From a bacterium (GTDB lineage: Bacteria; Planctomycetota; Planctomycetia; Planctomycetales; Planctomycetaceae), in NCBI GenBank assembly GCA_016125225.1, contig WGME01000034.1, forward strand, positions 62,001 through 126,000: DNA of 64,000 nucleotides, given 5' to 3'. This document shows, in pieces, positions 1 through 64,000 of this stretch (the stretch's first letter is position 1; the number at the start of each line of letters is the position of its first letter). A program made the position numbers and the translations under genes. The notes under the pieces are model-generated. The model worked only from the letters and a program-made list of their open reading frames with translations, was not told the DNA's origin and made no database searches.

Positions 1-1
1 A

Positions 2-1774
2 GACCCTTGGATATCGCTGTTCAATGGTCAGGATTTGTCTGGGTGGAGAACAAACGGACAAGCCTGGCAGGTCCAAAATCAGGTTCTGGAGATTCTGCCG
101 GTACGCATGACTGGCAAAACACACTTGGAAACTACTGAAAGCTACAGCGATTTCGAGCTGCGACTGCAATTCCGATTGCTCAATCAGGGGGCCATCTCAT
201 TGGGCTTTCGCTTCGGACGGGACGATGTCGGCTGGAACCTTGGCCCACAACTCAACCTGGGCTATTTTGGCAAAAATGACTTTGGAAAGGAGAACGAGAC
301 GGGGAACTTGTTCGCGTTGCTCAACCGCACGCCAACGACCCTCGTGAAAGCCACCGACAAGCAACGGGATGTTTACCAGCCAGCTTTGCACCGCGGTGAT
401 TGGATCGATGTCTATCTGCGCTGCGAAGGACCACGCATCATCGCGGAAATTAACGGGCAACGGACTGTCGACTACACCGACACCGCAAGCCAGCTGCCTC
501 TCTCGGGCACCATCGATTTTTACACGCCGGGGTCTCAGCCCGTCTCGGCCGAGGTGCGTGATATCCGTCTCCGCGAACTGAAGACATCCGCGACACCGGT
601 GGCTCCTCTTGCAATGTCAGCTATGCCGCAGATTCCCACTGATCAATCGGATTCCTCATCCTTGCCAAAAGGACCTCGGATTCTGTTTGAAGACGATTAC
701 AGCAGTCCCAAGCCATATTGGTCGAACACCACCGCGGAACAATTGAAAGAGAATCCCGACCACTCCTGGGGATTTCGTGACGGTGTCTATTTCGATGAAG
801 TTCGAGCCACCTCGTGGTACTTCGGCTTTCTGCCCGGAGGGCCGTACAAAGAATGTTCCTGGGAAATGGCGGCCCGTGTGACTGGCGATAATCCCTCCAG
901 TCGTGGTTCGCTCGTAGTGCACCTTATTCAGTCTGGTCGCGGGATTCAGTTGCGCCTGGATGGGCATGGACTCTTATGGATTGCTCCCAGCAGCGTCACG
1001 TTCGATACATTCTCCGCTGGTCCCTGGTTAGGTCCGATCCAGCATACTGCGATCAAATCGGGTGGCGGAGCCTACAACAACATTCGACTGGAAGCCCGCA
1101 AGCGTCGGCTGGATGTGATCGTGAACGATGTCGCCGTGATTCCCCCGTTGGAATTCGAGTGGGATCTGACGCCGTTTTCGATCGGGCTGGGAGTCGATTG
1201 CCAGAGTCCGGCAGTCCGCGCGGAATGGGATAAGAACGTGATTCGCGAACTCGATTCGCTTCCAACAGACAGCGCAGAAACGAAGGCGCAGATCGTTCGA
1301 TTTCTGTCCAACGGAGCCGCCCGCCTGCCTGATGGCACCGTGTGCTATGAAGGAGCGTCGCTCAAGCGGGTGGAAGTCAATGGTGGCAGCGCGAATCCAC
1401 AGTGGGATCTGCAGGCGTTCCAGGGCGTCTGGACCAATGACATGCAAGTCCTCTGGACCGCAGAGAAGGCAGGCCACTCGCTCACGTGGGAATTGCCGGT
1501 TGCCACTGAAGGTCTATACGACATCGTCGCCGGGTTCACTCTGGGACCAGACTTCGGTCGCTTCCGCTTCACACTGGATGATCAGCCGTTGCCCAATGGA
1601 AAAGCGGTCGAACTGTTTGATCCTCGTGTGCAACCGGCCAAGCCGATTTCGCTCGGCACACTGCCATTGACTCCCGGCAAGAAGCGATTGACCGCAACAG
1701 TCATTGGCAAGCATCGGGCATCGACGGGCTTCTTCCTGGGATTGGACGAACTGCGTTTGGTCCCCGCAAAATAG
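2..1774 (+). CDS. DUF1080-type (3-keto-disaccharide hydrolase-like) multidomain protein, 5' truncated
   Basis: The frame is open to the left edge, so the true start lies outside the window. The first visible residues read SLFNGQDLSGW, the usual opening of a DUF1080 (LamG-like jelly-roll) domain. About 190 residues of that domain are followed by a Pro/Ser-rich linker and a second beta-sandwich module that starts near FEDDYSSPKPYW. The last ~150 residues look like a carbohydrate-binding module (TWELPVATEGLYDIVAGF). Such proteins are exported in planctomycetes and are linked to polysaccharide binding or breakdown; no catalytic residues can be assigned here. The gene lies 86 bp before a co-directional sulfatase, which suggests a shared sugar-processing role. 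The DUF1080 assignment is firm; the modules after it are inferred. Confidence 0.8.
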   Translation, partial: DPWISLFNGQDLSGWRTNGQAWQVQNQVLEILPVRMTGKTHLETTESYSDFELRLQFRLLNQGAISLGFRFGRDDVGWNLGPQLNLGYFGKNDFGKENETGNLFALLNRTPTTLVKATDKQRDVYQPALHRGDWIDVYLRCEGPRIIAEINGQRTVDYTDTASQLPLSGTIDFYTPGSQPVSAEVRDIRLRELKTSATPVAPLAMSAMPQIPTDQSDSSSLPKGPRILFEDDYSSPKPYWSNTTAEQLKENPDHSWGFRDGVYFDEVRATSWYFGFLPGGPYKECSWEMAARVTGDNPSSRGSLVVHLIQSGRGIQLRLDGHGLLWIAPSSVTFDTFSAGPWLGPIQHTAIKSGGGAYNNIRLEARKRRLDVIVNDVAVIPPLEFEWDLTPFSIGLGVDCQSPAVRAEWDKNVIRELDSLPTDSAETKAQIVRFLSNGAARLPDGTVCYEGASLKRVEVNGGSANPQWDLQAFQGVWTNDMQVLWTAEKAGHSLTWELPVATEGLYDIVAGFTLGPDFGRFRFTLDDQPLPNGKAVELFDPRVQPAKPISLGTLPLTPGKKRLTATVIGKHRASTGFFLGLDELRLVPAK

Positions 1775-1860
1775 TTCGATAGACCGGATCTTACGCCGTT
1801 CACCGGCCATCCGACAGGTTGCTTCTGAATCGACGTGAAAAACGGAATTGAAAGAGCGTG

Positions 1861-3309
1861 ATGCAAAAACGAATCATCGTGATCTGCCTTTGTCTTTGGC
1901 TGGTCTCCGTAGCTGTTGTCAAAGCGGCAGAGCAGCCCAACTTCATCGTCGTTTATTGCGATAACCTCGGGTATGGCGATATCGAGCCGTTTGGTTCCAC
2001 GTTGCATCGCACGCCGCATCTCAACCGCATGGCTCGCGAAGGTCGCAAATTCACACACTTCTGCGTCACCTCGGGAGTCTGTACCCCTTCGCGGGCCAGT
2101 CTTATCACTGGCTGTTATGCCCAGCGCGTCGGGATGCACAATAACCAGCGCGACGGCATCGTACTGCGGCCCCTTTCGCCGTATGGGCTCAATCCGGATG
2201 AACGCACCATCGCCGAGGTGCTGAAAGATCGCGGATACACCACCGGCATCATCGGCAAATGGCATCTGGGTGATCAATTGGAATTCCTGCCGACGCGGCA
2301 AGGGTTCGATGAGTTCTTCGGCATCCCCTACAGCGATGACATGACGCAAGAGGTGGGACAACGGCTCGGCGAACGGTTCAACGGTCATGACTGGCCGCCG
2401 TTGCCTTTGATGGAAAACGAAACCGTCATCGAAGCCCCCGTTGATCGCAAGCTGTTAACGAAACGGTACACCGAACGGGCTACGCAGTTTATCGAGCAAC
2501 ATCGCGACCGTCCGTTCTTCCTCTTCTTCCCGCAAGCGATGCCGGGCAGCACGAAAATGCCGTTCTCCAGCCCCGAATTCCAGGGGCGTAGCCGCAATGG
2601 TCCATGGGGCGATTCCATTGAAGAACTCGACTGGTCGATGGGTCAAATCCTCGATAAGCTGGTCGAACTCGGCATCGATCAGAAGACCCTGGTGGTCTGG
2701 ACGTCGGACAACGGTGCACCGGGAGCCAGCGACATGCAGGATCTCTCGCTCGGCAGCAACCGGCCGCTGTACGGTCGCGGTTACACCACGGCGGAAGGGG
2801 CGTTTCGCGTGCCGACGCTCATGTGGTGGCCCGGCACAGTTCCGGCGGGCAGCGTCTGTTCGGAACTCGCCACCACGATGGATTTGCTACCGACGTTCGC
2901 CTCGTTGGCGGGTGCCGATGTCCCGATGGACCGGAAATTCGACGGCCACGATATTCGGCCGCTCATTCTCGGTGCGGACAATGCGAAGTCGCCCTATGAC
3001 GCATTCTATTACTATGCCGGTGAGCAGTTGCAGGCGGTCCGCAGCGGCCCCTGGAAACTCTTCCTGCCCCTGACCGAGTTCACACAACACCCGCACTTCA
3101 AGAAGGGAGAACCGGCCAGACCGCTGCTGTTCAACGTCGTCGAAGACATCGGATCAACCCGCAACCTGGCGGAGGCCCATCCGGAAATCGTGACCCGCCT
3201 GACCACCCTCGCCGACCAAGCCCGCGCAGATCTCGGCGACACTGGCCGTAAAGGAACGGGCCAACGCACTGCCGGATACGTCGAAAAGCCCAGCGCGAGG
3301 ACACGGTGA
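1861..3309 (+). CDS. Secreted sulfatase, CTPSR formylglycine motif
   Basis: A 482-residue alkaline-phosphatase-fold sulfatase that hydrolyses sulfate esters, probably of a glycan. The N-terminus is a signal peptide ending near VVKAAEQ. The formylglycine motif C-T-P-S-R is at about residue 74 and is followed by ASLITG. Metal ligands appear as CDNLGYGD near residue 34 and TSDNGAPG further on. The first pair reads Asp-Asn where many sulfatases have Asp-Asp; I believe this variant is known. GKWHLGD, typical of the family, is present. A GTG sits directly before the ATG; ATG is preferred. The gene follows a DUF1080 protein on the same strand. The substrate cannot be told from sequence. Activation needs a formylglycine-generating enzyme not seen in this window. 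Confidence 0.93.
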   Translation: MQKRIIVICLCLWLVSVAVVKAAEQPNFIVVYCDNLGYGDIEPFGSTLHRTPHLNRMAREGRKFTHFCVTSGVCTPSRASLITGCYAQRVGMHNNQRDGIVLRPLSPYGLNPDERTIAEVLKDRGYTTGIIGKWHLGDQLEFLPTRQGFDEFFGIPYSDDMTQEVGQRLGERFNGHDWPPLPLMENETVIEAPVDRKLLTKRYTERATQFIEQHRDRPFFLFFPQAMPGSTKMPFSSPEFQGRSRNGPWGDSIEELDWSMGQILDKLVELGIDQKTLVVWTSDNGAPGASDMQDLSLGSNRPLYGRGYTTAEGAFRVPTLMWWPGTVPAGSVCSELATTMDLLPTFASLAGADVPMDRKFDGHDIRPLILGADNAKSPYDAFYYYAGEQLQAVRSGPWKLFLPLTEFTQHPHFKKGEPARPLLFNVVEDIGSTRNLAEAHPEIVTRLTTLADQARADLGDTGRKGTGQRTAGYVEKPSARTR

Positions 3310-3458
3310 GTAGGTGCAGGCTTGGCTGCTTTTGATTTTAAACTCTGAGTACTCCAAGTTGTTGTTGAGCAGAATACCTTGTACACTATAGTTTCGATCC
3401 GTACGCATTCTGCTGTTTTCATTGGCTCATGTGATTTAGTCTAACATGGAGTTTTCTA

Positions 3459-4199
3459 ATGTTGGCCTCCGAAATCCGAAATCTGAATATTAAGTTGAAG
3501 TCTATACAGATTCGACAAGCTGCTCGAAAAGCATTTGATTTGACACAATTCGGTACCGGCAATTTTGAACGTATGCTATCTGCCATGGTTTTTGCAGCAT
3601 TGTTTGTTCCTCCATTATTGATAGCAGCCGCAGTATGGGAATTACGTGCCGACTATATGATTGCGATTCTTGTAGCTTCAGCCGTGACTGTCTTATCTAC
3701 TTGTGCTGCCCTAGTCATGTGGTCTTCTGATGAATCTCTTGCAGACGAGTTCGTGCAAGTAAAATCGCAACTTGCCGATTTGCTTCCCAAGTTGCTCGCA
3801 GAGAAGGAGCAAAGAAAACAACAGCAAATTCAACAAAGAGGGCAGAGCGCAAATGTTGCTAATGTCAAGTCCGGCGAAGTAGTCATCAGTAAGAAGGCGG
3901 TTGTCGTCACAACTTCTCGTTGTCCTTTTTGCCGTGAGATTATTTCTGTTAACGCTATTAAGTGCAAGCATTGCGGTGAGCTGTTCGATGACAGTATTCG
4001 ACGAGCACGAAGCTACAATCCAGGGGTTGCTGCTGTGTTGAGCTTTTTTTGGCCTGGATTAGGACAGATATACAAGAGAAAAGTGCTGTCTGGTCTGTTG
4101 TGGCTATTTGTGGTTGTTGTTGGTTATGTAATGTGTTTTGTCCCGGGCTTGTTCTTGCATGTTATTTGTATATTTGACGCGGCTTCTGGCGGGGAATAG
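3459..4199 (+). CDS. Zinc-ribbon membrane protein with TM2-like C-terminus
   Basis: A 246-residue protein of unknown function. Two hydrophobic segments lie at about residues 40-65 and 68-90 (FAALFVPPLLIAAAVW; MIAILVASAVTVLSTC). They are followed by a Gln/Lys-rich coiled stretch (EKEQRKQQQIQQRG), then a zinc ribbon CPFC...CKHC near residues 154-171. The C-terminus reads NPGVAAVLSFFWPGLGQIYK and then a hydrophobic stretch, resembling TM2-type domains. Codon use is clearly more AT-rich than in the sulfatases on both sides, and the flanking non-coding DNA is AT-rich too. This suggests acquisition from elsewhere. No partner gene is evident. The architecture is seen directly; the function is unknown. 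Confidence 0.75.
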   Translation: MLASEIRNLNIKLKSIQIRQAARKAFDLTQFGTGNFERMLSAMVFAALFVPPLLIAAAVWELRADYMIAILVASAVTVLSTCAALVMWSSDESLADEFVQVKSQLADLLPKLLAEKEQRKQQQIQQRGQSANVANVKSGEVVISKKAVVVTTSRCPFCREIISVNAIKCKHCGELFDDSIRRARSYNPGVAAVLSFFWPGLGQIYKRKVLSGLLWLFVVVVGYVMCFVPGLFLHVICIFDAASGGE

Positions 4200-4416
4200 C
4201 CATCAACTATTGAAGCCGTGTTAATAACGCCTGAGAAAGAACCGCTTCATTCTTGAGATTCAAGCAGGAAGCAATATTGATTTCAGCCAGACTTTGGAAC
4301 AATTGGCGCGTCCTGTGTGCACTATGATATCTTCACGGTTCTCTGTGCAACATCGTGTCACTTTTGCGCTCGGCGCAATTCGTGAGGCACCTTGTGGGTT
4401 CTGAAGGAAGTGGTTT

Positions 4417-5874
4417 ATGCTCCGGTCAGTATTTGCCCTGCTGAGTCTGTGCGTCGGTCATTCCGTTATCGCGGCTGATGTTCCAGCCCGTAAGAATGTG
4501 CTGCTGATTGTGTCGGACGATCTGACCGCCGGGGCATTGTCGTGCTATGGAAACACGGTGTGCCAGACGCCGCACATTGACCAGCTGGCAGCGAAGGGCA
4601 CGCGGTACACGCGGGCCTACTGCAATGCGACGTATTGCGGACCGTCGCGGGCATCGTTCCTCTCGGGCTACTATCCCCACGCAACCAAAGTCTTTGGGTA
4701 CACCAGCCCACGTCCCGCCATCGGTGATCGGGCGACGCTGCCGCAGTACTTTCTGCAGCACGGCTACTCGTCGACACGCGTCAGCAAGATCTATCACATG
4801 GGGGTGCCGGGAGACATTGAAAAGGGAAGCAACGGTGCCGATGACGAGTTGTCATGGTCGGCCCGGTTCAACAGTCAGGGTCCCGAATGGAAAGCTCCCG
4901 GTACCGGTGAAACGTTGGAAGGCAACCCGCAACGCAACAAACCGGTCCAGGGGGGGAACACGTTTGTGGTGGTGGAAGCGGATGGCGACGATCTGGTGCA
5001 TGCCGACGGGAAGACGGCGGCCAAGGCGGTGGAGCTGCTGTCTCAACCACATGCCGAGCCGTTCTTCCTCGCGGTGGGATTTGTGAGACCGCATGTGCCG
5101 TTTGTGGCCCCGCGTCGTTTTGCCGAGCCGTTTCTGCCCTTCGACACCATGGTGCTGCCCCCCAAAGTGCCGGGCGACTGGGATGACATTCCGCCAGCGG
5201 GGATCAATTACAAGACCAGCAAGAGCATGCAGATGGACATCGCCCAGCAGAAGAAGGCGATCGGCGGCTACTATGCGGCGGTTCAATTCATGGATGCCCA
5301 GGTGGGCAAAGTGCTCGACGCGCTGGCCGAGTCGGGTCATGCGGACGATACCGTGGTCGTCTTCACCAGCGATCATGGCTTTCATCTGGGGGAACACGAT
5401 TTCTGGGCGAAAGTGAGTCTGCATGAAGAGTCGGCCCGCGTGCCCCTCATCATTCATGCCCCGGGCCTGCCGCCGGGAGTGTGCGATTCATTCGTGGAAC
5501 TGATCGACCTCTATCCCACGTTGTCGCAACTGTGCGGCCTGCCAGTCCCGGAGCGAATTCAGGGACGCGATCTCACTCCCACGTTGCAAGATGCCGGTGC
5601 CTCTGTCCGTGAGACCGCGTTCTGCTACTGCCCCATGAGTCAGGGTTTTCTGCTGCGGAACGATCGTTGGGCCTACCTGCAATACAAGGAAGACGCCAGC
5701 GGCGGCATCGAGCTCTTCGATATGCAGCAGGACCCGCACCAGTACACCAATCTGGCTGATGAGAAGTCTTCGTTGGGTATCGTGTCCGGCTTCCAACGCC
5801 AATTAGCCGCCATGCTCGCAGAGCACCGGAACTGCGATCTGGCTAAGCCATCAGGCACGAAAGCGTCGCGTTGA
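4417..5874 (+). CDS. Secreted iduronate-2-sulfatase-type sulfatase, CGPSR motif
   Basis: A 485-residue sulfatase of the iduronate-2-sulfatase-like group. A signal peptide covers residues 1-20 (ending VIAA). The metal-binding pair is in IVSDDLTAG at about 34-35. The formylglycine motif C-G-P-S-R is at about residue 74. FTSDHGFHLGEHDFWAK supplies the later Asp-His and Lys positions seen in this subgroup. GAAGGAAG lies seven bases before the ATG and supports this start. The motif and the domain ending differ from the upstream CTPSR sulfatase, so the two are not recent duplicates. The glycan substrate is unknown. It sits downstream of the AT-rich island, and 217 bp without a gene precede it, so it probably has its own promoter. 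Confidence 0.93.
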   Translation: MLRSVFALLSLCVGHSVIAADVPARKNVLLIVSDDLTAGALSCYGNTVCQTPHIDQLAAKGTRYTRAYCNATYCGPSRASFLSGYYPHATKVFGYTSPRPAIGDRATLPQYFLQHGYSSTRVSKIYHMGVPGDIEKGSNGADDELSWSARFNSQGPEWKAPGTGETLEGNPQRNKPVQGGNTFVVVEADGDDLVHADGKTAAKAVELLSQPHAEPFFLAVGFVRPHVPFVAPRRFAEPFLPFDTMVLPPKVPGDWDDIPPAGINYKTSKSMQMDIAQQKKAIGGYYAAVQFMDAQVGKVLDALAESGHADDTVVVFTSDHGFHLGEHDFWAKVSLHEESARVPLIIHAPGLPPGVCDSFVELIDLYPTLSQLCGLPVPERIQGRDLTPTLQDAGASVRETAFCYCPMSQGFLLRNDRWAYLQYKEDASGGIELFDMQQDPHQYTNLADEKSSLGIVSGFQRQLAAMLAEHRNCDLAKPSGTKASR

Positions 5875-5974
5875 AGAGTGTGGGGGATGATAATCATTCC
5901 TCTTACCGCCGTGTTTTGAAAGCGACTCCGAAGGCTTGCTGAGTTTCATCGCTTTCGAAACTGAAGGGTGAGAC

Positions 5975-7000
5975 GTGGCGTTCAACACTGGAGAGATCCC
6001 ATTGGCTGCGCGCATACCCAAGCCGATTCCATTTGACGAACAGGTCTGGCCGATCTTTGACAATCCGCTGGACATGAGCCGTCGGCTGGCATTCGCGGAC
6101 TGGTTGGCCAGTCACGGTCATAAAGCACGTGCGGAGTGGATGCGTCGCTGCTGTGGAGATTGCGAGTACTCGCGCGATATCCGAGCCAGCTTGACGCTCG
6201 TCGAACGCTCCACGCATTTATGCATCGGTGCCGATCCACTGTGGCGTCCCACTCGGGCGCTCGAAAAAATTCAGCCGGAATGGTGGCGAACGCCGCCTGA
6301 ATCAACCGGGTATCAGGTCCTTCATTTCGGACGGATCATGGTCGGCGAACTGGGAGATCCTCGCTGGATCTTTGAGGGAGACTGGTTGGAGAAGGCGTGG
6401 CGGCAAGGCTGGCTGGAGCTGTTGTCGCTGGAACCTCACGATGAAGTCCAGTTCCACAGAATTGCTGACATCCGCGAGGAGTATCAATCCGTCCCGTTCC
6501 AACTGGATACGACACGCACATGGTGCGACCGGCCTCCCGAGGAACCGTATCGCAGGGTTCTTTCGTTTGCCGGTTTACATGGACTCGTTCTCAGCCCCAG
6601 TGAATTGTCGCTCACCGCGCTGCGGGATTTTGCGGACACCGCTCCAAATCTGCGCTACCTGCAATTGTTGGGCCTGCCACAGCGCGAGAACTCGACCAGA
6701 GCGTTGGAGCAACTGCCCCACCTGGCTCACCTGCGCAGTCTGGTCATCGGCACGTCGCACCCGGACGATGATTCCATGCAGTTTGTCACGGCGACCCAGC
6801 GTCTCGAGTTTCTTGGGCTGTATGGGAAACGGCTCACGGATCGTGGACTGGAACGGATTCCCGAGATGTCATCCCTGAGGTATCTGGCCATCGACGTTCC
6901 CGGAGTCAGCCGCGAGGCCATTGAGCGGTTGCAACGACTGTGCCCCAGGCTCACAATTCAGGTCGAACGAGACATGCGAGATCGGATCGGCCCGGCATAA
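5975..7000 (+). CDS. TIGR02996 domain protein with leucine-rich repeats
   Basis: A 341-residue protein. Residues ~30-55 (SRRLAFADWLASHGHKARAEWMR) match the TIGR02996 repeat-companion domain. That domain is expanded in planctomycetes and Myxococcus relatives and has unknown function. The C-terminal half has irregular leucine-rich repeats (LRYLQLLGLP, LRSLVIGT, LEFLGLYGKRLTDRGLERI, LRYLAIDVPGV). There is no signal peptide, so a cytoplasmic location is likely. The start is GTG at 5975, preceded by AAGGGTGAG. LRR surfaces usually bind proteins, but no partner is suggested by the neighbours. The family call is good; the role is unknown. Confidence 0.82.
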   Translation: MAFNTGEIPLAARIPKPIPFDEQVWPIFDNPLDMSRRLAFADWLASHGHKARAEWMRRCCGDCEYSRDIRASLTLVERSTHLCIGADPLWRPTRALEKIQPEWWRTPPESTGYQVLHFGRIMVGELGDPRWIFEGDWLEKAWRQGWLELLSLEPHDEVQFHRIADIREEYQSVPFQLDTTRTWCDRPPEEPYRRVLSFAGLHGLVLSPSELSLTALRDFADTAPNLRYLQLLGLPQRENSTRALEQLPHLAHLRSLVIGTSHPDDDSMQFVTATQRLEFLGLYGKRLTDRGLERIPEMSSLRYLAIDVPGVSREAIERLQRLCPRLTIQVERDMRDRIGPA

Positions 7001-7122
7001 CAGAGCGGCCGAGTTTCAGCGACATTCGATACCATTCATCCACATGATATGCGAACAACAAGAACCGCGAGGAGCAGAACTCAGGGCCATTCGATCCACG
7101 GCCAGAGTGGCGCTCAACGCCG

Positions 7123-7533
7123 TTAATTCGGAGGGGCCGCTGCGTGCTTGTGATAGGCTTCGAGCCACGCTTTCACTTTCTCGGCCGTATCGGGTTCTGG
7201 TTGATCGATGACGAACACCTCCCGATCCGCACGGCGAACGGCTACTCCGAGCGCCTCTTGGATTTTCGCTTCAAAGTCTTCGAATTCTTGTTCGGTACCC
7301 TGATCTTCCGCAAAAAATGGCGGCATGGCTTCAAAATGAATCCAGAGTTTTCCATCGGACCATTTTTTGATGACTGGTTCACCATCAGGATCAAATCCCG
7401 TCACAGCGATTTCCTCGATCATCGTGGGTGCCTCAACGGTGCCGCCGGCTGGCGCGGCATTTCGCCCGCAGCCACAGATCAACAGGAGTGGCGTCAACAA
7501 CGATCCGAAAAGGCCTCGTTTGCGACCAGTCAT
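7123..7533 (-). CDS. Small lipoprotein of unknown function
   Basis: A 136-residue protein with a basic N-terminus (MTGRKRG), a hydrophobic core (LLTPLLLI) and a lipobox-like CGC near residue 20, so it is probably lipid-anchored. The mature part has a strand-rich segment (FDPDGEPVIKKWSDGKLWIHFEAMPP) and then an acidic helix. It faces the TIGR02996 gene convergently across about 120 bp. I do not recognise a family. A longer open frame on the opposite strand lacks coding character; the signal sequence makes the minus strand the better choice. Confidence 0.65.
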   Translation of the reverse strand: MTGRKRGLFGSLLTPLLLICGCGRNAAPAGGTVEAPTMIEEIAVTGFDPDGEPVIKKWSDGKLWIHFEAMPPFFAEDQGTEQEFEDFEAKIQEALGVAVRRADREVFVIDQPEPDTAEKVKAWLEAYHKHAAAPPN

Positions 7534-7764
7534 AAGATGGTGCTCCGATCAGGAATCACGTTACCGCCCGGTGACCCAGCGACTTTGGAATGGATGCTCC
7601 CGGCACAGAATGTTGCGTCAAGGATGATAATCACACCTGACAGCTGCCAGGTATTCAAAGCGACTCCGATAAGTGGCTGGGGTCGACCAACTCAACTTGG
7701 CAGGCTGTTGACAAATTAACGACAACCTGATTCCAGCCATTCCGTCGGTTCCCTAGTTCCTGGG

Positions 7765-8604
7765 TTACTCCCATTCACAGATAAAGCCGGGCTGGTTAGA
7801 ACTGTCGGAAGGTTGATCGCTCCATTTTCCTCGCCACAAGTCATCTCCATTCAGCGATTTGATCAGCACGAGAAAATGTTCTGTACCGAACTGATTGTTG
7901 GGTTCACCCGGGCCCCAATTGGAGTATCCAAACTTCTCGCCGGTGACCCATTCCCATGTGCTTTCACGCCTTTTATCTGTAGCACCGAGCCAGGCTTGAT
8001 TGACGCTCGACTTTTCCATCAGCAATAGAACAAGAGCGTTCTCATCCTGATCCTGAATTGTCGCCAGATTGCCTCCCATTTGCTCACAGCGCGTGCGTGC
8101 ATCCTCCCAGCGAAGTTTTTCGGGATACAACTTGTAATAATGCCCCTTATATCGGACTGCATCCAAAGGTCTGCCAACCTGCCGCGACTTCAGGCCTTCT
8201 TGCTTTTCTTGAATTGCCTTTGCGGCGTTGATGTTGCCTGCTTTTGTGTAATCAGCCACTGCCAGTTGATAGGCTCGCTCCAGGTCATTGAGTGCTTTTT
8301 GAGTCAACCGCTCGTAGACCCGTGTACTAACTGACTTGGGAAGCACATTTCGACGATCAAATGCCTGAATTTCGTTGACCAGCTTTTCAAATTCCGAGAG
8401 GTCACCTTTTTTCTGGGCAACATCACGTTTGGCTTCGAGCATCTTGCGCACGTCTAGACAAGCATTATCGATGATGGCCTGAGCTTCATGCTCGGCTGCT
8501 TCTACCCGATCTTTAGCAGAGGTCTTTTCATCTCCAATTCCAACATTGGAGCTCGCGATCACGCAGAAGAGGGAGACCAAGGCAGAAATGTACCGAGCCT
8601 GCAT
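7765..8604 (-). CDS. Secreted protein with coiled-coil and C-type lectin domain
   Basis: About 279 residues from the internal ATG (MQARYISALVSLFCVIASS), which gives a normal signal peptide; a longer frame would start at 8640. Residues ~25-130 are helical and charged (many Glu, Lys, Ala), consistent with a stalk. The last ~130 residues form a C-type-lectin-like domain: WEDARTRCEQMGGNLATI, WLGATDK, WEWVTGEKFGYSNWGPGEPNN, and a final FICEWE. The EPN triplet is the usual calcium/mannose-type site in true lectins, but only one of the two cysteine pairs is plain. The likely role is binding sugar or protein outside the cell. The partner is unknown. Confidence 0.85.
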   Translation of the reverse strand: MQARYISALVSLFCVIASSNVGIGDEKTSAKDRVEAAEHEAQAIIDNACLDVRKMLEAKRDVAQKKGDLSEFEKLVNEIQAFDRRNVLPKSVSTRVYERLTQKALNDLERAYQLAVADYTKAGNINAAKAIQEKQEGLKSRQVGRPLDAVRYKGHYYKLYPEKLRWEDARTRCEQMGGNLATIQDQDENALVLLLMEKSSVNQAWLGATDKRRESTWEWVTGEKFGYSNWGPGEPNNQFGTEHFLVLIKSLNGDDLWRGKWSDQPSDSSNQPGFICEWE

Positions 8605-8836
8605 TTGTAGATCCTCGTTGATCGATCTCGAAGGGTACAAAATCCGTTGACCGTGCGATTATTCGGACAATGTCGGATGATCGCAACTCGGAACGTTGAT
8701 TATCTGATCGCTGCGACGTTCTGCAGGAGTTTAAGCCGCTGTGGAAAATAGCTGCATCCGCGATGCTGCTTCTGTGCGAGTATGTCCCCGCTTGGCACGC
8801 CCCGCGAACATATGTTACGCTTGCGATGCGTTCTGT

Positions 8837-8855
8837 CCGATAGAAATTCTATCGG
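8837..8855. promoter_or_regulatory. 19-bp inverted repeat upstream of the DUF1501 gene
   Basis: CCGATAGAA and TTCTATCGG flank a single A. The centre is too tight for an RNA hairpin, so this looks like a DNA-binding site. It ends 48 bp before the DUF1501 start, where an operator would be expected. The regulator is unknown. Confidence 0.4.
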
Positions 8856-8903
8856 TCGCTTCGCGATTGCTGCCCGCGTTACCCCGCCGTCGAGACCCTG
8901 CCC

Positions 8904-10247
8904 ATGCTCGATCTTCTTGGAAAATCGTTTCGCCTGTGTGATGGCATGAAACGTCGCGATGCGCTGAAGATCGGTGGCCTCGGGTTGGGCGGGCTGACGT
9001 TGCCGCAACTGCTGAGGGCCGAACAGGCGGCGGGCATTCGGCAATCGAAAAAAGCGATCATCATGATCTACATGTGCGGTGCCCCGTCGCACCAGGACAT
9101 GTACGACCTGAAGATGGACGCCCCCAGCGAAATCCGTGGCGAGTTCCGGCCGATCAACACGTCGGTGCAGGGCATTGAAATCTGTGAGCATCTGCCGCGA
9201 CTCGCCAGCATCATGCAGCACCTCATCCCGTTGCGGTCGGTCTTCGGTTCTCCCGATGGTGCGCATGACTCGTTCATCTGTTACACCGGCCATTCGACCC
9301 GGAATCAGCCGACTGGCGGTTGGCCGTCGATGGGTTCCGTCATGTCGAAACTGCTCGGCCCGAAGAACAAAGCGGTGCCGCCGTTCGTGGGGTTGTCGCC
9401 CGATGCGGGGCATCCGCCGTATGGTTCGCCGGGGCTGCCGGGGTTTTTGGGGATCTCGCATGCCGCGTTTCGGCCATCGGGACCAAGTCGGCAAGACATG
9501 GTGCTGCAGGGGATTGATGCCCAGCGGTTGGGTGACCGTCGAAACCTGCTCTCGGCGTTCGATCAGTTCCGTCGTGAAGTCGACAGCACCGGCATGATGG
9601 AAGGGATGGACTCGCTCACACAGCAGGCCTTTAACATCCTCACATCAAGTGCCCTCGCGGAAGCCCTCGACATCTCGAAGGAACCAGCCGAGGTCCGTGA
9701 GCGTTACGGCCAGGGCGACTCGAAGAACTTTGGCGATGGTGCCCCGCGGAACCTTGAGCACTTCCTGATGGCCCGGCGGCTGGTCGAAGCGGGTTGCCGT
9801 GTGGTGACATTGAACTTCGGCCGTTGGGATTTTCACAGCGACAACTTCAACGGCATGAAGAAGACACATCTGCCGCAGTTCGATCAGGGCTTGTCGGCCT
9901 TGATCGAAGACCTCAACTATCGCGGCATGCTCGATGATGTCAGCGTGGTGGCTTGGGGCGAGTTCGGCCGCACGCCACGCATCAACCCGGATGCCGGTCG
10001 CGATCACTGGCCACAAGTCGGCGGCGGTTTGCTCGCTGGCGGTGGCATGCGGGGTGGTCAGGTGATTGGTTCGACCGATCGGTTAGGAGCCACGATTGCC
10101 TCCCGGCCGGTCCATTTCTCGGAAGTCTTCGGTACGCTGTATCGCAACCTGGGCTTGGATGCCTATTCCGTCAAGCTGCCCGACCTCTCGGGCCGTCCTC
10201 AGTACATCGTCGATGCGAAGTACCAGCCGCTGCCGGAAGTGATTTAG
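8904..10247 (+). CDS. DUF1501 domain-containing secreted protein
   Basis: A 447-residue member of the DUF1501 family, an alkaline-phosphatase/sulfatase-superfamily relative common in planctomycetes. It opens with the family's usual leader (MLDLLGKSFRLCDGMKRRD) and then a Tat-like stretch with a twin-arginine (KRRDALKIGGLGLGGLTLP). Family landmarks include MCGAPSHQDMYDLK, HDSFICYTGH, the QPTGGWPSMGSV segment and VAWGEFGRTPRINPDAGRDHWP. DUF1501 genes usually pair with a PSD1/DUF1553 gene, but none is adjacent here; the PSD1 gene of this window is 30 kb away. Export by the Tat route is inferred from the leader. The biochemical role is not established for the family. Confidence 0.93.
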   Translation: MLDLLGKSFRLCDGMKRRDALKIGGLGLGGLTLPQLLRAEQAAGIRQSKKAIIMIYMCGAPSHQDMYDLKMDAPSEIRGEFRPINTSVQGIEICEHLPRLASIMQHLIPLRSVFGSPDGAHDSFICYTGHSTRNQPTGGWPSMGSVMSKLLGPKNKAVPPFVGLSPDAGHPPYGSPGLPGFLGISHAAFRPSGPSRQDMVLQGIDAQRLGDRRNLLSAFDQFRREVDSTGMMEGMDSLTQQAFNILTSSALAEALDISKEPAEVRERYGQGDSKNFGDGAPRNLEHFLMARRLVEAGCRVVTLNFGRWDFHSDNFNGMKKTHLPQFDQGLSALIEDLNYRGMLDDVSVVAWGEFGRTPRINPDAGRDHWPQVGGGLLAGGGMRGGQVIGSTDRLGATIASRPVHFSEVFGTLYRNLGLDAYSVKLPDLSGRPQYIVDAKYQPLPEVI

Positions 10248-10263
10248 GACGATTGCAATCCCG

Positions 10264-10560
10264 ATGCCCGACTGCGTGCCCTTTCGATTGTATGTCGGTG
10301 AGCAAGTGGCGGCTGTCATCCCGATTCTGCTCAATGGACTACGGCATCGCGGCGGCACGGTCACATGGACCGATCAAGCGGGCACCTTTTCCCTGTCCTT
10401 ACCCATCGGCGGCGCCATCACCGGCAGCTTCGCCATAACGGGGAAATCCCTGACGATCACCATCACTCAACGGCCGATGCTGGTCAGTTGCGGCACGTTG
10501 GAATCCAAGCTGCAGGACTTCATTCTCGATGCGAAAGCGGAGTTGAAGAATCACCGTTGA
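10264..10560 (+). CDS. Small conserved-looking protein, weakly like PHA-granule-type family
   Basis: 98 residues starting at ATG, 16 bp after the DUF1501 stop. The pattern is a helix (EQVAAVIPILLNGLRHRG), a beta meander (TVTWTDQAGTFSLSLP, GSFAITGKSLTITIT) and a closing helix (LESKLQDFILDAKAEL). That order recalls the small polyhydroxyalkanoic-acid-system family, but the match is by shape only and I am not sure of it. There is no signal peptide. Confidence 0.5.
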   Translation: MPDCVPFRLYVGEQVAAVIPILLNGLRHRGGTVTWTDQAGTFSLSLPIGGAITGSFAITGKSLTITITQRPMLVSCGTLESKLQDFILDAKAELKNHR

Positions 10561-10631
10561 GTTGGAAGGTTTCATTCTCCAATTGACGAGCCTTCTACAC
10601 TGCCGTAGGTTGAATGCCACGGGAGATCAAG

Positions 10632-10826
10632 ATGAATGCATTATCGGTCGACGAAGCCAGTACCAAATTAAGCACGTTGATTGATCAGGCTGCGTCATCG
10701 CATGAGCCGATTCTGATCACTGGCCAGCAGGGAGAGGCTGTCCTGGTGTCGGCGGAAGATTGGCATGCCATACAGGAAACGCTGTATCTACTGGCGATTC
10801 CGGGAATGCGAGATTCGATAAAGTAA
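10632..10826 (+). CDS. YefM/Phd-family antitoxin
   Basis: 64 residues from ATG 10632, chosen because GGGAG precedes it by seven bases; an in-frame ATG at 10614 has no such site. The pattern MNALSVDEASTKLSTLIDQA, then EPILITGQQGEAVLVSAEDW, then ETLYLLAIPGM is the standard Phd/YefM fold: an N-terminal DNA-binding part and a C-terminal toxin-binding helix. It lies 44 bp before a YoeB-like toxin. Members neutralise the toxin and repress their own operon. The C-terminus (RDSIK) is short for the family, but the toxin-binding region is present. Confidence 0.88.
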   Translation: MNALSVDEASTKLSTLIDQAASSHEPILITGQQGEAVLVSAEDWHAIQETLYLLAIPGMRDSIK

Positions 10827-10870
10827 GGCATGGCCGAACCCCTCAGCGAAAGCACCACGGAGTTAGGGTG

Positions 10871-11134
10871 GTGAGTTGGCAAGTGGTGTTCGCTAAGCAA
10901 GCCGCCAAGGATGCGAAGAAACTTGCGGCCGCGGGATTGAAGGCTAAAGCACAAGCCTTGCTGGATGTTCTGGCCGACGATCCGTTTCAGAACCCGCCAT
11001 CCTATGAAAAGCTGGTGGGTGATCTCGCTGGAGCCTATTCCCGTCGGATCAATATTCAGCATCGGCTGGTGTATGAAGTCTTTCCTGAAGACCGCACCGT
11101 TCGCGTGCTTCGGATGTGGACTCACAACGAGTGA
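10871..11134 (+). CDS. YoeB/Txe-family mRNA interferase toxin
   Basis: 87 residues from GTG 10871 (VSWQVVFAKQAAKDAKKL), with GGAG eight bases upstream. The frame is open further upstream but lacks family sequence there. RRINIQHRLVYEVF and VRVLRMWTHNE match the Txe/YoeB signature, including the catalytic-region Arg/His and the closing THxE. Family members cut mRNA in the ribosomal A site. The paired YefM-like antitoxin ends 44 bp upstream, so the module looks complete and functional. Confidence 0.88.
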   Translation: MSWQVVFAKQAAKDAKKLAAAGLKAKAQALLDVLADDPFQNPPSYEKLVGDLAGAYSRRINIQHRLVYEVFPEDRTVRVLRMWTHNE

Positions 11135-11136
11135 TG

Positions 11137-11637
11137 TCACTCTGGCTCGGTCACGTTCAATGCCTGAGGATCGTGATTCGGGAAGCATTCCTGCCATGCG
11201 AGGGGCCATGGGGTGAGGCCACGATCAAGCTCCCAGAAAGTCCGCGGCCGCAAATCGAAATTGAACCAGTCGAGCGGAAACCATTGGGCTTCCGATGGTG
11301 AAATAACGCCCATTGTGATCAGCGCGGGTCGCCAGAGGAAACGCAAAGTGTACCGACCGATCCACAAGGCGATAAACGATCCAAAGACAACCGTAGCCAT
11401 AAGGAAACATGTCGCAAACCGGGAGTGGCTTGTATTCTCACAACAGTTTGCAGGGAAAGCTTTCAATGTACACAAAAGTACGACTGGATATGAGAAAAAC
11501 CATGCCAGTTCATAGAAGCTACAAAGTTCCTGCAGCCAACTCAGACGTGGTTTCACACGATGTCCAGCCAGAACTCCCGGCCGTGAGAGCCGAAACGAGA
11601 GATGTTCGGTACGAGTTGTCGACGGGACTGATGGCAC
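11137..11637 (-). CDS. Hypothetical two-helix membrane protein
   Basis: 166 residues with two likely membrane segments (AWFFSYPVVLLCTLKAF near residue 45 and ATCFLMATVVFGSFIALWIG near 70) and a Trp/Pro-rich C-terminal tail. It ends two bases from the convergent YoeB-like toxin and sits between two toxin-antitoxin loci. The N-terminal ~40 residues are not convincing, and the real start could be an alternative codon further in. I do not recognise a family. Confidence 0.5.
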   Translation of the reverse strand: MPSVPSTTRTEHLSFRLSRPGVLAGHRVKPRLSWLQELCSFYELAWFFSYPVVLLCTLKAFPANCCENTSHSRFATCFLMATVVFGSFIALWIGRYTLRFLWRPALITMGVISPSEAQWFPLDWFNFDLRPRTFWELDRGLTPWPLAWQECFPNHDPQALNVTEPE

Positions 11638-11706
11638 GGCTCATCCTCTTCATGTGATCAGCTTGTTGTGCGGGGAAGTCCATTCGAATTCTTGCCACAT
11701 GACCAC

Positions 11707-12003
11707 TCAGGGCTTTCGTTGCCGCCAGAGTCCTGGTCGCCGATGCAGGTGAAAGAGACCCATCACCACCAATTATTCCGGTGTTTCACGATAGTAGACT
11801 CCGTACGGAAAGGTGTTCACAAGGGCGACCCGCATTCAGCCTACCAGTGGCGGGTGGCTCTGGGACGAGGAATTGATGTCGCGAACTTTCGATTCGACTT
11901 CATCCAGGAATCGAAATCCCAAGCCCGCCTGTTGCTGATTGTACCAATCCAGGGCAGCTTCCAGGTCGTGGAAGAATTCGGGCAGAATCCGCATGTCAGT
12001 CAT
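11707..12003 (-). pseudogene. ParE/RelE-family toxin, inactivated by two in-frame stop codons
   Basis: The reading frame begins at an ATG two bases after the stop of the TIGR02574 antitoxin. It reads MTDMRILPEFFHDLEAALDW, continues YNQQQAGLGFRFLDEVES, and stops at TGA (11836-11838) after 55 codons. The same frame then resumes MRVALVNTFPYGVYYRETPE, meets TAA (11773-11775), and resumes LVVMGLFHLHRRPGLWRQRK to a final stop at 11707. Read through, the 98 codons match the full ParE/RelE plan: the N-terminal helix pair, the FPYGVYYR strand and the closing HxxRxPxxWRxR. No frameshift is needed. This is a fresh nonsense-inactivated toxin, or two sequencing errors. Confidence 0.8.
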
Positions 12004-12005
12004 GG

Positions 12006-12242
12006 TCAGCGGTTCCGCAGAGCGGCGAACTCCAATTGCGCTTCTTCCCAGGAACGGGCCGCTGCGGGTGAACGCTGGTAATGTTCCCAGCGGCGAGCGA
12101 GTTCCTCACGCTGTGCAGGTGATAACAATTCCGACGCAGCATCGTCTTCCGAGATCGAAGCCCAAATTGCTTCCACCAACTGCATCCGGTCAGAGACCGT
12201 TAACTGATAGCTGGCAACGAGAATCTCTTGCACCGTCGACAT
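12006..12242 (-). CDS. TIGR02574-type addiction module antitoxin
   Basis: 78 residues from the ATG at 12242, preceded by AGGAG with seven bases of spacing. The sequence AIWASISEDD...LSPAQREELARRWEHYQRSP...SWEEAQ is characteristic of TIGR02574, the putative addiction-module component that pairs with ParE/RelE toxins. The gene is intact and translationally coupled (two-base gap) to the ruined toxin frame downstream. With no toxin to counter, it may be a relic, or may act as an orphan antitoxin against a related toxin elsewhere. Confidence 0.85.
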   Translation of the reverse strand: MSTVQEILVASYQLTVSDRMQLVEAIWASISEDDAASELLSPAQREELARRWEHYQRSPAAARSWEEAQLEFAALRNR

Positions 12243-12425
12243 GATTGGCTCCTGAGGACGTTTTCCTGTAGCGTAGCACAACACGTCAGAGAATTCACAT
12301 TCGACAAAGTCACTCGCCTATGCCCTAGCGGAATGGCCCGGCCATTTCGCAGGCACGAGATACCTCACTATAGATACTGAAAGCCTCATAAACCCACTGC
12401 AATGAGTCAACGGGAATGCAGGCCA

Positions 12426-13928
12426 TCACTCCCCCGGTTTCGCCACGTCGACACATACGATATGGCTTTCGGAGCGCAGGAACAGGCGGCCACGTGAGAG
12501 GACCGGGGCGGCCCAACTGGGGTAGCCCATTTCCGGGAACTTCACGCGGCTGATTTCGGTGTATTTTTCCGGGGTGAGGCGGGCGAGGATCAGCGTGCCC
12601 CGTTCAGCCAGAATGATGGCTTTGCCGTCGACGAGAATGGTTGAACCGCGGCCGAAGAAGGTCACCGGCTGACCGGTCGTGCGGTCGACAATGCGGCCAG
12701 TTGCCTGTTCGATTCCCAGATCGGCGAGCTTGCCCGCGAAGCCGTTGGTCTGCCATTGCAAATCGCCGGTCTGCCAGTCGATGCACTGCAGTTCGGCTTC
12801 GTCTTCATGACGGCCACTGAAGCCGTAGGCATAGCCGTTGTGCACGACGGCCGTCGACCAGTGCGTACTCAGTCCGCGTTTATTCCGCCAGACGACATCG
12901 AATGATTGGTTGTCGGGTTTCACTTTCAACAACGCGGCGCCGGTTTCGTAAGCTGCGGAGAGCAGAATGGTGTCATCGACCACGACCGGCCGGGCCGCAT
13001 TCACCGATTCATGAGTCCGCGAGCGGAACCAGTAATGAAAGCGTTCGGTTCCATCGGCGGGGTTCAGTGAGACGAGACCCTGCCGCATCAGACACAGCAA
13101 GTGCCGTTCGCCATGAATGGTGGCACAGATGGGGGTGGAATAGCTGACGAGCATTTCCCGGCCGGTCCATTCGTAGGGTTTGTTGCCGGGTTCGTCAGTC
13201 TTGGCACCATCCCAGGTCGCCTTGCCGACGCTTTCCCAGAGCACTTTGCCGGTCGCAGCATCAAAGGCCACGACTCCCGAATTGGGTTGTCCGCCGATGA
13301 GCACGATCAGCATGTTGCCTTCGAGAATGGGCGTGCAACCGGCACCGAAGAAGTGGCGGGGAATGTCCCAGCGCTCGGTGGTTTCGATCTCCCAGACTTT
13401 GGTTCCCTGAATGAGATCGAGACACAGCAGCTTCCCCTGCGGACCGAAGGTGTAGCAGCGATCGGCCGTCAGCACCGGGGCACATCGCGAGCCGCCGTTG
13501 TAACCGTACGGGTCTTCGTAGTCGGTGTCGTAACCGTACTTCCAGAGTGACTCGCCGGTTTGTGCATGAAAACATTCCACGAATTCCTGATCACGCTGGC
13601 GGTGCATGACCACCACCCGTTCCCCTTGCACGGCGGGGGGGGCATAACCTTCACCGAGCCGATGATTCCACAGCATCGGCGGCCCGGCCTCCGGCCAACT
13701 TTCGAGTAAGCCGGTTTCATGTGAGGTGCCATTGCCTTCAGGTCCGAGGAACTGCGGCCAATCTTCGCCCGGCCGAGTCGACTTCAGGGAAGCCTCTGTT
13801 GCTTGAGGAGCAGTGGAATTGGCGGCGGGGGTCGTGGATTCCGATTTCTGGGCGGTGGCGGGTTGGCAACTGCTCAGCAGGACGGCAACCACAGCGACCA
13901 GCGACCAGCGATATTGTGGGGCATCCAT
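12426..13928 (-). CDS. Outer-membrane-type lipoprotein with PQQ-like beta-propeller
   Basis: About 500 residues from the internal ATG (MDAPQYRW); the frame is open to 13973. The signal ends in the lipobox-like LLSSCQ. After a low-complexity linker the propeller starts at DWPQFLGPEGNGTSHETGL, the usual opening of planctomycete outer-membrane biogenesis BamB-like proteins. Repeats include FHAQTGESLWKYGYDT, AFDAATGKVLWESVGK and CIDWQTGDLQWQT. PQQ cofactor binding is not expected in this group; the repeats are structural. It lies 13 bp downstream of the polytopic membrane protein gene and is probably co-transcribed with it. The role is unknown; protein-protein scaffolding is likely. Confidence 0.88.
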   Translation of the reverse strand: MDAPQYRWSLVAVVAVLLSSCQPATAQKSESTTPAANSTAPQATEASLKSTRPGEDWPQFLGPEGNGTSHETGLLESWPEAGPPMLWNHRLGEGYAPPAVQGERVVVMHRQRDQEFVECFHAQTGESLWKYGYDTDYEDPYGYNGGSRCAPVLTADRCYTFGPQGKLLCLDLIQGTKVWEIETTERWDIPRHFFGAGCTPILEGNMLIVLIGGQPNSGVVAFDAATGKVLWESVGKATWDGAKTDEPGNKPYEWTGREMLVSYSTPICATIHGERHLLCLMRQGLVSLNPADGTERFHYWFRSRTHESVNAARPVVVDDTILLSAAYETGAALLKVKPDNQSFDVVWRNKRGLSTHWSTAVVHNGYAYGFSGRHEDEAELQCIDWQTGDLQWQTNGFAGKLADLGIEQATGRIVDRTTGQPVTFFGRGSTILVDGKAIILAERGTLILARLTPEKYTEISRVKFPEMGYPSWAAPVLSRGRLFLRSESHIVCVDVAKPGE

Positions 13929-13941
13929 TTCCGGCGGGCTC

Positions 13942-15546
13942 CTAACGGACGGCGGGCTGAGCGGCAGGGGCAAGACTGCGTAAATCGTACACGCGATACG
14001 GGCCAGACTCCATCACCGGCGGCATCTCGAACGGACCAAGCCGGTCGGTGACCACATGCGTGATGCCGGTTTGTTCGTGAAACTCTTGCATCTCCGCCGT
14101 GCTGTAAAACTTGTCCGTAAAGTTCTGCTGATACCATTTCGCGAGGAACAGCATCCGGCGATTCCATTCGACTATGCCGGGGGCATCTTGCGGACAATCT
14201 TTGAACGTGACGTATTCCGGGCGCGCGGCGTACCATTTGAAGGTGTAGCGGTCATGCGGCGTCTGCACCAGAATGTCGCGCGGCTGGGTCTCACGGAACC
14301 ACGTGCAGACTTCCTGCCAGGCCGGGTCCTGAGCCTTGGCAATCCGATCAGCTTGGGATCGATAGGTGACAAAGCCCAGGGTCAACGCCGCGACGCTCCA
14401 GAGCAACACTTGATGTTGCCGCAATGTTCGCGGCTGTCGCCACCAGAACGCAGTCGCTCCCCAGGCCATACCGCACGGCACCAGGGCATCGGCTAAACGG
14501 AATGGGTAGAACTTCAAGAGATGCATGCGGGTCGCGAACCAGGGCATCTCTTTCGGCGGACGTGGTCCATAGCCGATAACGATCCCACACAGGGCGAAGA
14601 TCAACGCGCCGATGATCACACCATTTAATCGCCGGGCTGTGAGTGAAGCCGGGACAAAACGTTGCAAGGCGATCCACAACACGATCAGGCCGAGATAGCC
14701 CACATAGGCCCGGGTGGGAAAGAGCATCGGGTCGAGATGATGGGCCAGTCGATAGAAAACCTGAATGTAAGTCCCCGCATAACGGGTGGTGGCATCAACC
14801 GGGGCCGTGATGAGTTGGATGGCGGGCCACAGTCCCGGCAAGGCCGTCAGCACGAACACATTCACCGCAATCGCCCAGCGGCCCCAGATTTTCGAGGAGT
14901 TGACGGCGAAATCTGCGGTCCCGCTTCGAGGGCGGCACAACTCCCAGAGCATGGTGCCGAGGATGGCGAAGACGCCCCAGATTCCCACCACCGGATGAAA
15001 GGAAATTCCGAGACCCGCCAATGCCGCTGCGGTGATGAGGCGGCCTTCACACCAAGCAGCGAGACTCCAGAAGAAAAAGCCGTAGGTGAAGACTTTGCTT
15101 TCGACGCCACCAACAATCCACTCGCCCGACCAGTTGCCGATGGCTTGAAGCGCGAGGAAGAACCATAACGCGAAAAGGGCGGTGCCCGCTTGAGTCAGCA
15201 ATTGCCGGACGAGTTTTGTCCAACCGATGGCCACCAGACCCAGAGCCAGTCCCCGACCGATGACCGCAACGACTGGCAGAGGAAGCCATAGCGTTAGCCA
15301 CCCCAGCGTCTGGTAGAAGACGACATGGGCATTGGCCGATTCGAGAAAGAGGTCGCCGGCACACCACTCGGGTTGCCAGTAATGCTTCGCCTTGGCGAGA
15401 TAGTGCGGCTCATTGAGCGCCGGCAGCGGGGCACTGAGAAATGAGTAGGCCAGCAGACTCATCCAGACCATCAGCGCTTCATGCGAGATCGTCCATCTGG
15501 GGGAAGTTCTCAAGGCCGATGGCTGTGAATCGGAGGCACTCATCAC
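13942..15546 (-). CDS. Polytopic membrane protein, GT-C-like / DUF6798-like
   Basis: 534 residues. About ten hydrophobic segments fill residues 25-400 (for example AVIGRGLALGLVAIGW, ALFALWFFLALQAIGNW, ALIFALCGIVIGYG). A soluble C-terminal domain has the stretch PHDRYTFKWYAARPEYVTFK and IVEWNRRM, which I associate from memory with DUF6798 proteins of planctomycetes. The overall plan resembles GT-C membrane glycosyltransferases, but no Asp-rich catalytic motif of that fold is obvious in the first loop (LNEPHYLAKAKHYW). The PQQ-type lipoprotein gene follows by 13 bp. Membrane location is certain; the function is inferred weakly. Confidence 0.8.
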   Translation of the reverse strand: MMSASDSQPSALRTSPRWTISHEALMVWMSLLAYSFLSAPLPALNEPHYLAKAKHYWQPEWCAGDLFLESANAHVVFYQTLGWLTLWLPLPVVAVIGRGLALGLVAIGWTKLVRQLLTQAGTALFALWFFLALQAIGNWSGEWIVGGVESKVFTYGFFFWSLAAWCEGRLITAAALAGLGISFHPVVGIWGVFAILGTMLWELCRPRSGTADFAVNSSKIWGRWAIAVNVFVLTALPGLWPAIQLITAPVDATTRYAGTYIQVFYRLAHHLDPMLFPTRAYVGYLGLIVLWIALQRFVPASLTARRLNGVIIGALIFALCGIVIGYGPRPPKEMPWFATRMHLLKFYPFRLADALVPCGMAWGATAFWWRQPRTLRQHQVLLWSVAALTLGFVTYRSQADRIAKAQDPAWQEVCTWFRETQPRDILVQTPHDRYTFKWYAARPEYVTFKDCPQDAPGIVEWNRRMLFLAKWYQQNFTDKFYSTAEMQEFHEQTGITHVVTDRLGPFEMPPVMESGPYRVYDLRSLAPAAQPAVR

Positions 15547-15673
15547 AGCCGGTTCTCATTCAGGTGGCAAAACGATGGCCGGAAGTCTTCACGCCACTGC
15601 ACTCGCCGCGAGGTCGAACACAGACAGAGGAGTGGCCAACAACCCCGGTCAGAGACCAGGGCTGGCCCAGTCC

Positions 15674-15850
15674 TTATTTCTTCTTGGCCGCTTTCTTGGT
15701 GGCCTTCTTCACGGCTTTCTTGGGGGCGGCGGCCTTCGGTGTGGCTTTCTTGCCCGCTTTGGCAGGGGCAGGTTCTTTGGAACCAAAGATCTTGTCGTAA
15801 TTGGCCCAGAACTTGGGGTTCGTTCCCGTGCGGACAATCGGACCACTCAT
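15674..15850 (-). CDS. 58-residue protein with lysine/alanine-rich histone-like tail
   Basis: A short gene preceded by GAGGGAA at good spacing. The N-terminal half reads MSGPIVRTGTNPKFWANYDK, then IFGSKEPAPAK. The rest is a run of Lys, Ala and Pro (KKAVKKATKKAAKKK at the very end) like the tail of bacterial histone H1-like proteins. I recall similar short proteins, with the MSGPIVR opening and a basic tail, in other planctomycetes, without a known function. The tail suggests nucleic acid or ribosome binding. It is upstream of and co-directional with the membrane protein gene, about 130 bp away. Confidence 0.75.
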   Translation of the reverse strand: MSGPIVRTGTNPKFWANYDKIFGSKEPAPAKAGKKATPKAAAPKKAVKKATKKAAKKK

Positions 15851-16195
15851 CGAATTCCCTCATGACACGATCGAACGGCAAAATTCCATCTCGACGCCTG
15901 TGCCGGCCAGGTCATCGCAGGACATCGTCTTGATGTCGAGATACGTCGCGGATTCTGTAAGCCCGCTGTCGATGTGTCAAGCGGTTCTGTCCGTTAAAGT
16001 TTGCCCGAACGTCCGATTTTTGTTGTTCGGAACGGTAGGTATCACCGCTCGTCTGCCTGCGGGAATTCTGGAAGACGACACGACATCGAGCCGCATCGGC
16101 CAGTAGGTGTGATAGGGTTGGGGGGTGAAGCAGACCCCGGTTGGTCTGTTCCTGTCGGGCTTGGTCGCACGGATTTCTGAGAGCGAGAGATTCTA
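15851..16195. other. Divergent intergenic region
   Basis: 345 bp between the divergently transcribed lysine-tail gene and the TIGR03000-like gene. It must hold promoters for both. A small inverted repeat CAGACC-6 nt-GGTCTG lies at 16131-16148, upstream of the right-hand gene. No gene is seen. Confidence 0.5.
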
Positions 16196-16807
16196 ATGTC
16201 GCACGATTTCCTTTCTCGGCAACCGGTCCTCTGGGCCTTGGTGGCATGGACTACCTTGGTCAATTCCGGGTGGTCGGGATGCAAATGCAATTCTGCGGGA
16301 CCCGCGACAGCCGTGGCTGGTCCGATGGCCGATCCCGGGTATTCTTATCCCTCAGAGGGCATCGGCGGGATGACCATGAATGGTCCGGGCTTGTCGACCT
16401 ATCCGTCATACGCTGGTCCCAATCCCGGCATGCCCATGGCTCCGGCGATGCCCCAGGGAAATGTCGCGGCTGTACCGGGAACCAATCGTTACGGCTTAAC
16501 CCCCCCTCCGGGAACGTTGAGCCAGACGTATCAACGTCGAACCACTTTGATTCCCGACGACAAGCATCCGCGATATGCCGCCGTCGATGTCAGCCTGCCT
16601 GAAAAGGTTGATGTCACCGCGCGGGGTTTGAAGTCGATCTGGACGGGAGAAGTCTGGAAGTTGGAGACCGAGGAACCCTTGCTACCAGGTCGCCCCCACA
16701 TTTACGCCATCCGCGCCGACTGGCGTGATGCCGAGGGGAAGATCACGAAAACGGAAGTTCGCTGGGTACGGTTGATTATGGGTCGCGTGGTGGAGCTCGA
16801 TTTCTAA
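16196..16807 (+). CDS. Probable lipoprotein with TIGR03000-like C-terminal domain
   Basis: 203 residues. The N-terminal signal ends near SGWSGCKCN, so lipid attachment at Cys is possible. A Gly/Pro/Met-rich region follows (GPNPGMPMAPAMP). The C-terminal ~65 residues (PEKVDVTARG...PLLPGRPHIYAIRADWRDAEGKI...VRLIMGRVVELDF) fit the TIGR03000 pattern of planctomycete surface proteins. These are usually small repeated beta domains; only one copy is present here. A stem-loop terminator follows at 16844. The function is unknown. Confidence 0.7.
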   Translation: MSHDFLSRQPVLWALVAWTTLVNSGWSGCKCNSAGPATAVAGPMADPGYSYPSEGIGGMTMNGPGLSTYPSYAGPNPGMPMAPAMPQGNVAAVPGTNRYGLTPPPGTLSQTYQRRTTLIPDDKHPRYAAVDVSLPEKVDVTARGLKSIWTGEVWKLETEEPLLPGRPHIYAIRADWRDAEGKITKTEVRWVRLIMGRVVELDF

Positions 16808-16843
16808 CGAGTTGTTTGTTCGGAATCTGTGAACTTGTTGTCA

Positions 16844-16876
16844 GGCAGCCTCGGAGAATGACACTCCGGGGCTGCC
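16844..16876 (+). terminator. Stem-loop terminator after the TIGR03000-like gene
   Basis: A 13-bp stem (GGCAGCCTCGGAG with CTCCGGGGCTGCC, one G-U pair) and a 7-nt loop, followed by TTGCTTT. The U-tract is weak, but the position just after the stop at 16807 fits. Confidence 0.65.
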
Positions 16877-16914
16877 TTGCTTTACAGGGGGTTCCGGCCA
16901 GCTAGAATCGAAGG

Positions 16915-17184
16915 ATGGCCACCGTCCGCTTTACACCGCATCTGCGTATGCATCTCGACTGCCCCGATACGAATGCGGCTGGCGAAACCGTGGCCGAAGT
17001 GTTGCAGCACGTTTTTCGTGATCGCCCGAAACTGGCAGGGTACCTGCTCGACGATCAGGGAGCCGTCCGCAAACACGTGACCATCTTTGTGAATAACGAA
17101 ACGGTACGAGATCGACAGCGGCTGACCGACCCCGTCGGTCCTCACGACGAAGTCTTTGTGTTTCAGGCTTTGTCGGGCGGTTAA
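16915..17184 (+). CDS. MoaD/ThiS-family ubiquitin-like sulfur carrier
   Basis: 89 residues with the ubiquitin-like plan MATVRFTPHLRMHLDCPD ... VAEVLQHVFRDRPKLAGYLLD ... VTIFVNNETVRD, ending VFVFQALSGG. The C-terminal Gly-Gly is where sulfur carriers are adenylated and thiolated. It is 35 bp upstream of a BNR/YVTN propeller gene; I recall that pairing from other genomes. No moa or thi genes are in the window, so it is probably a stand-alone carrier rather than part of cofactor synthesis. Family membership is firm. Confidence 0.88.
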   Translation: MATVRFTPHLRMHLDCPDTNAAGETVAEVLQHVFRDRPKLAGYLLDDQGAVRKHVTIFVNNETVRDRQRLTDPVGPHDEVFVFQALSGG

Positions 17185-17219
17185 CGTCCCGAGAACTGCA
17201 TCCAGCGTGAAGGCGTTCC

Positions 17220-18308
17220 ATGTCTCATACCCTCTGGGTCTGCACCCGCAAAGGCCTGTTTCGTCTGAAGAAAACGAATGAACTCTGGGAAATCGACCAG
17301 ACATCGTTTCTGGGACACCCGGTCTCTTTGATGCTCGATGATCCGCGCGATCAGGCAGTGTATGCCGCCCTGAATCTCGGTCACTTCGGCGTGAAGATAC
17401 ACCGGTCAGACGATCGTGGGGCCACCTGGACCGAGGTCGGTGTGCCGAAGTATCCCGAGGCGCCGGAAGGCGAAAAAGGGACCACGCTGAACCAGATCTG
17501 GGCGCTCGAACCGGCCGGACCAACGGTGGCCGACGGGATCTGGGCCGGCACCATTCCGGGAGGCTTGTTTCGCACGTCCGATCGGGGAGAAACCTGGAGC
17601 TTGAACACGGCGCTCTGGGATCATCCCACGCGTGCGAAATGGTTTGGCGGCGGTGCCGATCATCCGGGGATTCATTCCATCTGTGTCGACCCGCGTGACC
17701 ATCAACACATCCTGCTGGCCGTTTCCTGCGCCGGTGTGTGGCGGTCTCGGGATGGCGGCCTGAGTTGGGAAGTGGGTGGCCCCGGTATGATCGCGGAATA
17801 CATGCCACCGGAAGGTCGAGACGACCCGCTGGTGCAAGACCCGCACAGCATGGTGCGCTGTGCCCACGCCCCCGATTGCCTGTGGGTGCAACATCACAAT
17901 GGTGTCTTTCGCACGATCGACAATGCCGCCTCATGGACCCAGGTCATGGGATTGCAACCCTCAAGTTTCGGATTCGCGGTCGCGGTCCATCCCCGCGATC
18001 CCGAAACCGCCTGGTTTATTCCGGGGGTCAAAGACGAACAACGCTATCCTGTGGCGGGCAAACTTTCGGTCACAAGGACCAGAGACGGCGGCGTGGCTTG
18101 CGATGTGCTGGCCAATGGCTTGCCGCAGCAACATTGCTATGACCTCGTCTATCGCCATGCACTGGCGATCGACAGTACCGGCATGCAACTGGCATTTGGT
18201 TCGACGACCGGGAACTTCTGGACGACATCGGACGGCGGCGATTCCTGGCAGGCTTTGCCCAACCACCTTCCACCGATTTATGCGGTGCGATTTGGACAGG
18301 ACGCGTGA
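17220..18308 (+). CDS. BNR/YVTN-type beta-propeller (sialidase-like fold) protein
   Basis: 362 residues with repeated Asp-box-like motifs: SDDRGATWTEVG, SDRGETWSLNT, SRDGGLSWEVGG, TSDGGDSWQALP. There is no signal peptide, so it is probably cytoplasmic. The fold matches sialidase/exo-alpha-sialidase-like proteins, but the catalytic Arg triad and nucleophile cannot be assigned and enzymatic activity should not be assumed. It follows the ThiS-like gene by 35 bp and precedes the YpeA gene by 4 bp, so the three form a likely operon. The link between propeller and sulfur carrier is by position only. Confidence 0.85.
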   Translation: MSHTLWVCTRKGLFRLKKTNELWEIDQTSFLGHPVSLMLDDPRDQAVYAALNLGHFGVKIHRSDDRGATWTEVGVPKYPEAPEGEKGTTLNQIWALEPAGPTVADGIWAGTIPGGLFRTSDRGETWSLNTALWDHPTRAKWFGGGADHPGIHSICVDPRDHQHILLAVSCAGVWRSRDGGLSWEVGGPGMIAEYMPPEGRDDPLVQDPHSMVRCAHAPDCLWVQHHNGVFRTIDNAASWTQVMGLQPSSFGFAVAVHPRDPETAWFIPGVKDEQRYPVAGKLSVTRTRDGGVACDVLANGLPQQHCYDLVYRHALAIDSTGMQLAFGSTTGNFWTTSDGGDSWQALPNHLPPIYAVRFGQDA

Positions 18309-18312
18309 ATTC

Positions 18313-18756
18313 ATGTCGGCCACGGTGCAGATTCGCGTTGCGACTCCGGAGGATACCGAAGCGATTGTGTCCTTATGGGAACGGTGCGGGTTGACACGTC
18401 CGTGGAACGATCCGCGGAAAGACATCGCTCGCAAATCGAAGGTCAATCCCGAACTTTTTCTGGTCGCCGAGTCCGGTGGGCAAATCATCGGTACCGTGAT
18501 GGCAGGCTATGAAGGGCATCGCGGCTGGATCAATTACCTGGGCGTCGACCCGGCTCATCAACGTCAGGGGGTTGGTCGTCAACTGATGGCCGCCGCGGAA
18601 GACAAGCTGCAAGCCAGCGGCTGCCCGAAGATCAATCTGCAGGTGCGGTCGACCAATGCCGCTGTAATCGACTTCTATCGAGCGCTCGGATATGGCATCG
18701 ACGAAGTGGCCAGCTTGGGAAAGCGGCTGGAACAGGATGGCCCCACCGCGGGCTGA
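18313..18756 (+). CDS. ypeA: GNAT acetyltransferase, YpeA family
   Basis: 147 residues. The order IRVATPEDTEAIVSLWERCGL, TRPWNDPRKDI, LFLVAESGGQIIGTVMAGYEGHRGW, YLGVDPAHQRQGVGRQLM, GCPKINLQVRSTN, YRALGYG and LGKRLE follows E. coli YpeA closely. QRQGVG is the acetyl-CoA pyrophosphate-binding loop. The start at 18313 lies four bases after the propeller gene. The natural substrate of YpeA is not settled, so only the acetyltransferase class is certain. It is cytoplasmic. Confidence 0.92.
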   Translation: MSATVQIRVATPEDTEAIVSLWERCGLTRPWNDPRKDIARKSKVNPELFLVAESGGQIIGTVMAGYEGHRGWINYLGVDPAHQRQGVGRQLMAAAEDKLQASGCPKINLQVRSTNAAVIDFYRALGYGIDEVASLGKRLEQDGPTAG

Positions 18757-18850
18757 GTGGTCACGGTTCGGTATTTTCCGACGCTGGTTTTCGCTAGATT
18801 TTCAGGGGATCTCGCGTTTTCTTGCTTCACACGTCTTCGGAGTACGCATC

Positions 18851-19516
18851 ATGCTGCGCTGGTACCTGGGTTTGTGCACAGTTCTATCGTTGTGGTCGAT
18901 CGTTCCCTCAGTTGCGGCGGAACCGGTTACGGCCTCTTTCACCGACGCCGCCCGCCCCAAAAACTGGACCGTCAATTTTGGGTCATGGGAGGTTCATGAA
19001 GGGGTGCTGGTCGCCAAAGAATTGGAGAAGGATCAACATGCCGCAGCGTCTCGCTGGCAGATTCCGCTGGCTGATGGCGTCGTGAAGCTCAAGGTCAAAT
19101 TGAACGGTGCCAAGTTCTTCCACATCGGCTTTGATCCCGCGGCCGGTCAACTTGAGAAGAAAGGGCATCTCTATTCACTGGTCCTGATGCCAGAGCAAGC
19201 TCAGTTGAAGAAGCACAAAGATAAGGCCGACGCGACATCCAAGGACGAGGTACTCAGTACGGCGGGGTTTGCCGCCCGCTCGGATCAATGGCTCGATGTC
19301 GAACTGAAGACCGAAGGCGATCATGTGACAGCGACGATTGGCGGGCAACTGGGAGTCATCGCGAAACTGGAAGCCAGCGATCCGTCGTTCCATGTTTCCA
19401 AGCCGGCCGTTGTCTTTCGTGTCGGTGGCGATTCGGTGCAGTTGGATGACGTATCGGTCACTGTGACAAAAGCAGCTGATAAGCCAAAGCCCAAAGCGAC
19501 CACTGCTTCAAAATAG
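18851..19516 (+). CDS. Secreted LamG/DUF1080-like protein
   Basis: 221 residues from the ATG that gives a signal peptide (MLRWYLGLCTVLSLWSIVPS, cleaved near VAAEP); the open frame reaches back to 18692 without good sequence. The body resembles one jelly-roll domain as in DUF1080 proteins: WTVNFGSWEVHEGVLVAKE, then strands FFHIGFD, LYSLVLMPEQ and QWLDVELKTEGDHVTATIGG. A basic tail (KPKPKATTASK) closes it. It probably binds glycan or cell surface; no catalytic site is seen. A 15-bp stem-loop follows at 19533. Confidence 0.75.
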   Translation: MLRWYLGLCTVLSLWSIVPSVAAEPVTASFTDAARPKNWTVNFGSWEVHEGVLVAKELEKDQHAAASRWQIPLADGVVKLKVKLNGAKFFHIGFDPAAGQLEKKGHLYSLVLMPEQAQLKKHKDKADATSKDEVLSTAGFAARSDQWLDVELKTEGDHVTATIGGQLGVIAKLEASDPSFHVSKPAVVFRVGGDSVQLDDVSVTVTKAADKPKPKATTASK

Positions 19517-19532
19517 ATATCTCCAAAAACAA

Positions 19533-19569
19533 CTCGATCCTTGGCGACCACACTTCGCCAAGGATCGAG
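19533..19569 (+). terminator. Perfect 15-bp stem-loop after the LamG-like gene
   Basis: CTCGATCCTTGGCGA pairs without mismatch with TCGCCAAGGATCGAG around a 7-nt loop. There is no U-tract, so it may act with Rho or as a 3' stabiliser. It sits 17 bp after the stop. Confidence 0.65.
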
Positions 19570-19702
19570 GAGCCAGCCGCAACCAGCCGGACATTCAGGT
19601 GATTTGGTGCTTCAGGCGTTCACTTTGCCTGGGGAAAGGATCGCGTCGTGCGATCGCATGTGGTGTGAAGGCTTTGTTGATCGATTGAGGCAGACAGCAG
19701 AT

Positions 19703-19738
19703 CACCGTGGGAGCGTCACAGTTAACTCTCCCACGGTG
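19703..19738 (-). terminator. Stem-loop after the second pilin-like gene
   Basis: An 11-bp perfect stem (CACCGTGGGAG with CTCCCACGGTG) lies 22 bp past the stop of the minus-strand gene ending at 19760. No U-tract follows. Confidence 0.6.
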
Positions 19739-19759
19739 TGCGGTCAATTTCCGTTGCGA

Positions 19760-20074
19760 TTAGTAGGTCTGCAGTTCGCCGACGATCGGTTGGTCGCAGA
19801 CGATGCTGTCGGCTCGGTCGCAGAGGTCTTCCAGGTCGGTGAAGGTGCTGCCGTTGATGGCTCCCTTGCAACCTTTGGCCCCCTTCACTTCATAGGTCTG
19901 GTTGATCGAGCCGAAAGCCGAGGCGACGTCTTCCAGTTCCTGATTGATGGCGATCGAGACTTCGGACAGTCCGACGACCATGGCGAGGACGGCGATGGTG
20001 CCGACGAGTACGAGTTCAGCCGAGACGATGAAACCAGCGTCATCATTCCAGAGTTGGGTGGCGAGTGTGGTCAT
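19760..20074 (-). CDS. Pilin-like small membrane protein, tandem copy 2
   Basis: 104 residues, nearly identical over ~65 positions to the gene at 20277-20582. It has a short polar leader (MTTLATQLWNDDAG), then a hydrophobic helix (FIVSAELVLVGTIAVLAMVV). The mature part has a helix (NQELEDVASAFGSI) and KGCKGAINGSTFTDL with a conserved Cys. This resembles Flp/TadE-type pseudopilins, where prepilin peptidase cuts after Gly. Here the Glu is at +6 after that Gly rather than the usual +5, so the assignment is by resemblance. No tad or pil assembly genes are nearby. The C-terminal ~20 residues differ from copy 1. Confidence 0.7.
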   Translation of the reverse strand: MTTLATQLWNDDAGFIVSAELVLVGTIAVLAMVVGLSEVSIAINQELEDVASAFGSINQTYEVKGAKGCKGAINGSTFTDLEDLCDRADSIVCDQPIVGELQTY

Positions 20075-20238
20075 GTGCGAGATTCCTTTTCTGAAGTCTG
20101 AATAAAATTGGTTGCGTTTCAGTGTTGAAGCATGATGGTGAGATCATGCAGAAGTCGGTCTTCAGCGGGCCGACGTGTCGGTGGCAACGACGGTGTCGGC
20201 GAGGGCAACGGGTGGTGGTCAGCGTGCTTCAAGGGACG

Positions 20239-20260
20239 CCCAGGGATTGCAATCCCTGGG
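20239..20260. repeat. Perfect 22-bp palindrome between the pilin-like copies
   Basis: CCCAGGGATTG is followed directly by CAATCCCTGGG. As RNA it would make a hairpin after copy 1 on the minus strand. As DNA it resembles dispersed REP-like palindromes. Only one copy is in the window. Confidence 0.6.
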
Positions 20261-20276
20261 TGTGAATTATGACGGC

Positions 20277-20582
20277 TTAGCGTTCGCCGACGGGGTCGAG
20301 GGGGACGATGTCGCAGTAGTTGTCGCAGTTGTCCTGCAGGTCGGTGAAGGTGCTGCCGTTGATGGCACCCTTGCAGCCCTTGGCCCCCTTCACTTCATAG
20401 GTCTGGCAGATGGAGCCGAAGGCGGAAGCGACGTCTTCGAGTTCCTGATTCACGGCTTCGGAGACTTCGCTGAGTCCGACGACCATGGCGAGGACGGCGA
20501 TGGTGCCGACCAGGACGAGTTCGGCCGAGACGATAAAACCGGCGTCATCGTTGTACAGTTTGACGAGGATGTTCTTGGACAT
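20277..20582 (-). CDS. Pilin-like small membrane protein, tandem copy 1
   Basis: 101 residues from the ATG at 20582 (MSKNILVKLYNDDAG); the frame is open upstream to 20732 but that part is not like the paralogue. It shares the hydrophobic helix FIVSAELVLVGTIAVLAMVV, the helix NQELEDVASAFGSI and KGCKGAINGSTFTDL with copy 2. The divergent tail holds three more Cys or acidic positions (DNCDNYCDIVPLD). Function as a surface or pseudopilin subunit is inferred. A 557-bp AT-richer region upstream probably holds its promoter. Copy 2 starts about 200 bp downstream. Confidence 0.7.
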   Translation of the reverse strand: MSKNILVKLYNDDAGFIVSAELVLVGTIAVLAMVVGLSEVSEAVNQELEDVASAFGSICQTYEVKGAKGCKGAINGSTFTDLQDNCDNYCDIVPLDPVGER

Positions 20583-21139
20583 GGCTGCGTTTCTTTCTGG
20601 CTGCGGTGTGTGGCTGTAACAACATTCCCTGAAACACGTTGTGTTGAGTGTGTGGTGTCGTGTTTCGCAGGATGAAAGGGTGTAAAGCAACCTGAATGCC
20701 AAAGCGCTAACCGCGATCAGATTTGTGAACAATCGGCCTTGATGTATTTCTGTAAGATATTATTTTTAAATGAGATACGTATAATTTACGAGTGTCGAAA
20801 TTCGTCTGCAGATTCGCGTTGCCGCTGGAAACCCGTGTTGCCGAAACACCACGCACACTAGCGAGCAGGTCGAGGTTGTATTTTCATAAGGCATTGTGAA
20901 TTCTATGGTTACGGAATGTTGCCCGGGCGATGTTGCCGCGTGGTCCCCTGGCAACATGAGAAGAGCGGGTGAGCTTCAGCGATGGAAAATGGTCGATGGC
21001 GGCGAACCTGGGGCAATCGCGTGTACTTTCGTCGGATGGCTTTCCTATAATTCAGTAACCTGCCATTGAACCTGCTCCGCGATGCCCCGCCGTCTGCTCG
21101 GCTTGCGTCCCGGGTCGCCTCCCCAGGAGCCGCCTGATC
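20583..21139. other. Long divergent intergenic region, AT-rich core
   Basis: 557 bp between the divergent pilin-like and lipoprotein genes. The segment 20740-20795 is far more AT-rich than the rest and contains TATAAT, so promoters are likely here. No convincing gene was found in any frame. Confidence 0.5.
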
Positions 21140-22261
21140 GTGTTGTCCCGCCCGTTCTCTCCAATTTTTCCCGGCCTGTTGCTCGCGATGTTGATAACGT
21201 CGGGCTGTAAGCCGCAGCCGGAAATCACGCAGTACACCATTCCGAAGCCGGAATCGATTCAGCTTCCAGCCATCCAACCGGGGACGGCGGCCGATTCCAG
21301 CTCGACAGCATCCCGACCGGAACGCATGCTCGCGGCGATTGTCCCGCAGGCAGAGAAACTCTGGTTCTTCAAGCTGACAGGGGCACCCGACCCTGTGGGG
21401 ACGCATGTCGAGGAGTTCCGCTCGTTTCTGGCCTCCATCCAATTTGGTGAAAAGGACGAACCGGCATGGCAGCTACCCGAGGGTTGGCAGCAACAACCGG
21501 GCTCGGGGATGCGGTTCGCCACCATGCAGGTAGGGACCGATCCGGCACTCGAACTCTCGGTCATTGCCTTACCGGGCGGTGGTCCCGATCTGGCCGACCA
21601 GATTCTCTCGAACGTCAATCGCTGGCGGGGGCAGTTGTCGCTTCCGCCAGTCGATGAGGATCAGTTGAAAGCCGATGCTCAGGAAGTCACGACTGCGGAT
21701 GGTACAAAAGCCACCTTCGTCGACTACGCCGGCAAAACGCAAGACTCTCAGATGGCTGACAACATGATGTCGGCTCCTTTTGCCCGTGGTATGGGAGGCT
21801 TGGGTATGGGGGCACCCGCCACAGTACCCGAGGCCGGAAACACCGGTGTCAAAGCCGAGCCACCGGAAGAATGGCGGACCGGTCGCGTGGGAGGCATGCG
21901 GAAAGCCGCTTACGAATACAGCGAGGGGAATCAATCGGTTGAGATCACTATCATCGATCTCGCCGCGGAAGCGGGAGAACGGCTGCCCAATGTGAATCGC
22001 TGGCGGGGTCAGGTTGGACTGGAGCCCGTCACGGCCGACGAACTTGCCGCATCGATGAAATCGCTGGATATGGGACCGCTGAAGGGGGACTATGTGGAAT
22101 TGATCGGCGACGTCAAAGCCGAACGCCCGCAGACCATTATGGGCGTCATTGTCGAACATGCCGACAAGGCGTGGTTCATTAAGTTGCAAGGTGATTCCGC
22201 GTTGGCCTTGTCTCAGAAGGCGAATTTTGAAGCCTTCGCGAAATCGGTCCGATTCGAATAA
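21140..22261 (+). CDS. Lipoprotein of unknown function upstream of ccsBA
   Basis: 373 residues from GTG 21140, with AGGAG upstream. The signal ends at ITSGCKPQ, a lipobox. There are two similar halves: KLWFFKLTGAPDPV...FRSFLASIQF near residues 75-110 and KAWFIKLQGDSALAL...FEAFAKSVRF at the C-terminus. The phrase NVNRWRGQ also occurs twice (about 160 and 287), so the protein looks internally duplicated. It ends ten bases before the cytochrome c maturation frame, so the two are probably one operon. A role in cytochrome maturation or its quality control is possible by position only. Confidence 0.82.
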   Translation: MLSRPFSPIFPGLLLAMLITSGCKPQPEITQYTIPKPESIQLPAIQPGTAADSSSTASRPERMLAAIVPQAEKLWFFKLTGAPDPVGTHVEEFRSFLASIQFGEKDEPAWQLPEGWQQQPGSGMRFATMQVGTDPALELSVIALPGGGPDLADQILSNVNRWRGQLSLPPVDEDQLKADAQEVTTADGTKATFVDYAGKTQDSQMADNMMSAPFARGMGGLGMGAPATVPEAGNTGVKAEPPEEWRTGRVGGMRKAAYEYSEGNQSVEITIIDLAAEAGERLPNVNRWRGQVGLEPVTADELAASMKSLDMGPLKGDYVELIGDVKAERPQTIMGVIVEHADKAWFIKLQGDSALALSQKANFEAFAKSVRFE

Positions 22262-22303
22262 TTCTCACCCATGTTTCATGGGTTCATCTGTGTGAGAACT
22301 GCT

Positions 22304-25300
22304 ATGGCGACTGCCGACTTATTGAATTCGATGGAAGCACGCGACGAAGACGCCGGGCTGGGGCCGCTGCTCAATCTGCTGCTATCGCCGCTGGCCAGTT
22401 TGAAACTGACCGTGGCATTATTCGCGATGTCGATTTTCATCATCCTGGCGGGCACGCTCGCGCAGGTGGAGAAAGACATCTGGCAGGTGATCGACGAATA
22501 CTTCCGGACAGCGTTCGCCTGGATTGAGTTCAAGCTGTTCATGCCGCCCTCCTTCTGGGGAGCACTGTTCGGGACAGCGCCGCCAAAGATTCCCGGGGGC
22601 TTCTATTTCCCCGGCGGCTGGCTCATCGGGGCGGCGATGTCGCTCAATCTGCTGGCAGCCCATCTCATCCGCTTCAAGGTGCAATCAAGTGGCTGGCGGC
22701 TCATCTCCGGATTGCTGGTGACAATGCTCGGCATGGTGTTGACGGCCTTGGTCATCATGTCGGCCAACAACCCCGAAGGTTTGCAGACCGATCCGTGGTT
22801 ATCGTATGACGCGTTATGGATTCTGATGCTGTGCTGCCTGGCCACGACGACCGCCGCCAGTGCGTACGGATGGTTCCAATTGTCGCCCGAGCAACGGATC
22901 TCGCATTGGCTGGTCGCGGGGGCGGTTTGCGTGCAACTCGGCGTCCTGGGTTATTACGTGTCTCAGGGAACGGAAGGCCGGTTGAGTGATGCTGGCATGC
23001 GGATTGTTTGGCAGTTGACCCAAGGGGGCCTGACCGCCTTGGTGCTGCTGGCAGGCTGTATCCTCGTCTTCAAGAATCGCGGCGGGATCGTGCTGCTGCA
23101 TGGCGGAATCGGCCTGATGATGTTCGGCGAATTGCTCGTCGGACTCACCGCGACCGAAGGACAATTGCAGATTGCGGAAGGCGAAACGGTCAACTTCGTG
23201 CAGGATATTCGCACAGTGGAACTCGCCATCGTCGATCGGAGCGATCCGAAAGAAGACAAGGTGACCGCCATCCCCAGGGGTCTGCTGCAGGCGGCCGCCG
23301 CGTCTGGCAAGCCCATCATCGATCAGCGTCTGCCCTTTCAAATTGCGGTGAAGAAGTTCTTCCAGAATTCGAACATTCGACCGGCGAAAGTTGTTGGTGG
23401 GACGAATCTGGCGACGCAGGGCTTGGGTGAGGAATGGGTCGCAGAAGATGTTCGGCCCGGCAGCGGCACCGATACCGACAGCAAGGTCGATATGTCCGCC
23501 GCTTATGTCACCTTTCTCAAACCCGATGGCACCGAGATCGGTACATCGCTGCTGAGCCTGTTCTTCTCCGCCCAGAATTTTGACGAGAAAATTGAAGTCG
23601 ATGGCAAGACCTATGATGTCGCCTTGCGATTTCAAAGGCATTACAAGCCGTACAAATTTCAGCTGGTCGACGTTCGCAAAGATGATTACATCGGCACCAA
23701 TACTCCGCAGAACTATTCTTCCGATGTGCATCTTGTAGACCCAACACGCAATGTCGATCGGACATTGAAAATCTGGATGAACAACCCGCTGCGATTCGCC
23801 GGTGAAACGTTCTACCAGAGTGGTTACCACATGGACCCGCAGACGAAAGTTGAAGGGACCACCTTGCAGGTGGTAACCAACACCGGCTGGATGATTCCCT
23901 ATGTCTCCTGCATGTTGACGGCGGTGGGCATGCTGGCTCACTTTGCGATCACGTTGCTGCGGTTCCTGCGACGGACGGAATCGAGCAATTCCAGGAAAAC
24001 GGTTGAAACCGACGATCAGGCCACCAGCTGGAATCCTTTGGGATATGCCTTCCCGCTGGCGATGACCCTGCTGGCCGTGGTGTTGGTGGGCATGGCAGCT
24101 CGTGTGCCGAAGGTGAAAGATGGCGAATTCGATTACGCGGCGTTCGGTCGACTTCCGGTCGTTTCCGATGGTCGGGCCAAGCCGTTCGATACCCTCGCTC
24201 GCAGCAACCTTCTGGCCATTTCCAGCAAGCAGACCTTCAGTGACATCAATGGCAAGTCGCAGCCGGCGGTGAAGTGGCTGCTGGATGTGATCGCTCGTCC
24301 GGATCAAGCCTTTACTCATCCCGTGTTCCGCATCGAGAATCTCGAAGTGCAGGAATTGATGGGCCTCCAGAAGCGTGAGCGCTTTCGTTACTCACCAGAA
24401 GAGTTCCTGCCCAAACTGCAGGAACTCACCAAGCAGGCCGAACGGGCTCATGAAAAAGATGCGGCAGAACTGAGCGTCTTCGATAAGAAGGTGCTCGAAC
24501 TCGAACGGAAGATCGGCGTTCTCGACCTGCTCATGCAGGCGTTCAGCCCGCCGAATATCCGGCCGGAATCTGCCAAGGACGACATCATCGCGGCGATCAG
24601 TCGGCAGCAGTCGCTGTTGCGGCGGCATCCTCCTCGCGCCTTGCCTCCCTCAGAAGACGATGCGGAGTGGGAGACCTTCACAAGTGGGTGGACGAAGAAT
24701 TTCGTGAAGTCGGCCTTCCTCAACCAGAAGCCCGATGAAGCGGCCGAGCTCTTCACTCAGATTCTAGTAGCCTATGCCGACAAGGACCCTCAGGAGTTCA
24801 ATAAAGCTGTGGCGGCTTACCGAGATTGGCTCGACGAACATCCGACCAAAGAACTCGCCATGCAACGAACCGATTTCGAGACGTTCTTTAACTCCTTCAA
24901 GCCCTTCACCGTGGCTCAATGGTTGTACGTCTTGTCGTTCCTGTTGGGAGCCTGTGGCTGGCTGGGCTGGTCGAAGCCGTTTAACCGGGCGGCACTCGGT
25001 GTCGGACTTGTGGCTCTCGCCGTCCATACGTTTGCCCTCATCGCGCGGATGTACATTTCCGGTCGCCCGCCGGTCACCAATCTCTACTCTTCCGCTGTCT
25101 TTATCGGGTGGGGATGTGCGGCTCTAGGACTGTTCCTCAATCTGTTCTATCGCAACGGGATCGGGACCATCATGGCGGCGATGTCGGGCTATCTGACGTT
25201 GGGCGTGGCTGACTTCCTTGGAGCCGACGGCGATACCTTCATCGTGTTGCAGGCCGTGTTGGATACGCAGTTCTGGCTGGCGACCCACGTGACTTGCATC

Positions 25301-25813
25301 ACCTTTGGTTATGCCACCACGTACTTCGCGGGATTGCTCGGCATCTTGTACATCCTGCGAGGGGTCTGTACGCCCTCGCTGACTCAGGAAGCGAGTCGCG
25401 ATTTGTACCGCATGATCTATGGCATGCTCTGCTTCTCGATTTTCTTCAGCTTCGTGGGAACGGTGCTGGGCGGACTCTGGGCCGACGATTCCTGGGGCCG
25501 CTTCTGGGGCTGGGACCCGAAAGAGAATGGGGCGCTGATCATCGTGCTGTGGAATGCGCTAGCGTTGCATGCCCGTTGGGGAGCCATGGTGAAAGAACGA
25601 GGATTGGCGATGCTCGCTGTCGCTGGAAATATCGCCGTCACCTGGTCGTGGTTCGGCGTGAACGAGTTGGGCATTGGCCTGCACAGTTATGGCTTCCGTG
25701 AAGGCATGGTGCAAATGGTCGCCATGATCTGCCTCGTGTGCCTCGGCGTGCTGGCCCTGGGTTCGCTGCCCCGGTCGATGTGGTGGAGTGGACAGAAAAA
25801 CAAACTGGCTTGA
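22304..25813 (+). CDS. ccsBA: Fused ResB-CcsA (CcsBA) cytochrome c synthase
   Basis: About 1169 residues from ATG 22304; an in-frame ATG at 22271 is also possible. System II cytochrome c biogenesis: it moves haem across the membrane and attaches it to CXXCH apocytochromes. The N-terminal half is ResB-like (LLSPLASLKLTVALFAMSIF, then periplasmic domain, then ETFYQSGYHMDP). A cytoplasmic or periplasmic insert with coiled charge follows. The C-terminal ~300 residues are CcsA, with the WWD-type haem-handling motif WGRFWGWDPKENGAL and conserved His (ATHVTC, GLHSYGF). The fused order ResB-CcsA is known from epsilonproteobacteria and others. It serves the c-type cytochromes in this window (PSD1 protein, di-haem peroxidase). 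Confidence 0.93.
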   Translation: MATADLLNSMEARDEDAGLGPLLNLLLSPLASLKLTVALFAMSIFIILAGTLAQVEKDIWQVIDEYFRTAFAWIEFKLFMPPSFWGALFGTAPPKIPGGFYFPGGWLIGAAMSLNLLAAHLIRFKVQSSGWRLISGLLVTMLGMVLTALVIMSANNPEGLQTDPWLSYDALWILMLCCLATTTAASAYGWFQLSPEQRISHWLVAGAVCVQLGVLGYYVSQGTEGRLSDAGMRIVWQLTQGGLTALVLLAGCILVFKNRGGIVLLHGGIGLMMFGELLVGLTATEGQLQIAEGETVNFVQDIRTVELAIVDRSDPKEDKVTAIPRGLLQAAAASGKPIIDQRLPFQIAVKKFFQNSNIRPAKVVGGTNLATQGLGEEWVAEDVRPGSGTDTDSKVDMSAAYVTFLKPDGTEIGTSLLSLFFSAQNFDEKIEVDGKTYDVALRFQRHYKPYKFQLVDVRKDDYIGTNTPQNYSSDVHLVDPTRNVDRTLKIWMNNPLRFAGETFYQSGYHMDPQTKVEGTTLQVVTNTGWMIPYVSCMLTAVGMLAHFAITLLRFLRRTESSNSRKTVETDDQATSWNPLGYAFPLAMTLLAVVLVGMAARVPKVKDGEFDYAAFGRLPVVSDGRAKPFDTLARSNLLAISSKQTFSDINGKSQPAVKWLLDVIARPDQAFTHPVFRIENLEVQELMGLQKRERFRYSPEEFLPKLQELTKQAERAHEKDAAELSVFDKKVLELERKIGVLDLLMQAFSPPNIRPESAKDDIIAAISRQQSLLRRHPPRALPPSEDDAEWETFTSGWTKNFVKSAFLNQKPDEAAELFTQILVAYADKDPQEFNKAVAAYRDWLDEHPTKELAMQRTDFETFFNSFKPFTVAQWLYVLSFLLGACGWLGWSKPFNRAALGVGLVALAVHTFALIARMYISGRPPVTNLYSSAVFIGWGCAALGLFLNLFYRNGIGTIMAAMSGYLTLGVADFLGADGDTFIVLQAVLDTQFWLATHVTCITFGYATTYFAGLLGILYILRGVCTPSLTQEASRDLYRMIYGMLCFSIFFSFVGTVLGGLWADDSWGRFWGWDPKENGALIIVLWNALALHARWGAMVKERGLAMLAVAGNIAVTWSWFGVNELGIGLHSYGFREGMVQMVAMICLVCLGVLALGSLPRSMWWSGQKNKLA

Positions 25814-25976
25814 TGGTCATGAGGGGCGTGGTCAATCGGTGACAATTTTGTAATTTGTAGCCCGAATTCAACGGGTCGTGTGGGATTCCTTGCGAAACCT
25901 CGGGAAACCGCAAATACTTGGGGTGTTGACGCACACTGCCGTCGTGTACCAGCCCTCTTATCGCCCCGAGATTTTC

Positions 25977-27401
<1,425 letters not shown>

Positions 27402-27452
27402 AATTGCCCGAGCGGTTTGCTTGCAGACAAGCTACGCAGGTTTGACGTCGCT

Positions 27453-28799
27453 TTAGAAATCGATCTTGGTTCGCAATCCAACGACCACGGCGGCGTCCGC
27501 GACTTCTGACGCCGGTTCGATGAATTGCAGATCGGGTGTGATGTGAAACCACTGCGTGATACCGATGTTGTAGAACAACTCAAGGCCGTGTTCGTTCGCA
27601 ATCGGGAAGGTCGGCTCCAGCGAATTCTTGAGAGCGGTGCTGGTCTGATAGTAGTAGTAACCAATCCCGAAGGAATCGAGCGGCCGCGAGCGCCACGGGC
27701 TGGACCCGCCGACACCCACCGTCATCGTCCAGCGGAAGGGATTGGGGTTGCCGTCTGACAGGCCGAACTGTCCGAAGACACCCCAGCCACGCTGTGGATT
27801 GCAGGGGTCGACATACAGGTATTGGTCAAACGCATAGATCAACGACCACGAGTCAGCCGCTTGTCCCAGAACGGGAATCAGGCCGACCGGGGTCTCAACA
27901 TAAGCATTGGCATCGAGTGCACTGACTTGCCGATTGGCCCAACTGAAGAAGAAGTTTTGATGACCGGGCCTTTGGGCGATGGTCACCGGCAGGCTCAATT
28001 CTCCGAAGATCGATACGCCGTTGTCAAAGAGTTGATCGAAGCCGCTAGTGGTCGGCTGATTGACGGGGTCTAGCACCATCATGCTGAAGATGGGGTATTG
28101 ATTTTGCAGGATCGCAAAGCCCGCTCCCAGAGAGGAATAGGGCACGGTCCGCCCGAGAATGGGGGGCAAGACAAACGCCGTATTCATGAACTGCGTTTGA
28201 CCTTTGCCCGCAGCAAACGGACTCAGGTAGTTATCGAGCACATTGATCTTGCCAGCAAAGACCAGCAGGTGTTCGTTCAGAATTTGTGTGAACTTCACGC
28301 CCGTCAAAGCGGTTTCGCTGCCGCTCGTCGCGGGAAAGAGCAACGCGGTATCGACCGGCGTTAAGGCCCCCGTTTGTCCCGCAAGACTTTCGCCATAGCG
28401 GGATTCTCCATGCAGGTCGATCAACAGTCCCTGCCAGAGACCCAGTTTGTGGCCATCCATAGAAATGTAGTAGTCATTCCGGCCGCCGTAATTGAAGCCC
28501 TCTTGAGTACCCCCGCTGGCGACTCCCTGATAGATCTGGGTCGTGCTGGCATTCACTTGAATACCCTGTTCGCCGAGCGCGGGTCGAAGTCCACCCACAT
28601 CGCCGAACAAGGTCGGTTGCTGGGCCAGATCGCTCCAGCAACTGTCGGACAGTGTGCAGAACGGGTCTTCGACGGCATCAAACACATCGTCGACACCACC
28701 AGCGAAAGTCGCCCCTGCCAACATTTGCAGGCAGACGGCCAATGACACGGCCAGCCAGAGTCTCGAAGGACTGCGAAGAGCGATCGTTCGCAAGCGCAT
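27453..28799 (-). CDS. OprB-family carbohydrate-selective porin
   Basis: 448 residues with a signal peptide (ending GATFAGG). The body has beta-barrel character with many aromatic, Gly and Asn positions. OprB landmarks include GIQVNASTTQIYQGV near residue 80, YYISMDGHKLGLW, and the C-terminal pattern HGLELFYNIGITQWFHITPDLQFI and VVVGLRTKIDF with a final Phe for outer-membrane insertion. It would admit sugars across the outer membrane, which suits the sulfatases and glycan-binding proteins in the window. It runs convergently to fumC. Confidence 0.9.
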   Translation of the reverse strand: MRLRTIALRSPSRLWLAVSLAVCLQMLAGATFAGGVDDVFDAVEDPFCTLSDSCWSDLAQQPTLFGDVGGLRPALGEQGIQVNASTTQIYQGVASGGTQEGFNYGGRNDYYISMDGHKLGLWQGLLIDLHGESRYGESLAGQTGALTPVDTALLFPATSGSETALTGVKFTQILNEHLLVFAGKINVLDNYLSPFAAGKGQTQFMNTAFVLPPILGRTVPYSSLGAGFAILQNQYPIFSMMVLDPVNQPTTSGFDQLFDNGVSIFGELSLPVTIAQRPGHQNFFFSWANRQVSALDANAYVETPVGLIPVLGQAADSWSLIYAFDQYLYVDPCNPQRGWGVFGQFGLSDGNPNPFRWTMTVGVGGSSPWRSRPLDSFGIGYYYYQTSTALKNSLEPTFPIANEHGLELFYNIGITQWFHITPDLQFIEPASEVADAAVVVGLRTKIDF

Positions 28800-29335
28800 C
28801 AGATGGCGTCCGTGCCGGAATGGAAGAGACGCGTGAGGGCCAAATCACCACGCTAAAGAAGGGCATCGACTCATCCCGGAGAAAAGATGCCGTTGTTTAA
28901 AGATGTTCCCGATCTCCCACAAAAATCGTGAATGTTGTTCGGTCTAGTGAAACTCTGACGGCTCAAATGTGGTGGATTTTGCTCTCTATCCCACCGGAAT
29001 GCTCACGGAAACTTCCTGGCAACTGCGAGCCCACGGCTGAGAGTGGATGAGCGGCAGCCACTGATGTTGACCAGATTTTCATCAACAAAATAGATGTTAT
29101 TGCTGGAACAGATTGCTACGATCACGTCCATATCCCCTCGGCAGGTTGGTTCATTTCTGCATCACCATAATATTGTTTCCATGATTGGTCGGGTGCCTCT
29201 CATCAGGACTCGCTCAATATCCGAATGTTGCACGTCAGTTTTCCATGCGTGAAATCCCTTGAAAGAGAGTCGTTCTGACTCTGAGTCACATCAGATTTGC
29301 AGTGTCGCAATACTCGAAAAGAAAAGGAGATGCCG
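28800..29335. other. Divergent intergenic region between porin and sulfatase
   Basis: 536 bp, AT-richer than its flanks. Small inverted repeats include TGTTGA...TCAACA near 29063 and AGAGTC-5 nt-GACTCT at about 29267-29283, upstream of the sulfatase. No gene is seen; promoters for both flanking genes should lie here. Confidence 0.5.
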
Positions 29336-31117
29336 ATGTTTAAGAAGTGGTTATCCCCTTCCCTGATCACCGCTTTGATGGGGGCCGGGCTGGGACTTTT
29401 TGCCGTCACGTCTGATGGGCAGAATGCCCATCAAGTGGTGGCGAAAGACAATCATGTCGTCGCGTCCAAGACGGCCGATAAACCCCAAGCCCTGTCACGG
29501 GCGGCTGGAAATCGTCCCGCGGGACTTAGCCTTGCTGATCAGTTGGCGATGGCGAACCACAACGAGCTGGTCGCCGCCTCCCTGGCACAATCGGGCCAGA
29601 AGCCCAACATCTGCATCATCTGGGGGGATGACATCGGACAATCGAACATCAGTGCTTATACGCATGGGTTGATGGGCTATCAGACGCCGAACATCGACCG
29701 CGTTGCCAAGGAAGGGATGATGTTCACCGACTATTACGCCGAACAGAGTTGCACGGCTGGTCGGGCCTCCTTTATCACCGGTCAACATGGACTGCGCACG
29801 GGCATGACGAAAGTCGGTCTGCCCGCCGCAGCGTTGGGCCTGCAGAAAGAAGACCCCACGATTGCCGAACTGCTGAAGCCGCTCGGTTATGTCACCGGGC
29901 AATTCGGCAAAAACCACCTGGGAGATCGCAACGAGTATCTCCCCACGGTGCATGGCTTTGATGAATTCTATGGCAACCTCTACCACCTCAACGCGGAAGA
30001 AGAACCCGAGCACCCCGACTATCCGAAAGATCCGAAATTCAAGGAGAAATTCGGGCCGCGCGGCGTGCTCGACTGCAAAGCCACCAACGTCGATGATGCC
30101 ACCGTGGACCCGCGCTTCGGCAAAGTGGGCAAGCAGATCATCAAAGACACCGGACCGCTCACCAGAAAGCGGATGGAAACCATCGACGACGACGTGGCCA
30201 ATCGAGCCGCGGAGTTCATCGGTCGGCAATCCAAGTCGGGTCACCCCTTCTTCGTGTGGGTCAACTTCACCCACATGCATGCACGGACTCATCCGAAACC
30301 GGAAAGCATCGGTCAGTCGGGACAATGGCAGAGCGAATATCACGATGTGATGCTCGATCACGACAAGAATGTCGGGACCGTGCTCAAAGCTCTTGATGAT
30401 GCGGGCGTGGCCGACAATACCTTTGTGATGTACTCCACCGATAACGGTCCGCACATGAATACCTGGCCCGATGGCGCCATGACACCGTTTCGTAACGAGA
30501 AAAACACGAACTGGGAAGGGGCCTATCGCGTTCCTTGTATGGTTCGCTGGCCCGGGAAGATCAAAGCAGGCAGCATCTCGAATGAGATTGTGGGCCATCA
30601 TGACTGGCTGCCGACGTTGCTGGCGATCGCGGGTGATGAAACGGTCACCGAGAAGTTGCTCAACGGCTACAAGATTGGCAGCATGACCTACAAGGTGCAC
30701 CTGGATGGCTACAACCTGATTCCTTATCTGACGGCTCAAGCGGAGAAGTCACCCCGCGAATCGTTCATCTACTGCAATGACGATCAACAGGTCGTGGCGT
30801 TGCGGTACGACAACTGGAAGCTGGTGTTCATGGAACAACGGACGCCCGGGACGCTCAAGGTCTGGGCCGATCCGTTCGTCAACCTGCGGGTCCCATTGAT
30901 CTTCAATATGCGGACCGATCCGTATGAACGGGCACAGATCACGTCGAACACTTATTACGACTGGCTCTTTGCTCACGCCTTCCTGCTGGTTCCAGCGCAG
31001 GCCTATGTGGGCCAGTTTCTGGAAACGTTTCAGGAATATCCCCAGCGACAGAAAGCCGCGAGCTTTAACCTGGATGAAGTGATGGAAAACCTGAAAACTG
31101 CGGGTGGCAGTAAGTAA
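29336..31117 (+). CDS. Secreted arylsulfatase, CTAGR motif
   Basis: 593 residues. The start at 29336 is chosen because AAGGAG lies six bases upstream; the ATG at 29330 would touch it. A signal-anchor-like segment (LITALMGAGLGLFAVTS) and a ~60-residue low-complexity linker precede the catalytic domain. WGDDIGQSNISAY holds the metal-binding Asp pair, and the formylglycine motif is C-T-A-G-R at about residue 139, with Ala in place of the usual Pro. STDNGPHMNTWPDG supplies the later metal site. The extended C-terminus (YDWLFAHAFLLVPAQ) is typical of this large planctomycete subgroup. A perfect terminator follows, so the gene is monocistronic. Confidence 0.94.
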   Translation: MFKKWLSPSLITALMGAGLGLFAVTSDGQNAHQVVAKDNHVVASKTADKPQALSRAAGNRPAGLSLADQLAMANHNELVAASLAQSGQKPNICIIWGDDIGQSNISAYTHGLMGYQTPNIDRVAKEGMMFTDYYAEQSCTAGRASFITGQHGLRTGMTKVGLPAAALGLQKEDPTIAELLKPLGYVTGQFGKNHLGDRNEYLPTVHGFDEFYGNLYHLNAEEEPEHPDYPKDPKFKEKFGPRGVLDCKATNVDDATVDPRFGKVGKQIIKDTGPLTRKRMETIDDDVANRAAEFIGRQSKSGHPFFVWVNFTHMHARTHPKPESIGQSGQWQSEYHDVMLDHDKNVGTVLKALDDAGVADNTFVMYSTDNGPHMNTWPDGAMTPFRNEKNTNWEGAYRVPCMVRWPGKIKAGSISNEIVGHHDWLPTLLAIAGDETVTEKLLNGYKIGSMTYKVHLDGYNLIPYLTAQAEKSPRESFIYCNDDQQVVALRYDNWKLVFMEQRTPGTLKVWADPFVNLRVPLIFNMRTDPYERAQITSNTYYDWLFAHAFLLVPAQAYVGQFLETFQEYPQRQKAASFNLDEVMENLKTAGGSK

Positions 31118-31140
31118 TCGCCTCCCCGATTCCAACCCGA

Positions 31141-31184
31141 AAACACCGGCCGGATGGTCATCCGGCCGGTGTTTTCGTTTTTTG
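31141..31184 (+). terminator. Strong Rho-independent terminator of the third sulfatase
   Basis: Perfect 16-bp stem: AAAACACCGGCCGGAT pairs with ATCCGGCCGGTGTTTT around the loop GGTC, followed by CGTTTTTT. It begins 24 bp after the sulfatase stop. Confidence 0.95.
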
Positions 31185-31424
31185 TGGTGTCCTGCAACTG
31201 CTTGGCGATCGAATGTCACAATCTGCGGAATGCACTGGTGCTGATGATTTCTCGCAACGCAGCGATCAGGAAGCGCGATTCTGCAATTCTCTCCGGAGAA
31301 ACCCTCGATCAATTCAAGAGATGAGCTATGTTCTGCTTTGAGGGGTGCTGCCGAACCCGTAGACTGCAATAGCGCGTGCGGGAAATTCGCGGACTTCCAT
31401 TTGGGAAGATTCGCAGGGCAGCAG
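31185..31424. other. Intergenic region before the MfnB-like gene
   Basis: Together with the terminator, about 300 bp without a gene. An open frame runs through 31338-31424 into the next gene but lacks family sequence; it would be an N-terminal extension if translated. Confidence 0.4.
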
Positions 31425-32240
31425 ATGATATCGGGATATCTGATGCCTGACAGTTACGGCGAATTACCGCCACGGCTGATGGTTCCGGTCCGCGATTTCG
31501 TGGAATGGGATCTCGCACTAGCCAATGAGGTCGACATTGTCGATCTCCCGTGGATCAAAGGCACCGGAGAGACCGCCGTTCCCTGGGAAGATTGGACTGC
31601 CGGCCTTTCGTCGCTTTGTCCGCCTGGATTGGGCATCTCGATCGATTGCGGTGAACTGACGGAAATCTCCGGCATGACTGGGGACCCACAGATTCCGCAG
31701 TTCGTGCGTTGGGCTCGCTTGGGTTTCGCGGGTTTGGGGTGCGATGTCGCGTGGAAGGAGACCTGGTGCGCCATCCGTAGCCGCCTCGATGCGGACCGTA
31801 CGCGTCCGATCTCATGGTGGGCGGTTGCCTATGCCGACCACAACATTGCGTTATCACCGCATCCCCAGGAGATTCTGCAAGCCGCGGTCGAAACACGGGC
31901 TTCGGGGTTCATGCTCGATACCTTTGTTTCCTCCGGGCCCAATCTTGTGGATTGGATGTCTCCGCAGGAACTGACCGACCTGCTGCGGCAGGCACGCGAA
32001 CTTCAAATGCCGGTGATCCTAGGCGGTGAAACCACGAGCGAAGACCTGGAATGGTTATGCGACTTGGAACCCGACGTGATTGCCGTGCGAAATTGCGTTT
32101 GCCGCTATGGTGACGCGACGGAGCCGTTGAGTCCCACGCGACTGGAATGGTACCGCCAGACTTTGGATGCGTCGGTCGAATTCGATCGTGCGGGTTGGAA
32201 GGCCAGCCGAGCTCTTCAGTTTGCATCCAGCAATTCTTGA
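31425..32240 (+). CDS. Divergent (5-formylfuran-3-yl)methyl phosphate synthase-like (MfnB/DUF556) protein
   Basis: About 271 residues; the start could also be 31443, and 31425 is a compromise. The order of segments follows MfnB: LMVPVRDFVEWDLALANEVDIVDL, ARLGFAGLGCDVAWKETW, GFMLDTFVSSGPNLVDWM, MPVILGGETTSEDLEWL, PDVIAVRNCVC. MfnB makes the furan precursor of methanofuran, used in the H4MPT-linked C1 pathway that some planctomycetes carry. The Lys positions I expect at VDVK, (V)KLG and DTxxK read Pro, Arg and Ser here, so catalysis is doubtful. It may be a paralogue with another role. It overlaps the convergent next gene by 25 bp. Confidence 0.65.
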   Translation: MISGYLMPDSYGELPPRLMVPVRDFVEWDLALANEVDIVDLPWIKGTGETAVPWEDWTAGLSSLCPPGLGISIDCGELTEISGMTGDPQIPQFVRWARLGFAGLGCDVAWKETWCAIRSRLDADRTRPISWWAVAYADHNIALSPHPQEILQAAVETRASGFMLDTFVSSGPNLVDWMSPQELTDLLRQARELQMPVILGGETTSEDLEWLCDLEPDVIAVRNCVCRYGDATEPLSPTRLEWYRQTLDASVEFDRAGWKASRALQFASSNS

Positions 32241-32686
32241 GCGCGCTCCAGGTTGTGACGGAGTTCATCCTCTTGGCCTTGATCGCCGGTTAACCCTGCT
32301 TCCAGCAAAGACGGAAATCGATCACGGGCGGCCCACAGCAGAAATTGTCTTGAGGGAAATTTTCGGCTGGCGGTCTGTACGAGGTCATCGGAAATGACTC
32401 CGAGACGGGTCTGAAACACGGCGGCACGCTGATGCCAGTCCGCCTCCGTGATTCCCGCCGCTCTCCATTCATCGACTTCGCTGAGCATCTGCTGCATATC
32501 AGCGAGATATTTTCTTTCCTGGGCCTTGCCGTAGGTCTCATCCCAGAATGGACGCCAGATTCCTGACAGGAATACCCCAATCGCAATCCCGGTGAAGAGC
32601 AGGCATCCCAACAACAAACCCCACAAGGCATATTTTGCGGGACTACGCGGCGTGGCCAAGTCTTCGTCATCAGTACTCATACTCAC
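32216..32686 (-). CDS. Hypothetical single-pass membrane protein
   Basis: 156 residues with a charged N-terminus, one membrane helix (YALWGLLLGCLLFTGIAIGVFL, residues ~19-40) and a soluble helical domain rich in Glu, Gln and Arg. Its end overlaps the MfnB-like gene tail-to-tail by 25 bp. I do not recognise a family. The clean helix and coding character support a real gene. Confidence 0.6.
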   Translation of the reverse strand: MSMSTDDEDLATPRSPAKYALWGLLLGCLLFTGIAIGVFLSGIWRPFWDETYGKAQERKYLADMQQMLSEVDEWRAAGITEADWHQRAAVFQTRLGVISDDLVQTASRKFPSRQFLLWAARDRFPSLLEAGLTGDQGQEDELRHNLERAQELLDAN

Positions 32687-32955
32687 TCTACTGTCGTTAT
32701 TACCAATGAATTATTAGTCCAAGATACATCGGCACGGTGTACTGCACCTGCCATTCTCACACGGCCTCAGCACAAGATTTCTTCAATCCGCCTGAGCTGA
32801 TCTTGCGTTGACGGTCCATCAGCCGCACGATGCTCTCCATAGAGAAATCATGTTCGGTCGTTGACGCACCATGAGAGTGCGTTACATTGATAGTCTGGTG
32901 AACAGTCGAGCACAACGAGATTTTGCTCTGCCTGCCGATTTTGGGAGACTCAGCA

Positions 32956-33696
32956 ATGCAGGTGTCGTGTCCCTTTTGTCACGTCACATTGGCGATTCCG
33001 GATAATTTGATCGGCTCGGGTCAGCCGGTACAGTGTGCCCAATGCCATCAGGCATTCGCCGTGAGTCCCCCGCCGACCGCCCATGCTCCGGTAGCTCCCC
33101 CACCCGCACAGGGCTATCCTGCGGGAGGCTATCCGGCGACTCCCCAACCAGGATATGGGCAAGCCCCGGCACCTGGCGGATATCAGCCTTTGGCGCCGCA
33201 GCAACCGATTCCCGGTTCGCCCTATGACGTCGCTGTACCGCCAGTGCCGAGTAAGCTGGGACTTTATGCTGGCATCGGCGGCGGCGTGGTCTTTCTGGCG
33301 ATTCTGATCGTCGCGGTCTGGCCCCGGGCACCGAAGCCCGATCCCCTGCAGGAACTGTTGAAAGTTCCTGTGTCGTCCGACATCGCCAATACCGTGGTGT
33401 TGAACCCCAATGCCAAGCCGGTCGTTGATTCTGGAACAAGTTCCGGCGGACTGGCTCCCTCCGACGGCATGCCAGAGAACGCTGCCAAGTTGACTCCCTC
33501 AGCGGCCCCGTACATTGAACCGCTGGTGCTGCCTCCGGTGGAATGGCGCGGTAAGTCCGATCTCACTCTGCTCGAAGCCGCGGCCAGTCGACTGGAAGCT
33601 CAAATCGCACAGGCTAATGCGCACCTGGCCCCCTTCCGTGCGCAACGTGACGAACTGGAAGCGGAAGTCCGCGCTGCTACGAATCCCGAAGAATAA
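32956..33696 (+). CDS. MJ0042-type zinc-finger single-pass membrane protein
   Basis: 246 residues from the ATG at 32956. The N-terminus is an MJ0042 zinc ribbon (CPFC...CAQCHQAF, residues ~4-33). A Pro/Gly/Ala/Tyr-rich linker follows, then a membrane helix (LGLYAGIGGGVVFLAILIVAVW) and a C-terminal part that ends in a coiled helix (LLEAAASRLEAQIAQANAHLAPFRAQRDELEAEV). The plan is a cytoplasmic zinc ribbon joined to an extracytoplasmic coiled coil. It lies 85 bp before the CsgG/FlgT-like gene and is probably co-transcribed with it. The function is unknown. Confidence 0.8.
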   Translation: MQVSCPFCHVTLAIPDNLIGSGQPVQCAQCHQAFAVSPPPTAHAPVAPPPAQGYPAGGYPATPQPGYGQAPAPGGYQPLAPQQPIPGSPYDVAVPPVPSKLGLYAGIGGGVVFLAILIVAVWPRAPKPDPLQELLKVPVSSDIANTVVLNPNAKPVVDSGTSSGGLAPSDGMPENAAKLTPSAAPYIEPLVLPPVEWRGKSDLTLLEAAASRLEAQIAQANAHLAPFRAQRDELEAEVRAATNPEE

Positions 33697-33781
33697 AGCC
33701 TGATTTTCAGGCGAGAGCCTTGAACGCAATCTGTGAAACTGAATCGCTTGCATCAGACATGGTTATTGAGGAAGCGACGTT

Positions 33782-36262
33782 ATGCCGTTCTGTAATCCAA
33801 CCCTGGTGATGCGGTCTGCAATCGGCATCACCTTGCTGCTGGCCGGGCCGGGAGCCTGGGCTCAAAGCCCTCTGCCGCTCAACCCGAATCAATTGCCCAT
33901 TCGTCCGCAAGACCTGATTCCCAAAGGCACGCCCCGTCCCAAAGCCGAGGCACCGCCGTCGAAAGACCGCATCACCGCGGTCATCAAGCGGTTGGAAGCC
34001 CTGGAAGCCGAAAAGGCCAATGTGCTGAAGGAGTTCACTCAACTCCCGCAAGACATTGTTCGTCTGCAGCAAATGGTGCAATGGCTGGGGAATTGGCAAC
34101 AGGCGGACTTTGTTCTGGGGAATTCGACGAGTCCTGTTGCCCTGGCGATCCGCCACTCCAACAATGGTTTTCGGGTGCAGTCGATTGCCCGGAATGCGGA
34201 TGTGCGGACCGCTGCCGCAGCAGCACGGCAGGCTGGCGTTCTCCGGATCGGTTCACCCGTGGCCCGCGAACTGGCGCGACAAATCAGCACTCGCGTGCAG
34301 GAATACGATGAGATTCCCTCCGAGTTCGCCACTCGCATCCAGAAAGATGTCTGGAAGGCCCATCGCTTTGTTCCGCTTGATCCCGATGTAGAAAACCCCA
34401 GCTTTGTGGTCTATCGCGATGTGCAGCAGAACAAACAACGGGTCGGCTTTCTGGTGGGGAATGCCGGGCCAGACCAGTTCGTCATTCGCTCGGTTAGTAC
34501 CACGAATCGAGATGTCCCTCGAGGTGTGGTGCAAACTGGTTCTGTGCGTGCCGAACGAGGCAAGGACATCGTGGGTTTTCTGGAAGAAGGGGATTCGTTC
34601 CTCGACTACTGCATCCTGAACGTAGGACAAAAAGTCGGAACTCCGGAAGACATCCCCAACTTTGTCTGCGTCGCAGTCCATGTCGCACTGGAAGTTCCTG
34701 AACTTGATGAGGATGCTCGTCGAAATGCCGTCCATGATGTGGGACTGATTGCCTCCGAAGCCGGGTTATCGAGTTTTGGTGCCGCTTTCGGTTTGCAGAT
34801 GGTCAACCTGAATGGACGCACCAATTCAGATGTCCTCACCAAGGCACAGCGAGCCGCCGAAGACAAGCTCTATCAGAAGTTGATCGAACTCGGCATTCCC
34901 GTCGTGGAACGCGAACACCTCAACACCGTGGAACAGGAACGCAAGTCGCTACGCCGCCGATCGAGTCGCGACTTCGGGAATCAACTGGATGCGACTCACG
35001 TGCTTGTCGCCGATATCGATGAGTCGGTGTTTGGCCGGGTGACATTGAGCATGCGTCTGGTTGATGTGAGCACTGGCCAGGCCATTTGGGCGGGCTCTGG
35101 TGAAGATACACTCCCGCGTGAGGAAGACTGGGGTGGCATTATGCTGCATGGCGGTCGCCCCGTGATTGCTGATGCCTCTACCCTGGAAAATGGTATCAAG
35201 TCGCAGTTGATCGAATCGCCACGCCTTCTCATGGTTGGTAAGGACGACACCTCAACGCAGATTCCCGACAAAGTTCTGGTTGTTCAGGAAGCCGGACTCG
35301 CGGGGGTAACGAACGCCTTGTATCGCCCGTTGTTCGGTCGGAATTCGCAACCGGTCAGTTTTGATCAGCCGTTGACGCCCGTGAACACGATCGATGTAGT
35401 CCCGCGCGATCAGCAGTACCGCTATCTGATGTGGCAACTGGGACAGAAGATGCTGACCCCGGCTGGTCGGATTACCGAACTCAAACCGATTGGCGATCAT
35501 CAGCAGGCGACGGTAACCTTGGGCAAACAGCATGGTGTCCGTCAAGGCGATTTGTTGCGGGTGTTGCGATCCAATGAATCATCGACCGGCCCAGCCGAAC
35601 GGTTAATTCCCTGTGGTATTCGTGCCACGGTGGTCTATGACAACCATTGTGAAGCGATGGTGACTCCCTCGGGCCTGGGGAGTTATTGGGACGATGCAAC
35701 TTACGCCCCCCAAGTCAGTGATGTGGTGGTCTCGCGATTTGATCGTCGGCGTAAGGTGGCCGTCTTTCCAGCGGCCTTCCGCGAACCACAAACAGTGGTC
35801 GAACGACGGGCCTCCAAGTGGGATGAAAAAAACAAATTCGGTCAGTTCAGCTATCGCGAAGAAGCCCGAAAAAAGATGGAAGCGATTCGCCTGCGAATCC
35901 GTGACGAAGTTCGACAGGGAGTCGAAAAGCTGGATGTGGAAGTGGTTCAGGGGGAACTCGACCGAAGTGTTGAGCAGCAATGCGCCGAGGCTTGGGAGCG
36001 CGGTTGTCGGATCGCGATTGGCGGGTTCGTCTCTTCCGTCAGCACAACTCGCTTCCGGTTCGAACTGCAGTTGGTCGAATTGCAGCAAACCGAGTCGGGT
36101 TATCGCATCGGCAATGTGCTCGTTTCAGATCAACTGGAAGTCACCGAGAAGCTGGGTCTGCAGCAGGCGGCGAATCCCCCGCTTCTGTTTCCGAATCTGA
36201 TGACGGCTGCAACACCGGGTTTGCCTGGCTTGTCAGCCCGACTTTCCAGCGTGGTGGAATAA
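33782..36262 (+). CDS. Large secreted CsgG/FlgT-like protein
   Basis: 826 residues with a signal peptide (GITLLLAGPGAWAQ, cleaved near residue 28). There is a coiled N-terminal part (RITAVIKRLEALEAEKANV). Residues ~340-450 look like a CsgG/FlgO-type domain (DKLYQKLIELGIPVVEREHLNTV...ATHVLVADIDESVFGRVTLSMRLVDVSTGQAIW). Residues ~560-600 (PIGDHQQATVTLGKQHGVRQGDLLRVLR) resemble the FlgT C-terminal domain. These domains occur in lipoprotein secretion pores and flagellar basal-body proteins, but the combination here is unusual and there is no flagellar or curli gene nearby. It probably assembles in the periplasm or outer membrane with the zinc-ribbon protein upstream. The last 122 bp overlap a convergent gene. 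Confidence 0.75.
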   Translation: MPFCNPTLVMRSAIGITLLLAGPGAWAQSPLPLNPNQLPIRPQDLIPKGTPRPKAEAPPSKDRITAVIKRLEALEAEKANVLKEFTQLPQDIVRLQQMVQWLGNWQQADFVLGNSTSPVALAIRHSNNGFRVQSIARNADVRTAAAAARQAGVLRIGSPVARELARQISTRVQEYDEIPSEFATRIQKDVWKAHRFVPLDPDVENPSFVVYRDVQQNKQRVGFLVGNAGPDQFVIRSVSTTNRDVPRGVVQTGSVRAERGKDIVGFLEEGDSFLDYCILNVGQKVGTPEDIPNFVCVAVHVALEVPELDEDARRNAVHDVGLIASEAGLSSFGAAFGLQMVNLNGRTNSDVLTKAQRAAEDKLYQKLIELGIPVVEREHLNTVEQERKSLRRRSSRDFGNQLDATHVLVADIDESVFGRVTLSMRLVDVSTGQAIWAGSGEDTLPREEDWGGIMLHGGRPVIADASTLENGIKSQLIESPRLLMVGKDDTSTQIPDKVLVVQEAGLAGVTNALYRPLFGRNSQPVSFDQPLTPVNTIDVVPRDQQYRYLMWQLGQKMLTPAGRITELKPIGDHQQATVTLGKQHGVRQGDLLRVLRSNESSTGPAERLIPCGIRATVVYDNHCEAMVTPSGLGSYWDDATYAPQVSDVVVSRFDRRRKVAVFPAAFREPQTVVERRASKWDEKNKFGQFSYREEARKKMEAIRLRIRDEVRQGVEKLDVEVVQGELDRSVEQQCAEAWERGCRIAIGGFVSSVSTTRFRFELQLVELQQTESGYRIGNVLVSDQLEVTEKLGLQQAANPPLLFPNLMTAATPGLPGLSARLSSVVE

Positions 36263-36629
36263 CCTGTAGAGACAACACCACCAGCAAACCGAACAGCGTA
36301 TAGCCGCAGGTGAACACCCACGTCGGCAAATCAAAGAACAGCAGGCTGCGCAGCCAGATGGCGATCCAGTCACCATCGTACATGTCCTGCCCGGCTTGTG
36401 CCCGCAGAGCATTTTCCCAAGTGGTCAAAGGGCAGGTGATGTCCAACCACGTCTCCACGACCACGATGGTGATCATGAGCAGATGGATACCGCGAAACCA
36501 GCGATTCCGGACCCAGGACCATCTGCAAAGTCCTCCCAGCCAGATCAACAACAGCCCGAAGACAACGAACGCGACATAAGCCATATGCGCGATCAACACG
36601 ACATTTGCCAGATGTTGTGTGAGGGGCAT
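36141..36629 (-). CDS. DUF2784 membrane protein
   Basis: 162 residues from the ATG at 36629 (MPLTQHLANVVLIAHMAYVA); the frame upstream is not family-like. DUF2784 landmarks are the N-terminal helix, VVFGLLLIWLGG, and LDITCPLTTWENALRAQAG, followed by the last helix pair. Four membrane helices are likely. The function is unknown. The final ~40 residues are polar and extend 122 bp into the end of the convergent 826-residue gene. Confidence 0.82.
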   Translation of the reverse strand: MPLTQHLANVVLIAHMAYVAFVVFGLLLIWLGGLCRWSWVRNRWFRGIHLLMITIVVVETWLDITCPLTTWENALRAQAGQDMYDGDWIAIWLRSLLFFDLPTWVFTCGYTLFGLLVVLSLQVIPPRWKVGLTSQANPVLQPSSDSETEAGDSPPAADPASR

Positions 36630-36970
36630 GTGTTGATCCTGTTCACATGGTTTGCACGTCTGTTCAATCCCTACAGATGATCTCTCGCCTGATTTATTCC
36701 CGTCAGCTTCATCAATGCGCGGACATGTGTGCGATGGGGAAACGCGCATCTGACTGCCTGAGACTTAAGCGAAACTCCACGAGCTCGCCCGTTTCACGTC
36801 TGCAGCCAAGTTGATTTCCCCGTTGATATCTCATAGCCATGTCGAAGGTTGTGAACGGATCGTCATCGGAAGAAATCCGATTGGCACGCCATCTGCTTCT
36901 TAGAAAAAACAAACACCGGTCTTAACCCCGGTTTTAATTTTAACAGCATGATATCCCGCGATATCTTAAC
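36630..36970. other. Divergent intergenic region, DUF2784 / LacI
   Basis: 341 bp. The right half is AT-rich, with a hairpin-like ACCGG...CCGGT near 36916-36933 and the palindrome described separately. No gene is seen. Confidence 0.45.
36950..36965. promoter_or_regulatory. Candidate LacI-family operator
   Basis: GATATC repeated around CCGC, five bases before the LacI-type regulator start. LacI-family operators are short palindromes with a CG-rich centre and often control the regulator's own gene. This is inference from form and place. Confidence 0.4.
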
Positions 36971-38017
36971 ATGACGACCCCCTCGGCCCGACAGAAACTA
37001 CCTCGCCTCCGTGACGTTGCAGAACGCGCCGGAGTTTCGCGCATGTCTGCTTCGGCTGTTTTGATGGGGACCGGTCAGGGACGCATCCGTGTGGGTGCCG
37101 CCACTGCCGAACGCATCCGAGCGGTTGCCAAAGAGTTGGGTTACCAACCGAATCCGGCCGCTCGTCAATTGGCTGGCGGACGTAGTGGTGTCGTTGCCAT
37201 TGTCGCTCACAACTGGAAAAATTTTCTTGCTCAGCGCGTGCTGGTCTGGCTGCATGAAGCCGCCGAGCAACAGGGCTTTCGTGTGCAAGCCACACGCTTA
37301 ACGCATGGTCTCTCATCACTCGAACAACTGACACGAGAACTGAAATCGGGCTGGATTGACGGCCTGGTCTATCTGGCCCACGAAAACCAGCACCAATGGG
37401 ATGAAGTCAGCGAACTGCTGCAACAGGTCCGACCGGTCGTCACGGTCTTTGGTGAAATGCGTGTGCCGGGGACTTCATCGGTGATCAGCGATGTGGCCGT
37501 GGGAGCCGAGCAGACTATCGAATTCCTGACGGGTCGAGGTCGACGGAAACCGGTCTTTGTCACCGAACAGATCGAGACAAAGGACATTCAAATCCGCTTG
37601 GCTGCGTATCGGCAAAGCAGTCAGGAGCGAAATCTGGTTTTTGATGATTCCCAGGTTGTGGTCGAAACTCGCGGCTGGAATGTCAGTGATCCTGCTCATC
37701 AGACGCGCTTTGATGGATTAGCACAACGGCTGGTATCGCAACTCCAGGCAGACAGTGTCATCTGCGATACCGATTTTACTGCTGCCGGATTGTTGAGTGC
37801 CTTTCGACGTCTGAATGTGCGTGTTCCGGATGACATCGCCGTCATAGGTTGGGGTGATCTGCAGTTTGCCGGCGTGATTGATCCCGCATTAACAACAGTT
37901 TCCCACCGCCTGATTCCCTTGATGGATCTGGTCATCCAGGAATTGTCCAAGCCACTGACCATCAGCCCCGAAGATTACCGGATTGCTACGGAATTAGTGA
38001 TCCGAGCCACTGCTTGA
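36971..38017 (+). CDS. LacI-family transcriptional regulator
   Basis: 348 residues. The N-terminal helix-turn-helix and hinge are plain: LPRLRDVAERAGVSRMSASAV, then GYQPNPAARQLAGGRSG. The periplasmic-binding-like effector domain follows (VAIVAHNWKNFLAQ, DGLVYLAHENQ, AVIGWGDLQFAGVIDPALTTV). The ligand is probably a sugar. It stands before a DUF1559 gene and a small lipoprotein on the same strand and may control them. A palindrome five bases upstream could be its autoregulatory operator. Confidence 0.93.
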   Translation: MTTPSARQKLPRLRDVAERAGVSRMSASAVLMGTGQGRIRVGAATAERIRAVAKELGYQPNPAARQLAGGRSGVVAIVAHNWKNFLAQRVLVWLHEAAEQQGFRVQATRLTHGLSSLEQLTRELKSGWIDGLVYLAHENQHQWDEVSELLQQVRPVVTVFGEMRVPGTSSVISDVAVGAEQTIEFLTGRGRRKPVFVTEQIETKDIQIRLAAYRQSSQERNLVFDDSQVVVETRGWNVSDPAHQTRFDGLAQRLVSQLQADSVICDTDFTAAGLLSAFRRLNVRVPDDIAVIGWGDLQFAGVIDPALTTVSHRLIPLMDLVIQELSKPLTISPEDYRIATELVIRATA

Positions 38018-38109
38018 TTGACGGTCTGATGGAATCTGCCGAAGGCGGTTCCATCAGGGTTGCTCCCGCTTGTTTCGTCGTTCTTTTTCAGTCGTTTCAG
38101 GAGAAAACT

Positions 38110-39147
38110 GTGTCCCCTCGACCTCGTTCCTGCGGATTTACGTTGATTGAATTGCTGGTGGTGATTGCCATCATTGCGATTCTGATTGCACTGCTCTTGC
38201 CCGCCGTTCAGCAGGCACGGGAAGCCGCTCGCCGCACGCAATGCCGTAATAACCTGAAGCAACTCGGTCTGGCGTTGCACAACTATCACGACAGCAACCG
38301 CGTCTTCCCGTTTGCGACCTTCCCGCAAATTGGATCGGGTGCCACGACGGTCAAATCGGCATCCTGGATCGTGCGGATTCTGCCCATGCTTGATCAAGGA
38401 GCCGCGTTTTCGGCTCTCGACTTTTCCGGCAACGATTTCACCGGTCAAGATGGTGTCGCGAAGAACTGGGTGATTATGACCACCCTGCGCATGAACGGAC
38501 TCACTTGCCCATCAAATCCGATGTCAGCCGTGCGTGCTCAGTCGCCAAACTCTGCAACACAATCGGCTCTGGGTGTTCCCAATGTGGCGGGTGCGATTCA
38601 GATCTCGGATTACACCGGCGTTTCTGGTTCTTACAACGACCCAGCGCAGAACAATAGTTGCTGTCCCAGCCCCAGTCACTGGGGTGGTTATGGTCGCAGC
38701 AACTGGAACGGCATCATTATCTCAGCGACCGCTTTTGATGGCAGCGGAAATGCCGTGCCCATTCCTCCCGTTGATACCGCCAAGATCACCGATGGCACAT
38801 CGAACACAGTGATGGTCGCCGAGCAAAGCCGTCCTGATCCCACTTGCAGTTATGCCAGCAACGACTGCCGTTCATTTGCCCATGCCGGGGGGATGTGGAG
38901 TGCCGGGAATGGCGGGACCAACTGGTGGCACGGCGTGACTGTGGTCCGGGGGACCATCAATCAGGCCAGCAACATCGTCTCGAACTATCCGTACTATCGG
39001 CATACGAAGGTCATGTCGATTCACACGGGTGGTGCCCATGTTCTGCTGGCCGATGGTGCGGTCCGCTTTGTCTCAGAGAACATGAACGAACCCACATGGG
39101 CAAATCTCTGCTCCAAGGGTGATGGTGTCCCGGTGGGCGAATACTAA
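38110..39147 (+). CDS. DUF1559 type-IV-pilin-like secreted protein
   Basis: 345 residues from GTG 38110, supported by CAGGAG six bases upstream; the frame is open to 38014. The start is a type II/IV prepilin leader: SPRPRSCGFTLIELLVVIAI, with cleavage between Gly and Phe and Glu at +5. The DUF1559 domain follows (NNLKQLGLALHNYHD, ITDGTSNTVMVAEQ, GGAHVLLADGAVRFVSENM). DUF1559 proteins occur in dozens per planctomycete genome and are thought to form pseudopilins or surface structures. The LacI gene upstream and the lipoprotein downstream repeat a common arrangement. Confidence 0.94.
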   Translation: MSPRPRSCGFTLIELLVVIAIIAILIALLLPAVQQAREAARRTQCRNNLKQLGLALHNYHDSNRVFPFATFPQIGSGATTVKSASWIVRILPMLDQGAAFSALDFSGNDFTGQDGVAKNWVIMTTLRMNGLTCPSNPMSAVRAQSPNSATQSALGVPNVAGAIQISDYTGVSGSYNDPAQNNSCCPSPSHWGGYGRSNWNGIIISATAFDGSGNAVPIPPVDTAKITDGTSNTVMVAEQSRPDPTCSYASNDCRSFAHAGGMWSAGNGGTNWWHGVTVVRGTINQASNIVSNYPYYRHTKVMSIHTGGAHVLLADGAVRFVSENMNEPTWANLCSKGDGVPVGEY

Positions 39148-39155
39148 GATCCATC

Positions 39156-39226
39156 TCCGGGGTCTGCCCAAGTTTTCTGTCAGCGAGCGATCCCGATTGA
39201 TGACAGTGATTGCCGGCAGACCCTCG
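39156..39226 (+). promoter_or_regulatory. Long intercistronic stem between DUF1559 and lipoprotein genes
   Basis: TCCGGGGTCTGCC pairs with GGCAGACCCTCGGA (one bulge) across ~46 nt that itself can pair CTGTCA with TGACAG. There is no U-tract. It may protect the pilin-like mRNA or lower downstream expression. Confidence 0.45.
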
Positions 39227-39288
39227 GAGGTCTGTTTCCCTGACACGATTCACGTTTCGATATCTGGCCTCGCAGGAATGTTACGAAC

Positions 39289-39756
39289 ATGCGATTCCCT
39301 ACCGACTACTCTTTTCTGAACTCGACTAAACGCTTTGTCTGCCTGAGTCTGTGCCTCTTGCCGCTGTGGACAGGATGCGGCAGTGCCCCTAACGAAGTTG
39401 TGCTAGCCCCCGTGCTTGGCCATGTGACTTTGAAAGGATCGCCGGTCTCTGGGGCGTTAGTGCAATTCAGTCCGACCACCGGTCCCAGCTCCATGGGATA
39501 CACGGATGAGACCGGGGCCTATGTCTTGAAGTTGAACGATCAATCAGGGGCTGTTCCCGCATCGCACACAGTCAAAGTGACTCTCGGGTTACCGGCTCCA
39601 GCATCAGATACTGGGGCTGGCGGCGAAATTCCTCAGGAGCAGTCTCTTACCGCGAAGCCGCCGACCGACTACATTTTCGCGACGCCGGTTACCGTGAATA
39701 CCGGCGAAAATACGTTTGACCTGGATCTCGACAAGGCACAGAAGAAGCAAGGATGA
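39289..39756 (+). CDS. Small lipoprotein with carboxypeptidase-regulatory-like domain
   Basis: 155 residues. The signal ends in LPLWTGCGSA, a lipobox. The mature part is a transthyretin-like fold: GHVTLKGSPVSGALVQFSP, MGYTDETGAYVLKL, then HTVKVTLGLP. Such lipoproteins follow DUF1559 genes in many planctomycetes. It is the last gene of the LacI-DUF1559 run. A structural or surface-binding role is likely. Confidence 0.82.
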   Translation: MRFPTDYSFLNSTKRFVCLSLCLLPLWTGCGSAPNEVVLAPVLGHVTLKGSPVSGALVQFSPTTGPSSMGYTDETGAYVLKLNDQSGAVPASHTVKVTLGLPAPASDTGAGGEIPQEQSLTAKPPTDYIFATPVTVNTGENTFDLDLDKAQKKQG

Positions 39757-39762
39757 TTTGGT

Positions 39763-40389
39763 TTATGGCCGTGAGCGTGGCCGCGTCGCACGGATGGACA
39801 GCGCGGCCACCATGGCTCCCACCAGGTTGCTCACCAGATCCCACCCCGTATTCACATAACCGCCGACGTTAGTGCTGGGAATCAACAGCGTGGCCATGAA
39901 CTCGATCACTTCGTTCAGGGCACCAAATCCACAGGCGGCGGCCATGCACAACAGCAGAGCGCCGAACGTCGGTTCGATGGCTCGCGATGTGGCCAGCGAG
40001 TTGGTGATCGCGCACAATCCTTGCCAGCAGACCCAGGTGGTGACGCCGAAACCAAACGCATGCACCACCTGATCGTACTTCAGCAGGTTCGGTATCAGCC
40101 ACCAACTATAGACGACGGCGTTGGGGCCATTGTGCGGCCAGGTTTCCGGGATCGGCACCAATCCGCCAACCATGTGTGCCAGTCCCCAGAGGCTCAATCC
40201 CCAGAGAACAGGTCGGGGCAAATCACTGTTGTGATGGACGGCGATTACCACGCCACACAAGATCACCATCACAACGCTGTAGAAAATGAATTCGCCGTTG
40301 CCCAGGATAACGGCCGCTCCTACTGCTGGCAGCAGATAAGCTAAAGTGAACAGGACCACGCTGACAGGCATCCGCGGCGTCTGCGACAT
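39763..40389 (-). CDS. DUF2238 (YjdF-like) membrane protein
   Basis: 208 residues with about six membrane helices. The core fits DUF2238: LWGLSLWGLAHMVGGLVPI, LLKYDQVVHAFGFGVTTW, GALNEVIEFMATLLIPSTNVGGY and NTGWDLVSNLVGAMVAAL. The conserved His, Glu and Asp in these helices may bind metal or lipid. The function is unknown. It converges with the preceding lipoprotein gene across six bases. Confidence 0.85.
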   Translation of the reverse strand: MSQTPRMPVSVVLFTLAYLLPAVGAAVILGNGEFIFYSVVMVILCGVVIAVHHNSDLPRPVLWGLSLWGLAHMVGGLVPIPETWPHNGPNAVVYSWWLIPNLLKYDQVVHAFGFGVTTWVCWQGLCAITNSLATSRAIEPTFGALLLCMAAACGFGALNEVIEFMATLLIPSTNVGGYVNTGWDLVSNLVGAMVAALSIRATRPRSRP

Positions 40390-40425
40390 GGATGGTCTCT
40401 CACCTGAGGCTCAACAGTCACGGTG

Positions 40426-43146
40426 CTAATCGACATAGAGGAACTCATTCATGCGGAACAGCACGCGGGCCAGGCTGGCCCAGCGTTGCTGCTCTCGTTC
40501 CTCGGTCGTAAGGTCGCTCTGTTGGAATGAGGCGTTTACATGCTCGAGAAAATCACGGTTCGCTGCCGTTTCATCTGAGGTGGGCGGCCGGGCAATCGTC
40601 AATTCATAGGCGAGGCGCATGCGGGCGTTCGCATCAGCCTCCGATTGGATCAGCCGTCGCGCGAAAGCCTGTGCCTGCTGATGGACGAACTCGGAGTTGA
40701 GCAGATACAGCGACTGAATCGCTGTCACCGAGCTATCGCGTTTGGGCGTGCTGGCATTTCGATCGGCCCCATCAAACGACACCATAAACGGCAAGGCATT
40801 CAATCGCGTGGTCATCAGGTAAATGCTGCGATGCCGGGAATCATATTGACCGCGAAAGGGGTGATGCTGCGTGAATTCCCATTGATCGACCGGCGGAAAG
40901 GGATGGGGTTCGCGCGGCATGGTCAAGTCAAGTTCCCCACTGATGAACAGCATTGCATCGCGCAGGGCTTCCGCATCGAGACGGCGGCGAGAAAACTTCC
41001 AGAGCCAATCATTATTTGGATCAACGGCCACATTTCGTGGATCATCCAGACTCGATAGTTGATACAGACGCGTATGGAGTATCCGCCGATGCATGGCTTT
41101 GATCGACCAGTCTTCATTCATGAAGGTCAGTGCCAGATGGTCGAGCAAGGCCGGATGACTCGGTGGTTGCCCACGGAGCCCGAAGTCACTGGGAGTTTTG
41201 ACGAGTCCCATGCCGAAATGTTGCTGCCAGATGCGGTTAACCATCACCCGGGCCGTTAGCGGGTTTTCTCGATCGGTCAGCCAACGGGCCAGTTCCAACC
41301 GTCCGCTCGTCTGTTGAGCCGACGGGGACAGAGTCGCGGCACCTAACACTTCCAGAAAGCGTCGCGGAATGACTTCGCCCGGCTTAGACGGATCGCCTCG
41401 TTGCTGCACGGCGGCATCAGCGGGAGCGCCATCCACGACGGCATACGCCAGTTGATCGGACGGTTTACCATCGTGCTTCAAGGGCACAAAGTCGCGGGGC
41501 TTCTTTTCGAGTTCAATGCCAGGGAATGGGTAACGCGTGCTCTCAAAGATCCCATACAGTCCGTAATAGTCGGCCTGGGTGACGGGGTCGAATTTGTGGT
41601 CATGGCAGCGAGCACACGAGAGTGTCAGCCCCAGAACCGTGCGGCCGAGATTATCGATCGTGTCTTCAATGGTCAGATGCTGCGGATAGTCTTTGAACAA
41701 CGAACCGAAACGCCGGGCACTCGCGAGATAACCCGTGGCAATCAAATGTTCGTTGGACTCATCATCCGATGCGGCAGGCAGCAGATCTCCCGCGATCTGC
41801 TCGGTTAAAAACTGGTCATACGGCTTATCGGCATTGAACGCATCAATGATGTAATTGCGATACAGATACGCCTGCGGAATGGGATAGTCGGAATTGTCAC
41901 CCGCGGTATCCGCATAACGCACGAGGTCCATCCAGTGACGACCCCAGCGTTCGCCATAATGCGGCGAGGCCAGCAGCCGTTCGACCACGCGTGACCAGGC
42001 CTCGGGACTGCTGTCTTGCTCGAACTCCGCGAGTTCCGCCGGAGTGGGGGGTAAACCGATGAGATCAAAAGTGACTCGACGCAATAACGTCCGCCGATCT
42101 GCGAGGCCCATCGGAGTAGCGCCGTGGTTTGCCCATTCGGCAGCCACCAGGCGATCGATGTCGTTGGTATTCCAGAGCGGATCGTTGATCTGAGGAATCG
42201 TGGGAGTTACGAGTGGTTTCAGCGACCAGAATTCACGGGCTTTTGTGACATCAATCGACTTTTTGACGAAGGGCTTAGCGGTTCGTCGGGGATCGGGAGC
42301 ACCCCGTCGGACCCAGTCTTCGAGGATCGCGATTTCCTCGGATGTAAGCTTGCCGGCCGGGGGCATCTGTAAATCGGCGTCGTTGTACCGAACGGCCTGA
42401 ATCAGGCGGCTGCGTTCGAGATCGCCTGGTACCACGGCGAACCCGTGCGGGCCTTTCTGTCGCAACGCTCCCCGAAAATCAACGCGAAAATCTCCCGCGA
42501 GATCGTCGGCGTCAGCACTATGGCACTCATAGCATGCCTGGACTAATAAAGGCCGCACCCGTGACTCGAAGAAGGCCACATCGTCATCAAGCAGCTCCGT
42601 TTCATAGCCATCATAATCACCAGACCAGACTTCAATGCCGGAGACATTCGCAGCACCCCCACGGCTGGTGATCTGAATCTGGCCGTCCCGTACTTCTACC
42701 GGCCAGGGGCCATGCCTGTCCCAGACCCCGGCCGGTCCACTGATGTAGTTCCGCAGGACACTGCGGCCGTTGAGCGTGAGGCTGTAACGCTCGGCGTTGT
42801 TGTCTTCCCAGACATAGACGAAGACCGTGTACCGACCGTTCGGAACGTCGGTCAGCAGAATCTCGACATCGCCCCAGCGGCTGGATCGCAACATCCTGGC
42901 CCGTTCGGGATCGGTCTCGGGAACCAAAGGGATTGATTGATTTTCAAAGGCCTTGTCTTTGGAGCGATACTGTGGATTGTCGGCTCCGTCCCAGAGATGG
43001 CCATCAATCGTGACGGCAGGACCATTCAGATTCAGGCCACGGAAAAAACGTGGCGTCGGCTCGTCGGCAAGGAGAACAACAGCACCCGCCGTGAGTACCA
43101 TTGTCATCAGGCAGAGCCTGCTCAGCGGCGAGGTTATAGTCGACAT
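40426..43146 (-). CDS. PSD1/PSCyt1 planctomycete cytochrome c-domain protein
   Basis: 906 residues with a signal peptide ([11 protein letters not shown]). A malectin-like sugar-binding domain (residues ~35-175) precedes the PSCyt1 haem domain with CYECH at about 205-209. DUF1549 ([36 protein letters not shown]) and DUF1553 ([20 protein letters not shown]) follow. A second haem site [11 protein letters not shown] sits between them. Such proteins are exported and predicted to act in periplasmic oxidation of sugars or similar substrates. Usual partners are DUF1501 proteins, but here a GntR regulator lies three bases upstream. Confidence 0.94.
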
Positions 43147-43149
43147 GGA

Positions 43150-43821
43150 TTAGGTTCCGCGACGAGGTTGCAACAGATACTGACGACCATAGACCAGGTG
43201 TTCGACCAACCGCTTTGTTGCCAAGTCTCCATCTCCGGCGAGGACTGCTTCAGCAATGCCAATATGCTCTTCCACGCTGGGGCGAGCACGATCGGGATTG
43301 TTGAGTGTGACCCGCATGATCGATCGATGCACCTTGTCATGCAATTGCAGCAGTGTCTTCAGAATCTCCCGGTTCCCCAGCAACTGGCTGAACAGGATGT
43401 GGAAGTCAGCATCTAGCCGAGCGATCGCAGGATAATCGGTGGCAACAAGCGCGGCCCGCTGTGCTGCGAGATTGGCTTCGATCTGAGACCGATCTTCCGC
43501 CGTCAACCGGCCTGCCAAGGCACGGAGGACGTAAGATTCAAGGGCCTCGCGAATCTCAAATTGATCAGCGATCTCTTCGACACTCAGGTCGCGCACCACA
43601 ATTCCCTGTTGTGGTGCCACGGACAGAAATCCTTCAGCTTCGAGTCGTTCCAATGCTGCTTTGATGGGGGTCTTGCTCATCCCGAGCTTCAGAGCCAGTT
43701 GCCGTTCCGACAGAAACATCCCAGCAGGGAATTCCCCGATCTGGATGAGTTCCTTCAGTTGGCTGTAGGCTCGCTCTTTAAGTAACGGTTTCGCAGCGGA
43801 ATTGGCAGGAAGCTGAATCAA
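43150..43821 (-). CDS. GntR-family regulator, FCD/FadR type
   Basis: 223 residues from a TTG start at 43821. Winged helix: LLKERAYSQLKELIQIGEFP, SERQLALKLGMSKTPIKAAL, LEAEGFLSVAPQQGI. The all-helical FCD ligand domain follows (QFEIREALESYVLRAL, DADFHILFSQLLGN, HIGIAEAVLAGDGDLA), with the Asp and His that bind a metal and organic acid in the family. It ends three bases before the PSD1 gene, so it probably controls that gene and itself. A run of nine G lies 17 bp before the start. Confidence 0.92.
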   Translation of the reverse strand: MIQLPANSAAKPLLKERAYSQLKELIQIGEFPAGMFLSERQLALKLGMSKTPIKAALERLEAEGFLSVAPQQGIVVRDLSVEEIADQFEIREALESYVLRALAGRLTAEDRSQIEANLAAQRAALVATDYPAIARLDADFHILFSQLLGNREILKTLLQLHDKVHRSIMRVTLNNPDRARPSVEEHIGIAEAVLAGDGDLATKRLVEHLVYGRQYLLQPRRGT

Positions 43822-43984
43822 GGTCGCGCCCTGGCAAGGGGGGGGGTGAGGTCTGCTGCCGTACGAGATTCTACTGAGATCTCAAGGCCAGTCCAAGCTA
43901 GATCATGTTGAATCACCGCACGGGCGTGACAAGGGTACTGTGTGTTTGTGGGGTATGGCGGAATTGCCTAGGGGGAAGCAATCA

Positions 43985-46093
43985 CTATTTCTTCAGTGCA
44001 GGGGTATCGGGTGGGATATCTCCTTTGACTTCGACAAATTCGACGGCATCGACCACAACGTGGCCGACCGTCCCTTCATTGGTAATCGTAACAACTGTGG
44101 CCGAGCCTTTGGGACATGCAAATGCTCCCAAGGGGACATATCCACCGATTTTTGGCTTTGCTGTTTGATCGATCTTGATTGTCTTTTGGGTGTTGCCCAC
44201 GGTGACTACCACCGGGACCTGCTTCGCACGGTTGGAACTCGGTGTGTAATACACTCGAATTTCGTAGAAGGCCGGGCGGGAAAGTTTGGGGCGGTAGGTA
44301 ATTTGCTTGTCACCTTTGCCTTCGTTGCTGTCGTGCAGGTAATCGGCTCCGACGAAACCATCGATCGATGCCGACGAGGACCAGTCGCCAGTCACCTGGG
44401 CATCGACGTTGTCGACGACAATTCCCTGCATTTTTTTCGGATCGAGTGTGTCGCGCGGCTGACGGACGGGGCCTGTCCATTCCAGGACCTGCTTGTCGGC
44501 GAGGAGACGTTCCTTTAAAGCAGCGTAGGGCACAGCCTGTACCGAGCTATGAGCATCGATTGCCAGGCTCGCGGCCGTGGCGGCGGATTGTCCGAGCACC
44601 ATGAAGACCGGTTCCATGCGGATGGAACCATAGGCGATATGCGAGGCCGCAAGACAGACCGGCACCAGCAGATTTTCACATTCTTCAGCCTTGGGTCGAA
44701 TGCTGCGGTAGCTGATGCGGTAGGGTGACACGCCGACCTGAATGTCCCCTTCGTTGCGAACAAAGCCCTCAGTGGTGACATAGCGCTGGCAGTTATGGGA
44801 ATCCATATTGTAGGCCCCCAAGCCCACGGGGTCTTCGGGAATGATCCGCTGCTGACAATGGTTCTGGTTCATCACGTATTCGGAAATCATGCGACGGGCT
44901 TCGCGGACATACATCTGGTGCGGCCAGTTGTCGCTGTAAACGAATTCGTCTTTGGCTAGACCGATGCGAGTAAACTCTTCTCGAATCTTTTCCGGAACCC
45001 GAGGATGATTTGCTAACGTATACATTAAGCCTTGTTGGTAGTTTTTGTGATCTTCGAAAATCGCTTCGCGTGTTTTGTAGTCGGCATTGGGATAGTCATA
45101 GTTGGCCCCGATGTAGTCGGTGCTAATGGCAAAGTTATTGTTCGTGTCAGTCTTGCGATTGGGCATCCAGACTGGATTCCACGGGCTGCGATGATCCCCC
45201 GCTTCGAAGTTTCGCAGCAGCAATTCATACTGTTTTTCATCGTAATTCGCCGGCTTCGGCCAGGCACGACGATTTTCGGCGATATCGGTGGTGCACATCC
45301 GGAAGTTGTAGGCCTGAACGCGATGATCGCCGTCGCCGTCGACTCCGGGCGGGTCGGCCGACACTAACGGCAGCAATCCACTCTTCGGATCACCGGGGAT
45401 GACATACGGGTCAACATTTGTCGTGAATTGATGTTTTGTGGCATGAGCGATTTCAATTCCATTGATCGTCTCACCATAGACGGAGTTGCCTTCGCGGCCG
45501 ACATGGAATTTGACCCCTGCCATGGCCATCAGGTCGCCTTCGTAGGTGGCGTCGATAAACATTTCTCCCGCGAACGATTTGCCCGATTCCATTTTGATCG
45601 CGGTGATGCGTGCTCCCTGCTTCGAGACCCCGGTTTCATTCAAAATAAGGCGTTCACCAAAAACGACGGGAATGTCGAGATCTTTCAGCCAGTCGCGGTA
45701 GATTTGCTCGGCGACGTGTGGTTCGAAGGTCCACATTTCCAGTTCGCCCGTAGCTTTGCGGCGGCTCTGGTATTCGGCGAACTTCTGATATTTCCAGGCT
45801 GATTCCTGGGCATAGTGCTGACCGACCCGCTGATAAAACTCGCGGGACAATCCGCCGATCGCTGCCTTGTTGCCGATGTCGGTGGCTCCCAGTCCACCCG
45901 ATGTCAATCCGCCGAGATGCTGGCCGGATTCTATCAAAACAACGGTCTTACCCATCGCCTTGGCCTGAATGGCCGCCGTGATGCCACCGGATGTGCCGCC
46001 ATAGATCACGACCTGATACCGGAAATCCTGAGCGAGAGCGCCGGTAGTGGCAAACAGGAATGTGAACAGCAGCAGGAGCTGTGGGAGTCGCAT
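43985..46093 (-). CDS. Secreted FAD-dependent oxidoreductase
   Basis: 702 residues with a signal peptide (LFATTGALAQ). The Rossmann motif GGTSGGITAAIQAKAMGKTV is at about residue 33, followed by the family phrase GQHLGGLTSGGLGATD. This is the FAD_oxidored group of planctomycete and Bacteroidetes secreted oxidoreductases, sometimes annotated xanthan-lyase-like. The C-terminal ~130 residues form a beta-sandwich (DGFVGADYLHDSNEGK...AFYEIRVYYTPSSNRA) of the kind that follows lyases and binds sugar. The substrate is unknown. The gene appears monocistronic. Confidence 0.9.
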   Translation of the reverse strand: MRLPQLLLLFTFLFATTGALAQDFRYQVVIYGGTSGGITAAIQAKAMGKTVVLIESGQHLGGLTSGGLGATDIGNKAAIGGLSREFYQRVGQHYAQESAWKYQKFAEYQSRRKATGELEMWTFEPHVAEQIYRDWLKDLDIPVVFGERLILNETGVSKQGARITAIKMESGKSFAGEMFIDATYEGDLMAMAGVKFHVGREGNSVYGETINGIEIAHATKHQFTTNVDPYVIPGDPKSGLLPLVSADPPGVDGDGDHRVQAYNFRMCTTDIAENRRAWPKPANYDEKQYELLLRNFEAGDHRSPWNPVWMPNRKTDTNNNFAISTDYIGANYDYPNADYKTREAIFEDHKNYQQGLMYTLANHPRVPEKIREEFTRIGLAKDEFVYSDNWPHQMYVREARRMISEYVMNQNHCQQRIIPEDPVGLGAYNMDSHNCQRYVTTEGFVRNEGDIQVGVSPYRISYRSIRPKAEECENLLVPVCLAASHIAYGSIRMEPVFMVLGQSAATAASLAIDAHSSVQAVPYAALKERLLADKQVLEWTGPVRQPRDTLDPKKMQGIVVDNVDAQVTGDWSSSASIDGFVGADYLHDSNEGKGDKQITYRPKLSRPAFYEIRVYYTPSSNRAKQVPVVVTVGNTQKTIKIDQTAKPKIGGYVPLGAFACPKGSATVVTITNEGTVGHVVVDAVEFVEVKGDIPPDTPALKK

Positions 46094-46283
46094 AACAGGA
46101 TCTTTCGAATCAGCGTTGTCGATGACGGAGTGGTTCGCTAGAAGTGACGCAGATTATGTTATCAGATCGGGAACGGTTTCGCAGTCGGAAAGTCAGCCGC
46201 GACGGTGATCGGAAATGGCCTGTGCTATGATGTACGAATCCACATGGCTGCTGGAAATGACCGTTCTCTGGAGATGAGTCAAC

Positions 46284-48146
46284 TTGACGCCGGGTCTCGA
46301 CGATTTTGCATCCCTCGTTCAGCGATTGGCTGTCGCGTTGCCAAAACTGGAACGTGTTGCAGAGGTTTTGAAGCTGCCACCCTTAGCCGGCCGGGAATGG
46401 TACGACCTGTTGACCCGCAAACTTGTCCCGCAGCTGGGGCACGATCCATTTCTGGTCGTGGCTGTGACGGGCGGGACGAACATCGGTAAAAGTGTGGTGT
46501 TCAATCATCTGGCGGGTGAACGGGCCAGTGCCTCGAGTCCGTTGGCATCTGGCACGAAACATCCGGTCTGTCTGGTGCCCACCGGGTTTTCGCAGCGACA
46601 TGATCTTGCCGCGTTGTTTCCATCATTTCATCTGCAGGTTTCGTCTTCGGCTACCGAAGCACTAACCAGCAGTGATGAGCACTGGCTGTTCTGGCGGGAA
46701 AGTCCGGCCGTCCCTCCGAACCTGTTGCTGCTCGATACACCCGATGTCGACAGCGATGCCCCGGTGAACTGGCAGCGAGCGGACGCCATTCGTCAATCCG
46801 CCGACGTGCTCGTGGCTGTGCTTACCCAACAAAAATACAACGACGCCGCGGTGAAGCAGTTCTTTCGACAGGCAGCCGATGAAGGCAAACCGGCAGTCGT
46901 GGTCTTCAATCAATGTGAACTCCCCGACGATGAAGCCTATTGGCCGCTGTGGCTGGAGACCTTTTGCCAGGAGACTGGGGTACAACCGCTCTACGTCTAC
47001 CTGGCACCGAACGATCGGAAAGCCGCAGAGGCATTAACGCTGGAGTTTCAGGAACGCCGATGGCCACCGAATGAATCCGCTGATGCGACTTCGGTAGCTC
47101 CCGTTCGTTTGCAGGACGTCTTTGCCCGGCTGCGCTTTGCCGAGATCAAGCTGCAAACTCTGCGTGGCGCATTAGAGCTGGTGGCCGATGACCGTCAGGG
47201 GGCGGTCAGTTTACTGCGGGAGATCGAAGTCCGCAGCGGAGAATTCCGGGCAGCGGCGGAAGTTTTGACAGCCCATCAACTCGCGGAAATCGATGACTGG
47301 CCCGCACCGCCGTCTGCCATTGTGATTGACGATGTTCGCCGCTGGTGGTCTAGCCAGCGTCAGGGATGGTCTGCACAGGTGCATGGCGTCTACAACCAAA
47401 TTGGTCAGACGTTGAAGGTTCCCTTTTCAATGGCGAAGACTTGGTGGCAGGGTCCGCCGCCTCCCGTTTGGGACAGTTTTCGCGAACTCGAATGGCAGGC
47501 GATCGTCCGTGCGGTAGGTCGAGTCTATACAAAACTGGAGTGGCTGGCCGATGTGGGGCAGCCGTTGTTAAAGGTCCGACTGGAACTGTTGCTGACCGGC
47601 GTATCCCGAGCCGAAGTTTTACGGCAACTGGAGGCCGAACATCGGCAGTTCGATTTTAATGAACTGCTGCAGACGACAGTCGAACAGGAACTGCTGTCGT
47701 TCCGTGAAGAGAATCCGCAGTTATTCGGCTGGTTCAAGCGATTGGACGAAGCCACGGCGGCGGCGAGACCCATGCTGACCATTGCCCTCGGCATCACGGG
47801 AATTGGCCTGCCTGTGGGGGAGGCGGCAACGCATCTGGCTTCGCAAAGTCTGATGCAGGGGGCTATGCATGTGTTGGGCGATGTCGTGGCGGGGACGGCG
47901 ACCGCGACGGTCGGGGAAACGGCGATTTCCGCGACGGCCTCCAGCGGGGCCGGTTATTTGCAGGCCAAGTTTCATCGACTGCAGGAAACCTTCACGCGGC
48001 AGCGGGTCCGCTGGCTCGCGGAGCGACTGGAAAGCCGGATTCTGGGTGGCCTGACCGGGGAATTGCAGTCGGCTGCGGCAATCAGTCGTTCGGCGGAATA
48101 TCAGGCGGTCGCCGAAATCTTGGCGGGCTGGCGAAAATCTGTGTAA
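46284..48146 (+). CDS. Dynamin-like GTPase
   Basis: 620 residues from TTG 46284, with GGAG ten bases upstream. The G1 P-loop GGTNIGKS is at about 63-70, switch and G3 DTPD near 148, and the G4 position reads FNQCE near 210 (Asn-Gln-Cys-Glu in place of NKxD). Long helices follow (LVADDRQGAVSLLREIEVR; EAEHRQFDFNELLQTTVEQE). A Gly/Ala-rich hydrophobic region near residues 495-550 (LTIALGITGIGLPVGEAA; GDVVAGTATATVGETAIS) could insert in a membrane, as in bacterial dynamin-like proteins. No second GTPase gene is adjacent. It probably remodels or tethers membranes; the altered G4 motif lowers confidence in specificity. Confidence 0.75.
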   Translation: MTPGLDDFASLVQRLAVALPKLERVAEVLKLPPLAGREWYDLLTRKLVPQLGHDPFLVVAVTGGTNIGKSVVFNHLAGERASASSPLASGTKHPVCLVPTGFSQRHDLAALFPSFHLQVSSSATEALTSSDEHWLFWRESPAVPPNLLLLDTPDVDSDAPVNWQRADAIRQSADVLVAVLTQQKYNDAAVKQFFRQAADEGKPAVVVFNQCELPDDEAYWPLWLETFCQETGVQPLYVYLAPNDRKAAEALTLEFQERRWPPNESADATSVAPVRLQDVFARLRFAEIKLQTLRGALELVADDRQGAVSLLREIEVRSGEFRAAAEVLTAHQLAEIDDWPAPPSAIVIDDVRRWWSSQRQGWSAQVHGVYNQIGQTLKVPFSMAKTWWQGPPPPVWDSFRELEWQAIVRAVGRVYTKLEWLADVGQPLLKVRLELLLTGVSRAEVLRQLEAEHRQFDFNELLQTTVEQELLSFREENPQLFGWFKRLDEATAAARPMLTIALGITGIGLPVGEAATHLASQSLMQGAMHVLGDVVAGTATATVGETAISATASSGAGYLQAKFHRLQETFTRQRVRWLAERLESRILGGLTGELQSAAAISRSAEYQAVAEILAGWRKSV

Positions 48147-48317
48147 CACTTAGCGCCGGCAACGGTACGAGCAGAGTGACTCCCTCGATGTGGCCACATC
48201 GGCGATGTTCGACCGGGGGGCAGCCGCTGGACCTCGGCCTTTAACCCCTGCCGTGGTATGGTCTTCGGAAGCTCTCCGGTCGACGTCGTGTGGAGTCGAT
48301 TGCAGGGGAGTTCGCGT

Positions 48318-49016
48318 ATGTGTGGCCAGTTAGCCTTTCCAGGCATGGACGCTTGTGCGGCATGGTGGACACCTTGGTTGAAAGCGCAGCCAGCCGATTC
48401 AACCGCAGCCATTGCCGTTCCATCCGAAAATGTTTCCGCAGCAACAGTGCTCGCCGTCGACACCGTCAACGAAGAGGACTGGACAGATATCCGGGAGACA
48501 TTGCTGGGAGATGGGACCGCCTATGCCCGGCTGGTTTCCCGATATCAGCAGTCGTTATCGCGGTATTTGTGGCGATTCACGCGCAGTCCGCAGGCGCATG
48601 AAGAGCTTGTGCAAACGGTGTTTGTGGAAGCCTATTTCCAGTTGCGAACCTTTGCCGGCCGGAGTCCGCTGAGTCACTGGCTGCAGGTGATTGCCACGCG
48701 GGTGGGCTATCGGTTCTGGAAAGGGCAGACGCAGCAGCGACAACGGAATATGATTTCTATGGACCAGACCGATGAACCACCGGAACGCCGCGTCGTAGGG
48801 GATCATCTGGAATCGGCGGAAGCTGCCGCTCGGGTGCATGCCTGCCTGGAGCGTCTGCCACCGCGCGATCGGCTGGTGATTACGCTGTTACACCTCGAAG
48901 AAAAAACGGTCGCCGAAATTTCTCAGTACACAGGCTGGTCGCAGACGATGGTGAAGGTGCAAGCGTACCGTGCTCGCGGTAAACTCGCTAAGTTGCTGCG
49001 GGAGTCGCCGATATGA
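48318..49016 (+). CDS. ECF-type sigma factor
   Basis: 232 residues from the ATG at 48318, which has AGGGGAG seven bases upstream. Region 2 reads ARLVSRYQQSLSRYLWRFTR...ELVQTVFVEAYFQL. Region 4 is LPPRDRLVITLLHLEEKTVAEI...WSQTMVKVQAYRARGKLAKLL. The N-terminal ~65 residues are an extra extension with Cys (MCGQLAFPG; CAAWW), unusual for ECF sigmas and possibly regulatory. It overlaps the next gene by four bases (ATGA), so the two are translationally coupled. Confidence 0.93.
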   Translation: MCGQLAFPGMDACAAWWTPWLKAQPADSTAAIAVPSENVSAATVLAVDTVNEEDWTDIRETLLGDGTAYARLVSRYQQSLSRYLWRFTRSPQAHEELVQTVFVEAYFQLRTFAGRSPLSHWLQVIATRVGYRFWKGQTQQRQRNMISMDQTDEPPERRVVGDHLESAEAAARVHACLERLPPRDRLVITLLHLEEKTVAEISQYTGWSQTMVKVQAYRARGKLAKLLRESPI

Positions 49017-49315
49017 CCACATCTTCCAATCACCAACCCGTCTCGACCTGGGATGGCTTCAAGCAATTGATGCATCAGGCGCGGTCTGAATCGGCCCCGC
49101 TGGTGGATGTAACGGCCCCTGTGCTCGCGCGGATTTCCCAGACGCCTCAGGTCAGCTGGCAGCCGGTCGAACGCGTCATTCTTGCCTCTGCGGGAGTCAG
49201 CGCTGTTCTGGCGGCATCATTGCTGTTTGTCGTCTGGACGACTTCACAAAATCTGGTCGATCCCGCCTCTGGCTGGTTCCAGCCCTTCGAAGTGACACTG
49301 CTGGAGAGGCCTTGA
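49013..49315 (+). CDS. Probable small anti-sigma-like membrane protein
   Basis: 100 residues with a cytoplasmic N-terminal helix pair (TWDGFKQLMHQARSESAPLV; VDVTAPVLARIS), one membrane helix (ILASAGVSAVLAASLLFVVW) and a short outer tail. It starts within the sigma gene's stop codon. The layout of short cytoplasmic region plus one helix is that of CnrY-type anti-sigma factors. The anti-sigma role is inferred from position and shape; no recognised domain is present. Confidence 0.7.
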   Translation: MTTSSNHQPVSTWDGFKQLMHQARSESAPLVDVTAPVLARISQTPQVSWQPVERVILASAGVSAVLAASLLFVVWTTSQNLVDPASGWFQPFEVTLLERP

Positions 49316-49318
49316 AGG

Positions 49319-49756
49319 ATGTTAACCACGACCACATCCCCTCCGCAATGTTCCCCATTAAGCGTGGTTCCGGCCAATCGCTGGATGTGTCCCATGGTGT
49401 GGTCGGTCGGGTTGGGCGTGATCTTCACGGCCGGAGTTGTGAGCGGGGCGGCGGGCTATGCCTACTGGCATCATTCATACCTGCTTTGGGTGCATGATCA
49501 TCCCGATGACATTCCCGACATCGTTCTGCAGAAGCTGACCAGCAAGCTGAGCCTGACCGAAGAGCAGATTCCCAAAGTCGCCGAACTGATCCGCAGAAAT
49601 CATGAGCAGTTGGAACGGTTACAGGATGAGATTCGCCCGCGCGTGGATCAACGCTGTACGGCTTATGAAGCGGAAATGAAAGCCCTGCTCACCGAAGAGC
49701 AGTATGCCATCTGGTTGCCCCATTTCCGTGACGTCTGCCGGATCTGGTTGCCGTAA
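49319..49756 (+). CDS. Membrane-anchored periplasmic sensor of Spy/CpxP/CnrX type
   Basis: 145 residues with a membrane helix (MVWSVGLGVIFTAGVVSGAAG) and a helical periplasmic part. The hairpin SLTEEQIPKVAELIRRNHEQ...DEIRPRVDQRCTAYEAEMKALLTEEQYAIW fits the Spy/CpxP/CnrX fold. A His-rich stretch just after the membrane (WHHSYLLWVHDHPDD) could bind metal. It is the third gene of a sigma-antisigma-sensor operon, three bases after the second. It is likely to sense metal or envelope stress. Confidence 0.78.
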   Translation: MLTTTTSPPQCSPLSVVPANRWMCPMVWSVGLGVIFTAGVVSGAAGYAYWHHSYLLWVHDHPDDIPDIVLQKLTSKLSLTEEQIPKVAELIRRNHEQLERLQDEIRPRVDQRCTAYEAEMKALLTEEQYAIWLPHFRDVCRIWLP

Positions 49757-49773
49757 CCGCAGCCCATCGGGTC

Positions 49774-50310
49774 TCAACTCAACGGGGCGGAAATCTCCAG
49801 CAGATCAACCGCCGGCTGATGATTGCAGAAGATCGTCGCCAGCCGGCCATAGGTCTTGTTGCCCACGGGCATCTGTAACGCCTCCGCCAGTCCCGGCCCG
49901 GCCGTGAATTCAAGAATGGCTCCGAGATCGATGTGCCTGAGCACGTTGTGTGTGATGAGCACCCGCCCGAGGGGAATCTGCCCCGCGAGAATCTCTTTAC
50001 GAACGGCGTCGGTCACATACTGAAAGTTGAACCGCACGATGCCGAACTGCACGGGAATGTTCGTCCCCTGTTTCAGCAGCAGAATTTTGCGGGCATAAAT
50101 ATCACCCAGTTCCTTCGCCGCAAGGACCCGCACATCCACCGATGTCTGGTGATACTGCTCCATCGTAACGGTCATATGATGGTTATGGGCCAGCATCGAC
50201 TTGTACGGTTCCGGCGTGACGACCGAGGGAATATGCTCCACGCGCATAAACAGCGCCGGACCTTCCGGAAACAGATCAGTCAACGCGCGGAGTTCATCGT
50301 GAGGGTTCAA
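49774..50310 (-). CDS. DUF98 / UbiC-like (chorismate pyruvate-lyase-type) protein
   Basis: 178 residues. The sequence [43 protein letters not shown] and [34 protein letters not shown] follows the UTRA/chorismate-lyase fold of DUF98. Archaeal members are thought to make 4-hydroxybenzoate from chorismate, an input to methanopterin synthesis. The 4-bp ATGA overlap with the Uma2 gene upstream shows coupling. Chorismate lyase activity is not proven for this bacterial group. Confidence 0.7.
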
Positions 50311-51005
50311 CGGGGGCCTCTCTCTTTTGCCTGGTCAGCACGACGAAACCATTCTTGAATCGATAATTGGAATCCCGGCAATAACATGGCATCGTCCAAG
50401 ATGTCGGCTTCTGTCAATGTGCGGAAGTCGGTCATGCTTTGAAAGACCTGGACTGTCCTCAACTCTGGGTCCACATACCAGACCCGTTTCACCCCATGCT
50501 GAAAATAGTCGGCCAGTTTGCGTGCCATTTCCCCGGAGGTATTCGAGGGGCTGAGAACCTCTACCGCGAGATCCGGTGCCCAATTCGCAATGGGTGATTG
50601 ACGTTCTTGTGAGCTGGGCAGCGATTCATAGCGAACGAATGCGACATCGGGCAAACGAATCAGTTGTTCGCTCAATCGATGAGGAGCGTCTGCTCCCAGT
50701 GTGAACCCGATGTCGTGCTCTTCGAGATACGACTCAAGGAACAGTACGAGCAGCGTTGCCAGTCGGGCTTCATACCAACCCATGCTCTTCTCCACCAGCA
50801 CGCCATCGATCAATTCGCAGAGCCGTTTCTCGCGACCATGACCGTCAATGAGCTGCAGCAAATCGCCGTCTTTCGCCATGCCAGGTATGGGCGACATCAA
50901 GACGCGGCGCGGCGAAACATCACCTAAATCGCGGAGGAGATCTGCGACGGTGGTCACGACCGGTTCAATCTCCAGCGATGCAGCATGGACCAATGCGGTA
51001 TTCAT
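50307..51005 (-). CDS. Uma2-family (DUF820) nuclease-like protein
   Basis: 232 residues with the PD-(D/E)XK plan of Uma2: [66 protein letters not shown]. The Asp, Glu and Lys of the fold can be seen. The family is hugely expanded in cyanobacteria and planctomycetes with unknown role; nuclease activity is inferred from fold. It overlaps the DUF98 gene by four bases. The HemW-like gene begins upstream. Confidence 0.92.
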
Positions 51006-51034
51006 TTCGACCTCGCCATGTCGAGAAGCTTTCC

Positions 51035-52345
51035 TTAAGTATACCGCACGGATCGGTGTTCGGGTTCGAAGTATTCGGTCAGCAAGGTGTCGACCTGCAA
51101 CAGTCCTTTGCGCGTCAGGATGACGCTGTCGTTTTCGACGTTCAGGTATCCCTTAGCCTGCTGATTCGCGAGCGGTTCGGCGAACTCGACCAGCGGGTCG
51201 ACACCAAATTTGTCGCGGAAGGGTTGAACCGGAACCCGCCCTTCTTTCATCTGCAGGACGAACTCGCGGATCAGAATCTGATGCGGTGTTGGTCGCAAGG
51301 CCCGATTGATGGGCAGCTCGCCTCCTTCGACCGTCGAGAGATAATCGTCGATTCCATCGAGGTTCTGGTAATGGACTCCCTGCAGATGGCCGAACGACGA
51401 CACACCGACCGCCAGCAGATCACAACCCCGCCAGACATTATCGCGGTAGACGAAATGGTCAGTCGCCGGGTTCTTGATCAGTTCGTTGCCACTCGATGCG
51501 TGATACCCCGCAGCCTGCAGGGTATCGATAGCTTCACTCACCCAGCGGCGTTTGGTCGACCAGTTCGCCACGGGGGACGTAACCCCCATCTCGCGCATCT
51601 CTTTGGAGATGATGGTATTGAATGGCAATTCCATCTGATAGATGGTGATATTGTCCGGATTCATCTCGCGGACCCGCTCGACACATTTGTGCCAGTTTTC
51701 GTCAGTCTCGCCGATCATGCCGGCAATGAGATCGATATTGACCTGTGGAAAGCCGACCTGCTGAATCCATTCGTAAGCCCGGCCGACTTCCGGGGAGAGA
51801 TGCGCTCGCCCGTTGACTTCCAGGATGGTGTCGTCAAAGTTCTCGACACCCAGTGAAATGCGCGTGACACCGATATCTTTCAGCGTCTGCACCTTTTCGA
51901 GACTGAGTGTGCCGGGCTCACATTCGAAGGTGACTTCGTCGGCGTTGTCCCAGCTGATTGAGCGGCTGAGTTCATCGCGCAGGAAGCGGAGTTGCTTGGC
52001 GCTCAGATAAGAGGGCGTGCCTCCGCCGAAGTAGACGAACTTCAGGGAGCGGTCTTGAACAGCAGGCTGGACCTTAAGAAGTTCGACTTCTTTCGCCAAT
52101 GCCTCGACATACCGTTCGATCGCCTTCGCATTCTGGTTCGTATAGACCCGGAAATAGCAGAACTTGCAGCGTTTGCGGCAGAAGGGAATGTGGAGGTATA
52201 AGCCGAGTGGCACCGTGCGGTCGGGTTCGCTGGCGAAGGCCTGTGTCACTTCCGGCACATAGGCCCGATCCCACAACGAGAACGGGGGATAGTTCGAGAC
52301 GAAGTAGCTGCCCACTTCAGTGACATCAACCAGTTCCGCAGACAT
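51035..52345 (-). CDS. Radical SAM coproporphyrinogen-III-oxidase-like protein (HemW/HemN family)
   Basis: 436 residues. [16 protein letters not shown] carries the radical SAM cysteines at about 56, 60 and 63. The fourth Cys found in true HemN (CxxCxC) is absent, as in Hem[39 protein letters not shown] and [17 protein letters not shown] follow the family. HemW is a haem chaperone; an oxidase role cannot be excluded. The radical SAM class is sure. Confidence 0.88.
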
Positions 52346-52377
52346 ATCGCCATCTCTTTCGTTCAGTTTCAGTCAGT

Positions 52378-52608
52378 TCAATGGGCTTCAGTACTTTGCG
52401 GAACGCGCAGTTCCAGGTCGGTCACGAGCAGCAAATCGATGATGTTCATTGAGTCGTCAGGCTTATACACGACCAATGTGCGCCAAGTCGGAGACGCAGC
52501 TATGAACTCCTGATGATGTACAGGAATTGCACGGCCATCGGCCAGATGGATAACAAAGGGGCGAAACGGTTGAGCGTGATAAAGTTCCCGGACGCGTTCG
52601 ATTGTCAT
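52378..52608 (-). CDS. Small conserved planctomycete-type protein
   Basis: 76 residues reading MTIERVRELYHAQPFRPFVI, then HLADGRAIPVHHQEFIAASP. I recall many small planctomycete proteins with the PFRPFxIHLADGR core and no known function. There is no signal peptide or membrane helix. It lies 12 bases after the PQQ-type propeller gene and 32 bases before the HemW-like gene on the same strand. Confidence 0.8.
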   Translation of the reverse strand: MTIERVRELYHAQPFRPFVIHLADGRAIPVHHQEFIAASPTWRTLVVYKPDDSMNIIDLLLVTDLELRVPQSTEAH

Positions 52609-52620
52609 GGTTCGTGCCCC

Positions 52621-53778
52621 TTACTTTTTACCAAAACAAAAGACTTTCCCTTCGCGACTTTCATTCCCGACAACTAGCACGCCTTCACCAATGGCTGGGC
52701 CGGCCGAGATCGCTTTGCCGGTGTTGTGCTTCCAGCGTAACTGACCATCTTTGAGGCCCAGTTCGTAGAGATTGCCATCCTGCGATCCGACGAAGACTCG
52801 GTCGCCCACTATGGCGGGTGAACTATCAACTTTGGCCCGTGTAGCGAAAGTCCAGGCCTGTTTGCCGGTGTCGCGGTGGACGGCGTGAATCGATTTGTCA
52901 CGACTGCCGACGACCAGGAACTTGTCGGTTACCGCCGCCGAGGAATGAAACGGAAACTCGCCTCCGCCGGTGGAGTACCGCCAGACTTCGGTCATGGTCA
53001 TCCAATCGATTGCCACGATTTCGCTGGCATAGGTGCCCACATACAACACGTTCCCGACGACCGAGGGGGATGCGATCAGGTAGGTGGCCAGCGGCATGTC
53101 GGATTTCTGCTCGCCGGTTTCGATGTTGATTGCCCGCAGGTGTTCATCACATCCGGCGATGAAGGTGTATTTCTCGGCGATGGCCGGTGCGCAATGCACA
53201 TACCCTTCTGTGGGAAACGTCCAGAGCGGCTGGCCATCACTCATATTGAGACAATAAAGGCTGTTGTCATACGATCCGAACAGGATGCGATGATCGACAA
53301 TCGCCGCCGAACTGTAGATCTCTCCGCCGGTGCTGAACGTCCATTTGGACTTGCCGGTTTTTCTGTCAATCGCATGAAAGAGGCCATCTTCATCACCCAG
53401 ATAGACGGCGTCGGCGGTGACAGTCGGTGACGATTTGAAGCCCGGCGCAAACGAGTTCTTTTCGACCTTCTCGACCGACTTGTAAGTCCAAACGGTTTCA
53501 CCAGTCGCACGCTTCAGGCAGACTAGGTCGCCAGACAGGCATGGCACATAGACATAGTCGCCTACGATTGCCGCCGTCGCGACAATTTGATCACCCAATT
53601 CCACTTGCCAGAGCAGTTCCAGCGTTTCCGGAAGAGTTGATGTGGCCACCCCGGTGAGAGACAGATTTTGACGGAATGAGGGCCAGCTCGTGGTTGTTGC
53701 CGCTGACGGTTCGGCGGCACACAGTCCCGAAGCGAGCAGCAGAGTTAGACTGAGACTGGCGAAGGTTCGTAAGCACAT
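52621..53778 (-). CDS. Secreted PQQ-like beta-propeller protein
   Basis: 385 residues from the ATG at 53778, which has GGAGGAG just upstream; a longer frame to 53985 is not coding-like. Signal peptide ends at ASGLCAAEP. Seven or so blades follow with the usual WxxxTG pattern: LKRATGETVWTYKS, IDRKTGKSKWTFSTGG, NMSDGQPLWTFPTEG, HRDTGKQAWTFATRA, LKDGQLRWKHNTG. It resembles BamB-like outer-membrane propellers without lipobox. Its start overlaps the 3' end of the Fe-alcohol dehydrogenase gene by 34 bp, so the two are coupled. Confidence 0.9.
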   Translation of the reverse strand: MCLRTFASLSLTLLLASGLCAAEPSAATTTSWPSFRQNLSLTGVATSTLPETLELLWQVELGDQIVATAAIVGDYVYVPCLSGDLVCLKRATGETVWTYKSVEKVEKNSFAPGFKSSPTVTADAVYLGDEDGLFHAIDRKTGKSKWTFSTGGEIYSSAAIVDHRILFGSYDNSLYCLNMSDGQPLWTFPTEGYVHCAPAIAEKYTFIAGCDEHLRAINIETGEQKSDMPLATYLIASPSVVGNVLYVGTYASEIVAIDWMTMTEVWRYSTGGGEFPFHSSAAVTDKFLVVGSRDKSIHAVHRDTGKQAWTFATRAKVDSSPAIVGDRVFVGSQDGNLYELGLKDGQLRWKHNTGKAISAGPAIGEGVLVVGNESREGKVFCFGKK

Positions 53779-54950
53779 CGATACAACTCCTCCAGGCTTT
53801 GAGCGTCGACTGGTCGAGGGTTGAACGTTCCCGTCCATTGCTTCGCGGCATCGACAGCCAGTGTTGGCAGCATGTCCGCTTTGACACCACATTGTTTCAA
53901 ACTCGTCGGACAGCCCGCCGCCGCAATCAACTGCGTCAGCCGTCGTGCCAATTGCTCGCTGGCATCCGGTGCGTCGGCCGCACACAACCCGGCATCGGCC
54001 GCGAGTTGACCATACAATTGGCCGACCACCGAAGAATTATACCGGACGACATGAGGCAATAAGAGACCAATCGCCAAGCCGTGCGTAATCTCATAGTGAG
54101 CCGTCAGCGGATTGGCGAGGGCATGGGTAGCACCGAGCATCGAATTTTCGATGGCCGCCCCGGCGAGATGGGCACCCAATAGCATCGCCCCGCGGGCTTT
54201 GACATTCCGAGGATCGGCGAGCACTCCGGGAAACCCTGTCACCAGCAGACGCCAGCTCCGGCGGCTGAAGAGTTGTGAGATCGGATTTCGCCGGGTCGTC
54301 ACATGCGACTCGACAGCATGGCTGATGGCATCGATTCCCGTAGCCGCCGTGACGCCAGCGGGCATGCTGATCGTGAGGTCGGGGTCGAGAATGGCCGCGC
54401 GGCAGGCGGCTTTTTTGTCGCCGCAGGCCATCTTCATATGTGAGTCGGCATCGGCAATGAGTGCGAACGATTGGGCTTCGCTGCCTGTCCCAGATGTGGT
54501 GGGGACGGCGAGCATGGGCAGCATCGCTTTGGTCGCTTTGCCAACGCCCCAGTAATCCTGCATGCGGCCGCCGTTGGTGTAGAGGAAGTTGATCCCCTTG
54601 GCACAATCCATGGCACTGCCACCACCGACAGCGATCAGAAAATCAATCTGCTGCTGTTGCGCGACCTGTAACCCCCGAGCGACATCGTCGGTTGTGGGAT
54701 TGGGTTGCACATCGCGAAAGATCGTCACTTCGACCGGTTGTTCCCGCAGGCTGGCCAGACACCGCTCCACATGCCCGGCCTGCTCAATGCCGGGGTCGGT
54801 CACCAGCAACACGCGACGACCACCATATTCCCGCGTGAGTGGTCCCACGGACTGAACGCAGCCGCTGCCGAACACTACGCGGGTGCGAGGGTCGTAGTCG
54901 AAACCGGGAAGAGCCGACTCGGTATCGGGCGATGACTGCGGCGAGTCCAT
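53745..54950 (-). CDS. Iron-containing alcohol dehydrogenase
   Basis: 401 residues. Group III alcohol dehydrogenase: GGRRVLLVTDPGIEQAGH, VGGGSAMDCAKGINFL, PTTSGTGSEAQSFALI for NAD(P) binding; metal ligands in GIDAISHAVESH, GATHALANPLTAHYEITHG. The enzyme oxidises alcohols or reduces aldehydes in the cytoplasm. The substrate cannot be deduced. It is followed, with 34 bp overlap, by a propeller gene that is exported, so the pairing is one of transcription rather than place. Confidence 0.92.
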   Translation of the reverse strand: MDSPQSSPDTESALPGFDYDPRTRVVFGSGCVQSVGPLTREYGGRRVLLVTDPGIEQAGHVERCLASLREQPVEVTIFRDVQPNPTTDDVARGLQVAQQQQIDFLIAVGGGSAMDCAKGINFLYTNGGRMQDYWGVGKATKAMLPMLAVPTTSGTGSEAQSFALIADADSHMKMACGDKKAACRAAILDPDLTISMPAGVTAATGIDAISHAVESHVTTRRNPISQLFSRRSWRLLVTGFPGVLADPRNVKARGAMLLGAHLAGAAIENSMLGATHALANPLTAHYEITHGLAIGLLLPHVVRYNSSVVGQLYGQLAADAGLCAADAPDASEQLARRLTQLIAAAGCPTSLKQCGVKADMLPTLAVDAAKQWTGTFNPRPVDAQSLEELYRCAYEPSPVSV

Positions 54951-55010
54951 TGGCAGGGCTCTGTTCAGGTGGGAAGCATGAGCGGCGGTCTGTCCATCCT
55001 ATCGACGATG

Positions 55011-55042
55011 AAACCCGGTATCCCCTGCGAGATACCGGGTTT
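55011..55042 (-). terminator. Stem-loop after the second PQQ-type gene
   Basis: Perfect 12-bp stem (AAACCCGGTATC with GATACCGGGTTT) around an 8-nt loop, 32 bp beyond the stop at 55074. There is no U-tract on the minus strand. Confidence 0.6.
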
Positions 55043-55073
55043 CTCGAAAAATCTTACACACCCTGCATGGGAA

Positions 55074-56798
55074 TTACTCCCCATCCCCCGAACTGGCCCG
55101 GGCGGTGGGTTTGAAGCCCCCTTCGAGTTTGGCGCCCTGTTTGATCGCGAACAGGTTCGACTTATTCGAAATGAAGAGCGTGTCGTTCGCGGCGACCGGT
55201 GTACTGTAGATCGCGTTGATCATGTTGATTTCGCCCAGGATGTTCAGTTCCTTGGACAATTCGAAGATGGTGATGTCGCCGTCTTCGTCTCCGATGAACA
55301 CCTTGCCGTCCACGATCAATGGGGAGCCCCAGGATGCGGCGAACATATCATGCGTCCAGTAGACGGTCGGCTTGCCGGGAGCGCTCAGCTTCTTGGCATC
55401 CAGGCAGTGAACCAGTCCGCTGAAGTCCGCGATGTAGAGCAGATCATCTTTGATGGCCACGCTACCGATGGTGCGGTGCATCGTTTCTTCGAACTCAACC
55501 TTGCCGTCGCCGTCGCTGTCGATGGCATCGTAGTGGAAAATGACGCCCGAGTTGGGATTGGGAGCCGTCTTTTCGCCCTTCTTTTCATCGACGTTCTGCA
55601 ACCGCCGCGGAGCCAGTTCCTTACCATCGGCTCCCATGGCGAGTTCCAGGCTGATATCGCCCCGCTTGGTCGGGTCGAGACAGTAGAGGTGGCCGACACC
55701 TTCACCGTGTTCCGGGTCTTCCCCGACGGCACAGTAGACATTGCCATCGTAGAACACTGGCGTGCCGATGAAGTGATTGCGGGTGGCACGACCGCCTAAC
55801 AGATAGAGCGAAGTTTTGGGGTTGCCATCAAACTTCCACAGCAGTTTCGGCTTGCCTTTGCCATCGCCGGCAGGGTCAAAGCTGTACATCCAGCCGTCAC
55901 CGGAACCGAAGACAATTTGTGCCTGGCCCGTGGCATCCACGAAGTAAACCGGCGAAGACCATTGCCCGTGCAACACGTTCACACCGGGGGTGCTATCGGT
56001 CCACAGGACTTTGCCGGTGTTCTTGTTGATGCAGAGATGGCTGGGGGCATTCGGCGCGGGAATGTTGATGTGCGATTCATCGACACCGTTACCAGTATCG
56101 ACGAAGAGATAGTCACCCATGGCCGTCACGGAGCAACTGCACATATTGTGCTGGGAGACGCCGAGTTCGCCCATCATGTCGAGCCGCCAGAGGATGTCGG
56201 CTTCATACTTGTCGTCGCTGGGTTCGGCCTGGAAGGTGCCGTCGTTCTTGCCGTCGTGGAAGCCGTTGGCGTCCAGACACGTGACTTCCCCTCGGTTGGT
56301 GACATACCACACGCGGGAATCTTCGCAATAAACCGTGGCACACACCCCTTGTTGCGGCCAGTCATGCACGCGGCCGGTGGGCAGTTTCGGGCTGGAAGCC
56401 TGCCACAGGAAGTCGCCAGTCTTCTCGTCGAAACAGACGAGGCAACCGAGATCGACATTGCTGGGGAAGCGCTTGATATAGCCATTGCCGTTGTTGGTAC
56501 CGACGTAAACCTTGCCGTTAGCGACGACGGGGTTCCCGTATGTTTGCGACCCAAGGTCCGCGACCCACAAGACATTTTCGCCGGTGTCCAGGTCCCAGGT
56601 ATCCGGGATGTTTTTGCAGGCGGGGGTGTTGTTGCGGTACGGCGTACCACCCCAGCTCGGCCAATCACCCGTTTGCACTTTGAGTGACGAAATGTGCTTG
56701 AGCGCCTCGGCCGAGGGATCAAACTTCTCGGCGGCCTGGACCAGACCGGTTAGTGCCAACACGGCACTCCAGCCAGTAATCAATCGTGTGTAAGACAT
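55074..56798 (-). CDS. Secreted PQQ-like propeller with an EF-hand-like insert
   Basis: 574 residues with a signal peptide (ALTGLVQAAE). Propeller blades: NVLWVADLGSQTYGNPVV, CFDEKTGDFLWQA, CINKNTGKVLWTD, CLDAKKL. Near residue 430 the stretch DSDGDGKVEFEE matches a calcium-binding EF-hand/dockerin-like loop, unusual inside this fold. Several Cys (CSCSV, CLVC) may pair. It stands upstream of the Fe-ADH run and downstream of another propeller gene, all on the same strand. Confidence 0.9.
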   Translation of the reverse strand: MSYTRLITGWSAVLALTGLVQAAEKFDPSAEALKHISSLKVQTGDWPSWGGTPYRNNTPACKNIPDTWDLDTGENVLWVADLGSQTYGNPVVANGKVYVGTNNGNGYIKRFPSNVDLGCLVCFDEKTGDFLWQASSPKLPTGRVHDWPQQGVCATVYCEDSRVWYVTNRGEVTCLDANGFHDGKNDGTFQAEPSDDKYEADILWRLDMMGELGVSQHNMCSCSVTAMGDYLFVDTGNGVDESHINIPAPNAPSHLCINKNTGKVLWTDSTPGVNVLHGQWSSPVYFVDATGQAQIVFGSGDGWMYSFDPAGDGKGKPKLLWKFDGNPKTSLYLLGGRATRNHFIGTPVFYDGNVYCAVGEDPEHGEGVGHLYCLDPTKRGDISLELAMGADGKELAPRRLQNVDEKKGEKTAPNPNSGVIFHYDAIDSDGDGKVEFEETMHRTIGSVAIKDDLLYIADFSGLVHCLDAKKLSAPGKPTVYWTHDMFAASWGSPLIVDGKVFIGDEDGDITIFELSKELNILGEINMINAIYSTPVAANDTLFISNKSNLFAIKQGAKLEGGFKPTARASSGDGE

Positions 56799-56832
56799 GA
56801 CAGTACCTCAATGATGGCTGTAGTGACGGAGT

Positions 56833-59397
56833 TTAGTTCGCTGAATCGAGTGGTGTCACGATGACGTTATCGATGAAGATTTCGGCATCTTTGGCGTTCC
56901 CGAAGAGGCCCGGGCTGCCGTTCGTGTTGGCGGGGGAGTCGGTCCATTCGATCGACCATTCCGGCGGTTCCGGATCGTCCCGCTTCCAGGCTTTACCCTG
57001 CAGCAACGCGACCGGTTGGCCTTCCCGTTCCTGAATGGTGACGCGGAATTTCATGCGGTACCACTCATCTGGTTTCCAGGCAAAGGGCTTATCAAAATAC
57101 TTCTGATCGTGAGGAATCCACGAGTAGAGTTTCAGTTGCTGGCTGGCCCCCATCATATCGAAACGGTATCGCGAGCAAGTGAGACCGATGTCGGGGGTCC
57201 GAGAGTTCGGGTCGGCATTGGCCGAGACTTTTTGAGCATCGGCGAAGACGTCGGCCTGGATTTCGTAGTTCGCGGAATCGGGGTGACCCAGCCAACCCTG
57301 GCTGCGAGTCCCCTTGGGAATTGTCGTGATTTTGCACATCACCCCGTTGCCCGCGATTTTGTAGGCGGGGTTCTTCTCGACTTCCAGACGCGGCCCGATT
57401 TCTTCATCACCGGTCCACTTCCAGGACTTGATCAAACCCATGTCCTGCATTTTCTGCAGTGGGCCGTCGAGCGTTTCCTTGGCCTGATCTTGAGTGACCA
57501 CTTTTTCGACGATTTCGAGATAACGTTTCAGGTTCGTCCAGCTCTGAGTCGCCGTGGTGTCATCATACTTGGCAACTGGAGCCGGGATGTTCGTGAACTG
57601 CGTGTGCAGGTAGATGTAGAGTTTGGAAGCGAGATAGTCGGACGCTTTCAGCTCACGGTACTTGTCAAAGTCGATGACGATGTGACGGTACCGTAAACCG
57701 ACGCCGGTGACCGGGACGCGGCCTTCGTCGAACGTATACTTCCAGGGGAAATCGGGAATCACACGCACGCGGGCGGTGGCCTTCGCGCCGTCGATTTCGG
57801 CATTCACCATGACCGCGTTTTGCACGGCTTCGGCATCACTGGCGAACTTGCCGGTCTCGTCGATGCTTCCCTTGCCGTCCAGCGAGAACTTCACCTTCGC
57901 GGCATCGGCTTCTCCCAAGTACTGACCATTGGCGTTGTACAACAGAACCTGGAATTGCTGCTTCTGACCCGGACGCAGCAGGCCCTCTGCCGGAATGATG
58001 AGAGCTTGTCCGGGCTTTTCATCCCTAGTCACCGGGGTTTCCGCTTCCATCGGCGGGATGGGATCGGCTTCCGGCTTCGCGTTCTTAGCACCGATACAGT
58101 ACATGAACGTATCAGTCGGCAGATAAATGCGGCCATGCGAGATAATGGGCGATCCATTGATCTCGGCGTCGAGACGGAGTTGGTGAATCTTCTTCAGGCC
58201 CTTTTCCGCGGCTTCAAAAATGTACCAGCGGCCGTTGGCGTCGGTGCAGTAAAACTTGCCGTCTGCATAGATCGGACTGCCACGGCCCATCGTGCCCAGT
58301 TTCTGCTTGCCGATGACTTTCCCGGTCGCCAGATCATTCACAAAAAAGTTGCCACTGTCATCGATGGAATAGATGCGGTCACCCACAATGATGGGTTGCG
58401 TCTTGCCGATGAACTCTTCTTTCAGCTTCCAGACTTCGCCCGCCTTGGTCAGGTCGCCGGATTTCGAGGCGTCGATGGCGAACAGAGCACCCATCTTGGT
58501 GTCATCGATGTTTTCTTCGCTATGACCGCAGATGATCATGTTGCCCATTGCGACTGGCCCTGTATTCAAGCCACGCATGGAGACATTGTATTTCCAGATG
58601 TGCTTTCCGGTGCGGGGTTGGTAGCTGTAAACGCCACCGTCTCCGGTGCCGATGATGAACTGTGTTTGTCCGCCGACGGTGGTGATGATCGGGCTGCTGT
58701 AGGTGGTGTCTTCGGGGAGCGGCTTCGTCCCTTGCGACCAGACCAGTTGACCATTTCGCTTATCGAAAGCGAGGATGCGGTGCTCGGGTCGGGCCTGGTC
58801 TCCCCAGCCGATGATCACACCGCTGATGATCGCGAGATTTTCGAAGACCACCGGCATATTGGTCCGGCCGCCGTAGGTGGTCAGCAGACCATATTCTTCA
58901 CTTAAGGAGCGTGACCACAGCGTTTCACCGGTCTCGCCATTCATACATTGAAACAGGCCGCAAACCCCCAACGCGACCACATTACCGGTTTCCGGATCGC
59001 CGACCACATTTGACCAACCAACGCGGGTATCGGGCACGTCAGAGAGGAAGACGTTGAAGATGTTTTCCCACAGCACTTCCCCGGTTTCGGCATCGGCACA
59101 GACGACTTTTTCGGCCTCTTCCAGCGTGGCCGGTTTGTGGCGACAAAGAGTGTACAGCTTGCCCCGCATTACGATGGGCGTGGATCGCGTGCCGAGTTCG
59201 GCACTTTTCCACAGCATGTTTTCGCCATCGGGCTCCCAACTCGAAGGCAGATTTTTCTCGCGGGAGATGCCGTTCATTTCCGGGCCGCGCCAGAACGGCC
59301 AGTCGAGCGGGTCAGCGACGACGGGGTCGGCCGCCTGCAGAAAACTTGTTGAAACAGCAATCAGCACCAGACTTCGGAGCCACAGCGAACAATTCAT
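56833..59397 (-). CDS. Large secreted PQQ-like propeller with C-terminal LamG-like domain
   Basis: 854 residues from the ATG at 59397 (GAGG upstream). Signal MNCSLWLRSLVLIAVSTSFL. The propeller opens DPLDWPFWRGPEMNGISREK and shows ADAETGEVLWEN, FDKRNGQLVWSQG, YQPRTGKHIWKYN. A middle beta domain (GQKQQFQVLLYNANGQYL) resembles an Ig-like fold. The C-terminal ~200 residues (QGWLGHPDSANYEIQADVFA...WYRMKFRVTIQE...GLFGNAKDAEIFIDNVIV) form a LamG-type jelly-roll. Probably binds glycan while the propeller docks to protein. It precedes the EF-hand propeller gene by 35 bp. Confidence 0.9.
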   Translation of the reverse strand: MNCSLWLRSLVLIAVSTSFLQAADPVVADPLDWPFWRGPEMNGISREKNLPSSWEPDGENMLWKSAELGTRSTPIVMRGKLYTLCRHKPATLEEAEKVVCADAETGEVLWENIFNVFLSDVPDTRVGWSNVVGDPETGNVVALGVCGLFQCMNGETGETLWSRSLSEEYGLLTTYGGRTNMPVVFENLAIISGVIIGWGDQARPEHRILAFDKRNGQLVWSQGTKPLPEDTTYSSPIITTVGGQTQFIIGTGDGGVYSYQPRTGKHIWKYNVSMRGLNTGPVAMGNMIICGHSEENIDDTKMGALFAIDASKSGDLTKAGEVWKLKEEFIGKTQPIIVGDRIYSIDDSGNFFVNDLATGKVIGKQKLGTMGRGSPIYADGKFYCTDANGRWYIFEAAEKGLKKIHQLRLDAEINGSPIISHGRIYLPTDTFMYCIGAKNAKPEADPIPPMEAETPVTRDEKPGQALIIPAEGLLRPGQKQQFQVLLYNANGQYLGEADAAKVKFSLDGKGSIDETGKFASDAEAVQNAVMVNAEIDGAKATARVRVIPDFPWKYTFDEGRVPVTGVGLRYRHIVIDFDKYRELKASDYLASKLYIYLHTQFTNIPAPVAKYDDTTATQSWTNLKRYLEIVEKVVTQDQAKETLDGPLQKMQDMGLIKSWKWTGDEEIGPRLEVEKNPAYKIAGNGVMCKITTIPKGTRSQGWLGHPDSANYEIQADVFADAQKVSANADPNSRTPDIGLTCSRYRFDMMGASQQLKLYSWIPHDQKYFDKPFAWKPDEWYRMKFRVTIQEREGQPVALLQGKAWKRDDPEPPEWSIEWTDSPANTNGSPGLFGNAKDAEIFIDNVIVTPLDSAN

Positions 59398-59731
59398 GGG
59401 GACGTCCTCGGCAGGGGCAATACGGTGCGTGCGGGGCGGGTCGATCGATGGTTGCAGTACAAAACGGCACAATTTCAACCGTTTGCCACACCTATGACCA
59501 TAACAACGGTCCACACGCCGGGCAAGTAGCGCAGAGCTGGTCCTGTGACCACTTCGCTGAATTTTCCCTCAATCCGCTGCCGGTCCAGGTTTGCGCACCA
59601 TCGTCTGAAATTGGTGGGTTTTTTCTAAGTTGACCTGGGGTATTGGCTGCAGAATAATGCACATTCGTACCGGTTTTGTTGTCGTGGTTTCCGAAGGTCA
59701 TGCCCATTTCAATCCACACAGGAGTCCTGCC
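59398..59731. other. Divergent intergenic region with promoter for the HExxE gene
   Basis: 334 bp between the divergent propeller and HExxE-protein genes. The right part holds a good sigma-70 promoter, listed separately. No gene is seen. Confidence 0.55.
59630..59658 (+). promoter_or_regulatory. Sigma-70-type promoter
   Basis: TTGACC and AATAAT are separated by exactly 17 bp. The start of transcription would be near 59665, about 67 bases before the ATG at 59732. Confidence 0.7.
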
Positions 59732-60607
59732 ATGCTCATGTACCAGCTCGCGGTTGTCTCGCAAACGAAATCGCTGAAACTCAGCGAGGTTGTCAAAGTC
59801 AGCGCGGCCTTGCAGAAGCAGGTCTCCCGAGACTTTGGACCGATCTGGAGTGTCAACAGCACGGTTGATGCCTTTGATCGCCTGGAGGATGTCCCCATAG
59901 GTTATTGGCCGGTTATTGTCAGTGATAACATCCATCAGCCGGGAGCCGCCGGGGTTCATATGGACAAAGACGGTCAGCCCTTTGCCTTGGTGCAAATGTC
60001 TGAAGAATGGGCTTTAACAGCCAGTCACGAAGTGCTGGAAATGCTCGCGGACCCCTTTGGAAATCGCCTCATTGCCGGGCAGTCTCCCGACAAGACTCAG
60101 GGCCGGGTTGAGTTTCTGGTGGAAGTATGCGATCCCAGCGAGGCACGTGAGTTTGGGTACACACTTAACGGAATTCTGCTGTCTGATTTCTATACCCCCA
60201 AGTATTTTGACCCAGTCGTCGCGGCCGGGGTGCGATACAGCTTTACCGGAGCCATTACCAAACCACGGCAGGTCCTTAAAGGTGGGTACCTGAGCTGGCA
60301 CGATCCTGTGTCCGATCACTGGTTTCAGGAAACCTTCTTCCGCGGCGCGAAGTCGAGGATTCGCGATTTGGGTATCATGAGTGCTAAGAATGGTTCCTTC
60401 CGCTCGCAGATTGATATCAGTACCAATTTAGACAGTCTGCCCACATTGAAGGGCAAGAAAGTCGCTCGCGGCAGCCGTCGAACGTTGACCGCCGCGATGG
60501 TAGCCGAGGCGCCACTGGCGGACACTTACCAGGAAGCCACGGGTTCCCGAGCCAGCCGGCTGCAAAGTCAGATCGAGGCGTTGCTGGCCAGCGAAATCAA
60601 TCAGTAG
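59732..60607 (+). CDS. Protein with HEVLEMLADP (HExxE) motif, unknown function
   Basis: 291 residues from the ATG at 59732, with GGAG seven bases upstream. At about residue 99 the motif TASHEVLEMLADP recalls zinc metallopeptidase-like HExx[HE] sites; later Glu and Asp (EFLVEVCDPSEAREFGY) might complete a metal site. There is no signal peptide. The C-terminus is basic and helical. I recall similar motifs in hypothetical proteins elsewhere. It has its own promoter and a strong terminator, so it is monocistronic. Confidence 0.75.
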   Translation: MLMYQLAVVSQTKSLKLSEVVKVSAALQKQVSRDFGPIWSVNSTVDAFDRLEDVPIGYWPVIVSDNIHQPGAAGVHMDKDGQPFALVQMSEEWALTASHEVLEMLADPFGNRLIAGQSPDKTQGRVEFLVEVCDPSEAREFGYTLNGILLSDFYTPKYFDPVVAAGVRYSFTGAITKPRQVLKGGYLSWHDPVSDHWFQETFFRGAKSRIRDLGIMSAKNGSFRSQIDISTNLDSLPTLKGKKVARGSRRTLTAAMVAEAPLADTYQEATGSRASRLQSQIEALLASEINQ

Positions 60608-60634
60608 TCTTTGGCAAATTGGGTCACCTTGCAC

Positions 60635-60684
60635 ACAGAACGGCGGCTGTGATCGGCCGCCGTTCTGTCTTTTGTTCTGTTCTC
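60635..60684 (+). terminator. Rho-independent terminator of the HExxE gene
   Basis: Perfect 13-bp stem (ACAGAACGGCGGC with GCCGCCGTTCTGT) and an 8-nt loop, followed by the T-rich CTTTTGTTCTGTTCT. Confidence 0.88.
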
Positions 60685-60753
60685 ACACGCTTCGGATTCC
60701 TATGATTTCAAGAGTGGTTCTTGCCTCGCATCAATCCCGTAGAGGATAGACCA

Positions 60754-60942
60754 ATGAGCGACCAGAAATCCGACGACGAACTGGCGCAAAAGCAGCGTGC
60801 TGAAAGACTGCAGCAGCAAATCGAAGCCTTTACATCAGGTCACACGCCCGAGTCACCACGATCTCCGCGTCAGTTCATTGAACAGAAAATGCGAGAAGAA
60901 GCCGCGAAGCAGACAAAAAAGCCCCGCAAGAAATCGCAGTGA
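60754..60942 (+). CDS. Small basic helical protein
   Basis: 62 residues from the ATG at 60754, with GAGG upstream. It is highly charged: QKQRAERLQQQIEAFTSGHT, then FIEQKMREEAAKQTKKPRKK. It looks like a mostly helical, soluble protein with a basic tail. I do not recognise a family. Confidence 0.6.
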   Translation: MSDQKSDDELAQKQRAERLQQQIEAFTSGHTPESPRSPRQFIEQKMREEAAKQTKKPRKKSQ

Positions 60943-60999
60943 CTCAGCCATTCAATCACGACCACCGTTCGATTCCAAACTCCATGACAGTCACGCCGA

Positions 61000-61980
61000 T
61001 TACTGAGGCAACTCTGGTGCTTTGATCAGAGGATAATTGGTGCTTGACAACCCTTCGGTCATGAAGGTCACGATGTCGGCGATTTCTTCCGGGGTCAGCT
61101 TGAGGGCATAAATCTCCTCGTCCTGATACGGATTCCCGTTGCCCCCCTTGTTGTAGTGGGCCATCACCTCTTCCAAAGTCTTCAGGCTGCCGTTGTGCAT
61201 GTAGGGGCCGGTCTTGGCGATGTCCCGCAACGTCGGCGTTTTCATCGCACCATGATCGCCGTCGAGATTACTGATCGCTTTACGCCCGGTGTCTTCTGAA
61301 TCCAGCCCGATGTTATGGTAGGCGAAGTCGGTGAAACTGTGCCCGCTGTGACAGGCACTGCAGTTCGCCTTGCCGAAGAAGAGCTTCATGCCGCGTTGTG
61401 CCGCCTCCGACATTGCCGCCTGGTCGCCCGCTTTAAACCGGTCATAAGGCGCATCGCCGGAGAGGATGGTCCGTTCAAATGCCGCAATGGCTTTGGCCAT
61501 GCCTTCTTGAGTGACATCTGTCCCGAAGACTTTTTGGAACTGCTCTTTGTAGCCGGGGATCTTATTAAACTTGGCGACTACATCGTCGAGGACCATTTTC
61601 ATTTCGATGGGGTTGGCAATCGGGCCGAGTGCCTGCTCTTCGAGAGTTTTCGCCCGGCCATCCCAGAACTGCTGCTTCGAGTAGGCGGAATTGAGCACGG
61701 TGGGGGAGTTGCGGCCACCTTTCGCACCGCCGACTCCTGTCGCGAACTGTTCGCCGTTGCTCCAGCCTTTGGCCGGGTCATGGCAGCTGGCACAGGAGAT
61801 GGTGTCGTCAGCCGATAGCCGCGGATCGAAATACAACTGCTTCCCGAGAGCCACCTTTTCTGGTGTGGATGGATTGTCTTCCGGATGGATGACGTCGGGC
61901 AAACCGGCAGGAGTTTCGGCCCAGGCGAACCCGGCGGCGAGCAGCAGTGTCACAGAGCAGACGAAACGCAACATGATCAA
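61000..61980 (-). CDS. Di-haem cytochrome c peroxidase (MauG/CcpA family)
   Basis: 326 residues; a second ATG two codons on is possible. Signal peptide ends LAAGFAWAE. Two haem motifs: CASCH at about 63-67 and CSACH near 207. Family landmarks LGKQLYFDPRLSADDTISC, GRNSPTVLNSAY, FWDGRAKTLEEQALGPIANP and TPTLRDIAKTGPYMHNGSLKTLEEV are present. It reduces hydrogen peroxide in the periplasm using c-type electron donors. Maturation would need CcsBA, encoded at 22.3-25.8 kb. Confidence 0.95.
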   Translation of the reverse strand: MIMLRFVCSVTLLLAAGFAWAETPAGLPDVIHPEDNPSTPEKVALGKQLYFDPRLSADDTISCASCHDPAKGWSNGEQFATGVGGAKGGRNSPTVLNSAYSKQQFWDGRAKTLEEQALGPIANPIEMKMVLDDVVAKFNKIPGYKEQFQKVFGTDVTQEGMAKAIAAFERTILSGDAPYDRFKAGDQAAMSEAAQRGMKLFFGKANCSACHSGHSFTDFAYHNIGLDSEDTGRKAISNLDGDHGAMKTPTLRDIAKTGPYMHNGSLKTLEEVMAHYNKGGNGNPYQDEEIYALKLTPEEIADIVTFMTEGLSSTNYPLIKAPELPQ

Positions 61981-62252
61981 TCCTCGGCGGCTGAGATTTC
62001 GGGATGCTGGATTTTAGTCAGAATCCCCGGCGATCGGCGACCGTACACGTGGTCTCTGAAGCTTGCCCGATTTCGCAAACTTTGCCAAACCTTCATCGAA
62101 TGACCGAGATTTGGGCTTGTCAGACGCCGAAAATTGATTAAGGATTATGTTAGGGTTGGACAGACGTTGTCCAACGGACGAGTTCGCTGCGAGGTGATTG
62201 GCCCTGGCGGACCGATCGAAGCAGCATGACCAAGTAAGGAAGGAGGTGGTGA

Positions 62253-62294
62253 GTGGATTCTGACAGTAAACGCCAGCGAGGTGGCATCGTCTGA
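62253..62294 (+). CDS. 13-codon ORF with near-ideal Shine-Dalgarno
   Basis: GTG GAT TCT GAC ... codes MDSDSKRQRGGIV and then TGA. AAGGAGGTG ends at 62248, leaving five bases to the GTG; it is complementary to nine bases of the 16S 3' end. This is far stronger than other ribosome sites in the window. It may be a leader peptide of an attenuator, a tiny protein, or an anti-16S decoy. Confidence 0.45.
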   Translation: MDSDSKRQRGGIV

Positions 62295-62377
62295 CGACAG
62301 TCGACGGGCTGTCGACATCAGACAGCTACTGTCTCATCCGCGGATCATCTCTTTAGAGATCCCGATGTAGACTGCAA

Positions 62378-62424
62378 TCCCCCGCGGTGGGTCGCATGAC
62401 GATCTACCGCGGGGGACGTTTTTT
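62378..62424 (+). terminator. Strong Rho-independent terminator of the orphan unit
   Basis: Perfect 11-bp stem (TCCCCCGCGGT with ACCGCGGGGGA), with a possible inner TCG/CGA pair in the 17-nt loop, then CG and six T. The T-tract is on the plus strand, so it does not serve glmS. Confidence 0.9.
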
Positions 62425-62482
62425 CATGCATGTGCTTGTCATGCCAGTTCAGGGCATGCATGTCCGACATGGACCGCGAGCA

Positions 62483-62513
62483 GGAACGCTGGAATCGTAG
62501 CATCCAGCGTTCC
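62483..62513 (-). terminator. Stem-loop after glmS
   Basis: Perfect 11-bp stem (GGAACGCTGGA with TCCAGCGTTCC) and a 9-nt loop, 18 bp beyond the glmS stop. No U-tract on the minus strand. Confidence 0.65.
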
Positions 62514-62531
62514 CCAGACGACCGTACGACA

Positions 62532-64000
62532 TTATTCCACGGTCACGCTCTTGGCGAGGTTCCGCGGACGGTCGACATTGCAGCCCCGCAGCAAAGCCAC
62601 GTGATAGGCCAGCAACTGCAACGGCACGGCGGTGACCAGCGGTTGCAGATACTCATCGACTTCGGGGACGTAAATCACATCGTCCGCGAGATCGGCCACG
62701 CGATCATCCCCTTCACAGGCCACGGCGATCACCGGGCCACGGCGGGCTTTGATCTCTTCCATGTTGCTGATGACTTTGGGGTAGATGTTGCACTTGGGAA
62801 CCACGAACACGCTCGGCGTGTCTTCGTCGACTAAGGCAATCGGGCCATGCTTCATTTCCGCGGCGGGGTAACCTTCCGCATGGATGTAGCTGATTTCCTT
62901 GAGCTTTAAGGCCCCTTCCAACGCCACCGGGAAATTGTACAAGCGGCCGAGATACAGGAAGTTTTCCGCCCCGTAATACTTCTGGGCGATCTCCTGCACC
63001 TGCTGATGGCACTGCAGCGTCTTCCGCAACTTGTCGGGCATGGCCCGCAGATGGCTGATGATGCGTTTCCCCGCTGGATACGAAAGGTGCCGCATGCGTC
63101 CCATGAACAACGCGAGAAGCGTTAACACGGTGACCTGAGCCGTAAAAGCTTTGGTCGAGGCGACGCCCACTTCCGAACCCGCGTGCAGATAGATGCCACC
63201 GTCTGCTTCACGGGCAATCGTCGACCCGACGACGTTGCAGATCGCGAGTGTCGGATGGCCTTTGCGTTTGCATTCCCGCATGGCCGCCAGCGTGTCAGCC
63301 GTTTCGCCCGATTGGGTGATCGCGAAGATCATCGTGCGGTCAGACAGAGGCGGGTTGCGATAACGGAGTTCGCTGGCGTATTCCACTTCCACCGGAATGC
63401 GAGCGAACTCTTCCAGCAGATACTCGCCGACCAGCCCCGCATGCCAACTGGTACCGCAGGCTGTCAGAACAATGCGATCAATCCGCCGCAGTGTCTGAGC
63501 ATCCATATTCAGGCCGCCGAATTTCGCGGTGGCCTCGTCATCATCCAGTCGACCTCGTAAAGCGTTTTCGACGGTGGTCGGCTGCTCAAAAATCTCCTTG
63601 AGCATGTAGTGATCGTATTCGCCGAGATCGAGATCCTGTGTCGATTGTTCGAGCACTTTGACCGACGGCGTTTGCATGCCGCCATCGCGATGCAGCAACT
63701 GCAAGCTGTCTGATGTGAGGACGGCGAGTTCGTGATCGCTAAGGTAGACGACTTCCTCGGTATAACCGACCAGCGGGCTGGCATCGGACGCCAGGAAGTG
63801 TTCACCCTTGCCGATACCCACCACCAGCGGACTACCCAACCGAGCGGCGATCAATGTCCCGGGGACATCACGGAACAGGACGGCCAGGCCATAGGTCCCC
63901 TTGAGCCGGCGGAGAGCAGCTTCGACGGCTTTCACGCAGGTCTGTGTTTCGGTGGGGTCCGCCCCCATCTTCACTTCTTCAGCGAGGTGGAACGCCACCA
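62532..64000 (-). CDS. glmS: Glutamine-fructose-6-phosphate aminotransferase (isomerising), N-terminus cut off
   Basis: The last ~489 residues, open to the right edge. GlmS makes glucosamine-6-phosphate from fructose-6-phosphate and glutamine for cell-wall and glycan synthesis. The rest of the glutaminase domain (residues up to ~120 here: GTYGLAVLFRDVPGT, GEHFLASDASPLVGYTEEVV) is followed by two SIS domains: ACGTSWHAGLVGEY, TQSGETADTLAAM, GSEVGVASTKAFTAQ, EGALKLKEISYIHAEGYP, KHGPIALV. The C-terminus DRPRNLAKSVTVE is the family ending. The catalytic Cys2 and any glmS ribozyme lie outside the window. Confidence 0.97.
   Translation of the reverse strand, partial: VAFHLAEEVKMGADPTETQTCVKAVEAALRRLKGTYGLAVLFRDVPGTLIAARLGSPLVVGIGKGEHFLASDASPLVGYTEEVVYLSDHELAVLTSDSLQLLHRDGGMQTPSVKVLEQSTQDLDLGEYDHYMLKEIFEQPTTVENALRGRLDDDEATAKFGGLNMDAQTLRRIDRIVLTACGTSWHAGLVGEYLLEEFARIPVEVEYASELRYRNPPLSDRTMIFAITQSGETADTLAAMRECKRKGHPTLAICNVVGSTIAREADGGIYLHAGSEVGVASTKAFTAQVTVLTLLALFMGRMRHLSYPAGKRIISHLRAMPDKLRKTLQCHQQVQEIAQKYYGAENFLYLGRLYNFPVALEGALKLKEISYIHAEGYPAAEMKHGPIALVDEDTPSVFVVPKCNIYPKVISNMEEIKARRGPVIAVACEGDDRVADLADDVIYVPEVDEYLQPLVTAVPLQLLAYHVALLRGCNVDRPRNLAKSVTVE

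Follow-up and report, generated by a model that had tools for sequence, protein, structure and literature searches.

The window analysed here, a 64,000-nt stretch of contig WGME01000034.1 (positions 62,001 to 126,000, assembly GCA_016125225.1) from a bacterium of the Planctomycetaceae, carries a structured plus-strand element. It is flanked by two minus-strand genes, one matching PF03150 and predicted to encode a di-haem cytochrome c peroxidase, the other matching PF01380 and predicted to encode a SIS-domain protein, which would fit GlmS. An earlier note on this DNA, made from the sequence alone, had described an orphan transcription unit between a peroxidase gene and glmS, and the Pfam matches in the flanks bear out this setting. 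All features it claimed were located in the sequence (Table 1). The 7-bp hairpin, the 13-codon ORF and the terminator are present as described, the start codon of the ORF being GTG. The nine-base perfect Shine-Dalgarno sequence (SD), AAGGAGGTG, is also present but forms part of a longer SD inside a 14-nt run. Likewise, the three further hairpins exist, but several of their strands turned out to be parts of helices and of a pseudoknot involving the ORF. A 325-aa ORF without Pfam match was noted at positions 59630 to 60607 of the plus strand.

Table 1. Features of the RNA copy in the window; positions are counted from the first letter of the window.
Feature	Position	Strand	Basis
-35-like hexamer TTGTCA of a predicted sigma70-type promoter with weak -10	62117-62122	+	hexamer scoring
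Conserved core of the RNA, aligned full-length with models R1 and R2	62150-62331	+	R2, 141.7 bits
P1 hairpin, loop GACGT (62163-62167)	62155-62175	+	A1 covariation
7-bp hairpin TTGGACA/TGTCCAA	62156-62174	+	sequence
P2 hairpin, GCTGC/GCAGC and GATTGG/CCGATC, with CTGGCG (62204-62209) in the apical loop	62186-62225	+	A1
Extended SD, 14-nt run complementary (Watson-Crick and GU) to the 16S 3' tail	62237-62250	+	
Mini-ORF of 13 codons, starting with GTG and stopped by TGA, MDSDSKRQRGGIV	62253-62294	+	
PK1 3' strand CGCCAG within the ORF, partner CTGGCG (62204-62209)	62271-62276	+	own-versus-swapped test
P3 5' strand (GGTGGC, GTC), last ORF codons, partner 62321-62330	62280-62291	+	
P4 hairpin GACAGTC-GACG-GGCTGTC directly after the stop	62296-62313	+	
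P4 loop ACG, kiss with P1 loop CGT (62165-62167)	62304-62306	+	
P3 3' strand GACAGCTACT	62321-62330	+	A1 and A3 covariation
P5 hairpin	62335-62367	+	MFE fold
Intrinsic terminator, perfect 11-bp outer stem (62378-62416) and six T (62419-62424)	62378-62424	+	sequence, fold

The RNA (62153 to 62424) has a folding energy of -128 kcal/mol, whereas 200 dinucleotide shuffles average -96.05 kcal/mol (sd 5.16), which corresponds to a z-score of -6.19. A search of the locus against Rfam 15 at E-values up to 5 returned only mir-140 and HOTAIRM1_3, both far under the gathering threshold. At the gathering score nothing was found in the whole window, and in 20 divergent loci the search gave a single tRNA located away from the RNA, in agreement with the earlier statement that none of the standard RNAs fits. 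An identity with tmRNA or 6S RNA was rejected, as the locus is not matched by either covariance model and the source genome encodes its tmRNA and its 6S RNA elsewhere (contigs C27 and C4, respectively).

Positions 62150 to 62424 of the plus strand are one copy of an RNA family absent from Rfam. Using a 501-base query, blastn detected a match in six of 40 genomes, the source genome being among the six, and the copy of a relative used as query matched 64 of the 170 genomes of the Planctomycetaceae, again including the source genome. According to a covariance model built from 28 copies (R1), the RNA is present in 132/170 genomes of the family, 299/397 of the class and 74/392 of the phylum, counting matches at E ≤0.001. 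A broader model (R2; built from 59 copies, including 15 from other classes) matched 122/392 phylum genomes, 86 of which lie outside the class, with 15 of these being donors of R2 training copies; E-values of both models are rough, and strict filters were applied in the large scans. The conserved core was the sole R2 match at E up to 10 within positions 20000 to 64000 of the window, whose copy itself belongs to the training sets of both models. A strict pattern run on a collection of 84,980 species retrieved 22 records, all titled as planctomycetes and including Thalassoglobus neptunius, Blastopirellula, Fuerstiella and Planctomicrobium.

Each listed carrier has one match, except for two genomes with two each. 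One of them (G154) has its copies about 1.9 kb apart (C25:64395-64577 and 66293-66477), the second being weaker, and in the other (G132) one of the two matches is partial and located at a contig end. When R2 was applied to 25 of the 38 genomes of the family missed by R1, four were matched. In genus g65 the model found no copy in any of the 11 genomes tested (among G134-G150), though relatives carry one. This absence reflects either loss or strong divergence, and thus the RNA does not appear to be indispensable everywhere.

The conserved fold was derived from a MAFFT alignment of 28 sequences (A1), which was not fitted to a structure. RNAalifold predicted the helices P1, P2, P3 and P4 from it, with changes on both sides in 19/32 pairs; P3 and P4 replaced a hairpin around the stop codon that had been considered previously. 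Including the pseudoknot and the kissing interaction described below, 92.1% of 1136 cells are paired and 25/41 pairs have changed on both sides. None of 500 shuffles was as high on any measure and slid controls paired at 25-52%, with the reservation that the shuffles, like the permutations used for the pseudoknot, ignore the relatedness of the copies and therefore give P values that are too small. Both-side changes were observed in 6/6 counted pairs of P1 (98.2% of cells paired) and in 10/10 pairs of P2 (90.2% and 87.0% for its two helices). Variation in P3 and P4 was mostly one-sided in A1: both-side changes occur in 2/9 pairs of P3, whose two parts are paired in 98.8% and 92.9% of cells, and in 1/7 pairs of P4. 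In a further alignment of 59 copies spanning the phylum (A3), which like A2 was fitted to R1, the respective values are 9/9 and 6/7, and 31/32 pairs of P1-P4 have changed on both sides.

The pseudoknot PK1 joins the loop of P2 with codons in the middle of the ORF. Its column pairing in A1 is weaker (76.2% and 70.7%). Scored copy by copy, own pairs averaged 12.27 over 105 copies, whereas swapped partners gave 11.28 (sd 0.20) and no more than 12.01 in 5000 permutations, in a test whose P2 loop finder misplaces the loop in some copies, a bias that runs against PK1. The pairing CTGGCG/CGCCAG of the window is replaced elsewhere by, for example, TTGGCA/TGCCAA, CTACAG/CTGTAG or ACGGC/GCCGT. Furthermore, the loops of P1 (CGY) and P4 (RCG) may form a kissing interaction, with which all 28 sequences of A1 are consistent. 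Within the class the raw parser found consistency in 136/146 copies. After hand checks the count was 138/142, the letters of four copies (G088, G170, G108, G024) being set from the sequence and four copies being left out (G103, unparsed; G109, consistent; G075 and G336, inconsistent). The forms CGC:GCG (106) and CGU:ACG (32) among these 142 copies are spread over 71 genera or lines. Only 8/19 copies from other classes are consistent with the kiss, which is thus regarded as a feature of the class. Taken together, the covariation supports P1, P2, P3, P4, PK1 and, within the class, the kiss, and it includes the compensatory stem changes that the earlier note had proposed to look for. GGA motifs of the CsrA type and a TadA-like loop of P1 were further candidate features considered on visual inspection.

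The SD of this RNA is exceptional in its match to the 16S rRNA. The 16S rRNA genes of six genomes from the class and phylum (6/12 genomes searched by tail pattern) end in ...GGATCACCTCCTTTCTAAGG, and G003, a genome of the same family, has the identical 16 nt at its 16S end; the 16S rRNA gene of the source genome was not found in its assembly. The SD is complementary to all 16 nt of the tail in 66/166 copies and to at least 12 nt in 150/166, with a mean duplex energy of -25.6 kcal/mol (166 copies). For the window copy the duplex amounts to -22.6 kcal/mol, compared with a best value of -13.4 and a mean of -8.6 for the 34 window genes, which were called as long ORFs without annotation. Only one other run of at least 13 nt complementary to the tail, a G-run at 43837, was detected on the two strands of the window. 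As SDs longer than six nt were found to be less efficient in Escherichia coli, according to the part of that study cited here (PMC2176067), capture or slow clearance of the ribosome fits the long SD better than a high peptide output, and by analogy the ORF might be translated little.

A complement that spans the tail up to and beyond the anti-SD would also be expected of an RNA that guides or checks, by antisense pairing, the maturation of the 16S 3' end, the mature tail being tested by initiation. Such a role is highly improbable in our view, however, as no specific evidence points to it and the pairing of the ORF body would be needless.

In the window copy one strand of P5 (62342-62354, GGATCATCTCTTT) is similar to the 3' tail of the 16S rRNA (GGATCACCTCCTTT), and in the MFE fold, which does not allow pseudoknots, the SD (62240-62250) is hidden by 11 pairs with P5 (62344-62354). 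The likeness to the tail was higher in the copies of the family (7.12) than in shuffles (5.56), but in f2 and in other classes it did not exceed shuffles. The idea that P5 imitates the 16S tail within the molecule, and so masks the SD, was therefore rejected as a core feature of the RNA. Moreover, the duplex of the SD with the downstream sequence in the source genome (-13.2) is no better than that of shuffles (-15.8). The element GGATCACCTC of P5 is perfect in 15/166 copies, 13 of which are from genus g41, and the likeness of P5 to the tail is a lineage-specific feature.

An ORF of 10-18 codons was parsed in 165/166 copies, with 13 or 14 codons in 123 of them, by a script that favours the customary start position and an ORF of 9-18 codons, which makes the presence of the ORF partly a matter of construction; the remaining copy (G443) was mis-anchored and its ORF was read separately. 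Start codons in the class are GTG (123), TTG (22) and ATG (1) and in other classes GTG (8), TTG (6) and ATG (5); ATG is almost never used in the class (1/146) and often in other classes (5/19). The stop codons are TGA (60), TAG (58) and TAA (47). In all 146 class copies the start codon lies 15-18 nt from the SD index, the place preferred by the parser. The phase of the frame provides stronger evidence than the parsed presence of the ORF: start codon and P3 motif are separated by one of seven distances, each a multiple of three, in 132/132 measurable class copies, 14 of the 146 having been set aside because they lack the GGTG motif or belong to f2/f3. By contrast, the spacing after the stop codon occurs in all three phases (36/86/23). 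Stop codons differ and yet remain stop codons within 6/23 genera compared; in one of these (G092) the ORF has lost its stop codon and ends one codon later. In f2/f3 the structural motif lies in another phase, and the ORF still closes beside P4. An overlapping frame (34 codons in G084) was rejected as a candidate; it closes early in other copies, including that of the source genome.

That both the frame and its stop have been kept suggests that the ORF is translated, in addition to any binding of the ribosome. This bears on the possibility that the RNA is a decoy or hibernation RNA that sequesters 30S subunits by antisense pairing with the 16S tail, translation being incidental. For such a function the triplet phase, the stop codon and the NTG at fixed spacing would all be needless. 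Even though its SD duplex is far stronger than that of any of the window genes and PK1 lies just ahead of an initiating ribosome, as would suit a decoy, we consider this function quite unlikely.

The conserved frame and stop together with the well-spaced SD may point to a functional micropeptide gene, whose 5' domain (P1 and P2) would be a riboswitch or another translational control element; an analogue with a structured 5' UTR ahead of a short ORF is reported, in the part of the source cited, for the cyanobacterial Downstream-peptide/yfr6 RNAs (PMC2864571). A core resembling C-S-S-Q-R-G-G recurs by eye in many peptides of the family, with PK1 and P3 covering much of it. However, codon changes within genera comprise 25 synonymous and 73 nonsynonymous events, i.e. 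a synonymous fraction of 0.255 compared with 0.232 expected (p 0.55) in a test of modest power (98 events, 95% interval 0.17-0.35). No ORF part showed a significant excess of synonymous change in this within-genus comparison, codons 2-5 giving 11 synonymous and 35 nonsynonymous events (p 0.23). Single codon changes lean to codon position 3 (33/72). The peptide is altered in f2/f3 (e.g. MCSSDNQRRLA) and replaced by dissimilar ones in other classes, and conserved structure is found inside and after the ORF and not just upstream of it. Purifying selection on the amino acids, which would mark a micropeptide gene, was thus not detected at the modest power available, and a micropeptide gene seems unlikely to us, if still worth bearing in mind. 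From the sequence comparison, the reading of the ORF seems to be conserved and its product to be free of detectable constraint, within the same modest power. The earlier suggestion of a small RNA with an embedded peptide hence holds for the reading frame, whereas no selection on the peptide could be detected. Its other suggestion, an RNA that titrates ribosomes, is conceivable given the extreme complement to the 16S tail, but the conserved frame and stop point to translation beyond mere binding. Overall, the interpretation given in the earlier note is partly supported.

With regard to the genomic context, the next long ORF downstream lies on the same strand in 57, on the opposite strand in 45 and is absent in four of 106 loci, where neighbours were called as long ORFs without annotation and a long ORF overlaps the RNA in 25 loci. 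In family f11, 7/8 loci have the downstream gene in the orientation of the RNA. Clustering of the proteins encoded within 3.5 kb of 66 copies did not reveal any gene that accompanies the RNA throughout the family. The largest cluster comprises 10 genomes, in which the gene occupies scattered places on both strands. In six genomes, belonging to five genera, the RNA is followed directly on its own strand by a gene that looks, on visual inspection, like one for a glycerophosphodiesterase (L037, L042, L044, L051, L057 and L041 in G017, G108, G107, G044, G088 and G089, respectively). As downstream genes occur on either strand, the RNA is not a cis-acting leader, which agrees with its earlier description as an orphan and not an ordinary attenuator. 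Although the arrangement, with hairpins and a terminator behind a short ORF, resembles an attenuator, the strand of the downstream gene is near random, the neighbours are unrelated, the next gene in the window is convergent, and the RNA could not be placed among such leaders. The attenuator is refuted as a general reading.

Promoter-like hexamers were found at similar places in 121 class copies, the best -35 element lying 36-43 nt upstream of P1 in 96 and the best -10 element 14-21 nt upstream in 95 of them, with a mean score of 8.15 (simple shuffles, 7.25); one genus contributes 17 near-identical copies to this set.

Among the matches listed in a search of the open-access (PMC) literature, no title or abstract opening describes such an RNA, and its absence from print is provisional. 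In the published motif table holding the Rhodopirellula-1 motif, the column with the entry 'y' is said to denote cis-regulation. The line of this table, the part of the source used here, lists the motif for Proteobacteria and Planctomycetes with the entry 'y' (PMC2864571, Weinberg 2010), which is at odds with an RNA that lacks any constant gene downstream. We provisionally regard the RNA family as new and not described in the literature searched and, going by the table listing, as possibly distinct from Rhodopirellula-1.

We presume, with a probability of about one half, that the locus encodes a regulatory RNA of some 270 nt that stands alone, acts in trans and captures ribosomes, whose transit along the ORF unfolds the RNA and yields the peptide as a by-product. 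The fold, the frame, the SD complement to the 16S tail, the stand-alone placement and the lack of detectable selection on the peptide emerge from the comparison of the copies; transcription, capture of the 30S subunit, the switch, and the trans effect with its target are what we infer from them. The RNA would be transcribed, usually from a single copy, from its own predicted promoter to its own predicted terminator. The SD would be located in a loop of the conserved fold, and in the window copy it could alternatively pair with P5. The ORF would itself be structural, its middle codons taking part in PK1 and its last codons in P3, with P1 and P4 presumably kissing in the class. A 30S subunit would be captured by the SD via nearly the whole 16S 3' tail, and the ribosome would initiate at GUG or UUG, read 10-18 codons and stop beside P4. 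Its transit would have to melt PK1, P3 and the kiss; the PK1 strand begins at +18 to +23 from the start codon in 37 of the 60 copies with at least five pairs. The RNA would accordingly alternate between a folded and a ribosome-occupied state, the balance of which would follow ribosome availability, and it may report or regulate this availability in trans. More tentatively, it could be a housekeeping-type ribosome-sensing RNA of the Planctomycetota, in which the ORF would be the moving part, each transit resetting the pseudoknotted fold and the supply of free ribosomes being coupled to the trans output. This wider role is conceivable, but we would sooner bet against it.

To our knowledge, few bacterial RNAs are kept in single copy over such distances, and the well-known single-copy RNAs (tmRNA, 6S, RNase P, SRP) proved to be central. 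Embedded in a pseudoknotted fold supported by covariation, the combination of a nearly full antisense of the 16S tail with a frame apparently selected for being read and not for what it encodes would, if true, provide a novel means of sensing or retaining ribosomes. It would do so in a phylum of which one species has few genes with an SD, according to the part of the report cited (PMC5397173).

Among known RNAs, 6S RNA (RF00013) is likewise single-copy, structured and widely distributed. In ribosome entrapment of the rpsO type a pseudoknot is formed at the initiation region; a pseudoknot in this position could also hold a bound 30S subunit in the planctomycete RNA, which differs in that no ribosomal protein gene is found at it. 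rnTrpL is an sRNA originating from the attenuator ahead of the trp genes and resembles the planctomycete RNA as a leader-type RNA with a short ORF. For rnTrpL/peTrpL of Sinorhizobium the part of the study cited states that the product can act in trans (PMC7298713). By contrast, no particular gene follows the planctomycete RNA, whose distribution extends across the phylum. The Downstream-peptide/yfr6 RNAs share with it a structured RNA and a short ORF in triplet phase; for these, the part of the paper cited speaks of conservation of the 5' UTR only and reports synonymous change (PMC2864571). The planctomycete fold, in contrast, takes in the ORF, and no synonymous excess was seen. tmRNA (RF00023) is widely distributed and pseudoknotted and contains a resident short ORF that is read by the ribosome to its stop codon, in all of which the planctomycete RNA resembles it, with the difference that in the latter translation would start at an SD followed by NTG.
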